Source of the DNA: Winogradskyella immobilis
GTDB lineage: Bacteria; Bacteroidota; Bacteroidia; Flavobacteriales; Flavobacteriaceae
Direction of reading: 5' to 3'
NCBI RefSeq assembly: GCF_021887715.1
Contig: NZ_JAIQXX010000010.1
Coordinates: forward strand, 1 to 64,000
Length of the DNA stretch: 64,000 nt
Below are positions 1 to 64,000 of the stretch, one piece after another. The notes beneath the pieces are model-generated. The model searched no databases. It was given only the letters and a program-made list of their open reading frames with translations, and was not told where the DNA came from. The position numbers were made by a program, and so were the translations under genes. Positions within the stretch are counted from its first letter, which is position 1. The number at the start of each line of letters is the position of its first letter.

Positions 1-173
1 GGTGTTAGGTGTTAGGTGTTAGGTGTTAGGTGTTAGGTGTTAGGTGTTAGGTGTTAGGTGTTAGGTGTTAGGTGTTAGGTGTTAGGTGTTAGGTGAAATT
101 AAATTTTAAACTATTTCTTTTTCACTAATCCCTTATAACTTATCCCTCTTTTCTTACCCTTATCAACTTTTCA
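1..173. repeat. Heptamer repeat element (TTAGGTG array plus CTTA heptads)
   Basis: Thirteen perfect copies of the heptamer GGTGTTA fill positions 1-91, with a partial copy to 95; the array runs off the left edge. After an AT-rich spacer, a degenerate array with the complementary core begins: CTAA or CTTA tetramers (or one-base variants) recur exactly every 7 bp at 125, 132, 139, 146, 153, 160 and 167. TTAG heptads followed by CTAA-type heptads give the element potential to fold back. The same layout is seen at 27908-27998 and 28385-28476. It lies directly upstream of the fecR gene. Confidence 0.85.
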
Positions 174-229
174 ATTAAAAAGGTAGGAGTTTTTAAATCT
201 AACATGTTATATAGATAATTAATAGAATA

Positions 230-1126
230 ATGAATAAAGAAGACTTAATAGAAAAATGGTTAGATCATAATCTCAATCCTGAAGAGCAAAAAGCCTTTGA
301 GGCTTTAGATGATTATAAAGATTTAATACAAATGTCTCAATCACTTGAAGGCTTTAAAGCTCCTTCTTTTGATAGTTCAATAGCTTACGATACTATTAAA
401 AACCAATTAAACGTTAAGCAAAAAACCAACACACCTTGGTTAAAACCATTACTTAGAATTGCTGCGATTTTACTTATAGGATTTAGCATTTATTACTACA
501 CCAATAATTTAGATACCAAAATACAAACTATAGCTTCTCAACAAATAGCTATTGATTTACCTGACGCGTCTACTGTAAATTTAAATGCTGCTTCTGTTTT
601 AGCATTTAACAAAAACAAATGGTCAGATAATAGAGTGGTTTCTCTACAAGGTGAAGCCTATTTTAAAGTAGCTAAAGGCTCTAAGTTTGATGTTGAAACT
701 GCTGACGGTATTGTTTCTGTTTTAGGGACACAATTTAATGTAAAACAAAGAGATAATTATTTCGAAGTAACATGTTTTGAAGGCTCTGTCGCTGTAAATT
801 ATAACGGTAATACTACCAAATTAAAACCAGGACAAAAATTTGCATATATAGATGGGAAACTAATTGTTAATGAAAAAGAAAATAAATTACAACCTAGCTG
901 GATGCATAATGAAAGTACTTTTACCAGTCGTCCATTGAAGTTTGTAATTAACGAATTAGAGCGTCAATACAATATTACTGTAGATGCTTCCTCTGTAGAT
1001 AACAAACAATTATTCTCTGGTAGTTTTGCGCACAAAGATTTAGATTTGGCATTAAAATCTATTACCTTACCTCTAGGTTTAACGTACATAAAAACGAATA
1101 CAACTATTATATTAAAAGGTGAATAG
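230..1126 (+). CDS. FecR family anti-sigma factor
   Basis: This is a 298-residue FecR-type membrane regulator. In this family the cytoplasmic N-terminus holds an ECF sigma factor and the periplasmic part receives a signal from a TonB-dependent outer-membrane receptor. Visible parts are a short acidic cytoplasmic region (about 1-70), one membrane helix (about 73-90), a FecR domain (about 100-195) and a C-terminal DUF4974-type region (about 228-296). It overlaps the receptor gene downstream by 8 bp, so the two are probably translated together. The ECF sigma gene normally found just upstream is not between the repeat element and this gene; it may lie left of the window or elsewhere. Confidence 0.9.
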   Translation: MNKEDLIEKWLDHNLNPEEQKAFEALDDYKDLIQMSQSLEGFKAPSFDSSIAYDTIKNQLNVKQKTNTPWLKPLLRIAAILLIGFSIYYYTNNLDTKIQTIASQQIAIDLPDASTVNLNAASVLAFNKNKWSDNRVVSLQGEAYFKVAKGSKFDVETADGIVSVLGTQFNVKQRDNYFEVTCFEGSVAVNYNGNTTKLKPGQKFAYIDGKLIVNEKENKLQPSWMHNESTFTSRPLKFVINELERQYNITVDASSVDNKQLFSGSFAHKDLDLALKSITLPLGLTYIKTNTTIILKGE

Positions 1127-3431
1127 CTTAAAAAAAAGTATTTTAATTTTCTTTTTTTTTAATCTGTCGCTTCTAAGCTTTTCACAAGTTGAAGACGGCA
1201 ATATTCCCTTGAGTAAAATTCTTGAAACATTAGAGCAGCGTTATAATGTTCGGTTTTCTTATGCTGATAAGTCAATTACTGATATTACACTAAAAATACC
1301 TAATGCTGACTTAAGTTTAGAAGGCGCATTAAACTACTTAAGAAATAAAACCCAATTAATTTTTAATGCTTTAGATTCTAGGTTTATCTCTGTTGAAAAG
1401 CGTCAAGAAAAAGTAAACCCAAACGATTACACTTTACAGCGTTTAGATGAAATTATTATTCAGAATTATTTAACTAAAGGTTTAGCTAAATCTATAAATG
1501 GAACTATAGAAATTGCACCGCAAGATTTTGAAATATTACCTGGCTTAATTGAACCCGATATTCTTCAAACCATACAAAGTTTACCTGGGATTACTAGTGC
1601 AGACGAATTGATTTCTAATATTAATATTAGAGGCGGCACTAATGATCAAAACCTTGTTTTGTATGAAGGTATTAGAATGTACCAAACTGGCCATTTTTTT
1701 GGTTTAATTTCTGCTTTTAATCCGTATTTAATTGATAAAGTTACTATTACAAAAAATGGAACGAATGCAAAATATGGTTCTGGTATTTCTAGCTTAATAA
1801 GTATAGAAAATTCTAATGAAATAGATAAAAACTATAAAGCCGGATTAGGGGCTAATTTGTTAAGTGTTGATGGTTTTACTAAAATTCAGTTTTCTAAAAA
1901 AACAGAATTACAATTATCTGCACGTCGATCATTTACGGATCTAATATCATCACCAACTTACGATGCATATCTCGATCGTATTTTTAGAGATTCTGAACTC
2001 AATGCAACTTCAAACCCAAGAGCAAAACAAGATGAACGGTTTTTCTTTTATGATATTAATGCTAAATTTCTATATGATATTGATAAAGACTCTAAACTAA
2101 GATTTAACATCATTAATATATTTAATCGTCTAGACTACAATCAAGAGTTTAGTAATAGAGGTAATTTACCTCAACAAACTATAAGTCAATTAGATCAATC
2201 GAGTTATGCTGCTAGCATTGCTTACAATAAAAAATGGTCTAAATCCACTGAAACCAATACTCAAATCTATTTTTCTAAATATAACCTTGATGCGTTTAGT
2301 GAAAATAGTATTGCAGATCAACAGTTATTACAAGAAAATAAAGTTGAAGATATAGGCATTCGTTTTGATCTCTTAAAAGCTGTAGATAAAAATATTAATC
2401 TCAACTCTGGATATCAATATAATGAAATCGGAGTTTCTAATTTAGAAGATGTCTCTAATCCTAGATTTCGAAGTTTTATTAAAGAAGTTGTTAGAACCCA
2501 TGCGCTATATAGTGAAGCTGAATTTACTTCAAACTCAAAAAACACATACGGACGTATAGGCTTAAGAGGTAATTATTTTGAAAATTTTGGAGATTTTATT
2601 TTTGAACCACGTCTAGCTTTTAATCAAAAATTTTTAGATCATTTTAGATTGGAAATTCTTGCAGAGACTAAAAGCCAAACCATTACACAGATTATAGATT
2701 TACAACAAGATTTCTTTGGTATAGAAAAACGACGATGGCAATTATCTAATGATGATACTGTTCCTGTTATCAAAAGCGATCAGCTATCTGTAGGTTTAAA
2801 CTATAGCAATAAAGGTTGGCTAATTAATGTTGAAGCTTATATAAAAAATGTCGATGGTATTACGACGCGTAGTCAAGGGTTTCAGAATCAATTTCAATTT
2901 GTTAATTCTACCGGAAACTATCAAGCTAAAGGTTTTGATTTATTAGTAAACAAAAAGTTTAATAGTCTTAGTACATGGCTAAGCTATTCTTACAGCGAGA
3001 ATGATTACGAATTTGAAGATTTAAATAACGGTAATACATTTCCAAATAATATAGACTTAACGCATATCATTAATGCATCATTAGCCTATACCATTAATGA
3101 TTTTAAACTAGCAGCTAGTGTTAACTGGCGCACAGGAAAGCCTTTTACTTCTCCTCAAGAAAATCAAGACACATCTATTGATCGTATATTGTATAATGCT
3201 CCAAATAGTGAGCGACTCCCAGATTATTTACGTACTGACATATCAGCAACTTATACTTTTAAATTTAGCGAAACTATAAATGCAGAAGTTGGAGCTTCTA
3301 TATGGAACCTATTAAATAAAGAAAATATTATTAATCGATTTTTTACTTTAGATGACACAGATACTATAATTCAGAACGACAATACTGCTTTAGACTTTAC
3401 AACTAATTTTAGTTTTAGGCTAAATTTTTAA
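1119..3431 (+). CDS. TonB-dependent receptor with STN signalling domain
   Basis: A 770-residue outer-membrane receptor. The N-terminus has a hydrophobic signal peptide (about 1-22), followed by an STN domain (about 30-90, the signalling domain that contacts FecR), a plug domain (about 128-225, with the NIRGG-type plug motif) and a beta-barrel ending in the typical terminal phenylalanine. The start is GTG at 1119, inside the end of fecR (8-bp overlap). No CarboxypepD_reg-like domain is seen between STN and plug, which makes it closer to FecA-type transducers than to SusC-type receptors. The ligand (siderophore, haem or other) cannot be told from sequence. Confidence 0.9.
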   Translation: MNSLKKSILIFFFFNLSLLSFSQVEDGNIPLSKILETLEQRYNVRFSYADKSITDITLKIPNADLSLEGALNYLRNKTQLIFNALDSRFISVEKRQEKVNPNDYTLQRLDEIIIQNYLTKGLAKSINGTIEIAPQDFEILPGLIEPDILQTIQSLPGITSADELISNINIRGGTNDQNLVLYEGIRMYQTGHFFGLISAFNPYLIDKVTITKNGTNAKYGSGISSLISIENSNEIDKNYKAGLGANLLSVDGFTKIQFSKKTELQLSARRSFTDLISSPTYDAYLDRIFRDSELNATSNPRAKQDERFFFYDINAKFLYDIDKDSKLRFNIINIFNRLDYNQEFSNRGNLPQQTISQLDQSSYAASIAYNKKWSKSTETNTQIYFSKYNLDAFSENSIADQQLLQENKVEDIGIRFDLLKAVDKNINLNSGYQYNEIGVSNLEDVSNPRFRSFIKEVVRTHALYSEAEFTSNSKNTYGRIGLRGNYFENFGDFIFEPRLAFNQKFLDHFRLEILAETKSQTITQIIDLQQDFFGIEKRRWQLSNDDTVPVIKSDQLSVGLNYSNKGWLINVEAYIKNVDGITTRSQGFQNQFQFVNSTGNYQAKGFDLLVNKKFNSLSTWLSYSYSENDYEFEDLNNGNTFPNNIDLTHIINASLAYTINDFKLAASVNWRTGKPFTSPQENQDTSIDRILYNAPNSERLPDYLRTDISATYTFKFSETINAEVGASIWNLLNKENIINRFFTLDDTDTIIQNDNTALDFTTNFSFRLNF

Positions 3432-3468
3432 AACCCAAATGACACAAGTCTTTTATTCGTTTTATCTG

Positions 3469-3476
3469 TACTTTTG
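3469..3476 (+). promoter_or_regulatory. Candidate -7 box (TACTTTTG)
   Basis: TACTTTTG matches the Bacteroidota -7 consensus TAnnTTTG and lies 21 nt before the ATG at 3498. It rules out the in-frame TTG at 3474, which falls inside the box, as the start of the next gene. No clear -33 TTTG was found. Confidence 0.5.
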
Positions 3477-3497
3477 GTGTATAAAATTATACGCTTA

Positions 3498-4040
3498 ATG
3501 ACAACTCAAGAACTCTACAAATTAAAATATCCTATAGGCGAATTTGAACTGCCAAAAACGATAACTTCTAACTTATTAGAAACATGGATTACAGATATTG
3601 AAACACTTCCGCAATCTCTTAAAACCCTAACAAAAAGCTTAACTGAAACTGAATTAAATTACTCATATCGCCCAGAAGGCTGGACGATAAAGCAAGTGAC
3701 ACATCACTATGCAGATAGCCATATGAATAGTATTATTCGGTTTAAATGGGCATTAACAGAAAACACACCTACAATTAAATTTTACCACGAAGACCGTTGG
3801 GCTCAACTTATCGATTACAGTGCTTCTATTGATAGTTCGCTTTCAATTATAAAAGGTATTCATGCAAAATTGGGAATTCTATTACGAAATCTAACTTCAG
3901 AGGATTTAAAACGAGAATTTATTCATCCAGAACACAACAAGCATTTTTCTCTAGAAGAAACTATTGGAGTTTACGCTTGGCATAGTAATCATCATTTAGC
4001 GCATATAGAACAAGCCTTGCGATATAAAGGCGAATTTTAA
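3498..4040 (+). CDS. DinB/YfiT-like putative metal-dependent hydrolase
   Basis: A 180-residue protein of the DinB four-helix fold, similar to the YfiT/BstA group, which bind a divalent metal with histidines and include thiol-S-transferases. Candidate metal ligands are H69/H70 in the THHYADSH segment and H162, H165 and H166 in WHSNHH near the C-terminus. The ATG at 3498 is preferred over an in-frame TTG at 3474 because the latter overlaps a promoter-like box and the family begins near MTTQELYKLKYPIG. The gene is convergent with argS, with only 3 bp between stops. The substrate is not known. Confidence 0.8.
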   Translation: MTTQELYKLKYPIGEFELPKTITSNLLETWITDIETLPQSLKTLTKSLTETELNYSYRPEGWTIKQVTHHYADSHMNSIIRFKWALTENTPTIKFYHEDRWAQLIDYSASIDSSLSIIKGIHAKLGILLRNLTSEDLKREFIHPEHNKHFSLEETIGVYAWHSNHHLAHIEQALRYKGEF

Positions 4041-4043
4041 AAC

Positions 4044-5822
4044 TTACATACGCTCTGGCACAGCAATACCTAAAACACTAAATGCATTTTTAATGGTTGT
4101 AGCCACAGCGCTAGATAAAGTTACTCTAAACATTTTTTCTTGGTCTGTATCTGCACCAAGAATAGACACATTCTGGTAAAACGAATTAAAATCTTTTACC
4201 AAATCGTAAGTGTAATTAGCAACTAATGCCGGACTATGTTGCACTGCTGCATTTTGAATAATTTCTGGGAACAACTCTAATTGTTTAAGCAACTGTTTTT
4301 CTTTATCATGCAATTTCAATCCTGAAAAATCAACAGATTTATCTGAAGTCACTTTTCTTAAAATCGATTGTATTCTTGCGTAAGTATATTGTATAAATGG
4401 CCCTGTATTACCTTGAAAATCTATAGATTCTTTAGGGTCAAATAAAATACGTTTTTTAGGATCTACTTTTAAAATATAATATTTAAGAGCTCCTAAACCT
4501 ATGGTTTTGTATAGTGTTTTTCGTTCGTTTTCTGAGTAATCTTCAAGCTTACCCAATTCATTAGAAATAGCTTCAGCGGTATGCGCCATGTCTTCAATTA
4601 AATCATCAGCATCAACTACAGTACCTTCTCTACTCTTCATTTTGCCGCTTGGTAAATCTACCATACCATAACTTAAATGAAATAGATTTTTAGCCCAATC
4701 GAATCCCAATTTTTTCAAGATTAAGAACAAAACTTTAAAATGATAATCTTGCTCGTTACCAACAGTATATACCATACCTCCAACATCGGGATAATCCTTA
4801 ATACGTTGTATAGCTGTACCAATATCTTGCGTCATGTAAACTGCAGTGCCATCACTACGTAATACAATTTTTTCGTCTAGTCCGTCTTCTGTTAAATCAC
4901 ACCATACCGAACCATCATCTTTCTTAAAAAATGCATCTGACTTTAAGCCTTGAGCTACAAACTCTTTTCCTAATAAATACGTGTTACTCTCGTAATATAG
5001 TTTATCAAAATCTACACCTATATTTTTATAAGTTACATCAAAACCATCATAAACCCAACTATTCATTAACGTCCATAAGGCAACTGTATCTTTATCTCCA
5101 GCTTCCCAGTTTCTAAGCATTTGTTGTGCTTCAATTAAAATTGGAGCATTCTTTTTTGCATCATCTTCAGATTGACCTTCAGACATTAAACCCGCAATTT
5201 CTTTTTTATATTCTTGGTCAAACTTTACATAATAATTTCCAACCAACTTATCACCTTTCAACCCAGTAGACTCTGGTGTTTCTCCATTACCGTAACGTTT
5301 CCAAGCTAACATACTTTTGCAAATATGTATACCTCTATCGTTAACTATTTGTGTTTTATATACGTTTTGCCCAGAAGCTTTAATAATTTCGGATACACTA
5401 TAACCTAAAAGCACATTACGCACATGGCCTAAATGCAAAGGTTTATTTGTGTTTGGCGAAGAATATTCTACCATTACAGCTTTGCTACTCGTTTTAGGTT
5501 TAGAAAAACCGTAATCGTTTTTAGCTTTAATAGTATTAAAGAAATTAATATAATAGCTATCATCAATTTCTATATTTAAAAAGCCTTTAACCACATTAAA
5601 TGCTTTAACCTCATCAACATGATTTACCAGATACTGACCTACTTGCTCACCTATAACTACAGGATTTCCTTTAACTACACGTAACATAGGAAAAACAACT
5701 ACGGTAATATCTCCAGCAAATTCTTTACGTGTTGCTTGAAACTCTACCGATTGTAGTTCTGCCTGAAATAACGATTTTATAGCCGCTTTAACGTGTAATT
5801 CTATAGTATTTTGAAGATGCAT
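4044..5822 (-). CDS. argS: Arginine--tRNA ligase
   Basis: A 592-residue class I aminoacyl-tRNA synthetase that charges tRNA-Arg in the cytoplasm. The N-terminal Add-1 domain (about 1-100) is followed by the HIGH motif as HLGH at 130-133 within SSPNTNKPLHLGHVRN. The KMSKS equivalent reads KMKSREG in the later catalytic region, and a helical anticodon-binding domain with the DALR-type C-terminus follows. Length is normal. A candidate promoter box lies about 34 nt upstream on the minus strand. Confidence 0.97.
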   Translation of the reverse strand: MHLQNTIELHVKAAIKSLFQAELQSVEFQATRKEFAGDITVVVFPMLRVVKGNPVVIGEQVGQYLVNHVDEVKAFNVVKGFLNIEIDDSYYINFFNTIKAKNDYGFSKPKTSSKAVMVEYSSPNTNKPLHLGHVRNVLLGYSVSEIIKASGQNVYKTQIVNDRGIHICKSMLAWKRYGNGETPESTGLKGDKLVGNYYVKFDQEYKKEIAGLMSEGQSEDDAKKNAPILIEAQQMLRNWEAGDKDTVALWTLMNSWVYDGFDVTYKNIGVDFDKLYYESNTYLLGKEFVAQGLKSDAFFKKDDGSVWCDLTEDGLDEKIVLRSDGTAVYMTQDIGTAIQRIKDYPDVGGMVYTVGNEQDYHFKVLFLILKKLGFDWAKNLFHLSYGMVDLPSGKMKSREGTVVDADDLIEDMAHTAEAISNELGKLEDYSENERKTLYKTIGLGALKYYILKVDPKKRILFDPKESIDFQGNTGPFIQYTYARIQSILRKVTSDKSVDFSGLKLHDKEKQLLKQLELFPEIIQNAAVQHSPALVANYTYDLVKDFNSFYQNVSILGADTDQEKMFRVTLSSAVATTIKNAFSVLGIAVPERM

Positions 5823-6332
5823 TTAGCCTTAAATCTTTACATTAATAAACGGCTGCAAAGATAGAGTTTTTATTGTTTATCTTCTGGCTTATGAAAAATG
5901 AAAAACAAACTTATTATTTCAATTAATTTTTAGCATAAAATGACACTTAATTTAAAGAAAGTTTAAAGCTGCTAAACAACTCAATCACATATAATTTAAT
6001 GTATTGATTATCAATAATATAAAAGCAATATGCATTTCGTCGATGAAAGTGTATTTCTGCCGATATTTTTACCTTTAATCGATACGTCTTTTTTTTCACA
6101 ATTTTCATCGTTCATTTTGTCTGATTTTTTAGCATTAAATCCCATAAATTAGCAAATGCAATTACATTTAACCATTTTTGGTTTGCTATTAATTAACGTC
6201 CCAAACGTTTATGACGCTTGTAAACCAAACATTAACACTGTTGTTTATGTTTTGCGTGAACTTACTTTTACAATCCCTCTCAGAAAGTTGGAATCACCTC
6301 AACTCTAAACTACGCAGTAATACTATTGCCCA
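5823..6332. other. 510-bp intergenic region between divergent argS and histidine kinase
   Basis: This is the longest gene-free stretch. Apart from the argS promoter box, nothing functional is clear. A 7-bp inverted repeat (TAGCAAA at 6150-6156, TTTGCTA at 6182-6188) is weak. There is no tRNA-like fold, no tandem repeat and no small ORF with recognisable content. It presumably contains the kinase promoter and leader. Confidence 0.5.
5856..5863 (-). promoter_or_regulatory. Candidate argS -7 box (TATCTTTG)
   Basis: Read on the minus strand, TATCTTTG matches TAnnTTTG and stands about 34 nt before the argS ATG. No good -33 TTTG was seen at the usual spacing, so the call rests on the -7 box only. 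Confidence 0.45.
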
Positions 6333-8354
6333 ATGAAGCAATTGATAACATATGCTGCTTGTTTACTATCATTATTGACTTTTGCTCAGAATGCAAAAAT
6401 CGATAGTCTTACTGTTAGGCTTGCATATCAAAATCAAGATTCTACCAAAATAGAGACTTCACTGTTGCTTATAAACGAATTCTATCTCATTAAGGATTAC
6501 GAAAAGGCGTTATTATTTATAGATCAAACCACTGAATTATCTAAAACTTTAAATAATAATAGAGGACTTGCTGAAAGCAATTACTTAAAAGCATTAATTT
6601 ATAGTGAGAAAGATGAAAATGCTAATGCCATAAATAACTTTAATGCAGCAAAAACTTATTTTCAACAGATTAGAGACACTCTAGGTATTGCCAAAGTAAA
6701 TAACAACTTGGGACTTATTGACATAAAGCGTGGTAATTACGAAAAAGGACTACAGAACTCACTTTCTGCCATCTCAATTTTTGAAAAAAGAGGTTTAAAC
6801 ACCGAACTCAGTAAAGCTTACAATAATTTAGCAGAAGCTTATTTCAATACCAGTAATTTTGACAAAGCATTAGAGTATAACAGAAAAGCACTTATTGTTA
6901 GGGAAGAAATTGAAGATAAACAAGGCATTAAACAATCTTTAAAAAATATAGGAATACTTTACGCCTTAAAAAATGAACACCGTCGTGCTATAGATAATTT
7001 TGAACGTGTTTTAGTTCTTTTAGATTCTGAAGATAAAGATTTGCGTGGTGAGATTACTCCTATTTTAGGTGCTGAGTATCTAGAAGTTTCTCAACTCGAT
7101 AAAGCTGGAAGATATATTGCAGAAGGTCTTCGTTTTAACAGAAGACAAAAGAATGATTTAGGAGTTTTAATTTCTCTTAATGCTGCTGGTGACTTAAATA
7201 TTAGACGTAAAAAAGTAAAATTAGCACTCACGCAATTAAATGAAGCGTATAATATTGCTAATAAATTAAACCATAAAACGCATCTCTTAAAAAATTTAAA
7301 ACTACATGTTAAGTTAGATTCTTCTAGAGGGTTTTATCAAAATGCATTTTTTTGGCAAAATAAATATTACGATCTTAAAACAGAGATTGATAAAGAAACC
7401 GTTGCAAAACAATTAGCTATTAATAATAAACCTGAAGCTAACACTTCTTCATCTAAAACTAGTATAATAATACCAGAAACCGCAGAACCTAAACCTTCAA
7501 AATCTAATACACTACTTATATATGGATTAATAGCAGGTTTAATTTTTACTATTGCGTTGTTAACTTTTAGTTATTTAAAAGGCTCAAAAGATGGTAAATC
7601 TGTAAAAGAATTGAGTTCTAGTAATACTAAATTGTTAGCTCAAAATCAACAGTTAGAAGAAGTAAACCAAGTTAAAGACAAACTCTTTTCTATTGTTTCT
7701 CACGATTTAAAAGATTCTATTTCTTCTATAAAAGCATTTTTAGATTTACTAAAAGATGATGGTATTACAAAAGAAGAGTTTAATCAGTTAATCCCAGAAT
7801 TAAGTGAAAATGCTAATAATGCTTCATCATTATTATTTAACTTATTAAACTGGTCTAAGTCTCAAATGCAAAATTTAGAGCCAAAACCAGAATTATTTAA
7901 TATTCAGGAAGTCTTTCATATTAAAATGTCTCTAGTAGAGAAAAAGGTAGAAGACAAAGGCATTCTTTTAATTGATGAATCTAAACGCGATTTTGTTTAT
8001 GCCGATCGCAGCATGTTAGAAATTGTAATTCAAAACTTAATTACTAATGCTGTTAAGTTTACTGGCAAAGGAGATGTTATAACGGTATCCAATCAAGATT
8101 ACAATGGCAAAGTACTTATCAGTGTTGAAGATACCGGTATTGGCATTTCTGAAGAGAATATTAAAAAATTATTTAACGCTAAAAAGAATTTTACTACTAT
8201 TGGTACCGAAAATGAAAAAGGTACTGGCTTAGGCTTAACGATCTGTAAAGATTTAGTCGAACTTAACAAAGGTCGTATATGGGTAGAAAGCACTCCAAAT
8301 ATCGGCAGTAAATTCTTTATTGAATTACCTAAAGCTGCTTTAACTAATGTTTAG
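6333..8354 (+). CDS. TPR-containing sensor histidine kinase
   Basis: A 673-residue hybrid of a secreted TPR sensor and a histidine kinase. A signal peptide (about 1-18) leads into TPR-like repeats (about 20-350), predicted periplasmic. One transmembrane helix (about 392-415) and a short coiled coil come next. The HisKA domain has the phospho-acceptor H457 in SIVSHDLKDSI. The HATPase domain has the N-box with N572 (NLITNAVKF), a G1 box (DTGIGI) and a G2-like GTGLGL. No response regulator gene is adjacent, so its partner is unknown. It converges on the CtlX-like gene 11 bp downstream. Confidence 0.92.
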   Translation: MKQLITYAACLLSLLTFAQNAKIDSLTVRLAYQNQDSTKIETSLLLINEFYLIKDYEKALLFIDQTTELSKTLNNNRGLAESNYLKALIYSEKDENANAINNFNAAKTYFQQIRDTLGIAKVNNNLGLIDIKRGNYEKGLQNSLSAISIFEKRGLNTELSKAYNNLAEAYFNTSNFDKALEYNRKALIVREEIEDKQGIKQSLKNIGILYALKNEHRRAIDNFERVLVLLDSEDKDLRGEITPILGAEYLEVSQLDKAGRYIAEGLRFNRRQKNDLGVLISLNAAGDLNIRRKKVKLALTQLNEAYNIANKLNHKTHLLKNLKLHVKLDSSRGFYQNAFFWQNKYYDLKTEIDKETVAKQLAINNKPEANTSSSKTSIIIPETAEPKPSKSNTLLIYGLIAGLIFTIALLTFSYLKGSKDGKSVKELSSSNTKLLAQNQQLEEVNQVKDKLFSIVSHDLKDSISSIKAFLDLLKDDGITKEEFNQLIPELSENANNASSLLFNLLNWSKSQMQNLEPKPELFNIQEVFHIKMSLVEKKVEDKGILLIDESKRDFVYADRSMLEIVIQNLITNAVKFTGKGDVITVSNQDYNGKVLISVEDTGIGISEENIKKLFNAKKNFTTIGTENEKGTGLGLTICKDLVELNKGRIWVESTPNIGSKFFIELPKAALTNV

Positions 8355-8365
8355 TAACTAGTTAA

Positions 8366-9298
8366 TTAAGTTTTTGGCAAAAACACTTCAGCCATCATAC
8401 AACGTGCACTTCCACCTCCACATGTTTCTATAATTTCTAAAGAACTCGATATAATAGAACAGCTTTTTTGAATTTCATTGATCTGAGATGGTGTTAAACT
8501 ATTGTGGGCAGCTTTACTCATAACTAAATAACGCTTATCATTCTCGCCTCTTAACTGCAACATATTTCCAGCAAATTGATGCATTTGCGCTTCTGTAATA
8601 GAGATAATAGTTTTTCCATCTTGCTTTAAATGCTTCACAACATTTTTACGTTCTTTTTTATCATCGATAGAATCTAAGCATATCACTGCAAATGTTTCTG
8701 CCAAACACATCATAACATTTGTATGGTATATAGCCAAACGTTTTCCATCTACAGTTTGGTTGGCTGTGAAAATTACAGGCGTATATTCAAAATCTTCACA
8801 AAACTCAATAAATAATTCTTCATCCGAACGTGCTGATAATGCACAATACGCTTTACGATTAACACGATCTAAAAGCAAACTTCCTGTACCTTCTAAAAAA
8901 ACACCTTCAGATTCAGCGTCTGTATAATCTATAATATTCTCTATTTTAAACCCTTCTTCTTCTAATCTTAAAAACACATCTTCCCTACGTTCACGTCTAC
9001 GACTTTTAGCAAACATCGGATAGATTGCTATATCACCACTACTGTGAAAACTCACCCAATTATTCGGAAAAACAGAATCAGTAGCATTTAATGAAACATC
9101 ATCGTTCTCTACAATAACATTAATACCAACTGCTCGCAGTTTTTCAACAAAACCATCAAACTCTTTTTGCGCTCTTCTATTTATTTCGGCATCATCTAAA
9201 TCTAGTTCTTTTTGAAAATAATTATTAATCGCTGTTTCTTTGTTTGTCCTAAAATTTTCTGGACGAATCATTAAAATAGTATTTGTAATCTGTTGCAT
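8366..9298 (-). CDS. ctlX: CtlX-type citrulline/arginine amidinohydrolase
   Basis: A 310-residue member of the amidinotransferase/arginine deiminase superfamily, of the CtlX (COG4874) type linked to citrulline use. Motifs seen are FPNNWVSFH in the N-terminal third, EGTGSLLLDR in the middle, and the C-terminal CGGGSARCMMAE, where C300 sits at the position of the catalytic cysteine. The enzyme acts on guanidino or ureido compounds; whether citrulline or arginine is the substrate is inferred from family naming only. It is transcribed alone, convergent with the kinase gene and divergent from the unrecognised gene at 9418. Confidence 0.8.
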   Translation of the reverse strand: MQQITNTILMIRPENFRTNKETAINNYFQKELDLDDAEINRRAQKEFDGFVEKLRAVGINVIVENDDVSLNATDSVFPNNWVSFHSSGDIAIYPMFAKSRRRERREDVFLRLEEEGFKIENIIDYTDAESEGVFLEGTGSLLLDRVNRKAYCALSARSDEELFIEFCEDFEYTPVIFTANQTVDGKRLAIYHTNVMMCLAETFAVICLDSIDDKKERKNVVKHLKQDGKTIISITEAQMHQFAGNMLQLRGENDKRYLVMSKAAHNSLTPSQINEIQKSCSIISSSLEIIETCGGGSARCMMAEVFLPKT

Positions 9299-9323
9299 CT
9301 ATTCAATTTGTTATTCGCTACAA

Positions 9324-9331
9324 CAAATTTA
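9324..9331 (-). promoter_or_regulatory. Candidate -7 box upstream of ctlX (TAAATTTG)
   Basis: TAAATTTG on the minus strand, 25 nt before the ctlX ATG, matches TAnnTTTG. No -33 TTTG at 19 nt was found. Confidence 0.4.
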
Positions 9332-9417
9332 ACTGTTTTAAGTATTAAAAAATCATTAACAATACGCAATTAAGCCATTAGAATGATTAATTTTATAGCA
9401 CTATAAATAATTAAGTT

Positions 9418-9924
9418 ATGAAAACCACAAAATTCCACCAATTATGTAACGCATATGGTAATGCTCAAAATAATTTTGAAACCTATAAAACGGATTGTCA
9501 CATTCTATCTATGGAAATAGTAAAAGAATTAAAAAGCTACTATGAAGTACCTGACACACAATTTTCACTATATAAAATTAACGATCAAAATGGTTTTGAA
9601 TTAGTAACTCCTGCTTTAATTCATGCCATTTCTATAAAACAAGATTATTTTTGGCATTTTGGTATTGGTTTAACAGTATGCAAATCTCCCGAAACACTTC
9701 CTGAAGAATTAATTTTGATACATCTTAAATTTAGAAAAGATGAAGAAAACAGAAACTTTATTCAATACGCTTATGCTGATAAAGAATTTGAAATTGTAAA
9801 AGGAAATTCAGAATCTTATCATCCGTTTTTTAATTTTCTATTTGATGAAATTATAAATTCATATGATGCGCAATTACAAAAGTTTGTTGGAGAAAAAACA
9901 GAACGAAAACTAGGTTACGTATAA
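9418..9924 (+). CDS. Protein of unknown function (168 aa)
   Basis: I do not recognise this family. The 168-residue product has no signal peptide or membrane helix and looks like a soluble alpha/beta protein. A helical N-terminus with one tyrosine/asparagine-rich stretch leads into alternating strands (about 50-120), and an acidic, aromatic-rich C-terminal helix follows (about 125-155). It starts at ATG 9418 and ends 31 bp before the M14 peptidase gene on the same strand, so the two may share a transcript. Two cysteines (C10, C28) are spaced like neither a zinc ribbon nor a lipobox. Confidence 0.7.
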   Translation: MKTTKFHQLCNAYGNAQNNFETYKTDCHILSMEIVKELKSYYEVPDTQFSLYKINDQNGFELVTPALIHAISIKQDYFWHFGIGLTVCKSPETLPEELILIHLKFRKDEENRNFIQYAYADKEFEIVKGNSESYHPFFNFLFDEIINSYDAQLQKFVGEKTERKLGYV

Positions 9925-9955
9925 TAAATTAATTCCGCCAAAACAGCCCTTTTCA

Positions 9956-11689
9956 ATGCGATATTTATATCTATTTTTTGTTTCTATCTCTTTCTTTAGT
10001 TGTAATACTTCTAGTCATAATATCGATTTTACTACTGTTTTTGAAAAAAGCAAAGGTTTAGAGACAGCGACCTATCAAGAAACCATTCAATATTATACCG
10101 ACTTAGCCGAAATATATTCTGAGATTTCAATACAGGCAATTGGTGAAACCGATTCTGGTAAACCTTTACATATTGTAACGCTAAGTCCGACTTTAGATTT
10201 CGATTTTAAAACGCTAAGGAAAGATAATCGTATACTTCTTATTAATAATGGTATACATCCTGGAGAATCTGATGGTATTGATGCTACAATGATGCTTTTT
10301 AGAGATATTGTTCACGGTAAAATTGAAGCACCAAAGCAAACTGTTTTGGTTACTATCCCTATCTATAATGTTGGCGGAAGTTTAAATCGAAATTCTACAA
10401 CACGTACCAACCAAAACGGACCTAAGTCTTATGGTTTTAGAGGTAATGCTCGTAATTACGATTTAAACAGAGATTTTATAAAAGCAGACACAAAAAATGC
10501 AAGGACTTTTGCTCAGATTTTTCATTTAGTACAACCTGATGTTTTTATTGATAATCACGTAAGTAATGGTGCCGATTATCAATACACGTTAACGCATTTG
10601 TTTACACAACACAACAAATTAGGAGGAGAACTTGGCGAATTTCTTCATACAACAATGATGCCTCAACTCGAGCAAAAACTAGAAGAGAAGTCTTGGGATA
10701 TTACTCCTTATGTTAATGTATTTAATAGTGTACCAGAACGTGGTTTCTCTCAATTTATGGATTCTCCACGTTATTCTACAGGATATACCACTTTGTTCAA
10801 TACACTCGGTATGATGGTTGAAACGCATATGCTAAAACCATACAAGTTGAGAGTTGAAGGTACTTATGAATTAATGAAAAGTATAATTGAAATCACTGAA
10901 GATAAAGGAGATGAAATCACAAAACTAAGACAAGCGCAATTTAATAATTTAGCAGCGCGCAAAACTTACCCATTACAATGGATTGTAGATACAACCTTAT
11001 CTTCAACATTAAATTTTAAAGGCTTTGAAGGCAATAGAATTCCTAGCGAATTAACAGGTGGCAATCGTCTAAAGTATGATCCTTCAAAACCATTTACTAA
11101 ACCTGTTAATTATAGAAATTATTTTAAGTCTAGTTTAGAAGTTGAAATTCCTTCTGCATATATTATTCCTCAAGGATTTCATCATGTTATAGAGTTATTA
11201 AAACTAAATAATGTAGAATTTACTCAACTTAAAAATGACAGTACGATTACTGTAGAGTCTTATAAGATTTCTAAATATGATACAAGACGCTCTGCATATG
11301 AAGGTCACTATTTGCATTATAATACAGAAGTAAGTGCTACATCTGAACCCTTAACATTTAGAACAGGTGATTATATTGTTAGTACAAATCAACGCGCATT
11401 ACGTTACTTACTTGAAACCTTAGAGCCTCAAGCTCCTGATTCCTTTTTTAATTGGAACTTTTTTGACACCATTTTACAGCAAAAAGAAGGTTTTTCGCCT
11501 TATGTATGGGAAGATAAAGCAAAAGCCATTTTAGCTACAAACCCAAAACTTCAAATAGATTTTAATCTTAAAAAAACTTATGACGAAGCGTTCGCTAAAA
11601 ATTGGTATGCACAACTCGATTGGTTACATAAACAATCAACTCATTACGAAAAAGCACATTTGCAGTATCCTGTTTATAGGATTAAATAA
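9956..11689 (+). CDS. M14 family zinc carboxypeptidase, lipoprotein
   Basis: A 577-residue metallopeptidase of the M14 (carboxypeptidase A) fold. The first 16 residues form a lipoprotein signal peptide with the lipobox cysteine in FFSCNTSS, so it is probably anchored in the outer membrane or periplasm. The zinc motif HxxE is H101-P-G-E104 in NGIHPGESDG. The third zinc histidine is probably in FIDNHVSNGAD, and the catalytic glutamate may be that in GMMVETHM. LNRD and NARTF segments are typical of M14 bacterial members. The C-terminal half (about 340-577) is an extra region of unclear role. A methyltransferase gene begins 5 bp downstream. Confidence 0.85.
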   Translation: MRYLYLFFVSISFFSCNTSSHNIDFTTVFEKSKGLETATYQETIQYYTDLAEIYSEISIQAIGETDSGKPLHIVTLSPTLDFDFKTLRKDNRILLINNGIHPGESDGIDATMMLFRDIVHGKIEAPKQTVLVTIPIYNVGGSLNRNSTTRTNQNGPKSYGFRGNARNYDLNRDFIKADTKNARTFAQIFHLVQPDVFIDNHVSNGADYQYTLTHLFTQHNKLGGELGEFLHTTMMPQLEQKLEEKSWDITPYVNVFNSVPERGFSQFMDSPRYSTGYTTLFNTLGMMVETHMLKPYKLRVEGTYELMKSIIEITEDKGDEITKLRQAQFNNLAARKTYPLQWIVDTTLSSTLNFKGFEGNRIPSELTGGNRLKYDPSKPFTKPVNYRNYFKSSLEVEIPSAYIIPQGFHHVIELLKLNNVEFTQLKNDSTITVESYKISKYDTRRSAYEGHYLHYNTEVSATSEPLTFRTGDYIVSTNQRALRYLLETLEPQAPDSFFNWNFFDTILQQKEGFSPYVWEDKAKAILATNPKLQIDFNLKKTYDEAFAKNWYAQLDWLHKQSTHYEKAHLQYPVYRIK

Positions 11690-11694
11690 GGTGT

Positions 11695-12444
11695 ATGTAT
11701 AACTTTTTAAAGCAAATTATTAATAACGTTTTTCCAAAACAGTTCATAGCAAAGCATAAAACTAAACTTAGAAAAGTAGTTGCTGTTTTTTATAAAGGCT
11801 CTGAGTATAGTTGTAATATATGCGAGTTTAAAATGCGGAAGTTTATAACATCTAAAAATGGATTAATGATTTGCCCTAAATGCGGAAGTCTATCAAGAAC
11901 AAGACAACTCTGGGAAGTAATAAACACAGAAATTAAAAATAAAGTCGTTCTACACTTCTCACCAACCTTAGCTTTAAAACACAAATTAGAACAAAGTGAT
12001 GCTTCTAATTATGTAAGTACTGACTACCAAGGTGAATTTGAAGCAGACAAAACATTAAACATTGAAGCTATTGACGAGCCTGATGCGTCCTTTGATATTG
12101 CAATATGTTATCATGTCTTAGAGCATGTTAATAACGATATAAAAGCCATGTCTGAGTTATATCGTATTTTAAAACCTAATGGTATTTGTTACATACAAAC
12201 TCCTTTTAAAGACGGTGATATTTATGAAGACACCACAATTATAAAACCTGAAGATCGATTACAACATTTTGGTCAAGAAGATCATGTTAGAGTCTATTCC
12301 ATTAAAGGTTTAAAATCTCGATTAGAATCCGTAGGTTTTACGGTTAAATTAAAAAACACAGGCTATGAAACAGGTAATACATTTGGTTTTTCTGAAGAGG
12401 AAACTATAATTATAGCAACAAAACCTTTTAAACTAAAAGCTTAA
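11695..12444 (+). CDS. Class I SAM-dependent methyltransferase with zinc ribbon
   Basis: A 249-residue protein. An N-terminal four-cysteine zinc ribbon (CNIC near residue 40 and CPKC near residue 62) precedes a Methyltransf_11-type Rossmann domain (about 80-235) with the post-motif DIAICYHVLEHV and LKPNG segments. This combination is common in enzymes acting on glycans or lipids, but the substrate cannot be inferred. ATG 11695 lies 5 bp after the M14 peptidase stop, so co-transcription is likely. Its 3' end overlaps the convergent nudix gene by 17 bp. Confidence 0.82.
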   Translation: MYNFLKQIINNVFPKQFIAKHKTKLRKVVAVFYKGSEYSCNICEFKMRKFITSKNGLMICPKCGSLSRTRQLWEVINTEIKNKVVLHFSPTLALKHKLEQSDASNYVSTDYQGEFEADKTLNIEAIDEPDASFDIAICYHVLEHVNNDIKAMSELYRILKPNGICYIQTPFKDGDIYEDTTIIKPEDRLQHFGQEDHVRVYSIKGLKSRLESVGFTVKLKNTGYETGNTFGFSEEETIIIATKPFKLKA

Positions 12445-13009
12445 TATTAGCATAACTGTTTTTCATAGCTTTTTTCGTTTTTTTCTTACCTAACCATTTT
12501 ACCTTAGTTATACCTTCATTAATCTGAGGATATAAATCCCCTTCAAATGTAGATTGCATTTCAAACCAATACGTAATCTTTAATTTATAACGTTCATTTC
12601 GTTTAAATATATGATAAGTTGTTGGCAAAGGTTTTATAATAGATAAGCCATTAACTCCTGTTTCTTCTTGAACCTCACGCATTGCGGTCTCTTCTATACT
12701 TTCATTAGCTTCGGCCTTACCTTTAGGTAAATCCCACTTGTCATTTCTATAAATAAATAAAATTTTTCCTTCCTTATTAAAAACCTTACCGCCACCTGCA
12801 ATAACATTAGGTAATTTTTTTAAAAAACGCTTTAATAATTTATTAGGGTTTTTACCAACTAAATAAACAGCTTTAACATCTGTAGTATTTAACAAACGAA
12901 TAACCTTAGTGAGGTCTACAGATTTTAATAAAAAAACTTTAAAATCTGTTTCTTTATTAACCGAAGTTGTTAAAATTATAGGTTTATCACCTACAAAAAT
13001 AGTATACAT
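12428..13009 (-). CDS. NUDIX hydrolase
   Basis: A 193-residue NUDIX protein. The complete Nudix box GX5EX7REUXEEXGU occupies residues 97-119, with G97, E103, R111, E112, E115 and E116 in place, so it should bind Mg2+ and hydrolyse a nucleoside diphosphate derivative. The N-terminal ~65 residues form a separate small domain. The substrate is unknown. It is divergent from pyrE, an arrangement that recurs in Flavobacteriaceae, and overlaps the methyltransferase gene tail to tail. Confidence 0.88.
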   Translation of the reverse strand: MYTIFVGDKPIILTTSVNKETDFKVFLLKSVDLTKVIRLLNTTDVKAVYLVGKNPNKLLKRFLKKLPNVIAGGGKVFNKEGKILFIYRNDKWDLPKGKAEANESIEETAMREVQEETGVNGLSIIKPLPTTYHIFKRNERYKLKITYWFEMQSTFEGDLYPQINEGITKVKWLGKKKTKKAMKNSYANIKLLV

Positions 13010-13114
13010 AGTTGTTTACCGTTTTTACTTTTAAGTTTTGTAAATGTATTCTTTTTTCTTGTATTTAATTTTAAATTAATTTAAAATTAAAATAATAAAA
13101 CTTTTAAAAATCAT

Positions 13115-13122
13115 TAATTTTG
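13115..13122 (+). promoter_or_regulatory. pyrE -7 box (TAATTTTG), possible leaderless start
   Basis: TAATTTTG matches TAnnTTTG and ends only 4 nt before the pyrE ATG at 13127. If transcription starts a few bases after the box, as is usual for Bacteroidota sigma-A promoters, the mRNA would begin at or next to the start codon. Confidence 0.55.
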
Positions 13123-13126
13123 CTGC

Positions 13127-13771
13127 ATGATTTTTAATAAAGAAACCGCTAAAAAAACCGCCGAAGTTCTACTTCAAATCAATGCTATTAAATTACAACC
13201 AAATGACCCTTTTACTTGGGCTTCTGGTTGGAAATCGCCTATATATTGCGACAATCGTATTGTATTATCATACCCTCTTATTCGTAATTATGTAAGAGAA
13301 ACTATGGCAAAACATATTGAAAAACACTATGGAAAACCAGATGTTATTGCTGGTGTAGCTACAGGAGCTATTGGTATTGGAGCATTAGTTGCTGAGTATT
13401 TAAATCTACCCTTTGTATATGTGCGTCCTGAAGCAAAAAAACATGGTCGTCAAAACCAAATTGAAGGCTATATAGAAAAAGGGCAAACCGTTGTTGTTGT
13501 CGAAGATTTAATTAGCACTGGTAAAAGTAGTCTTAATGCGGTAAGAGCATTAAAAGAAGCTGAAGTTAATGTTAAAGGTATGGTTGCTATTTTTTCTTAT
13601 GGTTTTGATGTAGCTGATAAAAATTTTAAAGATGAAGCTGTAGAATTATATACTTTAGGAAATTATGAAAACCTTTTAGAACAGGCTTTAGATACCAATT
13701 ACATTACTGCGAAACAACAAGACATTTTAACACTTTGGAATGCCAATCCTAGTGAATGGAACGCTAATTGA
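13127..13771 (+). CDS. pyrE: Orotate phosphoribosyltransferase
   Basis: A 214-residue enzyme of de novo pyrimidine synthesis that joins orotate to PRPP, giving orotidine 5'-phosphate. The PRPP-binding motif VVVVEDLISTGKS is at 122-134, and the orotate-side residues lie in the FTWASGWKSPIYCDNR segment (29-44). The catalytic-loop lysine region EAKKHGRQNQIEG is present. Length is normal for the family. The downstream SRPBCC gene begins 87 bp later on the same strand. Confidence 0.96.
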   Translation: MIFNKETAKKTAEVLLQINAIKLQPNDPFTWASGWKSPIYCDNRIVLSYPLIRNYVRETMAKHIEKHYGKPDVIAGVATGAIGIGALVAEYLNLPFVYVRPEAKKHGRQNQIEGYIEKGQTVVVVEDLISTGKSSLNAVRALKEAEVNVKGMVAIFSYGFDVADKNFKDEAVELYTLGNYENLLEQALDTNYITAKQQDILTLWNANPSEWNAN

Positions 13772-13858
13772 TATAAAAATTAAAAAATGTTAGTTATATC
13801 TTCTTTTTACGATTAAAGAGTAAGAAAGGACATAACTGAAAAATAAGCTCATAAAGAC

Positions 13859-14254
13859 ATGAATTTAGAATCTCCTAAAATAACATTAGAAAAATCTGCA
13901 ACAGAAGCATTTAACTTCTTATCAGATGTGCAAAATTTTAAAAAACTAATGCCTGAAAACATCAGTAAATTTGAAGTATTAGGAGAAGATAAATTTTTAT
14001 TTGCTTTAAAAGGCATGCCAGAGATTATACTTAAGAAAAAAGAAGTTACACCATATAGCAAAATTGTTTTAGGAGCAGCCGGAGGAAAGTTAGATTTTTC
14101 ATTAATTGGTAATATTTCAGAGATTGAAACTAACCAAAGCACTGTTCAATTAACTTTTGAAGGAGATTTTAACCCTATGATGTCTATGATGATAAAAGGA
14201 CCTATTGGTAAATTTATAGAAACTCTCGTCACTAATATGAAGACGGCTATTTAA
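13859..14254 (+). CDS. SRPBCC family (START/Bet v1-like) protein
   Basis: A 131-residue SRPBCC-fold protein with a likely hydrophobic ligand cavity. It starts with the typical first strand and amphipathic helix (residues 1-35, ATEAFNFLSDVQNFKKLMP). Central strands follow, and a long C-terminal helix holds the methionine-rich MMSMMIKGPIGKFIETLV. The ligand or reaction is unknown. It follows pyrE on the same strand and overlaps the convergent birA gene by 4 bp at the stop codons. Confidence 0.8.
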   Translation: MNLESPKITLEKSATEAFNFLSDVQNFKKLMPENISKFEVLGEDKFLFALKGMPEIILKKKEVTPYSKIVLGAAGGKLDFSLIGNISEIETNQSTVQLTFEGDFNPMMSMMIKGPIGKFIETLVTNMKTAI

Positions 14255-14982
14255 TATTCTAGACTTACTTCTTTTAAATCAAAAGCTTTTATAATATTGT
14301 CTTCTAGAAGGATTTGAAGTTTTCCTTCTTCAGAAACTCCTTTGATATAACCAATAAATTGAGTTTCATTTAAAGCTTTAAATGTTGAAGGTTTATTTAT
14401 TCTAAACATAAGCGACTCATATTCTTCTGAAATATCTTTAAAGCTTAAACTTTCTAATTTTCTAAAATAAAATTCAAGCTGCTTTAAAAGCAGACTCATT
14501 ACTTCATCTTTATTATATACAACACCTGTTAATAAATGCAATGAAGATGCTTTAGGTAAATTGTTGAAAAATTTCTGATTTATATTTAAGCCAATCCCAA
14601 CTATTGAACCTTGTAATTTGTTGTTTTTAATAACATTCTCTATTAAAACACCAGATATTTTTTTGTTAGCTGACAAAATGTCGTTAGGCCATTTTATACT
14701 TAGTTTAGGTATATTAAGGATTTCTAATGTTTTTATAATTGCTAATGCTACAACTTTACTTATATAAAATTGTTGCTCTACCTTTAAAAAGGAAACCTCT
14801 TTAAATAGGCTAAGTGTTAGGTTTTTAGAAGTTTCTGATTGCCAATGCGCTCCCATTTGTCCACGCCCTTTAGTTTGTTCTTCAGCGACAACCACAGTAA
14901 AATCTTTAGGCACTTTTTTAACACTAATAGCTTTTAAATAAGCATTAGTAGAATCAATGGCATTAAGTTTGATTATATGCAT
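14251..14982 (-). CDS. birA: Biotin--[acetyl-CoA-carboxylase] ligase
   Basis: A 243-residue biotin protein ligase that activates biotin with ATP and attaches it to the biotin carboxyl carrier protein. The biotin/ATP loop reads GRGQMGAHW (39-47), with KWPNDI following near residue 100 and GIGLNIN further on. The N-terminal HTH domain of the E. coli regulator is absent, so this is a group I enzyme without repressor function. It is divergent from rsfS. Confidence 0.94.
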   Translation of the reverse strand: MHIIKLNAIDSTNAYLKAISVKKVPKDFTVVVAEEQTKGRGQMGAHWQSETSKNLTLSLFKEVSFLKVEQQFYISKVVALAIIKTLEILNIPKLSIKWPNDILSANKKISGVLIENVIKNNKLQGSIVGIGLNINQKFFNNLPKASSLHLLTGVVYNKDEVMSLLLKQLEFYFRKLESLSFKDISEEYESLMFRINKPSTFKALNETQFIGYIKGVSEEGKLQILLEDNIIKAFDLKEVSLEY

Positions 14983-15049
14983 AATGACAATGTCAATTAT
15001 TTTATAGATTTCTTATGACAAATAGCGTCTGCAAGAACTAAAAAAATAA

Positions 15050-15057
15050 TAACTTTG
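15050..15057 (+). promoter_or_regulatory. Candidate rsfS -7 box (TAACTTTG)
   Basis: TAACTTTG matches TAnnTTTG and lies 11 nt before ATG 15069 and 20 nt before the in-frame ATG 15078. No -33 TTTG was identified. Confidence 0.45.
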
Positions 15058-15068
15058 CATAAATTTAA

Positions 15069-15449
15069 ATGAATTTAATGACTAAAGGAAATAGCAGTGC
15101 TGACCAACTGATTGCTAACATTTTAACAGGCATAGAAGAGGTTAAAGGAAAAGAGATTACTATATTAGATTTAAGAGCGCTAGAAAATACTGTTTGTGAC
15201 TATTTTATAATATGTGAAGGTACATCTAATACTCAAGTTAATGCTATAGTCAATTCCATACAAAAACAAGTTAGCAAAACCATTAAAGATAAACCTTGGC
15301 ATATCGAAGGCACCGATAATGCTGAATGGGTACTAATGGATTATGTCAATGTCGTTGTGCATGTTTTTCAAAAACATATTAGAGAGTATTATGATATTGA
15401 AAGCCTTTGGGGAGATGCAAAAACGACTGAAATAGAAACAAGTTACTAA
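15069..15449 (+). CDS. rsfS: Ribosome silencing factor RsfS
   Basis: A 126-residue RsfS/Iojap protein, which binds ribosomal protein L14 and blocks subunit joining when nutrients are low. The family core is seen: ADQLIANI near the start, VCDYFIICEGTSNTQVNAI around 40-60, PWHIEG and the WVLMDYVNVVVHVF segment, then EYYDIESLWGDA at the C-terminus. Two in-frame ATG codons (15069 and 15078) are possible; homologues usually start with MTKK-like residues, which favours 15078. It is 33 bp upstream of ftsH and probably co-transcribed with it. Confidence 0.93.
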   Translation: MNLMTKGNSSADQLIANILTGIEEVKGKEITILDLRALENTVCDYFIICEGTSNTQVNAIVNSIQKQVSKTIKDKPWHIEGTDNAEWVLMDYVNVVVHVFQKHIREYYDIESLWGDAKTTEIETSY

Positions 15450-15482
15450 ACATAAAAAGATTACCGTTTTCGCGGCAACAAG

Positions 15483-17426
<1,944 letters not shown>

Positions 17427-17456
17427 AGTAGAAGTCAAAATATATTAGTTTATCGA

Positions 17457-17496
17457 AAAAACTTAAATTAACATGATGTTAATTTAAGTTTTTTTA
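17457..17496 (+). terminator. Rho-independent terminator after ftsH
   Basis: The inverted repeat AAACTTAAATTAACAT / ATGTTAATTTAAGTTT has an almost absent loop and is followed by a run of T. It lies about 30 bp after the ftsH stop and before the LUD gene. Confidence 0.85.
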
Positions 17497-17542
17497 TATT
17501 TGATAACATCTTATAATTGATAGAATTAATAGCAACTACTGA

Positions 17543-18151
17543 ATGAGCTTATTTAGAAGAATCTTTGGATCAAAATCAGAAAGTCCCAAAGACCATATTC
17601 CTAATCAAGAGCGAGGCAAATATATGCCTGAAATTAAACTGCCTGTAGATGAAAGATTTACTATCAATTTTAAAGCCAATGGTGGTAAGTTTTTGTATTG
17701 TGAGAATATAGAAGAGATATATAATTCTTTAGAAAATATACTGATTGAAAACGAATGGCAAGATAAGCAGGTGTTTTTATTAGACGATCGTTTAAATAAA
17801 TTGTTTGAAGGCTTCCAATTTAAAGCGACAAAAAGCACTACGGAAAGCACTTATTTTTTTACCACTTGCGAGCACCTCATCTCTGATGATGGTTCTTTAC
17901 TCATCTCATCTCATCAGATAGCAGAAAAAAAACTTAAAGAGCTCCCTGACAACTTTATTGTATATGCAACAACTAGTCAATTGGTTGAAAATATAGGTGA
18001 AGGTTTAAAAGGCATAAAAAATAATAATAAATCTAAAATCCCCACAAATATTACTACCATAAAACACTTTAAAACTGCTGCTGACAAAGATTTTTTAAGT
18101 TATGGCAGTAGTTCTAAAAACCTATACTTACTTCTATTAGAAGACTTATAA
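17543..18151 (+). CDS. LUD (LutC/YkgG-like) domain protein
   Basis: A 202-residue protein with a LUD domain (about 50-202), the fold shared by LutB/LutC lactate-utilisation proteins. Visible features are FFTTCEHLISDDGSLLISS in the middle and the C-terminal LYLLLLEDL. No lutA/lutB partners are nearby, so a lactate role cannot be assumed. Its stop touches the cdsA start without a gap, which ties it to the phospholipid genes downstream. The ftsH terminator lies just upstream, so it probably has its own promoter. Confidence 0.75.
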   Translation: MSLFRRIFGSKSESPKDHIPNQERGKYMPEIKLPVDERFTINFKANGGKFLYCENIEEIYNSLENILIENEWQDKQVFLLDDRLNKLFEGFQFKATKSTTESTYFFTTCEHLISDDGSLLISSHQIAEKKLKELPDNFIVYATTSQLVENIGEGLKGIKNNNKSKIPTNITTIKHFKTAADKDFLSYGSSSKNLYLLLLEDL

Positions 18152-18973
18152 ATGAAGGAATTTGCTACCAGAGCCATTTCGGGTATTTTATACATTATCT
18201 TACTTATTGCTTCAATGTATTGGCAAAATGCACTATTAGTTTTACTCGCTCTATTTGGTATAATCAGTCTTGCAGAATTTAGTAAACTTATTCATTTAAA
18301 ATCATTTATTCAGTACATTATTTTTATCTGCTTATATTTTGGCTTTTGGTATTGGTGTATGAAATACAATAGTATTCAAGGTACAAATGAAGCCATTCAA
18401 ATTTTATTAGTCATTACCGTATTTGTAAATCTATTTTTAATTAAAGATTTATTTGTAGAGACTAAAATTCCATTATTTGAATCTAAACGCTATATCGCAA
18501 CTACTTTTTATTTGTCTAGTAGCTTTATATTTATGATTCTTATAGCCAATTACCTTAATACGTTTACGCCACTTTTACTTTTAGGTTCATTTATATTGGT
18601 ATGGGTAAATGATAGTTTTGCTTATTTGGTAGGTAAAAACTTTGGTAATCAGAAGTTATTCTCAAGTATATCTCCAAAAAAAACAGTTGAAGGCTTTCTT
18701 GGTGGTTTATTTTTTGCTTGTGTTTCTAGTTACTTTATTGCCGAATATACAGAAACTTTGGGTTTTACAAGTTGGCTAATTTTAGCGATTATAATTAGTG
18801 TATTTGGCACCTTAGGAGATTTAATAGAATCTAAATTTAAACGCCAAGCTAAAGTTAAAGATAGTGGTGTAATAATGCCAGGTCATGGAGGTCTTTTAGA
18901 CCGCTTAGATAGTATTATATTTGCAGCACCATTTATTTATTTATTTTTAAGAATTTTAAGCTATGTTTCATAA
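18152..18973 (+). CDS. cdsA: Phosphatidate cytidylyltransferase
   Basis: A 273-residue multi-pass inner-membrane enzyme that makes CDP-diacylglycerol from phosphatidate and CTP. About seven hydrophobic helices are visible. The family signature is near the C-terminus: SPKKTVEGFLGGL, then KRQAKVKDSGVIMPGHGGLLDRLDS, which holds the metal-binding aspartates. The ATG directly follows the stop of the LUD gene, and the 3' end overlaps psd by 11 bp, indicating translational coupling. Confidence 0.95.
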   Translation: MKEFATRAISGILYIILLIASMYWQNALLVLLALFGIISLAEFSKLIHLKSFIQYIIFICLYFGFWYWCMKYNSIQGTNEAIQILLVITVFVNLFLIKDLFVETKIPLFESKRYIATTFYLSSSFIFMILIANYLNTFTPLLLLGSFILVWVNDSFAYLVGKNFGNQKLFSSISPKKTVEGFLGGLFFACVSSYFIAEYTETLGFTSWLILAIIISVFGTLGDLIESKFKRQAKVKDSGVIMPGHGGLLDRLDSIIFAAPFIYLFLRILSYVS

Positions 18974-19616
18974 AGAAGGTCATAAAATTATACTAATAAC
19001 TTTATTCATCGTTGTTGGTGCAATCTTTGCTATTGATGAATTTATAGCAATAGAGTGGCTTCGTAAAAGTTTAATGTTATTAATTATAGTATTCTTTATC
19101 TTAATCTTACAGTTCTTTAGAAACCCTAAACGGCATACACATGCCAATGAGGAACACGCATTATCTCCTGTAGACGGAAAAGTTGTTGTCATTGAAGAAG
19201 TTTTTGAGAAAGAGGTGTTTAATGATAAACGCATACAAGTTTCAGTATTTATGTCACCACTAAATGTGCACGTAACTCGTTACCCAATAAGTGGCAGAGT
19301 GAGCTTTAGCAAGTATCATCCTGGAAAATATTTAGTAGCATGGCATCCTAAAGCTAGTGAAGAAAACGAACGCACTACAGTTGTTGTAGAAAATGAAAAA
19401 TTTGGAAAAGTCTTATATAGACAAATAGCTGGTGCATTAGCTAAACGTATAGTCAACTATGCTAAAGTAAATAGTTCTGCTAAACAAGGTAATGATTCTG
19501 GTTTTATAAAATTTGGTTCTAGAGTAGATTTATTTTTACCTTTAGATGCAGATATTAAAGTGTCATTAAACCAAAAGGTAAAAGGCGGAGAATCTGTGAT
19601 TGCAGAAATGAAATGA
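18963..19616 (+). CDS. psd: Phosphatidylserine decarboxylase proenzyme
   Basis: A 217-residue short-type phosphatidylserine decarboxylase that makes phosphatidylethanolamine. Two N-terminal hydrophobic segments (about 10-27 and 34-52) anchor it. The self-cleavage site is G185-S186 in KFGSRVDLF; cleavage turns the serine into the pyruvoyl cofactor. The HVTRYPISG segment carries the conserved histidine. The gene overlaps cdsA by 11 bp and the acyl-CoA-binding protein gene by 4 bp (ATGA). Confidence 0.94.
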   Translation: MFHKEGHKIILITLFIVVGAIFAIDEFIAIEWLRKSLMLLIIVFFILILQFFRNPKRHTHANEEHALSPVDGKVVVIEEVFEKEVFNDKRIQVSVFMSPLNVHVTRYPISGRVSFSKYHPGKYLVAWHPKASEENERTTVVVENEKFGKVLYRQIAGALAKRIVNYAKVNSSAKQGNDSGFIKFGSRVDLFLPLDADIKVSLNQKVKGGESVIAEMK

Positions 19617-19882
19617 ACCCAAAAAACGAATTAGACATAGAGTTTGAAGCTGCTGTAAAGCGTGTCAATGATTATATAGAACCTTTTCCAGCTGATTTTT
19701 TATTGCGTTTATATGCCTTCTACAAAAAAGCTACTAATGACTATAGTAGACCAAACAGTAAAAAACCTATAATTAATGCATTTAAAACAAATGCTCTCTT
19801 TCAGGTTAAAGATATCTCGCAAGATGAAGCCAAACAAGAGTACATTGATTTGGTAAATAACTATTTTTTGTATAGAAAATAA
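19613..19882 (+). CDS. Acyl-CoA-binding protein
   Basis: An 89-residue member of the acyl-CoA-binding protein family, a small four-helix bundle that carries long-chain acyl-CoA esters. The segment LRLYAFYKKAT (about 26-36) matches the ligand-binding YxxYKQAT motif of the family, and the DEAKQEYIDLVNNY segment matches the last helix. The usual central WDAW motif is weakly kept (INAFK). It overlaps psd by ATGA, suggesting a role in membrane lipid synthesis. The family is mostly eukaryotic, with scattered bacterial members. Confidence 0.85.
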   Translation: MNPKNELDIEFEAAVKRVNDYIEPFPADFLLRLYAFYKKATNDYSRPNSKKPIINAFKTNALFQVKDISQDEAKQEYIDLVNNYFLYRK

Positions 19883-19888
19883 TACGTT

Positions 19889-20851
19889 TTAGTTAATAGT
19901 ATTAGTTAAAGTTGGAGTAACAGCGTCCAAAACCTCAAAAGCAGTTTCAGCCATTTTATTTCCTTTAAAATCTAGTAGTGGATTTACTTCTACAAATTCT
20001 AAACAAACTACTTTTTTAGTTTCTAACAGCTGATTTATTATTGCTATTACTTCATATTGGTCAAAACCTTTTGGCACAGGTGTTCCTGTTCCATAAGAGA
20101 TAAGGTCGCAATCCATGCTATCTACATCAAACGATATATAAATCATATCACAATTTTTTAAGCGATCAATGGCTTCATTAACTGTGTTTTTAATACCGCG
20201 ATGACGTACTTCTGCTACACTATAATTTTTAATACCTAGTTTTTCAATCTGTTTATCTTCGGGTTCTTCTGTATCTCTTACTCCAAAAAACACAAGATCA
20301 TCTGCAATGATTTTTGGTCCAGGTTTTCCTATATTTTTTAAAGCTTCCCAATATTTATCTGTTTCGCCTGTAACTTCATTAATCTTACTTTCTAAATTAT
20401 CATCATTTAAAGCGGCTGCTAGTGGCATTCCGTGTATGTTTCCTGAAGGAGATGTATATGGTGAATGTAAATCGGCATGTGCATCAATCCAAACTGCTCC
20501 AATACGTTTATTAGGAAATGCTGCTTTTATACCACTTAAAGTTCCTAATGCAGAAGAGTGATCTCCTGAAATTACTAATGGAAATTCATTTTCATTCAAA
20601 GTTTTTTCTACGACAAGAGCTACTCGTGAGCATTGATAATAGACATGCTCTATTCGTTTAGCAAACGAATTATTTACTTTGTTATATATAGATTCATTTT
20701 CTGTTTCAACATCTTCAAAATCAAATCTTGAAAAATAGTTGTTCTTAGAGTTTATAGCTGCAATTTCAATAGCATCTATACCCATATCTGAACCTCGTGT
20801 GCCTGCTCCTATATCTGATCTATTTTTAATAATTTTTATCGCCTTACTCAT
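19889..20851 (-). CDS. Arginase/agmatinase family ureohydrolase
   Basis: A 320-residue binuclear manganese ureohydrolase. Metal motifs are GDHS (96-99), DAHAD (123-127) and SFDVDSMD in the second half, all complete. The later CLEFVEVNP fits arginases, so hydrolysis of arginine to ornithine and urea is the best guess; agmatine or formimidoylglutamate cannot be excluded. It converges on the acyl-CoA-binding protein gene, 6 bp apart, and is separated from gltA upstream by a strong terminator. Confidence 0.88.
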   Translation of the reverse strand: MSKAIKIIKNRSDIGAGTRGSDMGIDAIEIAAINSKNNYFSRFDFEDVETENESIYNKVNNSFAKRIEHVYYQCSRVALVVEKTLNENEFPLVISGDHSSALGTLSGIKAAFPNKRIGAVWIDAHADLHSPYTSPSGNIHGMPLAAALNDDNLESKINEVTGETDKYWEALKNIGKPGPKIIADDLVFFGVRDTEEPEDKQIEKLGIKNYSVAEVRHRGIKNTVNEAIDRLKNCDMIYISFDVDSMDCDLISYGTGTPVPKGFDQYEVIAIINQLLETKKVVCLEFVEVNPLLDFKGNKMAETAFEVLDAVTPTLTNTIN

Positions 20852-20873
20852 ACTTGAAACTATTATAAACTAA

Positions 20874-20922
20874 AAATGTCATTTAGAATTTGCCAAAAAT
20901 AAGCATTTTCTAAATGACATTT
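20874..20922 (-). terminator. Rho-independent terminator after gltA
   Basis: A perfect 15-bp inverted repeat (AAATGTCATTTAGAA / TTCTAAATGACATTT) with a 19-nt loop. On the minus strand the stem is followed by TTTTTAG. It lies 22 bp after the gltA stop and in front of the arginase gene. Confidence 0.8.
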
Positions 20923-20929
20923 ATTTTAT

Positions 20930-20947
20930 ATAAACGGATCCGTTTAT
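20930..20947. promoter_or_regulatory. Perfect 18-bp palindrome overlapping the gltA stop
   Basis: ATAAACGGATCCGTTTAT is a perfect palindrome that contains the gltA stop codon, directly beside the longer terminator stem. It may extend the terminator structure or be a protein-binding site; sequence alone does not decide. Confidence 0.5.
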
Positions 20948-22230
20948 CTTTTTTCTACAGACACAAAAGGTCTTAAGTTTTCTCCTGTATATATTTGTCT
21001 TGGACGACCAATTGGCTCTTTACGTTCACGCATTTCTCTCCATTGTGCTATCCAACCAGGTAAACGACCTAAAGCAAACATTACTGTAAACATTTCTACA
21101 GGTATGCCCATTGCACGGTATATAATACCTGAGTAAAAATCTACATTAGGGTATAATTTACGATCTACAAAATAAGGGTCATTTAATGCTTCTTGTTCTA
21201 AGCCTTTAGCTATATCTAAAATTGGATCATCAACACCTAAATTTGCTAATACTTCATCTGCAGCAACTTTTATAATTTTTGCGCGAGGATCGAAATTTTT
21301 ATAAACACGATGTCCAAAGCCCATTAAACGGAAAGGATCATTTTTATCTTTAGCTTTAGCCATATATTTCTTAGTATCTCCACCATCTTCTTTAATAGCT
21401 TCTAACATTTCTAGTACAGCTTGGTTAGCACCACCATGAAGTGGTCCCCATAGTGCTGAAATACCTGATGATAGAGAAGCAAATAATCCTGCATGTGAAG
21501 ATCCTACAATTCTAACTGTAGATGTAGAACAATTTTGCTCATGATCTGCATGAAGAATTAATAATTTATCTAACGCATTAACAACAATTTCGTTTTGCAC
21601 ATAAGATTCATTAGGCTTACAGAACATCATTTTTAATACATTCTCAACATATCCTAAATTATTATCCCCGTAATCTAATGGTAAACCTTGCTTTTTACGT
21701 AATGTCCATGCAACTAACACTGGGAATTTTCCCAATATTTTTATAATAGCATTATACATTTCTTCTTCAGAATCTACATTGACTGAAGACGGATTAAATG
21801 CAGTTAATGCACTTGTTAAAGATGATAGCACTCCCATTGGATGTGCCGACTTAGGAAATGCATCTAATATTTTCTTTATATCATCATCTACAACAGATTT
21901 TGATTTTATATCTGCATGAAATTTATCAAGCTGATCTTGTGTTGGAAGCTCACCAAATATTAATAAATAAATGACTTCTAAAAAATCTGCTTTTTCGGCT
22001 AACTCCTCAATAGAATAACCTCTATATCTTAAAATTCCTTTCTCACCATCTAAAAATGTGATACTACTTAAGCAACTACCTGTATTCTTATATCCAGGAT
22101 CTATTGTAGTCACACCATTAGTAACATTTCTAAGGGCTTTAATATCTATAGCAATTTCATTCTCAGTTCCTTCAACTAATGGAAACTCATGTTTTTGACC
22201 ATTGACTTCTAATGTTGCAGTATTTGACAT
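20944..22230 (-). CDS. gltA: Citrate synthase
   Basis: A 428-residue type II citrate synthase that condenses oxaloacetate and acetyl-CoA at the entry of the TCA cycle. Catalytic segments are present: LHADHEQNCSTSTVR, GPLHGGANQAVLEML with the first active-site histidine, GFGHRVYKNFDPRA with the second, and the aspartate in the VDFYSGIIYRAMG segment. The N-terminal beta domain typical of Gram-negative hexameric enzymes is present. It has its own terminator. Confidence 0.97.
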   Translation of the reverse strand: MSNTATLEVNGQKHEFPLVEGTENEIAIDIKALRNVTNGVTTIDPGYKNTGSCLSSITFLDGEKGILRYRGYSIEELAEKADFLEVIYLLIFGELPTQDQLDKFHADIKSKSVVDDDIKKILDAFPKSAHPMGVLSSLTSALTAFNPSSVNVDSEEEMYNAIIKILGKFPVLVAWTLRKKQGLPLDYGDNNLGYVENVLKMMFCKPNESYVQNEIVVNALDKLLILHADHEQNCSTSTVRIVGSSHAGLFASLSSGISALWGPLHGGANQAVLEMLEAIKEDGGDTKKYMAKAKDKNDPFRLMGFGHRVYKNFDPRAKIIKVAADEVLANLGVDDPILDIAKGLEQEALNDPYFVDRKLYPNVDFYSGIIYRAMGIPVEMFTVMFALGRLPGWIAQWREMRERKEPIGRPRQIYTGENLRPFVSVEKR

Positions 22231-22333
22231 CTTTATTGTGTTTTTTAATTATTAAGGATTGTAAATTTACGAAAATTATAATAACCTCGAAAAGCATTAA
22301 CAATCACTTTAACATCCTATTATCATTTAAAAT

Positions 22334-22367
22334 TAAAAGCGATTATTCAAAAGAATAATCGCTTTTA
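22334..22367 (-). terminator. Rho-independent terminator after eno
   Basis: A perfect 15-bp stem (TAAAAGCGATTATTC / GAATAATCGCTTTTA) with an AAAA loop, followed on the minus strand by AATTTTAAA. It lies 23 bp after the eno stop, between eno and gltA. Confidence 0.85.
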
Positions 22368-22390
22368 TAGTCGTTGTAGTATTAAGGCAC

Positions 22391-23692
<1,302 letters not shown>

Positions 23693-23706
23693 TTATTGAA
23701 TTTTTT

Positions 23707-23714
23707 CAAATTTA
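23707..23714 (-). promoter_or_regulatory. Candidate eno -7 box (TAAATTTG)
   Basis: TAAATTTG on the minus strand, about 27 nt before the eno ATG, fits TAnnTTTG. The -33 element is not evident. Confidence 0.45.
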
Positions 23715-23791
23715 CTAAAATCTAATACTATAATTTATAGCACTGATTATTATTATGATTAATTGTGACGAAAATGTTTTCGTAATTACAA

Positions 23792-23823
23792 AATGGCAAC
23801 GAAACTGCTGTTCTGTTGCCATT
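23792..23823 (-). terminator. Rho-independent terminator after carA
   Basis: A 9-bp stem AATGGCAAC / GTTGCCATT with a 14-nt loop, followed on the minus strand by TTTTG. It starts 7 bp after the carA stop. Confidence 0.75.
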
Positions 23824-23829
23824 CTTTCA

Positions 23830-24933
23830 TTAGTTATTTTTGATATTGTTTATAAACTCGTCAAATAAATATGTTGAGTCATTTGGTCCAGGGCTGGCTT
23901 CAGGATGATATTGTACTGAAAAACAATTTTTGCCTTTTATTTTTATACCTGCAACTGTATCATCATTTAGATGTAAATGTGTAATCTCAACATTACTATT
24001 AGCTTCTGCTTCTTCTCTATTGATAGCAAATCCATGGTTTTGAGATGTAATCTCTCCTTTACCCGTAATTAAATTTTTTACAGGATGATTTATTCCTCTA
24101 TGCCCATTGTGCATCTTATATGTAGAAATTCCATTTGCTAAAGCGATAACTTGATGTCCTAAACAGATTCCGAATAAAGGTTTGTTGCGTTCAATAATTT
24201 CTTTAGCAACCGTTTGCGCTTCAATTAATGGTTCTGGATCACCAGGTCCATTAGATAAAAAATAGCCATCTGGTTGAAATGCTTCTAAATCTTCGAATTT
24301 AGAATTATATGGAAACACTTTTATATATGCATCTCGCTTTGCTAAATTTCTAAGAATATTTTTTTTAATCCCAATGTCTAAAGCTGCTATTTTATGGGTA
24401 GCATTTTCATCTCCATAGTAATAAGGTTCTTTTGTTGAAACTTTTGAAGCTAATTCTAAACCTTCCATACCTGGTTGCTCAGCTAATTGTTTTTTCAACC
24501 CTTCTATATTATCTACATCTGTTGAAATTACAGCATTCATAGCTCCGTGATCTCTAATATAGCTCACTAAAGCTCTTGTATCTACATCTGCTATTGCAAG
24601 TGTATTATGCTTTTCAAAAAAATCTTCTAATGAATTGTCTGCTGCTACCCTTGAATATTCAAAACTAAAATTTTTACAAATTAATCCTGCTATTTTTACA
24701 GAATCGGATTCTATCTCTGATTCTTTTGTACCATAGTTGCCTATATGTGCATTTGTAGTTACCATCAATTGCCCATAATAAGAAGGATCTGTAAAAATTT
24801 CTTGATAGCCAGTTGTTCCAGTATTAAAACAAACTTCTCCAAAAGCAGAACCTTCTTTTCCAATAGACTTGCCATGGAAGATAGTACCATCTGCTAATAA
24901 AATCAATGCTTTTTTTCTTTGTTTGTATTTCAT
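23830..24933 (-). CDS. carA: Carbamoyl-phosphate synthase small subunit
   Basis: A 367-residue glutaminase subunit that releases ammonia from glutamine for CarB, in arginine and pyrimidine synthesis. The N-terminal CPSase small-chain domain (about 1-150; LLLADGTIFHGKSIG, FNTGTTGYQEI) is followed by a class I glutamine amidotransferase domain, with the nucleophile in FGICLGHQV and the His/Glu pair in VQYHPEASPGP. The carB gene is not in this window, so the two subunits are encoded apart. Confidence 0.97.
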   Translation of the reverse strand: MKYKQRKKALILLADGTIFHGKSIGKEGSAFGEVCFNTGTTGYQEIFTDPSYYGQLMVTTNAHIGNYGTKESEIESDSVKIAGLICKNFSFEYSRVAADNSLEDFFEKHNTLAIADVDTRALVSYIRDHGAMNAVISTDVDNIEGLKKQLAEQPGMEGLELASKVSTKEPYYYGDENATHKIAALDIGIKKNILRNLAKRDAYIKVFPYNSKFEDLEAFQPDGYFLSNGPGDPEPLIEAQTVAKEIIERNKPLFGICLGHQVIALANGISTYKMHNGHRGINHPVKNLITGKGEITSQNHGFAINREEAEANSNVEITHLHLNDDTVAGIKIKGKNCFSVQYHPEASPGPNDSTYLFDEFINNIKNN

Positions 24934-24987
24934 GTGTTCTTTTTAAAAAATCGTCGCAATGCTGCGAACAAGGGTTTTACAAAATTC

Positions 24988-25022
24988 CAAAAAAAAAGGA
25001 TAAACTGAAACAGTTTATCCTT
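24988..25022 (-). terminator. Rho-independent terminator of the ribosomal protein operon
   Basis: The stem AAGGATAAACTG / CAGTTTATCCTT (12 bp, loop AAA) is followed on the minus strand by nine T. It lies about 115 bp after rplQ and ends the long minus-strand ribosomal block before carA. Confidence 0.85.
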
Positions 25023-25136
25023 GATATTTATTAATGCTTATTAACACTCGATAATCGAGATTTGTTTTTCTGAAAATCATATTTAAATATCCAACAGTAT
25101 TGCCTTCAATTTTAATACGTTTCTCTATTAGCATAT

Positions 25137-25610
25137 TTATTCTTCTTCGTTAGAAGTGTTAGTGTCAATTGGCGCAACTGCTGCTGGCTTACTTCCACCT
25201 CTTCTACTTCTACGTGTTGTTTTCTTAGCTGGTTTACCTGCGTTATATAACTCATTGTAATCCACTAATTCTATCATTGCCATATCAGCATTATCTCCAA
25301 GACGATTACCTAACTTTATAATACGCGTATATCCACCTGGTCTATCACCGATTTTTGGTGCTACATCTCTAAACAATTCAGCTACTGCTTCTTTTTGTCT
25401 TAGACGTGCCATAACAATACGTCTATTATGTGTTGTATCTTCTTTAGACTTTGTGATCATTGGCTCAACAAATTGCTTTAATGCTTTAGCTTTAGCAACC
25501 GTTGTGTTAATACGCTTATGCTCTATTAAAGAACAAGCCATATTTGCTAACATCGCTTTTCTATGCGCTGTTTTTCTACCTAAATGATTGAATTTTTTTC
25601 CGTGTCTCAT
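25137..25610 (-). CDS. rplQ: 50S ribosomal protein L17
   Basis: A 157-residue L17, last gene of the alpha operon. The core (1-120; [17 protein letters not shown] start) is standard. A basic then acidic low-complexity tail (about 123-157, ending in EEE) extends beyond the E. coli protein and is typical of Bacteroidota forms. It follows rpoA by 68 bp, and the operon terminator stands downstream. L17 lies near the exit tunnel opening on the large subunit. Confidence 0.97.
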
Positions 25611-25678
25611 GACATTTTAATTTCATCATCTTGCTACCAAATCTAAACGATACTGTTTAGAGAGCAAAATATGATGTG

Positions 25679-26671
25679 TTAGTCTTTATCTAATTTATAT
25701 TTACTTAAATCCATTCCGAAGTTTAATCCTTTAACATTAACTAGTTCCTCTAATTCTGTTAAAGACTTCTTACCGAAGTTTCTGAATTTCATTAAATCAT
25801 TTTTATTGAATGATACTAAATCTCCTAAAGTATCTACTTCTGCTGCTTTTAAACAGTTTAATGCACGTACAGACAAATCCATATCAACTAATTTAGTTTT
25901 TAATAGTTGTCTCATATGAAGTGATTCTTCATCATAAGTTTCTGTTTGCGCAATTTCATCAGCTTCTAATGTAATACGCTCATCAGAGAATAACATGAAG
26001 TGATGAATTAATATTTTAGCAGCTTCTGTTAAAGCATTTTTAGGATGAATAGAACCATCAGTAATAATTTCGAATACTAATTTTTCGTAATCCGTTTTTT
26101 GCTCAACACGGAAGTTTTCAATACTATATTTTACATTCTTTATTGGAGTGTATATAGAATCTGTAAAGATAGTTCCTATTGGAGCAGATGCTTTTTTGTT
26201 TTCTTCTGCAGGAACATAACCTCTACCTTTTTCAATAGTAATCTCCATGTTGATGTTTACTTTAGGATCTAAGTTACAAATCACTAAGTCTTTGTTTAAT
26301 ACTTGAAATCCTGAGATAAACTTTTGAAAATCGCCAGCTGTAATTTGATCTTGACCAGAAATAGAAATTGTAACAGTTTCGTTATCTACTTCATCAATCT
26401 GACGCTTAAAGTTAACTTGCTTTAAGTTTAAGATCATTTCTGTAACATCTTCTACTACACCAGAAATTGTAGAAAACTCATGATCTACACCTTCTATTCT
26501 AACCGATGTGATTGCAAAACCTTCTAAAGAAGATAATAAAACACGTCTTAATGCATTTCCTACTGTTAATCCGTATCCTGGTTCTAAAGGTCTAAATTCG
26601 AATTTACCTTCAAAATCATTTGAATCGATCATTATAACCTTGTCAGGCTTCTGAAAATTTAATATTGCCAT
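25679..26671 (-). CDS. rpoA: DNA-directed RNA polymerase subunit alpha
   Basis: A 330-residue alpha subunit. The N-terminal domain (about 1-235), which dimerises and scaffolds beta and beta-prime, contains [23 protein letters not shown] linker leads to the C-terminal domain (about 250-320), with two helix-hairpin-helix turns in [15 protein letters not shown] and [17 protein letters not shown] for UP-element and activator contacts. It sits in its usual place between rpsD and rplQ. Confidence 0.98.
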
Positions 26672-26764
26672 TTTTCTTCGTTTTAATTGTTATTTAGTTG
26701 CGCGGTGTATTAGTTTGAAGACGTCTAATAAACCCTTTGGCTAAATAACAATATGATTAAATTA

Positions 26765-27370
26765 TTATTTAGAGTATAATTCAACAATAAATTGCTCGTT
26801 GATTTGTTCTGGTATTTGAATTCTTGCAGGAACAGAAACATAATTTCCTTCCATTGTATCATTGTTCCAAGTAATCCATTCATAAACATTGCTAGAATTA
26901 GCTAATGAGCTTTGAATAGCTTCTAAGGATTTAGATTTTTCTCTAACACCTACAACATCACCAGCTTTTAATTGGTAAGAAGGTATGTTTACCTTTTCTC
27001 CATTTACTGTAATGTGTCTGTGAGATACTAATTGTCTTGCTCCGCTACGTGTTGGTGCTATACCCATTCTGTAAACTACGTTATCTAAACGAGACTCACA
27101 TAATTGTAATAATACTTCACCAGTAATACCTTGTGCAGCAGTTGCTTTTTTAAACATGTTTCTGAATTGCTTTTCTAAAACACCATAAGTGTATTTAGCT
27201 TTTTGCTTTTCCATTAATTGGATTGCATATTCAGATTTTTTTCCACGTCTTCTGTTATTACCATGTTGACCTGGAGGATAATTTCTTTTTTCGAAGGCTT
27301 TATCATCTCCGAAAATAGCTTGTCCAAATTTACGAGCTATTTTAGTTTTAGGACCAGTATATCTTGCCAT
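26765..27370 (-). CDS. rpsD: 30S ribosomal protein S4
   Basis: A 201-residue primary 16S rRNA-binding protein. The N-terminus ([17 protein letters not shown]) lacks the zinc-binding cysteines found in some S4 proteins. The S4 RNA-binding domain is around 90-155 ([29 protein letters not shown]). In many bacteria S4 represses its own operon at the mRNA level; no leader structure was resolved here. It lies between rpsK and rpoA, with a 148-bp gap to rpsK. Confidence 0.98.
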
Positions 27371-27518
27371 TTTAAATTTGTTTTGAGAGTAATTATTAAA
27401 TTAAGGTCTTAAGCTTATCCTTTAACAACCGTTTGTCTCTCTTTGATTACTTGTTATTAATTATTTATTTTTGAATTAATTTGAAACACACTTCAACTAG
27501 CGAAGTGCAGAAATCAAA

Positions 27519-27902
27519 TTATACTCTTCTTCTTTTTGGTGGTCTACAACCATTATGTGGCTGTGGAGTAACATCAATAATTTCTGATACTTCAATACCT
27601 GCATTATGTATAGATCTAATAGCAGATTCTCTACCATTACCTGGACCTTTTACATATGCTTTTACTTTCTTTAAACCAGCTTCTTTTGCTACACCTGCAG
27701 CATCTTCTGCAGCTAATTGAGCAGCGTAAGGTGTGTTCTTTTTAGAACCTCTAAAACCCATTTTACCTGCTGATGACCAAGAAATAACGTCACCTTTTTT
27801 ATTTGTTAAAGAGATGATGATGTTATTAAAAGAAGCTGTGATATGTGCTTCTCCAATTGCATCAACAATTACTTTACGCTTTTTTGTACTTGACTTTGCC
27901 AT
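27519..27902 (-). CDS. rpsK: 30S ribosomal protein S11
   Basis: A 127-residue S11 protein of the 30S platform. The family end [13 protein letters not shown] is intact, and the [14 protein letters not shown] segment that contacts 16S rRNA near the E site is present. A heptamer repeat element of about 90 bp separates it from rpsM upstream. Confidence 0.97.
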
Positions 27903-27907
27903 ATTTT

Positions 27908-27998
27908 TTAGTTTCTAGTGTTAGCTTTTAGTTTTGAGAATCCTAAACTTTTACATTTCATACAGATTCATCTAACCTAATGACTAATGACTAATGCC
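27908..27998. repeat. Heptad fold-back repeat between rpsM and rpsK
   Basis: TTAG-type tetramers recur at 27908, 27921, 27928 and 27935 (7-bp steps, one irregular). A core with GAATCCTAAAC and CAGATTCATCTAA follows, then CTAA at 27977, 27984 and 27991, exactly 7 bp apart. The two arms can pair, with GAATC/GATTC as the inner stem. The copy at 28385-28476 is clearly related by sequence and in the same orientation. Confidence 0.85.
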
Positions 27999-28003
27999 TT
28001 TTA

Positions 28004-28378
28004 TTATTTAGTTACTTTTTTCTTATTAGCAACAGTTTTACGTCGCCCTTTTCTCGTTCTAGAGTTGTTTTTAGTACGTTGACCTCTTAATGGAAGTCCA
28101 GCTCTATGACGAATACCTCTGTAACATCCGATATCCATTAATCGCTTAATGTTTAACTGAGTTTCAGAACGTAATTCACCTTCGATTTTAAAAGTTCCAA
28201 CTGCTTCACGGATTGCTCCAATTTCAGCATCTGTCCAATCTTGTACTTTAGTACTTTCGTCTACTTTAGCTGATGCTAAAATTTCTTGCGCTCTACTTCT
28301 ACCTATTCCATAGATATAAGTTAAAGAAATTACTCCTCTTTTTTGTTTTGGTATGTCTACACCTGCAATTCTTGCCAT
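28004..28378 (-). CDS. rpsM: 30S ribosomal protein S13
   Basis: A 124-residue S13 of the 30S head, contacting L5 and the P-site tRNA. The helix-two-turn-helix segment starts from [26 protein letters not shown], and the basic C-terminal tail [20 protein letters not shown] reaches into the decoding region. Unusually, it is flanked on both sides by copies of the same heptad repeat element. Confidence 0.97.
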
Positions 28379-28384
28379 ATTCTT

Positions 28385-28476
28385 TTAGTTTTTAGCTGTT
28401 AGCTTTAGTTGTTAGAATCCTAAACATTGCTATTTCAAACAGATTCATCTAACTACTAATGACTAATGACTAGTGT
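28385..28476. repeat. Heptad fold-back repeat between rpmJ and rpsM
   Basis: TTAG recurs at 28385, 28392, 28399, 28405 and 28412 (steps 7, 7, 6, 7). The core reads GAATCCTAAACATTGC and later CAGATTCATCTAA. CTAA-type tetramers follow at 28449, 28456, 28463 and 28470 (steps of 7). The right arm is close to the reverse complement of the left arm, so the mRNA between rpmJ and rpsM could form a long hairpin. Confidence 0.87.
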
Positions 28477-28480
28477 CTTT

Positions 28481-28597
28481 TTAACCTTGTCTTTGTTTAA
28501 ACCTAGGGTTCTTTTTGTTAATAACGTAAAGTCTTCCTTTTCTACGTACTAATTTACAATCAGCACTTCTTTTTTTAACTGATGCTCTTACTTTCAT
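28481..28597 (-). CDS. rpmJ: 50S ribosomal protein L36, zinc-free form
   Basis: A 38-residue L36, read from ATG at 28597 to the stop at 28481. It begins [15 protein letters not shown] and ends NPRFKQRQG, matching L36 over its length. Of the four zinc ligands of the classical protein (C11, C14, C27, H33) only C14 remains; the others are S11, N27 and F33. This is therefore a C-minus form that should not bind zinc. It lies between infA and the repeat element before rpsM. Confidence 0.95.
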
Positions 28598-28628
28598 CTG
28601 TTCTATTTTTTTTCTTTTTAAATACTAA

Positions 28629-28844
28629 TTAGTACCTATAAGTTATACGAGCCTTAGTTAAATCATAAGGACTCATTTCTAATTTTACTTTATCTCCTGG
28701 TAACAACTTAATGTAATGCATACGCATTTTACCAGATATATGTGCAGTCACAATATGACCATTTTCTAATTCTACACGGAACATAGCATTTGATAATGCT
28801 TCTATAATTGTTCCGTCTTGCTCTATTGCTGCTTGTTTTGCCAT
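28629..28844 (-). CDS. infA: Translation initiation factor IF-1
   Basis: A 71-residue single OB-fold S1-like protein that binds the 30S A site during initiation. It starts [19 protein letters not shown] and carries the [19 protein letters not shown] core; the C-terminal [12 protein letters not shown] is standard. It lies 10 bp after secY in transcription order and before rpmJ. Confidence 0.97.
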
Positions 28845-28854
28845 TGTATAAATA

Positions 28855-30222
28855 TTATTGTCCTACTGACTTTCTATTTTTACCTGTTTTCATCAAACCA
28901 TCATAGTGCTTATTCAACAAGTAAGAATTTACTTGTTGCATAGTATCTATTGCAACCCCAACCATAATTAAAAGTGATGTACCACCAAAGAATAATGCCC
29001 ATCCTTGTTGAACTCCCATTAACTTTTGAACAAATGCTGGAAACACAGCAATCAATGCTAAGAAAATAGAACCTGGTAATGTAATTTGAGACATTATTTT
29101 ATCTAAATACTCAGAAGTTTCAGAACCTGGTCTAATGCCTGGTATAAATCCTCCGCTTCGCTTTAAATCATCTGCCATCTTATTTGTCGGTACCGTAATT
29201 GCAGTATAAAAATATGTGAATATGATAATTAATAATCCAAACACTATATTATACCATAACCCGAAAATATCTGAAAAATTAGTTTGCATCCAAACACCAG
29301 CTGTTGTTCCTTCTAACCATGATGAACCACCAATTAGTGAAGGCACAAACATAATGGCTTGCGCAAATATAATTGGCATTACACCCGAAGCATTAAGTTT
29401 TAATGGTAAGAACTGACGTGATCCAAATACATTTTTTTCAAAACCACCAGAAGCCGTTCTACGTGCATATTGCACTTGTATTTTACGTACAGCCATTACT
29501 AATAATACGGATGCTATAATAATTACGAACCAAATAACGAGTTCTATTAATATCATCATAAAGCTACCGTTACCGGCACCATCTGTTCTTGACGCTACGT
29601 TAAGCAAGAAAGATTGAGGTAGAGTAGCAATAATACCTACCATTATTAATAATGATATACCATTACCAATACCTTTATCTGTAATTTTCTCTCCTAACCA
29701 CATTGCAAAAACACAACCTGTTACTAATATTAATACCGAAGAAAAATAAAACGTACCCGTAGAAAATCCTGGAACTAATATCGCAGATAATGATGCTTGT
29801 CCAGATAAACCTGGTAAACTTGCTAAATATCCTGGTGCTTGAACCAAACAAATACCTATTGTTAACCAACGTGTAATCTGATTGATTTTCTTACGTCCAC
29901 TCTCACCTTCTTTTTGTAGTTTTTGTAAATACGGTATAGCAATACCCATTAACTGAACTACAATAGAAGCAGAGATGTATGGCATAATACCTAATGCAAA
30001 TACAGAAGCGTTAGAAAAACCACCACCCGTAAATGCATTGATTAATCCTAGAATTCCTTGACTAGTACTATCTTGTAATGCTCCTAATTTTGATGCATCA
30101 ATACCAGGTAAGGGAGCTTGTGCACCAAAACGATAAACTAACAATATTCCTAAAGTTAGAATAATTCTATCTTTAAGCTCTGTAATTTTCCAGACGTTTT
30201 TTAATGTTTCTATTATTTTCAT
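28855..30222 (-). CDS. secY: Protein translocase subunit SecY
   Basis: A 455-residue channel subunit of the Sec translocon in the inner membrane. Ten hydrophobic helices are visible. The N-terminal [19 protein letters not shown], the plug-proximal segment and the cytosolic loop with the conserved arginine ([15 protein letters not shown]) are present. It sits between rplO and infA, 12 bp after rplO. Length is slightly above E. coli because of longer loops. Confidence 0.97.
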
Positions 30223-30234
30223 TCTCTAGTTGTC

Positions 30235-30687
30235 TTATAAAGTCACTGCTTCACCACCAGCAGCTTCAATAGCAGCTTTTGCCGTAGCAGTAAATTTATG
30301 AGCAGTTACTGTTAATTTAGATTTTAATTCTCCACGTCCTAAGATTTTAACTAACTCGTTTTTACCAGCTAATCCTAATCCTACTAATGTTTCAAAATCA
30401 ACAGTACCTTTAATCTTCTTTTCATCAACTAACTTTTGTAATGTATCAATGTTTACACCTTGATATGCTACACGGTTAATATTTGTAAATCCAAACTTAG
30501 GTACACGTCTTTGTAATGGCATTTGTCCACCTTCAAATCCTAATTTTTTAGAATATCCTGAACGCGACTTTGCTCCTTTATGACCTCTTGTTGCAGTTCC
30601 ACCTTTACCAGAACCTTGTCCACGACCAATGCGCTTTCCTTGTTTTTTTACTGAACCTTCTGCAGGTTTTAAATTACTTAAATCCAT
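30235..30687 (-). CDS. rplO: 50S ribosomal protein L15
   Basis: A 150-residue L15 with the glycine/arginine-rich N-terminal extension (GKRIGRGQGSGKGGTATRGH) that threads into 23S rRNA and a globular C-terminal domain. It is a late large-subunit assembly protein. It lies between rpmD and secY in standard spc order. Confidence 0.97.
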   Translation of the reverse strand: MDLSNLKPAEGSVKKQGKRIGRGQGSGKGGTATRGHKGAKSRSGYSKKLGFEGGQMPLQRRVPKFGFTNINRVAYQGVNIDTLQKLVDEKKIKGTVDFETLVGLGLAGKNELVKILGRGELKSKLTVTAHKFTATAKAAIEAAGGEAVTL

Positions 30688-30701
30688 TTTTAAGTTTTAT
30701 T

Positions 30702-30884
30702 TTATTTTGATTCTTCTACAGAAACCAAATGTGAAACTTTTCTAACCATACCAAGGATATTTGGTGTGTCTTCATGCTCAACAACCTGACCGATTCTTTT
30801 TAAACCTAAAGCTTCTAATGTTAGCTTTTGTCTTTTAGTACGGTTGATTGCACTTTTTACTTTAGTTACTTTAATCTTTGCCAT
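30702..30884 (-). CDS. rpmD: 50S ribosomal protein L30
   Basis: A 60-residue L30. The segment [21 protein letters not shown] is the family signature, followed by [17 protein letters not shown]. It is small but complete, between rpsE (13 bp) and rplO (14 bp). Confidence 0.96.
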
Positions 30885-30897
30885 CTTATCCTATAGA

Positions 30898-31422
30898 TTA
30901 TCCGTTAAATACTTTTTCAAGTGAAACTCCTCTTTCTTTAGCGATAGTATGTGCGCTTCTCAATTGTAATAAAGCATCAAATGTTGCCTTAACTACGTTA
31001 TGAGGATTTGAAGATCCTTGAGACTTAGATAATACATCATGTACACCTACGGCTTCAAGAACTGTTCTTACAGCACCACCAGCAATTACACCGGTACCAG
31101 GAGCAGCTGGTATAATATTTACTCTAGCTCCACCAAATTTACCTTTTTGCTCATGTGGTAAGGTTCCTTTTATAATAGGAATTCTTACTAAGTTCTTTTT
31201 TGCATCTTCAACGGCTTTAGCAATAGCTGTTGCAACATCTTTAGATTTCCCTAAACCATGTCCTACAACTCCTGCTTCATCACCTACTACTACAATAGCA
31301 GAAAATCCGAATGCTCTACCACCTTTAGTTACTTTAGTAACACGTTGTACGCCTACTAAACGATCTTTAAGTTCTAAACCTCCCGGTTTTACAAGCTCTG
31401 CGTTTTTATATTTTTGATACAT
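30898..31422 (-). CDS. rpsE: 30S ribosomal protein S5
   Basis: A 174-residue S5, important for decoding accuracy. The N-terminal double-stranded RNA-binding domain contains [20 protein letters not shown], including the loop where spectinomycin-resistance changes occur in other bacteria. The C-terminal domain has [17 protein letters not shown]. It is 6 bp from rplR. Confidence 0.97.
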
Positions 31423-31428
31423 AATGTC

Positions 31429-31785
31429 TTAAAATTTAAGTCCTGCTTCTCTAGCACCTTCTGCTAATGATTTTACTCTTCCGTGATATAAATATCCACC
31501 TCTATCAAAAGCGATGGTTTCTACACCAGCACCTTTTGCTTTTTCTCCAATAGCTTTACCTACTAAAGTTGCAATTTCTGACTTGTTGCCATTAGCAGCG
31601 CTAATGTCTTTATCTCTTGAAGATGCAGCAGCAATAGTTTTACCAGTTACATCATCCACGATTTGAGCATAAATTTCTTTATTACTTCTAAAAACAGATA
31701 ACCTTGGTCTAGATTCAGTTCCAGATACAGTTTTTCGAATTCTGTTTTTAATTCTTTGTCTTCTTTCGTTCTTTGTTAATGCCAT
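31429..31785 (-). CDS. rplR: 50S ribosomal protein L18
   Basis: A 118-residue 5S rRNA-binding protein of the central protuberance. Basic N-terminus ([18 protein letters not shown]), then [20 protein letters not shown] and the C-terminal [24 protein letters not shown]. It lies 10 bp after rplF. Confidence 0.97.
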
Positions 31786-31795
31786 AACCTAACTA

Positions 31796-32338
31796 TTAAG
31801 CTGATTTACCTGCTTTTCTTCTTATTTCTTCTCCTACAAACTTAACACCTTTTCCTTTGTATGGTTCTGGCTTACGGAAACCACGAATTTTCGCTGCTAC
31901 CTGACCTACCAATTGCTTATCAAATGATGTTAATTTTACGATTGGGTTTTTTCCTTTTTCAGAAATTGTCTCAACTTTTACTTCTGGAGCTACATCCAAA
32001 ATAATGTTATGAGAAAATCCTAAAGCTAAATCCAATTTTTGTCCTTGGTTAGATGCTCTATAACCTACACCTACCAATTCTAATTCTTTGGTCCATCCTT
32101 TTGACACACCTTCTATCATGTTTGCAATTAACGCTCTATATAAACCGTGTTTTGCTCTTTGATCTTTCTTATCTGAAGAACGCTCTAATGTTATTACACC
32201 GTCTTCAATTTTAATATCAATTTCTGAGTACTCTTGAGTTAATTCGCCTAATTTACCTTTTGTGGTAATTACGTTATTATTAACTTCTACAGTTACACCT
32301 TCAGGAATTGTTATTGGGTTTTTACCTATTCTAGACAT
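31796..32338 (-). CDS. rplF: 50S ribosomal protein L6
   Basis: A 180-residue L6 with two related domains, beside the factor-binding site of the large subunit. It begins MSRIGKNPITIPEGVTV; the second domain ends PEPYKGKGVKFVGEEIRRK, the family C-terminal signature. It lies 12 bp after rpsH. Confidence 0.97.
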   Translation of the reverse strand: MSRIGKNPITIPEGVTVEVNNNVITTKGKLGELTQEYSEIDIKIEDGVITLERSSDKKDQRAKHGLYRALIANMIEGVSKGWTKELELVGVGYRASNQGQKLDLALGFSHNIILDVAPEVKVETISEKGKNPIVKLTSFDKQLVGQVAAKIRGFRKPEPYKGKGVKFVGEEIRRKAGKSA

Positions 32339-32350
32339 ATCTTCCTGTTT

Positions 32351-32749
32351 TTAGTATACGTAACATAATACTTCACCACCAACATTTTCTCTTTGCGCTT
32401 GTTTCCCTGTCATCACTCCATGAGATGTAGAAACAATTGCAATACCTAAACCATTTAAGATTCTTGGCATTTCATTGGCGCCAGCATACCTACGTAAACC
32501 TGGTGTACTGATTCTTTGAATTTTTTTAATCACTGACTCTTTTGTGTCTTTATTGTACTTTAAAGCAATTTTAATTGTGCCTTGTACAGTAGAGTCATCA
32601 AATTTGTAACTTAAAATATATCCTTGGTCGAATAATATTTTAGTCATCTCTTTCTTTAAGTTAGATGCAGGAATTTCAACTACTCTGTGGTTAGCTTTAA
32701 CTGCATTTCTAACTCTTGTAAGATAATCCGCTATTGGATCTGTATACAT
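32351..32749 (-). CDS. rpsH: 30S ribosomal protein S8
   Basis: A 132-residue S8, a primary binder of the 16S central domain and, in E. coli, the translational repressor of the spc operon. The C-terminal RNA-binding motif STSHGVMTGKQAQRENVGGE is intact. The 77-bp gap to rpsN upstream is longer than most gaps in the operon. Confidence 0.97.
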   Translation of the reverse strand: MYTDPIADYLTRVRNAVKANHRVVEIPASNLKKEMTKILFDQGYILSYKFDDSTVQGTIKIALKYNKDTKESVIKKIQRISTPGLRRYAGANEMPRILNGLGIAIVSTSHGVMTGKQAQRENVGGEVLCYVY

Positions 32750-32826
32750 AGTTATTAATTTGCGGAATCGGTTTTTGGCATAACGAACGATTCGTTGCCA
32801 AACCTGAATCCAATTTATAATTTATT

Positions 32827-33096
32827 TTACCAGCTGGCTTTTTTAACACCCGGTATTAAACCTTGGTTAGCCATCTCTCTGAATGTAACACGCGAAATAC
32901 CAAAAGTTCTCATATATCCTTTTGGTCTACCAGTAAGTTTACAACGGTTGTGCATACGAATTGGTGAAGCGTTCTTTGGTAACTTTTGTAATGCTTCGTA
33001 ATCTCCAGCTTCTTTTAAAGCTTTACGTTTTTCAGCATACTTAGCAACCGTTTTAGCACGCTTAACTTCACGAGCTTTCATTGATTCTTTAGCCAT
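32827..33096 (-). CDS. rpsN: 30S ribosomal protein S14, zinc-free type
   Basis: An 89-residue S14 of the long, cysteine-poor (C-minus) type; the CXXC pairs of the short zinc form are absent. The C-terminal [20 protein letters not shown] segment, which binds 16S rRNA in the 30S head, is standard. It is 2 bp after rplE. Confidence 0.97.
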
Positions 33097-33098
33097 AA

Positions 33099-33650
33099 TT
33101 AATTCTTTTTAAAAGGTAATCCTAATTCTGTTAAAAGTGATTTTGCTTCCTTATCTGTGTCTGCCGATGTAACAAAAGTTATATCCATACCAGAAATTTT
33201 ATTGATTTTATCAATATCAATCTCTGGGAATATAATTTGTTCTGTAACACCTAAGTTATAGTTTCCTCTACCATCAAAACCTGTAGCTTTGATACCATTA
33301 AAATCTCTAACTCGTGGTAAAGCAGATGTAATTAAACGATCTAAGAACTCAAACATTTGCTCACCTCTTAAAGTTACTCTAGCTCCAATTGGCATGCCTT
33401 TACGTAACTTAAATGATGCAACGTCTTTTTTAGATAAAGTAGCTACAGCTTTTTGACCAGATATTTTTGTTAATTCATCAACAGCATGGTCAATTAATTT
33501 TTTATCTGCAACAGCAGCTCCAACACCTTTAGATATTACTATCTTAGTAAGCTTAGGCACTTGCATTACATTTTTATATCCAAATTCTTCTGTAAGAGTA
33601 GGAATAACTTTTTCCTTATACTCTTGTTTTAATCTTGCAACGTAAGCCAT
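33099..33650 (-). CDS. rplE: 50S ribosomal protein L5
   Basis: A 183-residue L5 that binds 5S rRNA and contacts S13 across the subunit interface. Standard segments: [35 protein letters not shown] and [21 protein letters not shown]. Start ATG 33650; 2 bp gap to rplX. Confidence 0.97.
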
Positions 33651-33652
33651 AA

Positions 33653-33964
33653 CTAAATTACTTCATTAGATTTTTTAGAAAATCTCACTTTATTATCACC
33701 ATCCATTCTGTAACCTACTCGCGTAGTTTCACCTTTACTTGTTAATAAAGATAAATTTGAAACATGAATTGATGCTTCTTTTTCAACGATACCACCTTGA
33801 GGACTCTGTGCACTTGGTTTAGTGTGTTTCTTCACCATATTTACACCTTCCACGATGGCTCTATTCTTATCTTTTAATACTTTAAGTATTTTGCCTTCTG
33901 AACCTTTATGGTCACCAGCAATAACTTGCACAGTATCTCCTGTTTTTATTTTAAGCTTTGTCAT
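33653..33964 (-). CDS. rplX: 50S ribosomal protein L24
   Basis: A 103-residue L24, an early assembly initiator at the 5' end of 23S rRNA near the tunnel exit. The KOW motif (about 6-32) reads [20 protein letters not shown]. It lies between rplN (14 bp) and rplE. Confidence 0.97.
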
Positions 33965-33978
33965 CTTAAATTAATGTA

Positions 33979-34347
33979 TTAAAGCACCTCAGGTGCTAAT
34001 GATACAATCTTCATAAACTGTTTGTCACGAAGTTCTCTAGCAACAGGTCCAAAAACACGAGTTCCTCTCATTTCCCCTGTAGGATTTAAAAGTACACATG
34101 CATTATCATCGAATCTAATATAAGATCCATCAGGACGTCTTACTTCTTTAGCAGTACGCACAACAACAGCTGTAGATACAGCTCCTTTTTTTATACTTCC
34201 GTTTGGTGTTGCAGATTTCACAGAAACTACAATTTTATCACCTACAGATGCATAGCGCCTTTTTGTTCCACCAAGAACACGGATAGTTAATACTTCCTTT
34301 GCTCCTGTATTGTCAGCTACTTTTAATCTTGATTCTTGTTGTACCAT
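33979..34347 (-). CDS. rplN: 50S ribosomal protein L14
   Basis: A 122-residue L14 at the subunit interface; it is the docking site of the silencing factor RsfS, whose gene is also in this window. Conserved start [19 protein letters not shown], and [28 protein letters not shown] at the end. Confidence 0.97.
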
Positions 34348-34349
34348 AA

Positions 34350-34607
34350 TTACTTAGCTCTTTCAATTATTTCTACTAATCTCCAACATTTAGATTTACT
34401 TAAAGGTCTTGTTTCCATGATCTTTACAGTATCACCAATGTTGCAGTCGTTTGTCTCATCGTGAGCGACATATTTTTTTGTCTTTAACACGAATTTTCCA
34501 TACATAGGATGTTTTACTTTTTTTACTTCAGCAACAACAATAGATTTTTGCATTTTGTTACTAGTAACTACTCCTATACGTTCTTTTCTTAAGTTTCTTT
34601 TTTCCAT
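34350..34607 (-). CDS. rpsQ: 30S ribosomal protein S17
   Basis: An 85-residue OB-fold protein binding the 5' domain of 16S rRNA. Typical segments: [19 protein letters not shown] and the [23 protein letters not shown] end. It is 2 bp before rplN. Confidence 0.97.
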
Positions 34608-34624
34608 CTTTCAGCAGAATACAA

Positions 34625-34816
34625 TTATTGTACTTCTCTATTAGTTAACTCTGTTGCTATACGAGCTACATCTCGTCTTACGTTACGTAACTGTATAGGA
34701 TTCTCTAAAGGAGATATAGCATGTGCCATTTTTAGGTCTGTATAACTCTTTTTAGTTTCACTAAGTTTCTCTTGTAACTCAGCTGTAGATAGCTCTTTAA
34801 TTTCTGATTGCTTCAT
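34625..34816 (-). CDS. rpmC: 50S ribosomal protein L29
   Basis: A 63-residue two-helix protein at the tunnel exit near the SRP and trigger factor site. MKQSEIKELSTAELQEKLSE start and the NPIQLRNVRRDVARI C-terminal signature are intact. 12 bp from rplP. Confidence 0.97.
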   Translation of the reverse strand: MKQSEIKELSTAELQEKLSETKKSYTDLKMAHAISPLENPIQLRNVRRDVARIATELTNREVQ

Positions 34817-34828
34817 AATACTTTTATA

Positions 34829-35248
34829 TTAAGCTTCGTAATCTCTAGCTATTATAAACTTAGTTTTTACTGGAAGTTTTTGAGCGGCTAAACGAAGTGC
34901 TTCTTGAGCTACTTCTAATGGCACACCACTTACTTCAAATAATACACGACCTGGCTTTACAACTGCCACCCAATATTCAACGGCACCTTTACCTTTACCC
35001 ATACGTACTTCAAGAGGCTTTTTTGTAATAGGTTTGTCTGGAAATATTTTAATCCATAACGCTCCTTCTCTTTTCATGTAACGTGTAGCTGCAATACGTG
35101 CTGCTTCTATTTGACGTGCAGTAACAAACGTAGAATCTAAGGCTTTAATACCGAAAGTTCCATTTGATAACAAATGTCCTCTTCCTGCATTTCCTTTCAT
35201 ACGTCCTTTTTGCTGCTTACGAAATTTTGTTCTTTTAGGCTGTAACAT
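34829..35248 (-). CDS. rplP: 50S ribosomal protein L16
   Basis: A 139-residue L16 near the A-site tRNA and peptidyl-transferase centre. Standard segments: [19 protein letters not shown] and [20 protein letters not shown], ending KLPVKTKFI. The start is ATG 35248, 22 bp after rpsC. Confidence 0.97.
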
Positions 35249-35270
35249 TTTTCTTCTTTACTTTAAAAAA

Positions 35271-35996
35271 TTACTTTCTACGACGTTGTTGGTTTCCTCT
35301 TTTAGAGTTTCCTCCACGTCCACCTTTTCCTTTTTGTTTAGAAAGACCCACTAATGGAGAAAGTTCTCTTTTTCCATAAACTTCACCTTTCATTATCCAA
35401 ACTTTTACACCTAATCTTCCATAAGTAGTATGTGACTCTACTAATGCATAATCGATGTCAGCTCTAAAAGTTGATAATGGAATACGTCCTTCTTTATAGT
35501 GCTCAGAACGTGCCATTTCAGCACCGTTTAAACGACCACTAATTTGAATCTTGATTCCTTCTGCATTCATACGCATAGCCGCAGCAATAGCCATTTTAAT
35601 TGCACGTCTGTAAGAAATTCTACTTTCTATTTGACGAGCAATACTAGCTCCTACCAAATACGCATCTAGTTCAGGTCTCTTAATCTCAAAGATGTTCAAT
35701 TGAACTTCTTTACCAGTAATTTTCTTAAGCTCTTCTTTTAACTTATCTACCTCTTGTCCACCTTTACCGATAATAATACCAGGTCTAGCAGTAGTGATAG
35801 TAACGGTTACAAGTTTAAGCGTACGCTCAATAATCACTCTAGACACACTTGCTTTAGATAAACGAGCGTGAACATATTTTCTAATCTTATCGTCTTCAGC
35901 AAGTTTATCTCCATAATCATTGCCACCATACCAGTTAGACTCCCATCCTCTGATAATACCTAAACGATTTCCGATTGGATTTGTTTTTTGTCCCAT
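35271..35996 (-). CDS. rpsC: 30S ribosomal protein S3
   Basis: A 241-residue S3 at the mRNA entry channel. A type II KH domain (about 40-110) carries the loop [15 protein letters not shown]. The C-terminal domain has the helicase-associated basic patch, and a basic glycine-rich tail ends the protein. 9 bp after rplV. Confidence 0.97.
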
Positions 35997-36005
35997 ATCT
36001 CTATC

Positions 36006-36413
36006 TTAGCTTTGTGTTTTGTTTATTGAATCTATCACAACTGTTACGTGATTAGATCTTTTTCTAATTCTATGTGCTCTACCTTGAGGTGCAGGACGCA
36101 AACGCTTAAGCATTGTACCACTATCTACTCTAATTTCTTTTACAAATAAACCAGCTTCCTCAATATCAGCGTCTTCATTTTTAGCTTGCCAGTTTGCAAC
36201 GGCAGATAATACTAATTTTTCTAAACGACGTGATGCTTCTTTTTGGCTAAATCTAAGAATCTGCAAAGCTCTCTCTGCCTTTTCACCTCTTACTAAATCT
36301 GCAACTAAACGCATTTTACGTGGTGATGTAGGACAGTTATTTAGCTTTGCAAAAGCAACTTGCTTTTTCTCAGCTTTAATGGCATCTGCCATTTGTTTTT
36401 TACGACTTCCCAT
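36006..36413 (-). CDS. rplV: 50S ribosomal protein L22
   Basis: A 135-residue L22. A long beta-hairpin lining the exit tunnel includes [19 protein letters not shown]; this is the loop where macrolide-resistance changes occur in other species, and it looks normal here. The first ~20 residues are a basic extension relative to E. coli. An in-frame ATG at codon 8 is an alternative start. Confidence 0.96.
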
Positions 36414-36418
36414 GATTC

Positions 36419-36697
36419 TTATTTTTTACCTTTATTCTTAGCACCTGCATGACCACGGAATGATCTTGTTGGTGAAAATTCTCCTAACTTATGACCTACC
36501 ATGTTCTCAGTAACATATACTGGAACAAATTGACGACCATTATGAACAGCTATAGTTTGACCCACAAAGTCTGGAGAGATCATAGATGCTCTTGACCAAG
36601 TTTTGATAACTGTTTTTTTATTTGAAGCTACATTCTCTGCAACTTTCTTTTCTAATTTATAATGGATATAAGGTCCTTTTTTTAATGAACGTGCCAT
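36419..36697 (-). CDS. rpsS: 30S ribosomal protein S19
   Basis: A 92-residue S19 of the 30S head, pairing with S13. Starts [19 protein letters not shown] and carries [22 protein letters not shown]; the C-terminal [20 protein letters not shown] is standard. Confidence 0.97.
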
Positions 36698-36707
36698 ACT
36701 ATCTTAA

Positions 36708-37535
36708 TTATTTCTTTCTACGTTCTACAATATACTTATTACTCGCTTTTGTCTTAGAACGTGTTCTATAACCTTTAGCAGGTATACCGTTTCTAGATCT
36801 TGGGTGACCACCAGATGATTTTCCTTCACCACCACCCATTGGATGATCGACTGGATTCATTACTACCGGTCTTACTCTTGGACGTCTTCCTAACCATCTA
36901 CTTCTACCAGCTTTACCTGATACCAGTAATTGATGATCTGAATTAGAAATAACACCTATAGTTGCCATACAGTTTACAAGAATCATTCTTGTCTCACCAG
37001 ATGGTAACTTAACGGTAGCAAATTTACCATCTCTTGCCATTAATTGAGCAAATGCACCTGCACTACGAGCCATAACAGCTCCTTGTCCTGGACGCAACTC
37101 TATACAAGAGATAATTGTACCTAAAGGTATTTGACTTAATGGCATAGCATTTCCTATTTCAGGAGCTACACCTGTTTCACCAGAAACGATTTTTTGCCCT
37201 ACTTGTAAACCATTTTGAGCGATAACATAACGCTTTTCGCCATCTTGGTAGTTTAGTAATGCAATAAATGCTGTTCTGTTAGGATCGTATTCAATTGTTT
37301 TAACTTCTGCTGGAATACCAGTTTTGTTACGTTTAAAATCAATAATACGATACTTCTTCTTATGACCTCCACCTAAATGGCGCATGGTCATTTTTCCTTG
37401 ACTGTTTCTACCACCAGATCTTTTTTTCGGAGCAAGCAAGCTTTTCTCCGGCTTATCAGTAGTTATGGCGTCAAATCCATTTACTACTCTAAATCGCTGA
37501 GCTGATGTGATCGGTTTTAATTTTCTTACTGACAT
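36708..37535 (-). CDS. rplB: 50S ribosomal protein L2
   Basis: A 275-residue L2, among the proteins closest to the peptidyl-transferase centre. The conserved histidine is H231 in [18 protein letters not shown] (E. coli H229). The RNA-binding core [20 protein letters not shown] is normal. It lies between rplW and rpsS in standard S10 operon order. Confidence 0.97.
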
Positions 37536-37547
37536 TAATGTCTAAAA

Positions 37548-37838
37548 TTACATGTTAGTGTATAAATCTATTACTTCACCTTCCGCCAGTTGTACAATTG
37601 CTTTTTTAACAGCATTTGTTTTACCATTTTGAACACCTGTTTTTGTGAAACGGGTTTTTCTATCTGGACGGACATTTATTGTACGAACTTTTTCTACAGA
37701 AACTCCATAAGCAGCTTCTACTGCTTTTTTAATTTCTACCTTGTTCGCCTTTGTATTCACTTGAAAAGCATATGCATTTAGCGTTTCGCTTTGCATTGTT
37801 GCTTTCTCTGTGATTATCGGTTTTATTAAGATACTCAT
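37548..37838 (-). CDS. rplW: 50S ribosomal protein L23
   Basis: A 96-residue L23 at the tunnel exit, docking site of trigger factor and SRP. Start MSILIKPIITEKATMQ, and the ANKVEIKKAVEAAYGVSVEKVRT signature of the family is present. 7 bp after rplD. Confidence 0.97.
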   Translation of the reverse strand: MSILIKPIITEKATMQSETLNAYAFQVNTKANKVEIKKAVEAAYGVSVEKVRTINVRPDRKTRFTKTGVQNGKTNAVKKAIVQLAEGEVIDLYTNM

Positions 37839-37845
37839 TGGTGTT

Positions 37846-38475
37846 CTATTTACTTAAATTCGATTCAATTCCTTCTAAAGCACCTTCTAAAAGAACAACT
37901 TTATTAGCGTTCATTATTTTATAAGTACTTAATTCTGAGCTATTTATAACTTCAGAGCGTTTTAAATTACGCGACGACAAATATACATTATTATTTGAGC
38001 CTCCCAACACAAATAATGTTTTTTTGTTCTCTACCTCTAATGCTTTCAATACATTAACAAAATTCTTAGTCTTAGGAGCATCGAAGTTAAAATCTTCTAA
38101 TACTACAATTGACTTCTCATTTGCTTTAATACTCAAGGCTGATTTACGAGCTAAGCGCTTAACATTTTTGTTAAGTTTAAACCCATAATTTCTTGGTCTT
38201 GGACCAAACATACGTCCACCACCTTTAAAAACACCAGATTTAATAGAACCTGCACGTGCTGTACCTGTTCCTTTTTGTTTTTTAATCTTGCGTGTACTAC
38301 CAGCAATTTCTCCTCTTTCTTTAGACTTATGCGTTCCTTGTCTTTGATTAGCCAAGTATTGCTTTACATCTAAATAAACAGCATGGTTGTTTGGTTCTAT
38401 AGCAAACACGTCTTTAGAAAGCTCAGCTTTTCTTCCCGTGTCTTTTCCGTTGATATCTATAACTGCTACTTTCAT
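37846..38475 (-). CDS. rplD: 50S ribosomal protein L4
   Basis: A 209-residue L4. The extended tunnel loop carries [19 protein letters not shown], with no change that suggests macrolide resistance. In E. coli L4 also regulates the S10 operon; an equivalent leader was not identified. Its start overlaps the rplC stop by one base (TAATG). Confidence 0.97.
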
Positions 38476-39092
38476 TATTTTTCAATAATTACATAAGAGT
38501 TTTTGTGACCAGGAACACATCCTTTAACTACTAAAAGATTTTTTTCTGGTACCACTTTATATACTCTTAAATTTTGAACTTTAACTGTATCTCCACCCAT
38601 TCTTCCGGCCATCTTCATTCCTTTGAATACTCTCGCAGGATAAGAAGCTGCACCAATAGAACCTGGAGCTCTTAAACGATTATGTTGACCATGCGTTGCT
38701 TGACCTACACCACCGAATCCGTGACGTTTTACTACACCTTGAAAACCTTTACCTTTTGAAGTTCCTGCTACATCAACAAATTCTCCTTCAATAAAGTGTT
38801 CTACTGTTATAGCATCACCTAATTTGTACTCCGCATCAAAACCTTTGAATTCAACAACTTTGCGTTTTACAGAAGTACCCGCTTTTTTAGCATGACCAAT
38901 GTCTGCTTTAGTAGCGCTTTTTTCTGTCGCGTCATCGAAACCTAATTGAAGTGCACTATAACCGTCTACTTCTTCAGTTCTGACTTGGGTAACGATACAT
39001 GGTCCAGCTTCGATTACTGTACATGGAATATTCTTTCCATTTTCATCAAAGATGCTGGTCATACCGATTTTTTTTCCAATTAACCCAGACAT
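38475..39092 (-). CDS. rplC: 50S ribosomal protein L3
   Basis: A 205-residue L3 with the long loop toward the peptidyl-transferase centre: [16 protein letters not shown] and [21 protein letters not shown]. It begins [19 protein letters not shown]. The 123-bp gap after rpsJ contains a strong hairpin, so expression of rplC and later genes may be set apart from the str genes. Confidence 0.97.
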
Positions 39093-39128
39093 ATTATTTA
39101 TTATTAATTATTACTATTTATTGTTCAA

Positions 39129-39163
39129 AATTCAAGGCTGAAAATACGTTTCAGCCTTGAATT
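39129..39163 (-). terminator. Hairpin between rpsJ and rplC (terminator or attenuator)
   Basis: A perfect 15-bp stem (AATTCAAGGCTGAAA / TTTCAGCCTTGAATT) with a 5-nt loop, followed on the minus strand by AATTTTG. It lies 52 bp after the rpsJ stop and 36 bp before rplC. The T run is short, so partial termination or RNA-processing roles are both possible. Confidence 0.65.
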
Positions 39164-39215
39164 GTATTTTTACCGTTTTTCCTTCGCTCGCAGCTCAGGA
39201 CATGTTTTGTTTCAA

Positions 39216-39521
39216 TTACACTTTAATCTCAACTTCAACTCCACTTGGTAATTCAAGCTTCATTAAGGCATCGATTGTCTTAGAAGACGAAGAGTAAATA
39301 TCTAATAAACGCTTATAAGAGCTTAATTGAAATTGTTCTCTAGACTTCTTGTTTACGTGTGGTGAACGTAATACAGTGAAAATTTTCTTGTGTGTTGGTA
39401 ATGGAATTGGACCCGTTACAACAGCACCTGTACTTTTTACTGTTTTTACAATCTTATCAGCAGACTTGTCAACTAAATTATGATCGTAAGACTTTAATTT
39501 TATTCTAATTTTCTGACTCAT
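39216..39521 (-). CDS. rpsJ: 30S ribosomal protein S10
   Basis: A 101-residue S10, which binds 16S rRNA and, in transcription, pairs with NusB. Family segments: [45 protein letters not shown] (seen as a continuous block) and the end [14 protein letters not shown]. It follows fusA by 12 bp; tuf, which stands here in many bacteria, is absent as in other Bacteroidota. Confidence 0.97.
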
Positions 39522-39533
39522 TTTCTTTTAGTT

Positions 39534-41660
39534 TTAAGCTTCTACGCCTTTTGCTGCTTTAATTACTTCTTCTGATATATTTGACGGAGTCTCTGCATAG
39601 TGAGAGAATTCCATTGTAGATGTTGCTCTACCTGAAGATAATGTACGTAATGTTGTTACATATCCGAACATTTCAGATAATGGCACTGTAGCTTTTACTG
39701 TTTTAGCACCAGCTCTATCACCCATATCACTTACTTGACCACGACGACGGTTTAAGTCACCTACAATATCACCCATATTTTCTTCTGGTGTTATTACCTC
39801 AAGTTTCATAATAGGCTCCATAATCACAGCTTTAGCAGCTTTAGCAGCATTTTTAAATCCAAGTTTAGCAGCCAATTCAAATGATAACTGATCAGAATCC
39901 ACGTCATGGTATGAACCATCTTTAAGTGTCACTTTCATAGCATCAACTTCGTAACCTGCCAATGGACCATTTACCATTGCCATTTTGAATCCTTTTTCTA
40001 TTGAAGGGATAAATTCTTTAGGAACATTACCACCTTTAATTATAGATTCAAATTGAAGTCCAACTGCTCCTTCTTCTGCTGGCTCTACCGTAAACACAAT
40101 ATCAGCAAACTTACCACGACCACCAGATTGTTTCTTATAAACCTCTCTATGATCTGCAGCTTGTGTTATAGCTTCTTTATACTCTACTTGTGGTTGACCT
40201 TGGTTAACCTCAACTTTAAACTCACGCTTTAAACGATCTACAATTACATCTAAGTGAAGCTCACCCATACCAGAAATAATGGTTTGACCAGAGGCTTCGT
40301 CTGAACGCACTGTAAATGTTGGATCTTCTTCAGCTAATTTTGCTAAACCAATACCTAGCTTATCTACATCTGCTTTAGTTTTTGGCTCAACCGCGATACC
40401 GATTACTGGATCAGGAAAGTCCATAGATTCTAAAACAATAGGATGTTTTTCAGCTGTTAATGTATCTCCTGTTTTAATAGACTTAAATCCAACAGCAGCT
40501 CCAATATCACCAGCTTCTATAAAATCAATTGCATTTTGTTTATTGGCGTGCATTTGGTATATACGTGAGATACGTTCTTTTTTACCAGAACGGTTATTTA
40601 ACACGTAAGAACCTGCATCTAAACGACCAGAATAAGCTCTAAAGAATGCTAAACGACCTACAAAAGGATCTGTTGCAATTTTAAATGCTAAAGCAGCGAA
40701 TGGCTCCTTTACATCTGGTTTACGAATTTCTTCTTGCTCAGTATCTGGATTTACACCAACAATACCTTCTTTATCTGTTGGAGAAGGTAAATAACGACAT
40801 ACAGCATCTAATAAGAATTGTACCCCTTTATTTTTAAAAGCAGAACCACAAATCATTGGAATGATTGCCATATCCATTACAGCAGCTCTAAGTGCAGCAT
40901 GCACTTCTTCTTCTGTAATTGAATCTTCATCTTCCATGAACTTTTCTAGTAAGTTCTCATCGTAACTTGCTACTTCTTCAATTAATAAAGCTCTATATTT
41001 TTTAGCCTCGTCTTTAAGCTCATCTGGAATTTCAATAACATCAAAAGTTGCCCCTTGAGTTTCATCATGCCATACAATAGCTCTATTTTTTACTAAATCT
41101 ATAATACCTTTAAAATCTATTTCGTCACCAATGTTTAAAACAATTGGCACCGCGTTAGATTTTAACATATCTTTTACCTGTTGACAAACACCTAAAAAAT
41201 TAGATCCTTGACGGTCCATTTTATTAACAAAACCAATACGAGGTACTTTATAGTTATCTGCAAGTCTCCAGTTAGTTTCAGATTGTGGCTCAACACCATC
41301 TACCGCACTAAATAAGAATACTAAACCATCTAACACACGTAAAGAACGGTTTACTTCAACCGTAAAATCCACGTGACCAGGAGTATCGATAATATTAAAA
41401 TGGTATCCTTTAGTTTCTGGAGTTGGTTCTCCATTTTCAATAGGGAATTTCCACTCACAAGTCGTAGCAGCAGAAGTAATTGTAATACCTCTTTCTTGCT
41501 CTTGCTCCATCCAGTCCATTGTTGCAGCACCATCATGTACTTCACCAATTTTATGTGAAACTCCTGTATAATAAAGAATACGTTCTGTAGTCGTGGTTTT
41601 ACCAGCGTCAATATGCGCAGCAATACCTATATTTCTTGTAAATTTTAAATCTCTTGCCAT
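39534..41660 (-). CDS. fusA: Elongation factor G
   Basis: A 708-residue translocase GTPase. G1 is AHIDAGKT (15-22), then G3 DTPGH and G4 NKMD. Domains II-V follow, with the domain IV tip region [16 protein letters not shown]. Length is normal for a canonical EF-G. It sits 6 bp after rpsG and 12 bp before rpsJ. Confidence 0.98.
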
Positions 41661-41666
41661 TTCTTA

Positions 41667-42143
41667 TTAAAATCTAAAGTGAGAGAATGCTTTATTTGCT
41701 TCTGCCATTTTATGAGTATCTACTCTTTTCTTAACGGCTGCACCTTCTTCTTTAGCAGCAGCTAATACTTCTGCAGCTAAACGTTGTGCCATAGATTTTT
41801 CGTTTCTTTTACGTGAATAGCCAATTAACCACTTCATCGCAGTAGAAACTTTACGATCTGGACGAATTTGCATTGGTATTTGGAATGTAGCACCACCAAC
41901 TCTACGACTACGCACTTCTACGTGAGGCATAACGTTAGACAAAGCGTCTTTCCAAATTTCTAATGCTGTTTTTTCGTCATCATTCTTTTTTTCTTCAACG
42001 ATATCAATCGCATCATAAAATACTTTAAAAGCTACAGACTTTTTACCATCCCACATCATCATATTAACGAAACGTGTTACTAACTGATCGTTAAATTTTG
42101 GATCTGGTAAAAGCGGTCTCTTTTTTGCTGCTCTTTTTCTCAT
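41667..42143 (-). CDS. rpsG: 30S ribosomal protein S7
   Basis: A 158-residue S7, the assembly initiator of the 30S head. Start [38 protein letters not shown] and the C-terminal AFSHFRF are standard. In E. coli S7 regulates the str operon. It is 22 bp from rpsL. Confidence 0.97.
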
Positions 42144-42165
42144 GTCTTCTTCTTAAAGTTTTAAA

Positions 42166-42540
42166 TTACTTTTTAGGGCGTTTAGCACCATACTTAGATC
42201 TACGCTGTGTTCTTCCAGATACACCTGCTGTATCTAAAGCACCACGAACGATATGATATCTAACTCCTGGTAAATCTTTAACCCTTCCACCTCTAACCAA
42301 TACTATCGAGTGCTCTTGTAAATTGTGACCTTCACCGCCAATGTATGCATTAACCTCGTTTCCGTTTGTTAAACGAACCCTTGCCACCTTACGCATTGCT
42401 GAGTTAGGTTTTTTAGGTGTCGTTGTATAAACACGAGTACATACACCACGTCTCTGAGGACACGAATCTAAAGCAGCCGATTTACTCTTCTTGGTTATTT
42501 TGGCTCTTCCTTTTCGTACTAATTGTGAAATTGTTGGCAT
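42166..42540 (-). CDS. rpsL: 30S ribosomal protein S12
   Basis: A 124-residue S12 of the decoding centre, first gene of the long minus-strand block. K43 (in TPKKPNSA) and K88 (in [13 protein letters not shown]) are both lysine, the streptomycin-sensitive state. An N-terminal Zn motif is not seen. A canonical promoter and a 5' hairpin lie just upstream. Confidence 0.98.
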
Positions 42541-42566
42541 ATATTTCTATATAATTTTTTATTTAA

Positions 42567-42582
42567 CCCTCACTTTTGAGGG
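42567..42582 (-). promoter_or_regulatory. 5'-terminal stem-loop of the str operon mRNA
   Basis: CCCTCA/TGAGGG is a 6-bp GC-rich stem with a 4-nt loop, starting 4 nt after the -7 box. It should therefore be at the very 5' end of the rpsL transcript. A role in mRNA stability or autoregulation is inference. Confidence 0.6.
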
Positions 42583-42585
42583 CTG

Positions 42586-42616
42586 CAAAGGTATTAATTT
42601 ATATCAATAATTCAAA
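42586..42616 (-). promoter_or_regulatory. Promoter of the rpsL-rpsG-fusA-rpsJ operon
   Basis: On the minus strand TTTG (42616-42613), a 19-nt spacer and TACCTTTG (42593-42586) give a full match to the Bacteroidota promoter TTTG-N19-TAnnTTTG. The rpsL ATG follows 45 nt later. This is the best promoter in the window. Confidence 0.85.
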
Positions 42617-42655
42617 TACAACTACATTAATTTTACAAAGAAATTTTATTATTCA

Positions 42656-42686
42656 TTTTAACCTTATACAATTCGCTATATTTTTG
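42656..42686 (+). promoter_or_regulatory. Candidate promoter of the Omp85-like gene
   Basis: TTTT (42656-42659), a 19-nt spacer and TATTTTTG (42679-42686) match TTTG-N19-TAnnTTTG in all but one position. It faces away from the str promoter and lies 33 nt before ATG 42720. Confidence 0.6.
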
Positions 42687-42719
42687 CGTTATTGCCTAGT
42701 AAGTATTTGCCTATTTTAA

Positions 42720-44408
42720 ATGATTCCTAAGGTTCGTTTTATTTTTGTTTTTCTGTTTCTGATTATTACCAATTGGGTGAATGCGCAATCCTTAGCATTA
42801 AATGTTTTTGCTGAATCAGACAAAGCAACAGCAACTATTGATTCTATTGGTTACAACAAAGTTTTTTCAAATTATAAGACATTAGAAACAGAAGTCTATA
42901 CTTTAAAAGATAAACTTATAAGAACTGGATATATAGATTTTAAAATAGAATCCATTAAAAAAGAAAACGACACCTTATATAATGCATCTATATATATAGG
43001 AGTAAAATTAAATGTTATTAAAGTATTTTTTAAACCTGACTTTAATACAGAACTGCTTAAATTAACCAATGCATCTGTTAGTCTTAATTATTTTGAAGTT
43101 GATATCAGTCAATTAGAGATTACACTTAACACTTTAAATAAAGCTATAGCAGAAGAAGGAGATCCTTTTTCGACCTTAAGACTCATTAATATTAGAAAAG
43201 AAAATCGTAAAACTATTGCCGCAGATTTAACTCTAAAAAACAATCAAAAGCGTTCTATAGATAAAATTATAGTTAAAGGTTATGAAAAATTTCCGAAAGC
43301 CTACATTAAACGGTTTTTAAAACTAAAAGAAGGCAAATCTTTTAATCTTGAAGAGATAAGAAGTAAAACACAGCTTTTAGAGGAATTACGTTTTGCTAAA
43401 GAAGTAAAAGATCCTGAAGTTTTATTTACAAACGATTCTACAATTCTATATATATATACCGAAAAAACACGAAGCAATAATTTTGATGGCTTTCTCGGTT
43501 TTGGAACTAATGAAAACACCAATAGAATAGAGTTTGATGGCTTTCTTGATTTACGCCTTGTTAACAATTTAAACTATGGTGAATCACTTCGTATTTTATA
43601 TAAGAGTGATGAAATTGACCAACAGACTTTTGATATTAGAGTTAATGCTCCTTATTTATTTGGTTCTCCAATAGGATTAGATTTAGGACTAAATTTATTT
43701 AGAAAAGATTCTACATTTTCAACTGACAAACAACAAGTTCGTTTAAACTATCAAATTAACGCCAATCATAGAATTGGTGTAGGCATTAGTGCTACAAATT
43801 CTAGTAACTTGTTAGATAATAGCACTTCAATTTTAAATGATTATAACACAAATTACACTGAGGTTAACTACAATTATATTAAGCCTCAATATTACGACCC
43901 TTTATTTCCTATTAATTTTTGGTTTGATATTACAGCAGGTTTTGGGAATAGAACTCAAAATGATATCGAGTTGTCTCAGAGCGCTTTTACATTAGAAACT
44001 TATAAGGTTTTTAACCTTAACCCTAAAAATAGTGTTTTTGTAAGAGTCACAGGAGCTTCATTAACTTCTGATGATTACTTAGATAATGAACTTTATCGAT
44101 TTGGTGGTATTAATTCTATTAGAGGTTTTGAAGAGAATAGTTTAGTTGCTAATCTATATGGAGTTTTAAATACAGAATATCGCTACCGCTTAAGTAACAC
44201 TATATATGTACATTCTGTTTTTGATGCTGCCTATTTTGAAAATGAGATTACAAATAATGAAACCAATCTCTTTGGATTTGGATTTGGCCTTGGGCTTTTA
44301 ACACAAGCTGGATTATTTAAACTCAACTATTCTAGTGGGAAAACTGAAAATAGATCATTTAGATTATCTGACTCTAAAGTACATGTGAGTTTAACCGCTA
44401 CTTTTTAG
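42720..44408 (+). CDS. Omp85/BamA-TamA-like outer-membrane protein
   Basis: A 562-residue outer-membrane protein. A signal peptide (about 1-22, ending VNAQ) precedes a periplasmic part with at least one POTRA-like repeat (about 178-240, IDKIIVKGYEKFPKAYIKRFL) and a 16-strand-type barrel from about 255. The Omp85 motif IRGF is at 467-470 in FGGINSIRGFEENSL, and the chain ends in F. It is shorter than BamA (five POTRA), so it is more like TamA or another accessory Omp85. It is followed by rlmB after 34 bp. Confidence 0.82.
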   Translation: MIPKVRFIFVFLFLIITNWVNAQSLALNVFAESDKATATIDSIGYNKVFSNYKTLETEVYTLKDKLIRTGYIDFKIESIKKENDTLYNASIYIGVKLNVIKVFFKPDFNTELLKLTNASVSLNYFEVDISQLEITLNTLNKAIAEEGDPFSTLRLINIRKENRKTIAADLTLKNNQKRSIDKIIVKGYEKFPKAYIKRFLKLKEGKSFNLEEIRSKTQLLEELRFAKEVKDPEVLFTNDSTILYIYTEKTRSNNFDGFLGFGTNENTNRIEFDGFLDLRLVNNLNYGESLRILYKSDEIDQQTFDIRVNAPYLFGSPIGLDLGLNLFRKDSTFSTDKQQVRLNYQINANHRIGVGISATNSSNLLDNSTSILNDYNTNYTEVNYNYIKPQYYDPLFPINFWFDITAGFGNRTQNDIELSQSAFTLETYKVFNLNPKNSVFVRVTGASLTSDDYLDNELYRFGGINSIRGFEENSLVANLYGVLNTEYRYRLSNTIYVHSVFDAAYFENEITNNETNLFGFGFGLGLLTQAGLFKLNYSSGKTENRSFRLSDSKVHVSLTATF

Positions 44409-44430
44409 TTATAAATGTCAATTGGTTTTA

Positions 44431-44438
44431 TACCTTTG
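44431..44438 (+). promoter_or_regulatory. rlmB -7 box (TACCTTTG), possible leaderless start
   Basis: TACCTTTG matches TAnnTTTG and ends 4 nt before ATG 44443. The in-frame TTG at 44422 lies before the box and could not be in such an mRNA, which supports the ATG as the start. Confidence 0.55.
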
Positions 44439-44442
44439 CGAC

Positions 44443-45177
44443 ATGATTAAAGAAACCACCATTTTTGGTATCCGCGCTATTATTGAAGCCATTAAATCTG
44501 AAGAAAATATTGATAAAGTATTTCTGCAAAAAGGATTGCATGGTGAGCTTTTTCAAGAATTAGAAACTTTAATACGTAGTAAACGATTAAACGCATCTTA
44601 TGTCCCTGTAGAAAAACTAAATCGTTTAACCCAAGGGAATCATCAAGGTGCTGTTGCCCAAATTGCTCCAATTGCATTTTATAATATTGAAACCTTGGTT
44701 GAAAATGCATTAGAATCAGAAAAAACACCTTTATTCCTTCTACTCGATCAATTAAGTGATGTCCGTAATTTTGGTGCTATTATACGTACTGCTGAATGTA
44801 CTGGTGTTACCGGAATTATTATTCAGAAAAAAGGTGGAGCTCCAATTAATGGAGATACTATTAAAACAAGCGCTGGTGCTATTTTTAAAATTCCGATTTG
44901 CAAAGTCGATCACATAAAAGATGCTGTTTTCCATATGCAAGCTTCAGGAATTAAAGTTGTTGCTGCAACTGAAAAAGCCAAGCATTTAATTTATGATATT
45001 GAACTTAATGAACCTTGTGCTATCATTATGGGATCTGAAGGTCGTGGAATTAATCCTTCGGTTTTAAAAGCTGTAGATGAAAAAGCAAAACTTCCTATTT
45101 TAGGGGATATAGAATCTTTAAATGTGTCCGTAGCTTGTGGTGCATTTTTGTATGAAGCTGTTAGGCAACGAAGTTGA
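44443..45177 (+). CDS. rlmB: 23S rRNA 2'-O-methyltransferase RlmB-type (SpoU/TrmH family)
   Basis: A 244-residue SPOUT methyltransferase. A small N-terminal substrate-binding domain (about 1-75) precedes the knotted domain with the three SpoU motifs: LSDVRNFGAIIRTAECTG, MGSEGRGI and LNVSVACGAFLYEAVRQ. RlmB methylates G2251 in E. coli 23S rRNA; the exact target here is inferred. ATG 44443 is preferred to an upstream TTG, as explained for the promoter box. Confidence 0.92.
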   Translation: MIKETTIFGIRAIIEAIKSEENIDKVFLQKGLHGELFQELETLIRSKRLNASYVPVEKLNRLTQGNHQGAVAQIAPIAFYNIETLVENALESEKTPLFLLLDQLSDVRNFGAIIRTAECTGVTGIIIQKKGGAPINGDTIKTSAGAIFKIPICKVDHIKDAVFHMQASGIKVVAATEKAKHLIYDIELNEPCAIIMGSEGRGINPSVLKAVDEKAKLPILGDIESLNVSVACGAFLYEAVRQRS

Positions 45178-45189
45178 GTTTGTAGTACT

Positions 45190-45223
45190 CAGTCTCAGTA
45201 TTCAGTTGACAGTTCGCAGTAAT
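45190..45223. repeat. CAGT heptad repeat
   Basis: The tetramer CAGT recurs at 45190, 45196, 45203, 45210 and 45217, so with 7-bp steps after the first. The three filler bases differ in each unit. It lies in the short gap between convergent rlmB and the rhomboid gene and resembles the TTAG/CTAA heptads elsewhere in period but not in core. Confidence 0.75.
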
Positions 45224-45229
45224 CCTTTT

Positions 45230-45985
45230 TCAATCTCCTTTTTTCTTGTAGGTATACTTAATTGTTATTGAAGGTTGTTGTAGTTTATTATCAGCTTCAG
45301 TTGTGGTTTCAATTTCTTCTTCTGGTAGAACTTCAATAAAATTTCCATTTTTATCAAAATGTTTCATAAAAGGATCATCCTCTTCATTATAAGTTTCTGT
45401 TTCCCAAACGTAACGTTTTGGTTTCGCTATCTGTTTTCTAAAAATAATTGCGAATAGCAGTCCTGAAATTAATCCTCCTAAATGGCCTTCCCACGATACC
45501 CCATCTTTTATAGGAAATACATACCAAATCATACTCCCGTATAGAAAGATAACCATGAGTGATAGTGCTATAAGACGGTAATGTTTTGCTAAAATACCTT
45601 TAAAAAATATAAAGCTCACCAAAACATATATAACTCCACTTGCTCCAATATGGTTGCCGCTTTTTCCTATAAGCCAAGTTAACAAACCTGATAATAGAAC
45701 GCCATACAAGAGAACGCGCCAAGCTATTTTATTGTAAAAATAGAATAAAGCCATAGTTAATATAAAAAGCGGAATAGTGTTATGGTACAAGTGTTCTATA
45801 TCTGCATGAATAAAAGGACTCGTTACAATGCCCAATAAACCTTCTAATTCTTGTGGATGAACTCCAAGTTTACGAATGCTAGAGTCTACTCTTACTTGGT
45901 ACCAAAACACAGACCAAATGACCATTACAAAAAGTAATGGATACAGAATAACTGAATTAGAATATTTAAATTGTTGTTGACTCAT
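45230..45985 (-). CDS. Rhomboid family intramembrane serine protease
   Basis: A 251-residue membrane protease with about six transmembrane helices. The catalytic serine is in NHIGASGVIY and the histidine in SWEGHLGGLISG, both complete. The hydrophilic C-terminal tail (about 190-251) is acidic. ATG 45985 is chosen because the in-frame TTG 6 bp upstream falls inside a promoter-like TAAATTTG. Substrates are unknown. Confidence 0.9.
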   Translation of the reverse strand: MSQQQFKYSNSVILYPLLFVMVIWSVFWYQVRVDSSIRKLGVHPQELEGLLGIVTSPFIHADIEHLYHNTIPLFILTMALFYFYNKIAWRVLLYGVLLSGLLTWLIGKSGNHIGASGVIYVLVSFIFFKGILAKHYRLIALSLMVIFLYGSMIWYVFPIKDGVSWEGHLGGLISGLLFAIIFRKQIAKPKRYVWETETYNEEDDPFMKHFDKNGNFIEVLPEEEIETTTEADNKLQQPSITIKYTYKKKGD

Positions 45986-45988
45986 ACA

Positions 45989-45996
45989 CAAATTTA
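45989..45996 (-). promoter_or_regulatory. Rhomboid gene -7 box (TAAATTTG), possible leaderless start
   Basis: On the minus strand TAAATTTG is followed by TGT and then the ATG at 45985, a 3-nt gap. This resembles the boxes before pyrE and rlmB. Confidence 0.5.
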
Positions 45997-46146
45997 CATG
46001 ATAATCGAGATTCTATTAGCTTGAAGCTTATTTTTAATTTACCTATGTTAAACATAATTAAAGCTTTATTTCAAGCAATTCAATAACTTTATCTCAAATT
46101 CTTCGCCAAGAGTTTATTTTCTGAAATATTGTCACACTCTTTTTTG

Positions 46147-46154
46147 TAATTTTA
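46147..46154 (+). promoter_or_regulatory. Weak -7 box before rarA (TAATTTTA)
   Basis: TAATTTTA differs from TAnnTTTG in the last base and stands 4 nt before the rarA ATG. It is listed because the distance repeats the pattern of pyrE and rlmB; by itself it is weak. Confidence 0.3.
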
Positions 46155-46158
46155 GCTC

Positions 46159-47436
46159 ATGAATATTCCTTTAGCCGAACGCTTACGTCCAAAAACACTT
46201 GAAGATTATTTGAGTCAGAATCACCTAGTCGGAAAAGACGGTGCGCTTTATCAACAAATTAAAAATGGTATTATTCCATCATTAATATTATGGGGACCGC
46301 CAGGTATTGGCAAAACTACATTAGCCAATATTATTGCTAATGAATCTGAACGTCCTTTTTATAAACTCAGTGCTATAAATTCTGGTGTAAAAGACATTAG
46401 AGAAGTTATTGATAAAGCTAAAAAAAGTGGCGGTTTATTTACTGCAAAGAACCCTATATTATTTATAGATGAGATTCATCGTTTTAGCAAATCACAACAA
46501 GATTCTCTTTTAGAAGCTGTAGAAAAAGGTTGGGTTACACTTATTGGAGCCACAACCGAAAATCCTAGTTTTGAAGTTATTCCTGCACTTTTATCGCGTT
46601 GCCAAGTTTATGTATTAAACTCATTCAGTAAAGCCGATTTAGAATCTCTTTTAGATCGTGCTATAAAAGAAGATGAAGTTCTATCTAAACAAAATATTAA
46701 ATTAAAAGAAACCGAAGCTATACTACGATTATCAGGAGGTGATGCCCGTAAATTACTTAACATTTTTGAATTAATAGTTGCGTCATTTGAAACTGAAAAA
46801 ATTGTAATTACAAATGATCTTGTATTAAAACAAGTACAAAGCAATACTGTACGTTATGATAAAACTGGAGAGCAACATTATGATATTATCTCTGCTTTTA
46901 TAAAATCGATTAGAGGCAGCGACCCTAATGCTGCTGTTTATTATTTAGCACGAATGATTGAAGGTGGTGAAGATGTAAAATTTATTGCACGCCGATTATT
47001 GATTTTAGCTAGCGAAGATATAGGAAATGCTAATCCAACCGCATTGGTAATTGCTAATAACACATTCCAAGCTGTATCTGTTATTGGCCACCCTGAATCT
47101 CGTATTATTCTTAGTCAATGTACCACATATCTAGCGAGTTCTGAAAAAAGTAATGCCGCATATGAAGCTATAAACAAAGCACAACAATTGGTAAAACAAA
47201 CCGGAGATTTATCAGTTCCGCTTTCTATAAGAAACGCGCCTACTAAATTAATGAAAGAACTAGGTTATGGAGATGAATACAAATATGCGCACAGCTATGA
47301 TAATAATTTTGCTGAGCACGAGTTTATGCCTAAAGACATACAAAACACTAAACTTTATAATCCCGGGAATAATGCTAGAGAAAATGCGCAACGCCAATTT
47401 TTAAAAGCGCGTTGGAAAGAGAAATATGGGTATTAG
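46159..47436 (+). CDS. rarA: Replication-associated recombination protein A (RarA/MgsA)
   Basis: A 425-residue AAA+ ATPase of the RarA/WRNIP1 family, acting at stalled replication forks. [20 protein letters not shown] is the usual start. Walker [10 protein letters not shown] is near residue 46, Walker [11 protein letters not shown] follows, then sensor 1 [10 protein letters not shown]. The C-terminal tetramerisation domain contains [17 protein letters not shown] and ends with KEKYGY. Length is normal. Confidence 0.96.
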
Positions 47437-47441
47437 ACACT

Positions 47442-47475
47442 TCGGCAAGCTCAGTGCGGGATGTTAGGTGTTAGG
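47442..47475. repeat. Short dispersed-repeat remnants after rarA
   Basis: CTTCGGCAAGCTCAGTGCGG, a type of phrase that I know as frequent between flavobacterial genes, is followed at 47464 by TTAGGTGTTAGG, about two units of the same heptamer as the array at position 1. The site lies between the convergent rarA and coiled-coil genes. Confidence 0.55.
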
Positions 47476-47479
47476 GAAA

Positions 47480-48382
47480 TTACAACTTAATTTTTAACAC
47501 TTTTTCAACTTTAGAACTTCCTGTGTTTTCAGAATACACCCAGTTTCCATCTTGTTTAAAAACAATGGCATCTTTACCTTTAACCGTATAAACATTTGGT
47601 GCAGCTGTTTTTAAAAGTGTCATGGCTACTGCGCCATCGCTATCTAATATTCTATATCCACCTACAATAAGCTCCGTCTTAAGTGTTTCATCTCTTTTCA
47701 TTTCGGGAACTTTAACTGGAGCTGCTTCATTTACAGTTTTAGGTTTTTCATTCTGTAGCTCACTTTCTTTTTGTTTAGCTACAGCTTCTGATTTTCTTAA
47801 CTCTGCCGCTTTATTAATCTCTACTTCTTTAGCTTTTAAAGCATCTACTTCTTTTTTTAATCGTTCTATTTCTGCCTTATCTTCTGCTTCTTTTTGTGAT
47901 TTTGCGTTAGTTATATCTTGCGCTAAAGCATTATCGATTTTAGGATCATAGCTATAATCTAAAAACTTAATACTTTCAAAAGCCTCTTTAACTACAATTC
48001 TATAACCTTCTTTATACTCTTTAACTTTAGTTGAAGCTTCATCAGAGACAAAGATTAAATTCCCTCTACAATCTTTTAATTCAATCTGTACTTTATTAGA
48101 CAGAAATGATTTGACTTTTTTAACATTTGCATATATAGCTAAACAACGATTCTTAAATAAATCTTCGGGCAATTCTTGCTCATCAAAATAAACATCAAAT
48201 CCGTTTTCTTTAAATAAATAGCGTGTCAATGTATTTAAACGATATTGATCTTTCCCCTTTAAAAAATCAAATTGCAATGGTACCACAACATATTTGTATT
48301 GATTAATATTTGTATTCGCCTGAGAGAATACATTTGTTGTAATACAACTAACAATTATAAATAGAAGTAATTTCGATTTCAT
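47480..48382 (-). CDS. Secreted coiled-coil protein of unknown function
   Basis: A 300-residue protein that I do not recognise. It has a signal peptide (about 1-20, ending VFSQ), an N-terminal alpha/beta domain (about 25-150) that may resemble a small nucleotide- or ligand-binding fold, a Lys/Glu/Ala-rich coiled coil (about 160-210), and a C-terminal beta-rich domain (about 230-300). It overlaps the barrel gene upstream by 4 bp, so it probably works with it in the periplasm. Confidence 0.75.
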   Translation of the reverse strand: MKSKLLLFIIVSCITTNVFSQANTNINQYKYVVVPLQFDFLKGKDQYRLNTLTRYLFKENGFDVYFDEQELPEDLFKNRCLAIYANVKKVKSFLSNKVQIELKDCRGNLIFVSDEASTKVKEYKEGYRIVVKEAFESIKFLDYSYDPKIDNALAQDITNAKSQKEAEDKAEIERLKKEVDALKAKEVEINKAAELRKSEAVAKQKESELQNEKPKTVNEAAPVKVPEMKRDETLKTELIVGGYRILDSDGAVAMTLLKTAAPNVYTVKGKDAIVFKQDGNWVYSENTGSSKVEKVLKIKL

Positions 48383-49791
48383 TTTTGTCCAAATATTAAG
48401 TTAAGTCCTAATTGCAAAGATATACTATTAGCATTTGCTAAATTCTGATATTCTAACAAATTATCTGCAAAAGCATATAAATTATAGTTACCAATATGTC
48501 CAGAGATTCCAAATCCTATATTTTTTGAAGAAAACGTATCTACTGTATATGTTATTTTGGCTCTCAATATATTAAAAAGTCTTCTATAATAAAAAGCTGT
48601 CAATGCTACTTGTGGCTGCAAAGGTCTTTTAATACCATAGAGCTGTAAACCAACAGAGTTTAGGTAGGGTTTATATGTATTATGACAATTACAATCTTTT
48701 TCGTTTTCTTTTCCAAAATCATAAGTCAGTGAGCTGTTAAACTTAATTGGTCTTAATGTTGTGAATTTTGATTCTGCAGCTTCTAAATCAAATAAATTAT
48801 TGAAATCTTCAGCAATAGCTTCAACAAAACCTTCAGCGGATGGATTCTCTGTTTGATCACTAAACAATGGGTTAACACCTTCAAATATTATGTTTCCTTT
48901 TAATTCATAGTTTTCTATATCTTTAGAATGCCTTATAAAACCAACATCTTGTAAACTAGCACTCATAGACCATTGGTTAGAGAACTGATAAGTAAAGCCT
49001 ACGTCAAAACCTAACCCTAGGTTTTTACCAAAGAATAGATTTCTTCTAAATTCTTTTATATTATCGTTAGGATCCGAGTTACTACCATTTATCAAAGATT
49101 TAAGTCCTGATGTTTGTATTTCTATATCTAAATTAAATTGATGTTGAAAAAAATTATTACCACCAGGTCGTGTTACAAAAGTTCCGCCATTATTTATTGA
49201 ACTAATAGTTGCCAAACTTGAATATATTTTACCTCTAAAACCATACGTTAGTTTTTTACTCACTCTTTTATTATAACCAAAATGTAGTACGGAAATTAAT
49301 TCTCCTCTTAAATTTAAATCACTTAAATCGAATACTCTATTAATATTATTTAAATTTCCTTCTAATAAAAGTTCTGCATAATCTTTTGGAAAATATACTA
49401 TAGCATCAGTTTCTTGATATAATCCAAAAGACAGATAAGTGTCTTTATCATAAGATGGGCCGGTTTTAAATCCTGCCGAAAAGATTTCCAATTGTTGATT
49501 AAGCGTAAAGAAATCTGTATCAGATAAATTAGAGACTGCACGCTGAATCTTGTCATTAAAACTTACTTGATTGTCTTCAAAAATATCTCTTAATGTAACA
49601 CCTGAAGCTCCATAGCTTGTCTGTATATGAGATGCAAATGGAACTCCCAAATGCCACTCGTACTCTACTTTCTCTCCTGGGTTTAGTAATAACGATTGTG
49701 GTAATTCTGAAAATCCATATAACCCTTGTTTATTCTGAGAAGTCAAGATTAAACTGATTAGCAAAAATATGAATATTACTATGTTTTTCAT
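48379..49791 (-). CDS. DUF5723-like outer-membrane beta-barrel protein
   Basis: A 470-residue protein with a signal peptide (about 1-18), then GLYGFSELPQSLLLNPGEKVEYEW-type sequence near the N-terminus and many alternating amphipathic strands to the C-terminus. These features fit the DUF5723 family of Bacteroidota outer-membrane proteins, whose function is not established. It overlaps the lipoprotein gene upstream by 4 bp and the coiled-coil gene downstream by 4 bp, giving a tightly linked trio. Confidence 0.8.
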   Translation of the reverse strand: MKNIVIFIFLLISLILTSQNKQGLYGFSELPQSLLLNPGEKVEYEWHLGVPFASHIQTSYGASGVTLRDIFEDNQVSFNDKIQRAVSNLSDTDFFTLNQQLEIFSAGFKTGPSYDKDTYLSFGLYQETDAIVYFPKDYAELLLEGNLNNINRVFDLSDLNLRGELISVLHFGYNKRVSKKLTYGFRGKIYSSLATISSINNGGTFVTRPGGNNFFQHQFNLDIEIQTSGLKSLINGSNSDPNDNIKEFRRNLFFGKNLGLGFDVGFTYQFSNQWSMSASLQDVGFIRHSKDIENYELKGNIIFEGVNPLFSDQTENPSAEGFVEAIAEDFNNLFDLEAAESKFTTLRPIKFNSSLTYDFGKENEKDCNCHNTYKPYLNSVGLQLYGIKRPLQPQVALTAFYYRRLFNILRAKITYTVDTFSSKNIGFGISGHIGNYNLYAFADNLLEYQNLANANSISLQLGLNLIFGQK

Positions 49792-50357
49792 TCAGAGATA
49801 TCTATTCTAAAAAAGAAAGTTCCTCTAGAATTAAATAGTAATCTACCCAATGTATCTTCGTCTATAGGTGGTAGACTTGTATCTTCCATTAACGTTAGAG
49901 TAAACACAATCTCAGTTGTCGCTTTTAAACTCTCTAAATCGTTATCTAAAAAAACTTTTGTGAATTCTGTAATGACATCTGCATTATTTTGAGACCTAAG
50001 AACATCTACTGTAAAAGTATCTTGCAATTCAAATTCGTCATTAAAAAAATCTACTTGTGCTTGGAAGACTCTGTTAATTGAATTTGTAGTTTCTAAAAAA
50101 AACTCAGCTCTAATTAAATTATCTACTACAAATTGATCATTAAAAATATCTACACTTAAGGTATCTGTTATAACATTTGAATCTCCTTGATCTATAATAA
50201 ACGTACTTGCAGGTTCATCAAAAAAAGCAAGACTAGATACTAAAATAGGTTCTGCCGAGAAATCTTCAGCTTGGTCAAAATCTAAATCTTCAATACAAGA
50301 AAAAAGCATGACACCAACACAGATTATAAAGGTATATATGTAGACTATTCTTTTCAT
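49788..50357 (-). CDS. Lipoprotein of unknown function
   Basis: A 189-residue lipoprotein. The lipobox ends in LFSC with C21, after a hydrophobic segment. The mature part is strongly acidic (many Asp/Glu) and looks beta-rich, perhaps one Ig-like domain. No family is recognised. It is the first gene of a trio with the DUF5723-like barrel and the coiled-coil protein (4-bp overlaps), so an outer-membrane complex is a fair guess. Confidence 0.78.
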   Translation of the reverse strand: MKRIVYIYTFIICVGVMLFSCIEDLDFDQAEDFSAEPILVSSLAFFDEPASTFIIDQGDSNVITDTLSVDIFNDQFVVDNLIRAEFFLETTNSINRVFQAQVDFFNDEFELQDTFTVDVLRSQNNADVITEFTKVFLDNDLESLKATTEIVFTLTLMEDTSLPPIDEDTLGRLLFNSRGTFFFRIDISE

Positions 50358-50405
50358 TTCTATATGTTAAGCTAATAGTTAACGCTTTTTTCACTTCTGT
50401 TATTA

Positions 50406-51092
50406 CTAAAAATACTTTTGTAACTCTGTTAAATGATTAACTCGTTTTATTGTATTTGGCAAATCTTCGTTATGATAATTGAAGCAAATAGCATCCATAC
50501 CAATGTTTAGTGCTCCTAATACATCTGCTTCGTAATTATCTCCTACCATAACACTTTCTTTTACATTAGCTTTAGCACTATTTAAAGCATAATTAAAAAT
50601 CTTCGGATTTGGTTTTTTAACTCCTACCATTTCTGAATTGGTTATTGTCTTAAAATAATGCTTAATATTTGAAGCTATCATTTTTTTCTCTTGTGCTTCT
50701 TTAAAACCATTAGTAATAATATGAAGTTGGTACCGATCACCTAAATATTCTAAAATTTCGATAGTTCCTTCAAACAAATGATTAAATGTTGTTAAATACC
50801 TAATGTAGTCTTCAGATAATGCATCCACGATAGTATCTAAAATCGCAACATTAATTTTATTAAACGCATCTTTTAATCTCCCATAACGTAGATCTTCTTT
50901 GCTAACTTTTTCTTCTCTGTATAGTTTCCAATATTGAAAATTAATAGGTTCATAAACTTTTAAAAAAGTATTGAGGTTAACATCAATATTATGAAGCCTA
51001 AATATCTTCTCGAAGGTTAAAGCTGAATTTTTATCAAAATCCCAAAGCGTGTGATCTAAGTCAAAAAAAATGTGCTTAATTGTATTAGTCAT
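50406..51092 (-). CDS. YjjG family HAD pyrimidine nucleotidase
   Basis: A 228-residue HAD hydrolase of the YjjG subfamily, which dephosphorylates pyrimidine nucleotides including non-canonical ones. Motif I reads FFDLDHTLWDF with D11 and D13. Motif II is in HIITNGF, the lysine of motif III in GVKKPNPKIF, and motif IV in VMVGDNYEADV. It overlaps the deacetylase-like gene upstream by 8 bp. Confidence 0.88.
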   Translation of the reverse strand: MTNTIKHIFFDLDHTLWDFDKNSALTFEKIFRLHNIDVNLNTFLKVYEPINFQYWKLYREEKVSKEDLRYGRLKDAFNKINVAILDTIVDALSEDYIRYLTTFNHLFEGTIEILEYLGDRYQLHIITNGFKEAQEKKMIASNIKHYFKTITNSEMVGVKKPNPKIFNYALNSAKANVKESVMVGDNYEADVLGALNIGMDAICFNYHNEDLPNTIKRVNHLTELQKYF

Positions 51093-52383
51093 TTGCTGAA
51101 TCTAAAATAATATTAAACAACTCTTTAAATCCTTCCCATCGTGTATGATCCGCAAATGAATAATTATGAAATACAGGAACAAACGTTCCGTTTACTGCTT
51201 TTATTTCTGAAATGAAACGTTGTAAATGCTCTCTTTTATCAAGTAGAGATTTGTGTTTTAACAAAACATAATCTAAGCAATGATATGGATTAATTTGAAG
51301 TGGAGTTTGCACTTCGTAATCTAAATCGTAAAACTGAAATGGTGTACATGTGCCAGCTCTAAAGCCTAACTCATTAACATAACCCATTGTATAATCTTTA
51401 TGAATTTCTAACTCTACCAAATTCCGGTAGGTTTTTGGCAAATTCAATTTAGAAAATGAATTTCTTACAGCGTCTAAATCTACCTTAGTAATACTTTCTA
51501 GCTTTTGCTTTTCTTTCTTTAAAAGCTCTATATCTTCTAATGCAAAATAAGATGCTTTTAATCCGATATTACAATAATCACCAACCGACTTAATTAATGA
51601 CACAAACTGTTTTTTATTAACACTTATGTTTTTGTCGTAAGTAGAATAATTACCTATTAAAAAAAATACTGTAAACTTATAATTACATGTTTTTTGTCTA
51701 TTAATAATCCATTTAAATGTATCGTAAGGGTCGCGTTTAAAGCCAGATAAAACAGATGTACGTTGATATAACTGTTTAAATCTTAACCGAAATACGTCAG
51801 CAAAAAACCCACCAATAGTTCTTAATAATCCTTTCTGCTTAAAATAAAATGCGCTAGGCACATCTATAACTGGTTGCACGTTATATTTTCGTTTTGGGAA
51901 CTCAAAATCTGGAAAACGTATTTTTAAAACCTCTTGTAATTTATATGCCCAAATATCTACAATAGGTTGTTGCAAAAAATTGTGTTTTTTCGCTATACTT
52001 TCAGAAGATAAAAATCGCCCGTAATCGTCTTTAACATGCGGTAAATATTCTTCGTATCTACTTAATAAATAAAAAGAAGCAGCAAAAATATCAAAGGGTA
52101 AATTACTACGGTCTCCGGTTGTAAAAAACCCTTTTGTATCATCCCACTTTTGCACATTAACATCTATATCTGACAAGCCTTGCTCAAACAACAGCTCATG
52201 GCTTTTCACAAAAACCTCATTACTTAAAGGTTGCTTTGTATACGACATTTTTAAACTATTATGCGCAATAAAATCTTCAACTTTAGATGTAAAATCAACA
52301 TCTATATTTAGTATGCGTTTGCAAATATGCTTAAACGTATAGCGTAATCTTGGAGTAATTTTATGAGTATATACTAATAACAT
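51085..52383 (-). CDS. Polysaccharide deacetylase-like protein (DUF7033 type)
   Basis: A 432-residue protein with an N-terminal DUF7033-type domain (about 1-150) and a C-terminal NodB-like region. The usual motif 1 (T-F-D-D) is not present in clear form: the corresponding place reads VIDVPSAFYFK, with one aspartate. The late motif RAGTCTPFQFYDL is kept. Activity on a polysaccharide is therefore uncertain. It overlaps the HAD gene by 8 bp and follows radC by 79 bp. Confidence 0.7.
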   Translation of the reverse strand: MLLVYTHKITPRLRYTFKHICKRILNIDVDFTSKVEDFIAHNSLKMSYTKQPLSNEVFVKSHELLFEQGLSDIDVNVQKWDDTKGFFTTGDRSNLPFDIFAASFYLLSRYEEYLPHVKDDYGRFLSSESIAKKHNFLQQPIVDIWAYKLQEVLKIRFPDFEFPKRKYNVQPVIDVPSAFYFKQKGLLRTIGGFFADVFRLRFKQLYQRTSVLSGFKRDPYDTFKWIINRQKTCNYKFTVFFLIGNYSTYDKNISVNKKQFVSLIKSVGDYCNIGLKASYFALEDIELLKKEKQKLESITKVDLDAVRNSFSKLNLPKTYRNLVELEIHKDYTMGYVNELGFRAGTCTPFQFYDLDYEVQTPLQINPYHCLDYVLLKHKSLLDKREHLQRFISEIKAVNGTFVPVFHNYSFADHTRWEGFKELFNIILDSAND

Positions 52384-52388
52384 TCTGT

Positions 52389-52465
52389 TATAAATTCCAA
52401 AAAATTAAAATTCCAAAACCCAGTTACATGATTATTGGAATTTAGTGATTGATTATTGAGATTTA
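52389..52465. repeat. AAATTCC/GGAATTT inverted repeat between radC and the deacetylase gene
   Basis: AAATTCC near 52390 and again as AAATTCC near 52408 faces TTGGAATTT near 52435. Similar phrases are frequent between genes in this family. The gap is otherwise non-coding. Folding is plausible but imperfect. Confidence 0.4.
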
Positions 52466-53164
52466 ATCTAATAGATTCTTATCCGCAAAACTAAAATACG
52501 CTTTCTCGGTAACAATAAGATGATCTAGTACTTTTATATCTAAACTTTGTGCTGCCGTTTTTAACTTTTGAGTAATGGCTTTATCTGCAGCACTTGGTTT
52601 TAAAGTACCTGATGGATGATTATGCGAAAGAATAATGGAGACTGCATTGACTTCTATTGCTTTTTTTAAAACCAAACGCACATCGACTAAAGTTCCTGTA
52701 ATGCCACCTTTACTAAGCTGATGTTTTTGAATTACTTTATTAGAATTGTTTAGATATAAAATCCAAAATTCTTCATGAGGCAACTCTCCAATTATAGGTT
52801 GCATAATATTAAATACAGAACGACTTGACTCAATTTTTTCTTGTTGAAGTGCATCTTCTAACCGTCTACGACGACCTAATTCTAAGGCAGCTGTTATAGT
52901 AATAGCCTTAGCTTCACCAATACCTTTAAAATGCATTAATTGCTGCAGTGATAATTTTCCTAGTGCATTTATATTGTTGTCTACACTAGCCAAAATACGT
53001 TTACATAAATCTACTGCACTTTCGTCTCTATTACCCGATCCAATTAAAATAGCCACCAATTCTGCATCACTTAAAGTGGCTTTTCCTTTATCTCTTAGTT
53101 TTTCTCTTGGTTGATCGTCTTGCGCCCAATTTTTTATAGAAAACGAATTTGATTTTTCTGACAT
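52463..53164 (-). CDS. radC: RadC/JAB domain protein
   Basis: A 233-residue RadC protein. Helix-hairpin-helix-like N-terminal part (LMHFKGIGEAKAITITAALELGRR near residue 70-90) and a C-terminal JAB/MPN domain with the metal motif HNHPSG followed by SAAD. RadC was once linked to DNA repair, but its true role is unclear. It is divergent from the DUF1569 gene, 45 bp apart. Confidence 0.92.
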   Translation of the reverse strand: MSEKSNSFSIKNWAQDDQPREKLRDKGKATLSDAELVAILIGSGNRDESAVDLCKRILASVDNNINALGKLSLQQLMHFKGIGEAKAITITAALELGRRRRLEDALQQEKIESSRSVFNIMQPIIGELPHEEFWILYLNNSNKVIQKHQLSKGGITGTLVDVRLVLKKAIEVNAVSIILSHNHPSGTLKPSAADKAITQKLKTAAQSLDIKVLDHLIVTEKAYFSFADKNLLD

Positions 53165-53209
53165 GGTTTAAATATAATTATTGTAAATTTCAGAAGCAAA
53201 AACAATCCT

Positions 53210-53662
53210 ATGAATTCTATATTTACAAATGAAGGACATAAAGATATTCTTGAACGTATTAACAAACTTAACGAAACTTCTCATGCCAATTGGGGCAAGA
53301 TGAATGTAAGTCAAATGTTTAAACATTGTCAAAAAGCACTTGAAATTGCCACTGAGAAACAAGAGCTAAACATGAAAATGGGATTCTTTAAAAAGCTTTT
53401 AATGAAAAGTTTTAAGCCTTTGATGTATAATGATAAACCTTGGCGAAAAAATGTACAAACTCCTAAACAGTTTGTTATTACAGATACCTATGAGTTTAAT
53501 GCCGAAAAGGACAACTTAGTAAACTTAATTAATGAATTTGCTGCTAAAAAGGAACAAACGGAATGGCCAGAGCATCCTGCATTTGGGCATTTTACACCAG
53601 AACAGCGTGGCAAAATGCAATACAAACATTTAGATCATCATTTAAGACAATTTGGAGTATAG
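53210..53662 (+). CDS. DUF1569 (DinB-like fold) protein
   Basis: A 150-residue protein of the DUF1569 family, a DinB-like helical fold. Typical pieces are LNETSHANWGKMNVSQMFKHCQ near the N-terminus and HPAFGHFTPEQRGKMQYKHLDHHLRQFGV at the end; the histidines H54, H145 and H146 may bind a metal. Function is not known. It precedes the PaiB-like gene. Confidence 0.8.
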   Translation: MNSIFTNEGHKDILERINKLNETSHANWGKMNVSQMFKHCQKALEIATEKQELNMKMGFFKKLLMKSFKPLMYNDKPWRKNVQTPKQFVITDTYEFNAEKDNLVNLINEFAAKKEQTEWPEHPAFGHFTPEQRGKMQYKHLDHHLRQFGV

Positions 53663-53690
53663 TTTCGAGAAGCTACCTTTAAAATTAACT

Positions 53691-53717
53691 GTTTAAGAAC
53701 CTATGCTTTTCTTAAAC
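53691..53717. promoter_or_regulatory. 9-bp inverted repeat upstream of the PaiB-like gene
   Basis: GTTTAAGAA (53691-53699) and TTCTTAAAC (53709-53717) form a perfect inverted repeat with a 9-nt centre, 18 bp before ATG 53736. There is no T-run after it, so an operator is more likely than a terminator. It covers an in-frame ATG at 53703, which argues against that start. Confidence 0.5.
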
Positions 53718-53735
53718 ATGTTCAGAGTGACAATT

Positions 53736-54326
53736 ATGAATTATCCGCCAAAACATCATCAAGATAGTGACATTAACCACATGGTTGAAGTCATAAAAAC
53801 TTATCCTTTAGCTACCGTTATTTCTGTAGAAGACAATCAACCTTTTATAACGCATTTGCCATTGGTATATGAAGATGGAAAACTCATTGGGCATATAGAC
53901 ATATACAATCCTCAAGCAGAGCTTTTAAAAAATGACAATGAGGTGACTATCCTTTTTGCAGGACCAGAATGTTATATCTCACCTAGTGTTTATGGCACAA
54001 CGCAATTACCAACATGGAACTATATTAAAGTGCATTTAAAAGGTACTGTAAAAGCCATTGAAAATAAAACAGCTTTAAAGCAATCGTTGATTACAATGAC
54101 TGAATTTTTGGAAGCTCCAGATCATAAATACGTTTTAGAACCAGATAATCCACGTTTAGACCGTAATCTCAATTATATAGAACTATTTGAGATTACTATT
54201 AACAATTGGGAGGGCAAGTTTAAACTGTCTCAAGATAAAAAGCCAAGTGATATTAAAGCTGCACGTGAAGAATTAATTAGAACCAACCAAGAAAGTATAA
54301 AACAATTTTTGGATAAGGTGTTTTAA
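53736..54326 (+). CDS. PaiB-like FMN-binding protein
   Basis: A 196-residue split-barrel flavoprotein of the PaiB (FMN-binding negative transcriptional regulator) family. It begins MNYPPKHHQDSD, the usual start for the family. FITHLPLVYEDGKLIGHID and the YISPSVYGTTQLPTWNYIKVHLKG block are family signatures. In Bacillus PaiB affects sporulation and protease genes; here a role in flavin-dependent chemistry or regulation is inferred. The ATG at 53703 (33 bp upstream) is rejected because it lies within an inverted repeat. Confidence 0.85.
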   Translation: MNYPPKHHQDSDINHMVEVIKTYPLATVISVEDNQPFITHLPLVYEDGKLIGHIDIYNPQAELLKNDNEVTILFAGPECYISPSVYGTTQLPTWNYIKVHLKGTVKAIENKTALKQSLITMTEFLEAPDHKYVLEPDNPRLDRNLNYIELFEITINNWEGKFKLSQDKKPSDIKAAREELIRTNQESIKQFLDKVF

Positions 54327-54358
54327 TCTTTATCTATTTTAATAGCTTTGAAAGTGAC

Positions 54359-55366
54359 ATGTATAAATACACTCTCATATTTATAATATGCTTAACGTCT
54401 ACACTAGCCTTTGGGCAATCAAAAGATTCTACTGTGGTTGCTAAACGCGGTGATGGTATTTATTCACTTTTAAAAGCACATAATATTGCATTTTCTTATG
54501 CCGATGCTTTTATTGAACTTAATAAAACGAAACTGACTTCCAGTAATGGTTTAATTGCCGGAAAAACCTATACACTACCTATTGTAAAAGTAGATTCTAT
54601 AACTAAAGCACCTTTAGATTCAAAACTAAAAATTAAAGAACCTTTATTTGGAAAAAAATATAGCGAGGTTACTATAGAAAATGACAAGCTTAAAAACAAT
54701 GTGTACTATCTAATCTCTGGTCATGGTGGTCCTGATCCGGGTGCCACAACGACATATAATTCTAAATTAATTTCTGAAGATGAATATGCTTATGATGTAA
54801 CTCTACGTTTAGCCAGAAAATTAATGGAGAATGGAGCAAAAGTGTATATCATTATTAAAGATAAAAACGATGGCATAAGAGACCAACGTGTTTTAGAGGT
54901 CGACTATGATGAAGTAGCACATCCAAATAATAAAATCCCAAGAAATCACAGGTTACGATTACAACAACGTACCAAAGCAGTAAACAACCTCTATCAAAAA
55001 CATAAAGGAGCCTATCAACGCCTTGTAGTAACTCACGTCGATAGCAGAAATACAGGAAAAAATGTTGATGTTTTTTTCTACCACCATAAAAACAGTAAAA
55101 GCGGAAAACGCTTAGCAGACAACATACTTAAATCCTTTCGTTTAAAATATGCTAAACATCAACCTAACCGCGAGTACTCAGGCTCTGTGAGTGCTAGAAG
55201 TGGTTTATATTTAATTAAAAATACCACTCCCGCAATGGTATATATTGAATTAGGAAATATTAAAAATGCTAAAGACCAAAGACGTATTTTAAATTACGAA
55301 AATAGAGAAGCTTTAGCCAATTGGATTCATAACGGACTTTTAATGGATTTTGAAGAGAATCATTAA
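54359..55366 (+). CDS. N-acetylmuramoyl-L-alanine amidase
   Basis: A 335-residue secreted peptidoglycan amidase. Signal peptide (about 1-19, ending AFGQ), a LysM-like segment (about 25-75, GDGIYSLLKAHNI) and an Amidase_3 domain (about 115-330). Zinc ligands are likely H122 in SGHGGPDPGA, the glutamate in ISEDEYAYD and the histidine in VVTHVDSRN; the catalytic glutamate is in MVYIELGN. It cuts the bond between muramic acid and the stem peptide. Confidence 0.9.
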   Translation: MYKYTLIFIICLTSTLAFGQSKDSTVVAKRGDGIYSLLKAHNIAFSYADAFIELNKTKLTSSNGLIAGKTYTLPIVKVDSITKAPLDSKLKIKEPLFGKKYSEVTIENDKLKNNVYYLISGHGGPDPGATTTYNSKLISEDEYAYDVTLRLARKLMENGAKVYIIIKDKNDGIRDQRVLEVDYDEVAHPNNKIPRNHRLRLQQRTKAVNNLYQKHKGAYQRLVVTHVDSRNTGKNVDVFFYHHKNSKSGKRLADNILKSFRLKYAKHQPNREYSGSVSARSGLYLIKNTTPAMVYIELGNIKNAKDQRRILNYENREALANWIHNGLLMDFEENH

Positions 55367-55470
55367 TAGCAATGATTTGACTTTTAAAATAAAAAAGACG
55401 AACTTCGTTAGTGTTGGTATAAGTCTTTAAAACGAACCAATATCATTAAAGTTAGGCAAAATATCAAAAC

Positions 55471-55590
55471 CTACTAAAATTGAATCAATTAGCAGATATT
55501 AGTTTTGATAAAATCTACTAATTATATTATTATTAGTAGATAAAATTAGGTAAACATGCTAAAAACTACTAAATTTGATATAATTAGTAG
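55471..55590. promoter_or_regulatory. Three operator-like inverted repeats upstream of fic
   Basis: CTACTAA-N11-TTAGnAG occurs three times with the same 11-nt centre: 55471-55495 (right arm TTAGCAG), 55515-55539 and 55566-55590 (both right arms TTAGTAG). Flanking bases extend the arms to ATCTACTAA/TTAGTAGAT in the second copy. The third copy covers the likely promoter box 55570-55577 and ends 11 bp before the ATG. Such a set suggests autoregulation by the C-terminal DNA-binding domain of the Fic protein, or control by another dimeric repressor. Confidence 0.8.
55570..55577 (+). promoter_or_regulatory. Candidate fic -7 box (TAAATTTG)
   Basis: TAAATTTG fits TAnnTTTG, and a TTAG at 55546-55549 lies 20 nt before it as a weak -33 element. 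A second match, TAGTTTTG, is at 55500-55507 between operators one and two. The box at 55570 is inside the third inverted repeat. Confidence 0.5.
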
Positions 55591-55601
55591 ATATTTAAAG
55601 T

Positions 55602-56933
55602 ATGAAAAAACCTGAATTACCACCAAACTCTGAAATAAGCAAGGATGAAACTGATGATCTTATAGCCTTATTAAGTAACAAAGAATTAATTGAAAAAGTA
55701 TTTGAGGTTGAAAAGGACTATCCATATTGGGAAAAATTCAAACATAAGACAAAAGGATTTGACAGTAATCCAAAGTTATTATGGAAATTTATAAAACTTC
55801 AACGAACTAGAAATATTTCAAAAATTGACCTTTGCGACATAAATGGTTTTAAATTTAAATATAATATATCAGGTAATACACTCAAACGACTACATCAATT
55901 TGATTTAAATCTTGGAGGTATACTTGAAGGAGGTTCAATCGTTCCTGAAAGAGAAAAAGAACGCTTTTTAATTAGTTCATTGATGGAAGAAGCAATAGCA
56001 TCAAGTCAACTAGAAGGTGCTGTAACTACTAGAGAAGTTGCAAAATCAATGTTACGAACAAAGAGAAAGCCAAAAAATCATTCTGAAAAAATGATTCTGA
56101 ATAATTATCTTACTATAAAAGAGATAATATCTATTCAAAAAGAACAATTAACACCTGAAATTATTAAACGTATTCATAGTTTAATGACTAAAGGTACTCT
56201 TGAAGAAAAAAAAAATGAAGGAGAATTTAGAACAAACAACGAAGTAAAAGTAGTTGATGTAAATGGAGAAATATTTTATGATCCGCCATCTCATACTGAA
56301 CTTACTAAATTAATAGAAGCATTTTGCAAATTTGCAAATTCTAAAAATGACAAAAACTTTATGCATCCAATAGTTAGAGGAATAATACTTCACTTTCTTA
56401 TTGGTTACATACATCCTTTTGTTGATGGAAATGGAAGAACAGCAAGAGCAATTTTTTATTGGTATTTAATATCACAAGGATATTGGCTTGTTGAATTTTT
56501 GTCTATATCAAGAATAATAATAAAATCTCCAAGTCAATATGCAAGAGCATATTTATATACCGAATACGATGAAAATGACTTAACCTATTTTATTGATTTC
56601 AATTTAAAATCAATGGAATTAGCTCTAAATAGTTTAAAAGAATATATTGAGAGAAAAATTAATGAAAAAAAGAATTTATATAACATTTTAAAAAATGAAA
56701 ACATAAATGAGAGACAGGCAGAAACAGTTAAATCTATAATTAACGAACCTGACTTAATCTTAAATATTAATGAAATTCAAGGTAAATTTGGAACATCTTA
56801 TCAAACAGCGAGAACAGATTTATTAAATTTAGAAGAAATAGGCTACTTAAAGAGTAAATTGATAGGAAAAAAATTAATATTTTTTAAATCAGAACAATTT
56901 GATGAAAAGATAAAGAAAATTCACTTTGTCTAA
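55602..56933 (+). CDS. fic: Fic family protein, class II, with C-terminal winged HTH
   Basis: A 443-residue Fic (AMP-transferase fold) protein. The catalytic motif HPFVDGNGRTAR is at 271-282 and complete. The inhibitory motif (S/T)xxxE(G/N) is N-terminal, S134-SQL-E138-G139, which defines class II: E138 would block ATP binding until relieved. The C-terminal ~80 residues look like a winged HTH (INEIQGKFGTSYQTARTDLLNLEEIGYL). The target protein is unknown. Many arginines use AGA, and the gene is flanked by remnant hairpins, so it may be a later arrival among core genes; this is inference. Confidence 0.92.
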   Translation: MKKPELPPNSEISKDETDDLIALLSNKELIEKVFEVEKDYPYWEKFKHKTKGFDSNPKLLWKFIKLQRTRNISKIDLCDINGFKFKYNISGNTLKRLHQFDLNLGGILEGGSIVPEREKERFLISSLMEEAIASSQLEGAVTTREVAKSMLRTKRKPKNHSEKMILNNYLTIKEIISIQKEQLTPEIIKRIHSLMTKGTLEEKKNEGEFRTNNEVKVVDVNGEIFYDPPSHTELTKLIEAFCKFANSKNDKNFMHPIVRGIILHFLIGYIHPFVDGNGRTARAIFYWYLISQGYWLVEFLSISRIIIKSPSQYARAYLYTEYDENDLTYFIDFNLKSMELALNSLKEYIERKINEKKNLYNILKNENINERQAETVKSIINEPDLILNINEIQGKFGTSYQTARTDLLNLEEIGYLKSKLIGKKLIFFKSEQFDEKIKKIHFV

Positions 56934-56986
56934 CACCGCATATAATTCATTGCTAATATTTGCCTACTTATGAAAGTACTCACCTC

Positions 56987-57003
56987 CCGATGCTATCGGG
57001 ATT
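56987..57003. repeat. TCCCGAT-GCT-ATCGGGA hairpin
   Basis: TCCCGATGCTATCGGGA is a 7-bp inverted repeat with a 3-nt centre, downstream of fic and upstream of the convergent mpl end. Similar small hairpins are common between genes in Flavobacteriaceae. There is no T-run on either side that would make it a strong terminator. Confidence 0.5.
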
Positions 57004-57077
57004 CTATTCAGTTTGTATTTGCTAATTTAGTTGCTAAAATACGCAACGAAACCAAACACAAAAACGATAACGAAACT

Positions 57078-58430
57078 CTAAAAAAGTTTCTTTACCTCAT
57101 CAAAGTCTAGGCCTCCGTAATTCCCTGAACTCATCAATAACAGAGATTTGTTTTCAAAATTTTGAGAGAACAGAAAATCTTTAAAATCATCTGGGTTGGT
57201 ATAAATGATTAAATCGTCTCGCTGAAAAGCATTGGCTATTTGATCTTTAGTAACTTCTTCTAGTTTTTTAATTTCTACAGCATGCGGCGAATAAAATACA
57301 ACAGCTACATCTGCAGCATCTAATGCGCCTTTATACTCTTTTAAAAATTCTGCATTTAAACTACTATATGTATGCAACTCTAAACAAGCTACCAAAGTTC
57401 TGTCATTATACTGCGTTTTTAAGGCCTTAGTCGTTGCTTCTACTTTACTTGGTGAATGTGCAAAATCTTTATAGGCTATGCTGGTTTTAGATTCTGCAAT
57501 TTTTTCTAAACGTTTGCTTGCTCCTGTAAAAGTAGAAATGGCTTCGTAAAAATCATCTTCGTCTATGCCCATATGTTGGCAAATCCATTTGGCACCAGCT
57601 AAATTATTAAGATTATGCGCACCAAAAACTTCAATTGGCATTGGCCCTTCTGAAGTTTCTAATAGTGTTTCTCCATCTTCTACCGTATAATCTGGTGTCT
57701 GGTAAGGTAGCTTTCTAATCTGGTTTTCAGAAGCTTCTACAACACGTTTTACCTCAGCATCTTCTTCGTTATAATTTATGCTTCCGCCTGTAACAATACT
57801 ATCTACAAAAATGCTAAACTGTTCTACGTAATCTTCATAGGTTGGAAATACGTTGATATGATCCCAAGCAATACCACTTAACAACGCAATATTAGGTTTA
57901 TACAAATGAAATTTAGGGCGACGATCTATTGGAGAGCTTAAATATTCGTCTCCTTCTAGTACTATAAAATCGTTATCTTCTGTGAGTTTCACCATAACAT
58001 CAAAACCTTCTAACTGTGCACCAACCATGTAATCGACATCTCTTCCATGGTAATGCATTACATGTAAAATCATAGATGTAATGGTTGTCTTACCATGACT
58101 ACCACCAATAACAACACGTGTTTTGTGTTTGGCCTGTTCATATAAAAACTCTGGATAACTATAAATTTTTAAATTGAGTTCTTGAGCTTTTAGCAATTCA
58201 GGATTGTCTGCTTTAGCATGCATTCCTAAAACAATAGCATCTAAATTTGAAGTGATTTTTTCTGGAAACCAACCAAAAGTTTTTGGTAGTAATCCTTTTG
58301 CTTCTAATCTAGATTTAGAAGGGTCAAAAATAGTGTCGTCACTTCCCGTAACTTTGTATCCTTTATTATGAAGCGCTATCGCCAAATTGTGCATCGCAGC
58401 ACCACCAATAGCTATAAAATGTACATTCAT
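57078..58430 (-). CDS. mpl: UDP-N-acetylmuramate:L-alanyl-gamma-D-glutamyl-meso-DAP ligase
   Basis: A 450-residue Mur ligase that re-uses murein tripeptide in cell-wall recycling. The N-terminal Rossmann domain starts FIAIGGAAMHNLAIAL; the ATP loop reads GSHGKTTITSM (about 109-119), followed by LEGDEYLSSP and the C-terminal domain KDFAHSPSKVEAT. Its position 33 bp after tolC suggests read-through from the export operon, though the functional link is unclear. It complements the amidase gene nearby. Confidence 0.93.
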   Translation of the reverse strand: MNVHFIAIGGAAMHNLAIALHNKGYKVTGSDDTIFDPSKSRLEAKGLLPKTFGWFPEKITSNLDAIVLGMHAKADNPELLKAQELNLKIYSYPEFLYEQAKHKTRVVIGGSHGKTTITSMILHVMHYHGRDVDYMVGAQLEGFDVMVKLTEDNDFIVLEGDEYLSSPIDRRPKFHLYKPNIALLSGIAWDHINVFPTYEDYVEQFSIFVDSIVTGGSINYNEEDAEVKRVVEASENQIRKLPYQTPDYTVEDGETLLETSEGPMPIEVFGAHNLNNLAGAKWICQHMGIDEDDFYEAISTFTGASKRLEKIAESKTSIAYKDFAHSPSKVEATTKALKTQYNDRTLVACLELHTYSSLNAEFLKEYKGALDAADVAVVFYSPHAVEIKKLEEVTKDQIANAFQRDDLIIYTNPDDFKDFLFSQNFENKSLLLMSSGNYGGLDFDEVKKLF

Positions 58431-58463
58431 AGTTTGCTTAAATCTGTCCTGTAAAAATACTAT

Positions 58464-59867
58464 TTATAATTCAGGATTTACAGCTAAACTATTAAACAAT
58501 TTTGCTTTTGTGGTATAGTATTTCTTTTGCAACTCAATAGCTTTTAATTGCCCGTCAATAAGTTTAGACTCTCTAGAATTTACCAAAAACAACGAGCTTT
58601 CACCTAACTGAAATTTTCGTTCTTCAGCTCTTAACATTTGCGTATAATCTGTAATCATTTGAGACATTACACCATTTTGAATAACATAAGAATCTAATTC
58701 TTTTTGAGTTGCCGTAACTTTATTAGAAATCTTTATTCGCGTAGCGTTAATCTCATAATCTACATCTTTAATTTTAAGCTTCGCTAATTTTAAATCTCCG
58801 CGTTCTTTTCTTAAAAACAATGGATAACTAATATTAACTCCTGCTTTATATTCTGATGTACTGAATGATCGAGAGACTCGCGGTGTTTCACTTAAAAAAT
58901 TGTATTCTAAATCTATTTTAGGCAAAAGTTTATTCGCTTTTAAACGTCGTTCTAAATTAAGGTTTTGTTTTTTATAATCTAACGATAACAACTTAGGGTG
59001 TTGATCTACAGAAAATTCATTTTCACGAAGTGCAGATGTATTAAATGTATCATCAATAATACGTTCACTATTAACATTTGGTATAATATTATCTTGTAAT
59101 TCTAGAGGTGTGTTATCATCTAACCATAAATAGTTAGACAATTTTAATGATGCTTTTATAAGCTTTACTCGTGTTTTTTCAAAATTCAGTTTACGGTCAT
59201 TCACCGCTATACGTGCTTCAATAGAATCTATCGCTGCGCGCTCACCAACTTCCACGCCACGTTTAACACCAAGAAAACGTTGTTCTGCGTTTACTAAAAA
59301 GTTTTCGAATACTTGATTTTCTTTGTACGCTTTTAACCATTCAAAATACACAACTGAAGCTTCAAACAAAATGTTATTAACATAGATATCTCTATCTGCT
59401 TTAGCTTGTTCTTTAAACAATTTTGCCTGTTTTAATGCTGCCATTCTTTCATTAATTAACAAGCCTCTTGCTGCGGAAAAACTAAATCCGGCAGAGTACA
59501 AACCTCCTTCGGGAACATCGGCTTCAGGATTTAGAAACACTCCTGTATTTTCTTCAAAATTGGCTTTTAATTCAATACCATACCAAGTAGGCACTTTAAA
59601 TGTAGCGTTTAACTTATCGAAATATTCTAATGATTTAAATTTCTTGCGATCGTAATCTACTTCAATCTTAGGGTCAAAAGCACCACGAGACTTTAATAGT
59701 TTTGCTTGACTTTCATCTATAACTAACTCGGCTTGTTTTACAATTGGATGAAACTTTTTTACAAAACCTAAATACTCATCAAAACCTAGCACTTCTTTAA
59801 TCGAGGTGTTTTGAGCATCTACCGTACTAAAAGCAGACATAAAAATAATTATATATAAATACCTCAT
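58464..59867 (-). CDS. TolC family outer-membrane efflux protein
   Basis: A 467-residue outer-membrane factor. Signal peptide (about 1-18), then long alpha-helical segments with two repeated halves typical of TolC barrels/tunnels (KQAKLFKEQAKADRD... and the later AEERKFQLGESSLFLVNSRES motif). The start overlaps the stop of the HlyD gene by one base. It should form the outer duct for the ABC/HlyD pair. Confidence 0.9.
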   Translation of the reverse strand: MRYLYIIIFMSAFSTVDAQNTSIKEVLGFDEYLGFVKKFHPIVKQAELVIDESQAKLLKSRGAFDPKIEVDYDRKKFKSLEYFDKLNATFKVPTWYGIELKANFEENTGVFLNPEADVPEGGLYSAGFSFSAARGLLINERMAALKQAKLFKEQAKADRDIYVNNILFEASVVYFEWLKAYKENQVFENFLVNAEQRFLGVKRGVEVGERAAIDSIEARIAVNDRKLNFEKTRVKLIKASLKLSNYLWLDDNTPLELQDNIIPNVNSERIIDDTFNTSALRENEFSVDQHPKLLSLDYKKQNLNLERRLKANKLLPKIDLEYNFLSETPRVSRSFSTSEYKAGVNISYPLFLRKERGDLKLAKLKIKDVDYEINATRIKISNKVTATQKELDSYVIQNGVMSQMITDYTQMLRAEERKFQLGESSLFLVNSRESKLIDGQLKAIELQKKYYTTKAKLFNSLAVNPEL

Positions 59868-61225
59868 TATTTCTTTTTTGCTGTTTTATTTGTCGCCGTT
59901 TCTGGTTGGTAGTAATTAGGTGGAAAACCGTTTAATTGTCTCCAAAGTTCAAACCAAATAGGAACATCATCTAATAATGCCATGGTAAATGCTCCCGATC
60001 CTGCACGTACATCTTTTGGCCACTTTTGGTCGTCCTCATCTGGCGCTAATAATACTCTAAACTTACCGTTACTTAGTGTAATAAAATTTTCTACTGCTAC
60101 AACTTTTGCGCCATAGGTACCATAAGACACATTTGGCCAACCTCTAAATACAATAGCCGGCCAACCATCAAACTGAACACGTACTTTTTCACCAACATGT
60201 ATCAGTGGTAAATCTATTGGTGACACAAAAGTTTCGACAGCTAAATCTACATTAGCAGGCATAATACCGACTAACTTCTCTCCTTCTTTAAATGTTTGAC
60301 CAATACCTGGCACTAATACTTTATTGATATAGCCATCATAAGGTGCTGTGACAAATAAAAGGCCATTTCTAATTTTATAATTTGAAACTTGATTATCTAA
60401 TTTAGTCACTTGTGCTTCGGTATCAAACTGACTCGATTGCGCTGAAAATTTATCGCTTTCTGCTTTTGAAATCTTATCTGAAAATTCAACATTTACTCTA
60501 GAAATTTCAACCTTAGCATTAATGACTTCGTTTTTACTTGCTAGTAATTTATTGTTTTGAGAAATTAATTTTGCTTGTGTCTCACGTAATTTAACTGTAG
60601 CGTCTTCAACATTTTTTAGTGCTGTAAAACCATCTTTAAATAATGAGTCTGCACGATTGTATTTTGTTTCAGCAATTTTTATAGCTGTTTTAGCAGCTTC
60701 TAAATCTATACTATCACTTTCTACCTTATACTTAGCTTGAATAAGTTTATTCTCAGCTTGTTCTAGTTTTAATCTTCGCTCACTAATTAATGCCGATATA
60801 CGTACATCATTAGCCTTAACTTTTCCTTGATAAGACTCAACAGATAATGCTTTTGCATCGCGTTGTTTTGTTGTACGTTCCACAAGTTTAGGGTCAAAAT
60901 AATCGGTCTTCACTTCTGAGATACGAATAATTGTATCTCCTTTTTTTACAAAAGCACCTTCTCTAACAAACCACTCTTCTATTCTACCAGGAATTTGAGA
61001 TTGTATCGTTTGCGGACGTTGATCTGGTGTTAACGTAGTTACGTTACCACGACCAGTAATATTTTGCGTCCATGGTAAAAACAAAATAATGAAACCAAGT
61101 ATAGCTGACCCACCTAAAAAGCGATTAAAATACTTATAATAATTACTGTGAAATACACGCTTCCCTGACTTAGAGTCTGTGATATCTACCGATTTATTAA
61201 GTTGATTATGAGATATATTTAACAT
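59867..61225 (-). CDS. HlyD family periplasmic adaptor
   Basis: A 452-residue membrane-fusion protein. One transmembrane helix (about 37-55) anchors it; a lipoyl-like half (RIEEWFVREGAFVKKGDTIIRI), a long coiled coil (about 105-290) and a beta-barrel domain follow (LAVETFVSPIDLPLIHVGEKVRVQFDG). It lies between the ABC protein (9 bp) and TolC (1-bp overlap). It would bridge the inner- and outer-membrane parts. Confidence 0.91.
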   Translation of the reverse strand: MLNISHNQLNKSVDITDSKSGKRVFHSNYYKYFNRFLGGSAILGFIILFLPWTQNITGRGNVTTLTPDQRPQTIQSQIPGRIEEWFVREGAFVKKGDTIIRISEVKTDYFDPKLVERTTKQRDAKALSVESYQGKVKANDVRISALISERRLKLEQAENKLIQAKYKVESDSIDLEAAKTAIKIAETKYNRADSLFKDGFTALKNVEDATVKLRETQAKLISQNNKLLASKNEVINAKVEISRVNVEFSDKISKAESDKFSAQSSQFDTEAQVTKLDNQVSNYKIRNGLLFVTAPYDGYINKVLVPGIGQTFKEGEKLVGIMPANVDLAVETFVSPIDLPLIHVGEKVRVQFDGWPAIVFRGWPNVSYGTYGAKVVAVENFITLSNGKFRVLLAPDEDDQKWPKDVRAGSGAFTMALLDDVPIWFELWRQLNGFPPNYYQPETATNKTAKKK

Positions 61226-61234
61226 CGTTTTTTC

Positions 61235-62896
61235 TTATATAATTTCACCGTTTTCTAATGTAATAACTTGACTACAGCGTTTAGACCAAGTATCATTTGT
61301 ACTCACCACAATTAAAGCCCAAGGGTTTGATTTACTGGTAAGCATATCTATAATTTCTGAAGCTTCTTCTGCTTCGAAATGCTCTAACGGATCTTCTAGA
61401 ATTAATAATTTAGGTGCATCTATAATAGCCCTAGCTAATACAATTCTTTTAACTACTGTAAAAGATGTACGCTTGCCTTCTGGGTATAAAATAGTATCCA
61501 ATCCATTAAGGTTTTCTTTTATAAAATCTGTTAGACCTACTTGCTTTGTTACTTTAAGTAATTGATCATCAGAAATATCTTTACTGCCAAAAGTGATGTT
61601 TTCTCTAATAGTACCTTCAAAAAGAGACTCATCAGCAAGAGACAAACCTAAATGCGAGCGGTAATAATTAAGATTAATATTATGAATATTAGATTCATTA
61701 ATATATATCTGTCCTTTTGTTGGTGCAATAACTCCTGATATTAAACGTAGTAAGGTGGACTTCCCTGAACCACTTGCTCCTTTAATTAAAAGCCTACTTT
61801 GTGGCTGAATTTTTAAAGACACCTTATTTAAAATATGTTTCTCTCTATCCGGAACATTATAACTCACTTCATTTAATTCTAGAGTAAACTGTTCTTGAAA
61901 ATTAGGCTGAAGTCCTTCTTGGTCTTCAAGCTCTTTATCGACAACTTGTCCCATTTTTTCTAATGAGGTTAGTACATCATAAAAAGATTCTAGGCCAAGT
62001 ATTAATTTCTCTACAGAGTTTATGACCAAAAGAATAATTATTTCGGCAGCTACAAATTGCCCTATGTTCATCTCTTGATTTAAAACAAGTAGTCCTCCTA
62101 TAATTAATAAACCCGCTGTAACTAAAACTTTAAAACCTATCATTTGTATAAACTGAATGATTAGAATTTTAAAATGGTCTTCTCTAGCTTCCAAATAAGC
62201 TTCTACCAGATTGTCATTTTTATCTATTGACAATTTTGTTTTACCTGATAGTTTAAAACTTACTATAGTTCTTGCAACTTCCTGTATCCAATGTGCAACT
62301 TTATACTTATGCTTAGACTCTAACAAACTTGTTTCCATACCTCGCTTTGCCGTATATCTAAATACTACATAAATGAGTAGTATTAATAAAACACCAAACG
62401 CAATAAAAAACGGGTGATAAAACGACAGTAAGATTAATGCAAAAACAATTTGCAAAATAGCAGCAGGAACATCAACCAAAACTTTAGCTAATCCTTTTTG
62501 TATGGTCAGTGTGTCAAAAAAACGATTGGCTAATTCTGGCGGATAATAATGCCTTAGTGCGCTCATTTTTATTTTTGGAAAACGGTAAGTGAACTCAAAA
62601 GATGCACGTGTGAATATACGTTGTTGAATAGTTTCAATAATTCGCATTTGCATTAATTGTAAAACACCTACAAAAGAAACACCTACAGTGACCAAAATGA
62701 CTAGAACAATCCATGAAGTGCTTACTTGAGCTCCTTGAATAAGGTTAATAATGGCTTGTATTCCTAGTGGTAATGTTAACGCTACTAGTCCTGAAAAAAT
62801 GGCGTAATAAATAACCTGTTTTATTGCTTTTTTTTCAAGTCTTAATAATCCCACAAGGCGTTGCCAAGGAGACATTATCTCTTTAATTAAACTCAT
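61235..62896 (-). CDS. ABC transporter (membrane plus degenerate ATPase domain)
   Basis: A 553-residue half-transporter: six hydrophobic helices (about 25-310) and a nucleotide-binding domain (about 335-553). Walker A is intact (GASGSGKST, 373-381). The other motifs are not: the Q-loop reads SLADESLF without glutamine, the LSGGQ signature region reads RTSFTVVKR (476-484), Walker B ends LLILED with E501-D502 in place of D-E, and the H-loop histidine position is S532/T533. No N-terminal peptidase domain is seen. It lies 3 bp after the TetR gene and 9 bp before HlyD. Whether it hydrolyses ATP is doubtful. Confidence 0.9.
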   Translation of the reverse strand: MSLIKEIMSPWQRLVGLLRLEKKAIKQVIYYAIFSGLVALTLPLGIQAIINLIQGAQVSTSWIVLVILVTVGVSFVGVLQLMQMRIIETIQQRIFTRASFEFTYRFPKIKMSALRHYYPPELANRFFDTLTIQKGLAKVLVDVPAAILQIVFALILLSFYHPFFIAFGVLLILLIYVVFRYTAKRGMETSLLESKHKYKVAHWIQEVARTIVSFKLSGKTKLSIDKNDNLVEAYLEAREDHFKILIIQFIQMIGFKVLVTAGLLIIGGLLVLNQEMNIGQFVAAEIIILLVINSVEKLILGLESFYDVLTSLEKMGQVVDKELEDQEGLQPNFQEQFTLELNEVSYNVPDREKHILNKVSLKIQPQSRLLIKGASGSGKSTLLRLISGVIAPTKGQIYINESNIHNINLNYYRSHLGLSLADESLFEGTIRENITFGSKDISDDQLLKVTKQVGLTDFIKENLNGLDTILYPEGKRTSFTVVKRIVLARAIIDAPKLLILEDPLEHFEAEEASEIIDMLTSKSNPWALIVVSTNDTWSKRCSQVITLENGEII

Positions 62897-62899
62897 AAA

Positions 62900-63574
62900 T
62901 TATGATTTGATGGCGTTAAAAACTAAGTCTTTAAAAAAATCTGTTGGTGTTAAATCCTCATTACAATCTGTTATGGATTTAAAATGATCTTTTAAAAAAT
63001 GTTGATGCAAAGCTCCTTCTACGATAGTACTTGCCAAACTTGAAGCATATTTATAATTAGGGTTAATTTTTAAAATCATATCTCTAATTCTCGATATCAA
63101 TCGTTTATATATAACAAAATAACCTTCTTTATTTTCGCTATCTACCTCTTTAGTTAAATACGATTTTGAATACTCATTAATAATAATTTGATTTAGTTTC
63201 ACTTCATTGATATGAGAAAAACTAAAATCTTCTTTAATAGATCTTGTAACAATTTCAATTGTTTTTGAAAGTTGTTTCTCGGTATCAGGCATGTTAAACG
63301 TTTCAAAGACTAACTGGTATTCTATCCATGCCCAATACCAAGATGTTAAGTATAATAATAGTTTATGCTTACTCTCAAAATAGCGATATATAGAGCTCTC
63401 ATTAGAGCTAATAAGTAATCCTAATTTTTTAAAGGTAAAGCTATCAAAGCCTATATCATCAATTAACAATATACTATGCTTTATAATTCGTTTTCCTAAA
63501 TCAGAGGATTCCGGATCTTTTAAAAATATTTTATCTGGAACAGAAATTTTTAAATTTGATAGTAAACTTTTCAT
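62900..63574 (-). CDS. TetR family transcriptional regulator
   Basis: A 224-residue regulator. The N-terminal HTH (about 35-65) reads DSFTFKKLGLLISSNESSIYRYFESKHKL, in which YRYFESKHKLL is the TetR signature. The C-terminal ligand domain is unlike any I recognise. It is the first gene of the ABC-HlyD-TolC operon, and a palindrome stands in its promoter, so it probably represses its own operon. Confidence 0.88.
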   Translation of the reverse strand: MKSLLSNLKISVPDKIFLKDPESSDLGKRIIKHSILLIDDIGFDSFTFKKLGLLISSNESSIYRYFESKHKLLLYLTSWYWAWIEYQLVFETFNMPDTEKQLSKTIEIVTRSIKEDFSFSHINEVKLNQIIINEYSKSYLTKEVDSENKEGYFVIYKRLISRIRDMILKINPNYKYASSLASTIVEGALHQHFLKDHFKSITDCNEDLTPTDFFKDLVFNAIKS

Positions 63575-63592
63575 TACAAACTATTTTGATTG

Positions 63593-63600
63593 CAAATATA
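63593..63600 (-). promoter_or_regulatory. tetR operon -7 box (TATATTTG)
   Basis: On the minus strand TATATTTG fits TAnnTTTG and lies 18 nt before the tetR ATG at 63574. No clear -33 TTTG was seen at 19 nt. Confidence 0.55.
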
Positions 63601-63615
63601 ATAGTATTACTATTA
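63599..63615. promoter_or_regulatory. Palindromic operator candidate in the tetR promoter spacer
   Basis: TAATAGTATTACTATTA is a perfect 17-bp odd palindrome (8-bp arms around one base). It touches the first bases of the -7 box and fills the spacer toward -33. This is the usual location and form of a TetR-family operator. Confidence 0.65.
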
Positions 63616-63689
63616 ATATTGCATATTTAACAATTATTTAGCTCCTAAAAAATTAGGATCTAAATAAAAAAACTAAAAAGTAGTATTGA

Positions 63690-64000
63690 TTATTTACTGA
63701 GAATTGTAGATTTCTCTCTTAATGCTTGCTTAAAATCCGAACGTATTTCTAAAGCTTTATCAATATACTCGATCGCTTTATTTTTATCGTTTTTATGCTT
63801 GTAAATTTGTGCTAATCGGTAGTAAGCCCATTCTTTTGGCACTCCATCTGCAGCAGAGTAGTTTTCTATGTACCTCATTAAGCAACGTTCGCCTTTATCT
63901 AACTGTACATTGTAATCTGCACAAACTTTACCTATTTGATAGTGCAATGCATTACGTTTATGCTTTTTTTGTGCTACTTCTATATTAGAAATTGCTTTAT
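63690..64000 (-). CDS. TPR repeat protein (5' end outside window)
   Basis: The reading frame is open from the window edge at 64000 to a stop at 63690, at least 103 codons. The visible part has one clear TPR unit (WAYYRLAQIYKHKNDKNKAIEYIDKALEI) and upstream helices with C-rich GKVCADYN and RCLMRYIENY. The reading frame shows no stop upstream, and an internal TTG at 63947 is not the likely start. The rest of the protein, and its function, are outside the window. Confidence 0.75.
   Translation of the reverse strand, partial: KAISNIEVAQKKHKRNALHYQIGKVCADYNVQLDKGERCLMRYIENYSAADGVPKEWAYYRLAQIYKHKNDKNKAIEYIDKALEIRSDFKQALREKSTILSK

Follow-up and report, generated by a model that had tools for sequence, protein, structure and literature searches.

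An ABC-type exporter family of tripartite operons with graded loss of the ATPase motifs and, in one lineage, of the entire nucleotide-binding domain

Here we describe a family of ABC-type half-transporters, represented in a 64,000-nucleotide stretch of Winogradskyella immobilis DNA (hereafter the window), in which the predicted ATPase machinery has been lost in stages. As established by alignment and tree, loss began with the Q-loop glutamine, missing deepest in the family, continued with the signature, Walker B and H-loop motifs, and reached the Walker A lysine in several lineages; at the final stage the nucleotide-binding domain (NBD) itself was lost in one lineage, with retention of the transmembrane domain (TMD), adaptor and channel. 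The same comparisons establish that in the window's clade the recognizable catalytic motifs are gone, that one branch can do without its NBD, and that the remainder is retained under selection. On balance, we favor a reading where the window protein forms the inner-membrane component of a tripartite exporter under TetR control (ABC-type TMD, HlyD, TolC) that would no longer work by ATP hydrolysis, and that is probably ion-driven, independently of SbmA. The more general proposition, that natural T1SS-like tripartite exporters have switched from ATP to an ion gradient, through stages ranging from nearly complete to NBD-free and independently of SbmA, is put forward tentatively, as slightly less likely than not.

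The gene (61235–62896, minus strand; open reading frame, Pfam and Foldseek) encodes a 553-residue ATPase-degenerate ABC exporter subunit with both a TMD and an NBD, and lies in a minus-strand operon (58464–63574) that reads, in order, a TetR-like regulator (224 aa, 62900–63574; Pfam TetR_N at 22 bits, slightly below the curated 24), the half-transporter, a HlyD-family periplasmic adaptor (452 aa, 59867–61225; open reading frame, Pfam and NCBIfam) and a TolC/OEP-family outer membrane channel (467 aa, 58464–59867; open reading frame and Pfam). The TetR repressor being encoded locally suggests an inducible small-molecule exporter. Among relatives, hlyD follows the gene on the same strand at 141 of 144 loci (L040–L134, L162–L210), the exceptions being L198, L199 and L207, to which L276, L278 and L283 add in a second set. 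On its downstream side the TolC gene is adjoined by an Mpl-like Mur ligase gene (57078–58430), a neighbor found again in Winogradskyella-type loci and missing from most other loci compared, and 55602–56933 encodes a Fic-type protein by its motif HPFVDGNGRTAR, as read from the translation alone.

Palindrome and core scans place a putative TetR operator ahead of tetR, at 63591–63623, with core ATAGTAATACTAT / ATAGTAWTACTAT. It overlaps TATATTTG (63593–63600, minus strand, by sequence reading), which fits TAnnTTTG, the consensus of the Bacteroidota promoter element. Of 76 sequences, the window included, 64 carry a slightly looser core close to the start of tetR (shuffled mean 0.1); this count is descriptive rather than blind, as the core was picked by eye from the 6 of 76 sequences returned by the initial palindrome scan. 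Counted with no shuffle control, the looser core also occurs at 13 of another 32 loci, and among 10 genomes whose tetR is divergent, 5 have GATAGTAWTACTATC ahead of an NBD-less operon; NBD-less operons that carry the core retain this kind of control, through the putative operator. Exact copies are rare: the window's genome (3.0 Mb) has 2, and the same-genus genome G157 and the NBD-less genome G437 have none. The TetR regulon was considered as a clue to the substrate and set aside: the window's own genome has its second exact site within an ORF, and at the 20 loci examined the remaining sites outside the operon adjoin unrelated genes.

Within the protein, the TMD spans residues 1–330 (61907–62896, minus strand; Pfam, family alignment and identity comparison) and is the conserved portion of the family, as well as the sole portion remaining in NBD-less relatives, and the NBD spans residues 340–553 (61238–61879, minus strand; Pfam and motif alignment). 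ABC_tran scores 78.3 bits, and a type IV exporter TMD is assigned from ABC_membrane (PF00664, 39.1 bits against a cut-off of 28) together with a Foldseek match to HlyB (8dck, E 3.5e-25). An AlphaFold2 model of moderate quality (mean pLDDT 70; most NBD blocks 72–88 and one 64; cytoplasmic loops below 50), computed without a dimer and from which the environment of the TM6 acids is not readable, likewise has type IV exporters as its Foldseek matches (TAP, PCAT1, TM287/288, HlyB/D). The first-pass annotation had described the NBD as degenerate, a description borne out by comparison with the genome's four further full-length ABC exporters. By alignment, and all on the minus strand, Walker A is intact (GASGSGKST, 373–381; 61754–61780); A421 stands in place of the Q-loop glutamine (61634–61636), TSFTV in place of LSGGQ (477–481; 61454–61468), with the serine as the single LSGGQ residue retained, E501-D502 in place of the Walker B D-E (61391–61396), and T533 in place of the H-loop histidine (61298–61300). 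Profile alignment to P-glycoprotein agrees, again with an intact Walker A and the other catalytic motifs replaced. Walker A had moreover been called the only canonical element, which holds for the catalytic motifs and fails as to exclusivity: the A-loop aromatic, N433 and R489 are also retained, in 194 (Y/F), 203 and 202 of the 203 NBD-bearing family proteins, respectively. By composite-site logic, a homodimer of the window protein would lack any canonical catalytic site, in line with the two non-canonical sites foreseen by the annotation. Every motif is present in 20 of 20 copies of a matched canonical exporter from 20 genomes that hold both exporters, and in 25 canonical type I secretion ABCs from the same phylum (23 complete rows and 2 fragments) the residues K, Q, S, D, E and H are retained where the position is present.

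Searches with the window protein returned relatives in 118 of 199 genomes sampled from its taxonomic family (E up to 1e-60) and in 97 of 395 sampled from its phylum (E up to 1e-50). Most of the 80 named loci retained out of 528 candidates belong to Winogradskyella, Polaribacter, Kordia, Algibacter, Aquimarina and other Flavobacteriaceae, and remoter relatives are plasmid-borne in Persicobacter, Aureibacter, Riemerella and sphingomonads (10 records), those on sphingomonad plasmids having 25–28% identity to an NBD-less relative. In public records two relatives (L307:4968–6620 and L309:3958–5664) are labelled 'ABC transporter ATP-binding protein' despite no recognizable Walker A in the alignment, a misleading name for such members. 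On the Sphingobium plasmid pHAL16 (L309:1362–5664) a DUF2309 gene lies directly upstream of the gene for a relative lacking Walker A; as the ORF list, by reading, gives no such link at the Novosphingobium locus L310 and the window's genome has no DabA, a DabA/DUF2309 association was taken as incidental. Four relatives (L183, L186, L196, L201) have an N-terminal extension of 160–260 residues with no Pfam match above cut-off, C39 peptidase included.

To follow the motifs across the family, we aligned 240 family proteins, one of them the window protein, together with the four further full-length exporters encoded in its genome (identical proteins counted once; L207, a TMD fragment, is left out of counts with denominator 239). 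Homologue alignment had been proposed as a check by the first-pass annotation, and it places the replacements at the same positions in most members; together with purifying selection and the spread over 118 of 199 genomes, this upholds the suggestion that similar sequences exist in other Bacteroidota as a conserved but odd family. The Walker A lysine is the sole survivor of six scored features in 142 of the 203 NBD-bearing proteins (141 if the signature, scored first as S-G at 478–479, is scored as the looser S-x-G). It is kept in 196 of 203 and lost in 7, with at least five changes on a tree of 63 NBD-bearing rows. At the other end of the range, 11 deep-branching rows among L195–L210 keep Walker A, the Walker B D-E and the H-loop histidine without the Q-loop glutamine. 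By the S-x-G score, 7 of 203 proteins, all deep, miss only that glutamine, retaining K, D, E, H and S-x-G, and 4 of these 7 carry LSTGQ, a signature form also present in the canonical member L343. Homologues with normal motifs had been named in advance as evidence that the window's copy is a decayed one: deep members do retain more of the motifs, but the complete set is found in 0 of 203. As these proteins retain most of the motifs, ATP hydrolysis may persist at the base of the family; the loss is graded, and the deep members themselves may still be ATPases.

The NBD is missing altogether from 37 of the 240 family proteins (329–374 aa). All 37 genes have hlyD next, at −40 to +119 bp, leaving no space for an overlooked NBD, and ABC_membrane is the lone Pfam match above cut-off in the three NBD-less proteins tested; a PDB search with an NBD-less protein alone returned nothing at E 0.01. 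In an order-level sample, open frames of 334–394 aa occur at no fewer than 34 loci in at least 33 of 241 genomes. In trees of 89 family representatives, built by a quick method with SH-aLRT support only, the NBD-less rows form a single clade inside the NBD-bearing ones (TMD columns, SH-aLRT 99); the nesting persists when the phylum's 25 canonical type I secretion ABCs are added (SH-aLRT 99), and the family is split from these and 4 paralogues at support 100. This nesting among NBD-bearing rows argues that the NBD was lost, and rules out that it was never gained. A candidate second, independent loss in G1017 (a 353-aa frame) was rejected, as the contig stops within the gene.

What remains of the protein is under strong constraint. 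Across the 20 genomes holding both exporters, mean identity in the family is 81.6% for the TMD and 59.4% for the NBD, as compared with 79.8% and 82.4% in the canonical exporter, and the NBD is more alike than the TMD in 0 of 190 family pairs versus 135 of 190 pairs of the canonical exporter. The dN/dS analysis called for by the annotation points to purifying selection, with medians over 21 pairs of 0.04 for the TMD and 0.057 for the NBD (range 0.026–0.261), and of 0.036 over 4 pairs of NBD-less proteins. Taken together, the identity control and dN/dS indicate an NBD less constrained than expected yet not free, and a fully constrained TMD; purifying selection where the NBD is present argues that it does something. 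Relative to the whole TMD, identity ratios of the coupling loops are 1.19 for ICL1 and 1.00 for ICL2 in 26 NBD-less rows, and 1.04 and 1.10, respectively, in 23 NBD-bearing rows from the same taxonomic order. Since NBD-less members show no clear relaxation of the loops bearing the coupling helices, something may still dock at these cytoplasmic loops.

Candidate coupling residues are found in the membrane. Residues in a hydrophobic context that are common to the 89 family representatives are H161, E285, E/D296 and K297, and by the same rule the canonical control (20 rows) shares none. E285 (62042–62044) and E296 (62009–62011; E or D in the family) in TM6, and D307 (61976–61978; all minus strand) in TM6 or its cytoplasmic extension, form a putative ladder whose spacing of 11 residues, about three helix turns, would place the three acids on one TM6 face. 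First spotted in the alignment and counted afterwards, the triad is acidic at all three positions in 231 of the 239 members, among them 36 of the 37 NBD-less proteins and 10 of the 15 deep members, and in none of the 25 canonical T1SS ABCs or the 4 paralogues. Alphaproteobacterial relatives keep E285 and miss the acid at 296. Because 10 of the 15 deep members already carry it, the triad is not merely a substitute for ATP, and it could serve HlyD contact or folding.

These data support a model where the TMD, which would descend from a type I secretion or peptide-exporter ABC half-transporter, presumably still dimerizes and alternates, and would feed the HlyD-TolC conduit without ATP hydrolysis as its power. 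In the window's clade the remaining NBD, having kept Walker A and the A-loop, may at most bind ATP, as a structural or gating domain. With less certainty, transport might be powered by an ion gradient through the TM6 acids E285, E/D296 and D307, in analogy to the glutamate ladder of SbmA. Of the three alternatives raised by the first-pass annotation, another drive acting with HlyD and TolC fits best, since relatives without the ATPase domain retain the same operon; the drive itself we infer.

A first, rather unlikely, alternative is that the former transporter moves nothing, and serves as a scaffold that anchors or gates a HlyD-TolC conduit draining a periplasmic substrate, with the NBD as ATP sensor or dead weight. 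Loss of the NBD with hlyD kept, loops conserved despite the missing NBD, and retention of Walker A and the A-loop in most members, which fits an ATP-binding switch, would all sit well with such a role, but the whole TMD is as conserved as that of the canonical exporter (81.6% versus 79.8%) and buried charges absent in the control are kept, which is more than an anchor should need.

We consider it improbable that the degenerate NBD, as a homodimer, hydrolyzes ATP with unusual residues, for instance a swapped E-D pair. The Walker A lysine in 196 of 203 proteins, two acidic residues at E501 and D502, an NBD dN/dS of 0.057 and deep members that retain most motifs would speak for such chemistry; against it, 40 of the 203 family proteins carry K, N, T, R or V at position 501 and only 25 carry D, the Walker A lysine is lost in 7, and the NBD is missing in 37. 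The unusual chemistry entertained in the annotation cannot account for complete NBD loss.

Energization in trans, either through pairing with a distant canonical half-transporter or through an unlinked ATPase docking on the coupling loops, is given still less credence. The window's genome holds four other full-length ABC exporters, and the coupling loops remain conserved in NBD-less members, both of which would allow for it. However, there is no second ABC gene in the operon nor in the 16 kb around the window gene, as the annotation had stated for the adjacent genes, and among 144 relatives' loci another ABC gene lies somewhere in the stretch examined at 7 and inside the operon at 0. Furthermore, by residue logic and with the site make-up given in the portion of PMC7756269 covered here, the window protein has lost both the Walker B/Q/H side and the signature side, so that a canonical partner could complete neither site. 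Finally, no displaced family-like NBD was detected in 20 NBD-less genomes, in a search aimed at family NBDs rather than at unrelated ATPases, where only ordinary-looking ABC matches were returned. The best of these (98.6 bits) lies within a full-length exporter frame, as compared in the same search with 92.1 bits for the best canonical exporter of G000 and 114.6–576.9 bits for family NBDs in four NBD-bearing genomes, a modest margin between 98.6 and the weakest true family NBD at 114.6. Loss of both composite-site halves and this lack of a family-type NBD elsewhere in the 20 genomes weaken the distant partner that had been suggested.

Local decay into a pseudogene, to which the loss of nearly all catalytic motifs might point, has next to no chance of being correct and is refuted by conservation: relatives at 45–81% identity show similar replacements, 117 of 118 matches are free of internal stops, dN/dS is far below 1, and operon and operator are conserved.

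If the preferred reading of an exporter that no longer works by ATP hydrolysis is true, the family would constitute a second route, besides SbmA, from primary to secondary transporter. Whether the TMD of an ABC exporter can work on ion gradients alone has so far been argued from truncated MsbA and LmrA; a natural truncation, strongly selected in several bacterial families and accompanied by intermediates, makes the question testable with native proteins. No published description of the family was recognized by title or start of abstract in the open-licence literature, and the family is not mentioned in the part of a review of tripartite systems covered here (PMC8277102).

Among known systems, the type I secretion and peptide exporters (HlyB, LssB, PCAT; TIGR03375, TIGR01846, TIGR03796) combine, like the family, a type IV TMD with a C-terminal NBD, and type I secretion ABCs and the window gene alike are encoded with HlyD and TolC-type partners. 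The best NCBIfam match of the window protein is TIGR03375, but at 196.9 bits against a cut-off of 693.1, and its fold matches include PCAT1 and the HlyB/D complex. Unlike type I secretion ABCs, the window protein has lost its catalytic motifs and starts at the TMD, with no N-terminal C39-type domain, and the TM6 acid triad of the family is missing in the 25 canonical members. Degenerate sites in the heterodimers TM287/288, TAP and TmrAB, and in Pdr5, feature Walker B, H-loop and signature replacements with one complete site kept, according to the part of PMC7756269 considered. The window protein shows the same kinds of replacements as these exporters, but it has no adjacent second half-transporter and keeps neither the Walker B/H side nor the signature side, so that neither composite site could be completed even by a canonical partner.

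Laboratory truncations offer a closer functional parallel. In the sections of the two sources consulted, MsbA-MD, which has no NBD, is reported to carry out proton-coupled drug transport, seen in cells and proteoliposomes and weaker than that of the whole protein (PMC4979069), and LmrA-MD, likewise without NBD, to conduct ions, with E314 in TM6 of LmrA required for proton-coupled transport (PMC6155054). A positional correspondence of LmrA E314 to E285, E296 or E303 of the family is no more than a possibility, and MsbA-MD and LmrA-MD are truncations of ATP-driven pumps made in the laboratory, whereas NBD loss in the family is natural and conserved.

The nearest natural counterpart is SbmA/BacA (SLiPT), described in the part of PMC13316013 covered here as a proton-driven importer with an ABC-type TMD, no NBD and conserved membrane acids forming a glutamate ladder. 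That work proposes that SbmA arose from a complete ABC transporter by loss of the NBD and coupling helices; SbmA is without coupling and elbow helices, and YddA bears part of the ladder. NBD-less relatives of the window protein resemble SbmA in consisting of an ABC-type TMD alone; the TM6 acids of the family would be a candidate counterpart of the ladder should they line the cavity. In contrast to SbmA, the family is of the ABC_membrane type and keeps ICL1/ICL2 coupling-loop sequences even without the NBD, and the SbmA_BacA Pfam model matches neither the window protein (E up to 0.001) nor three NBD-less relatives (E up to 1). The window protein also has an NBD, which SbmA does not, as do all but 37 of the 240 family proteins, and the family adjoins HlyD and TolC and has living intermediates with decayed NBDs. 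Overall, the family is neither a working T1SS ATPase, as judged from the motif tests, nor a member of the SbmA family, as judged from sequence and coupling loops, and its mode of action is most likely similar to that of SbmA; by these sequence comparisons it is a case separate from SbmA, with graded intermediates and tripartite partners.
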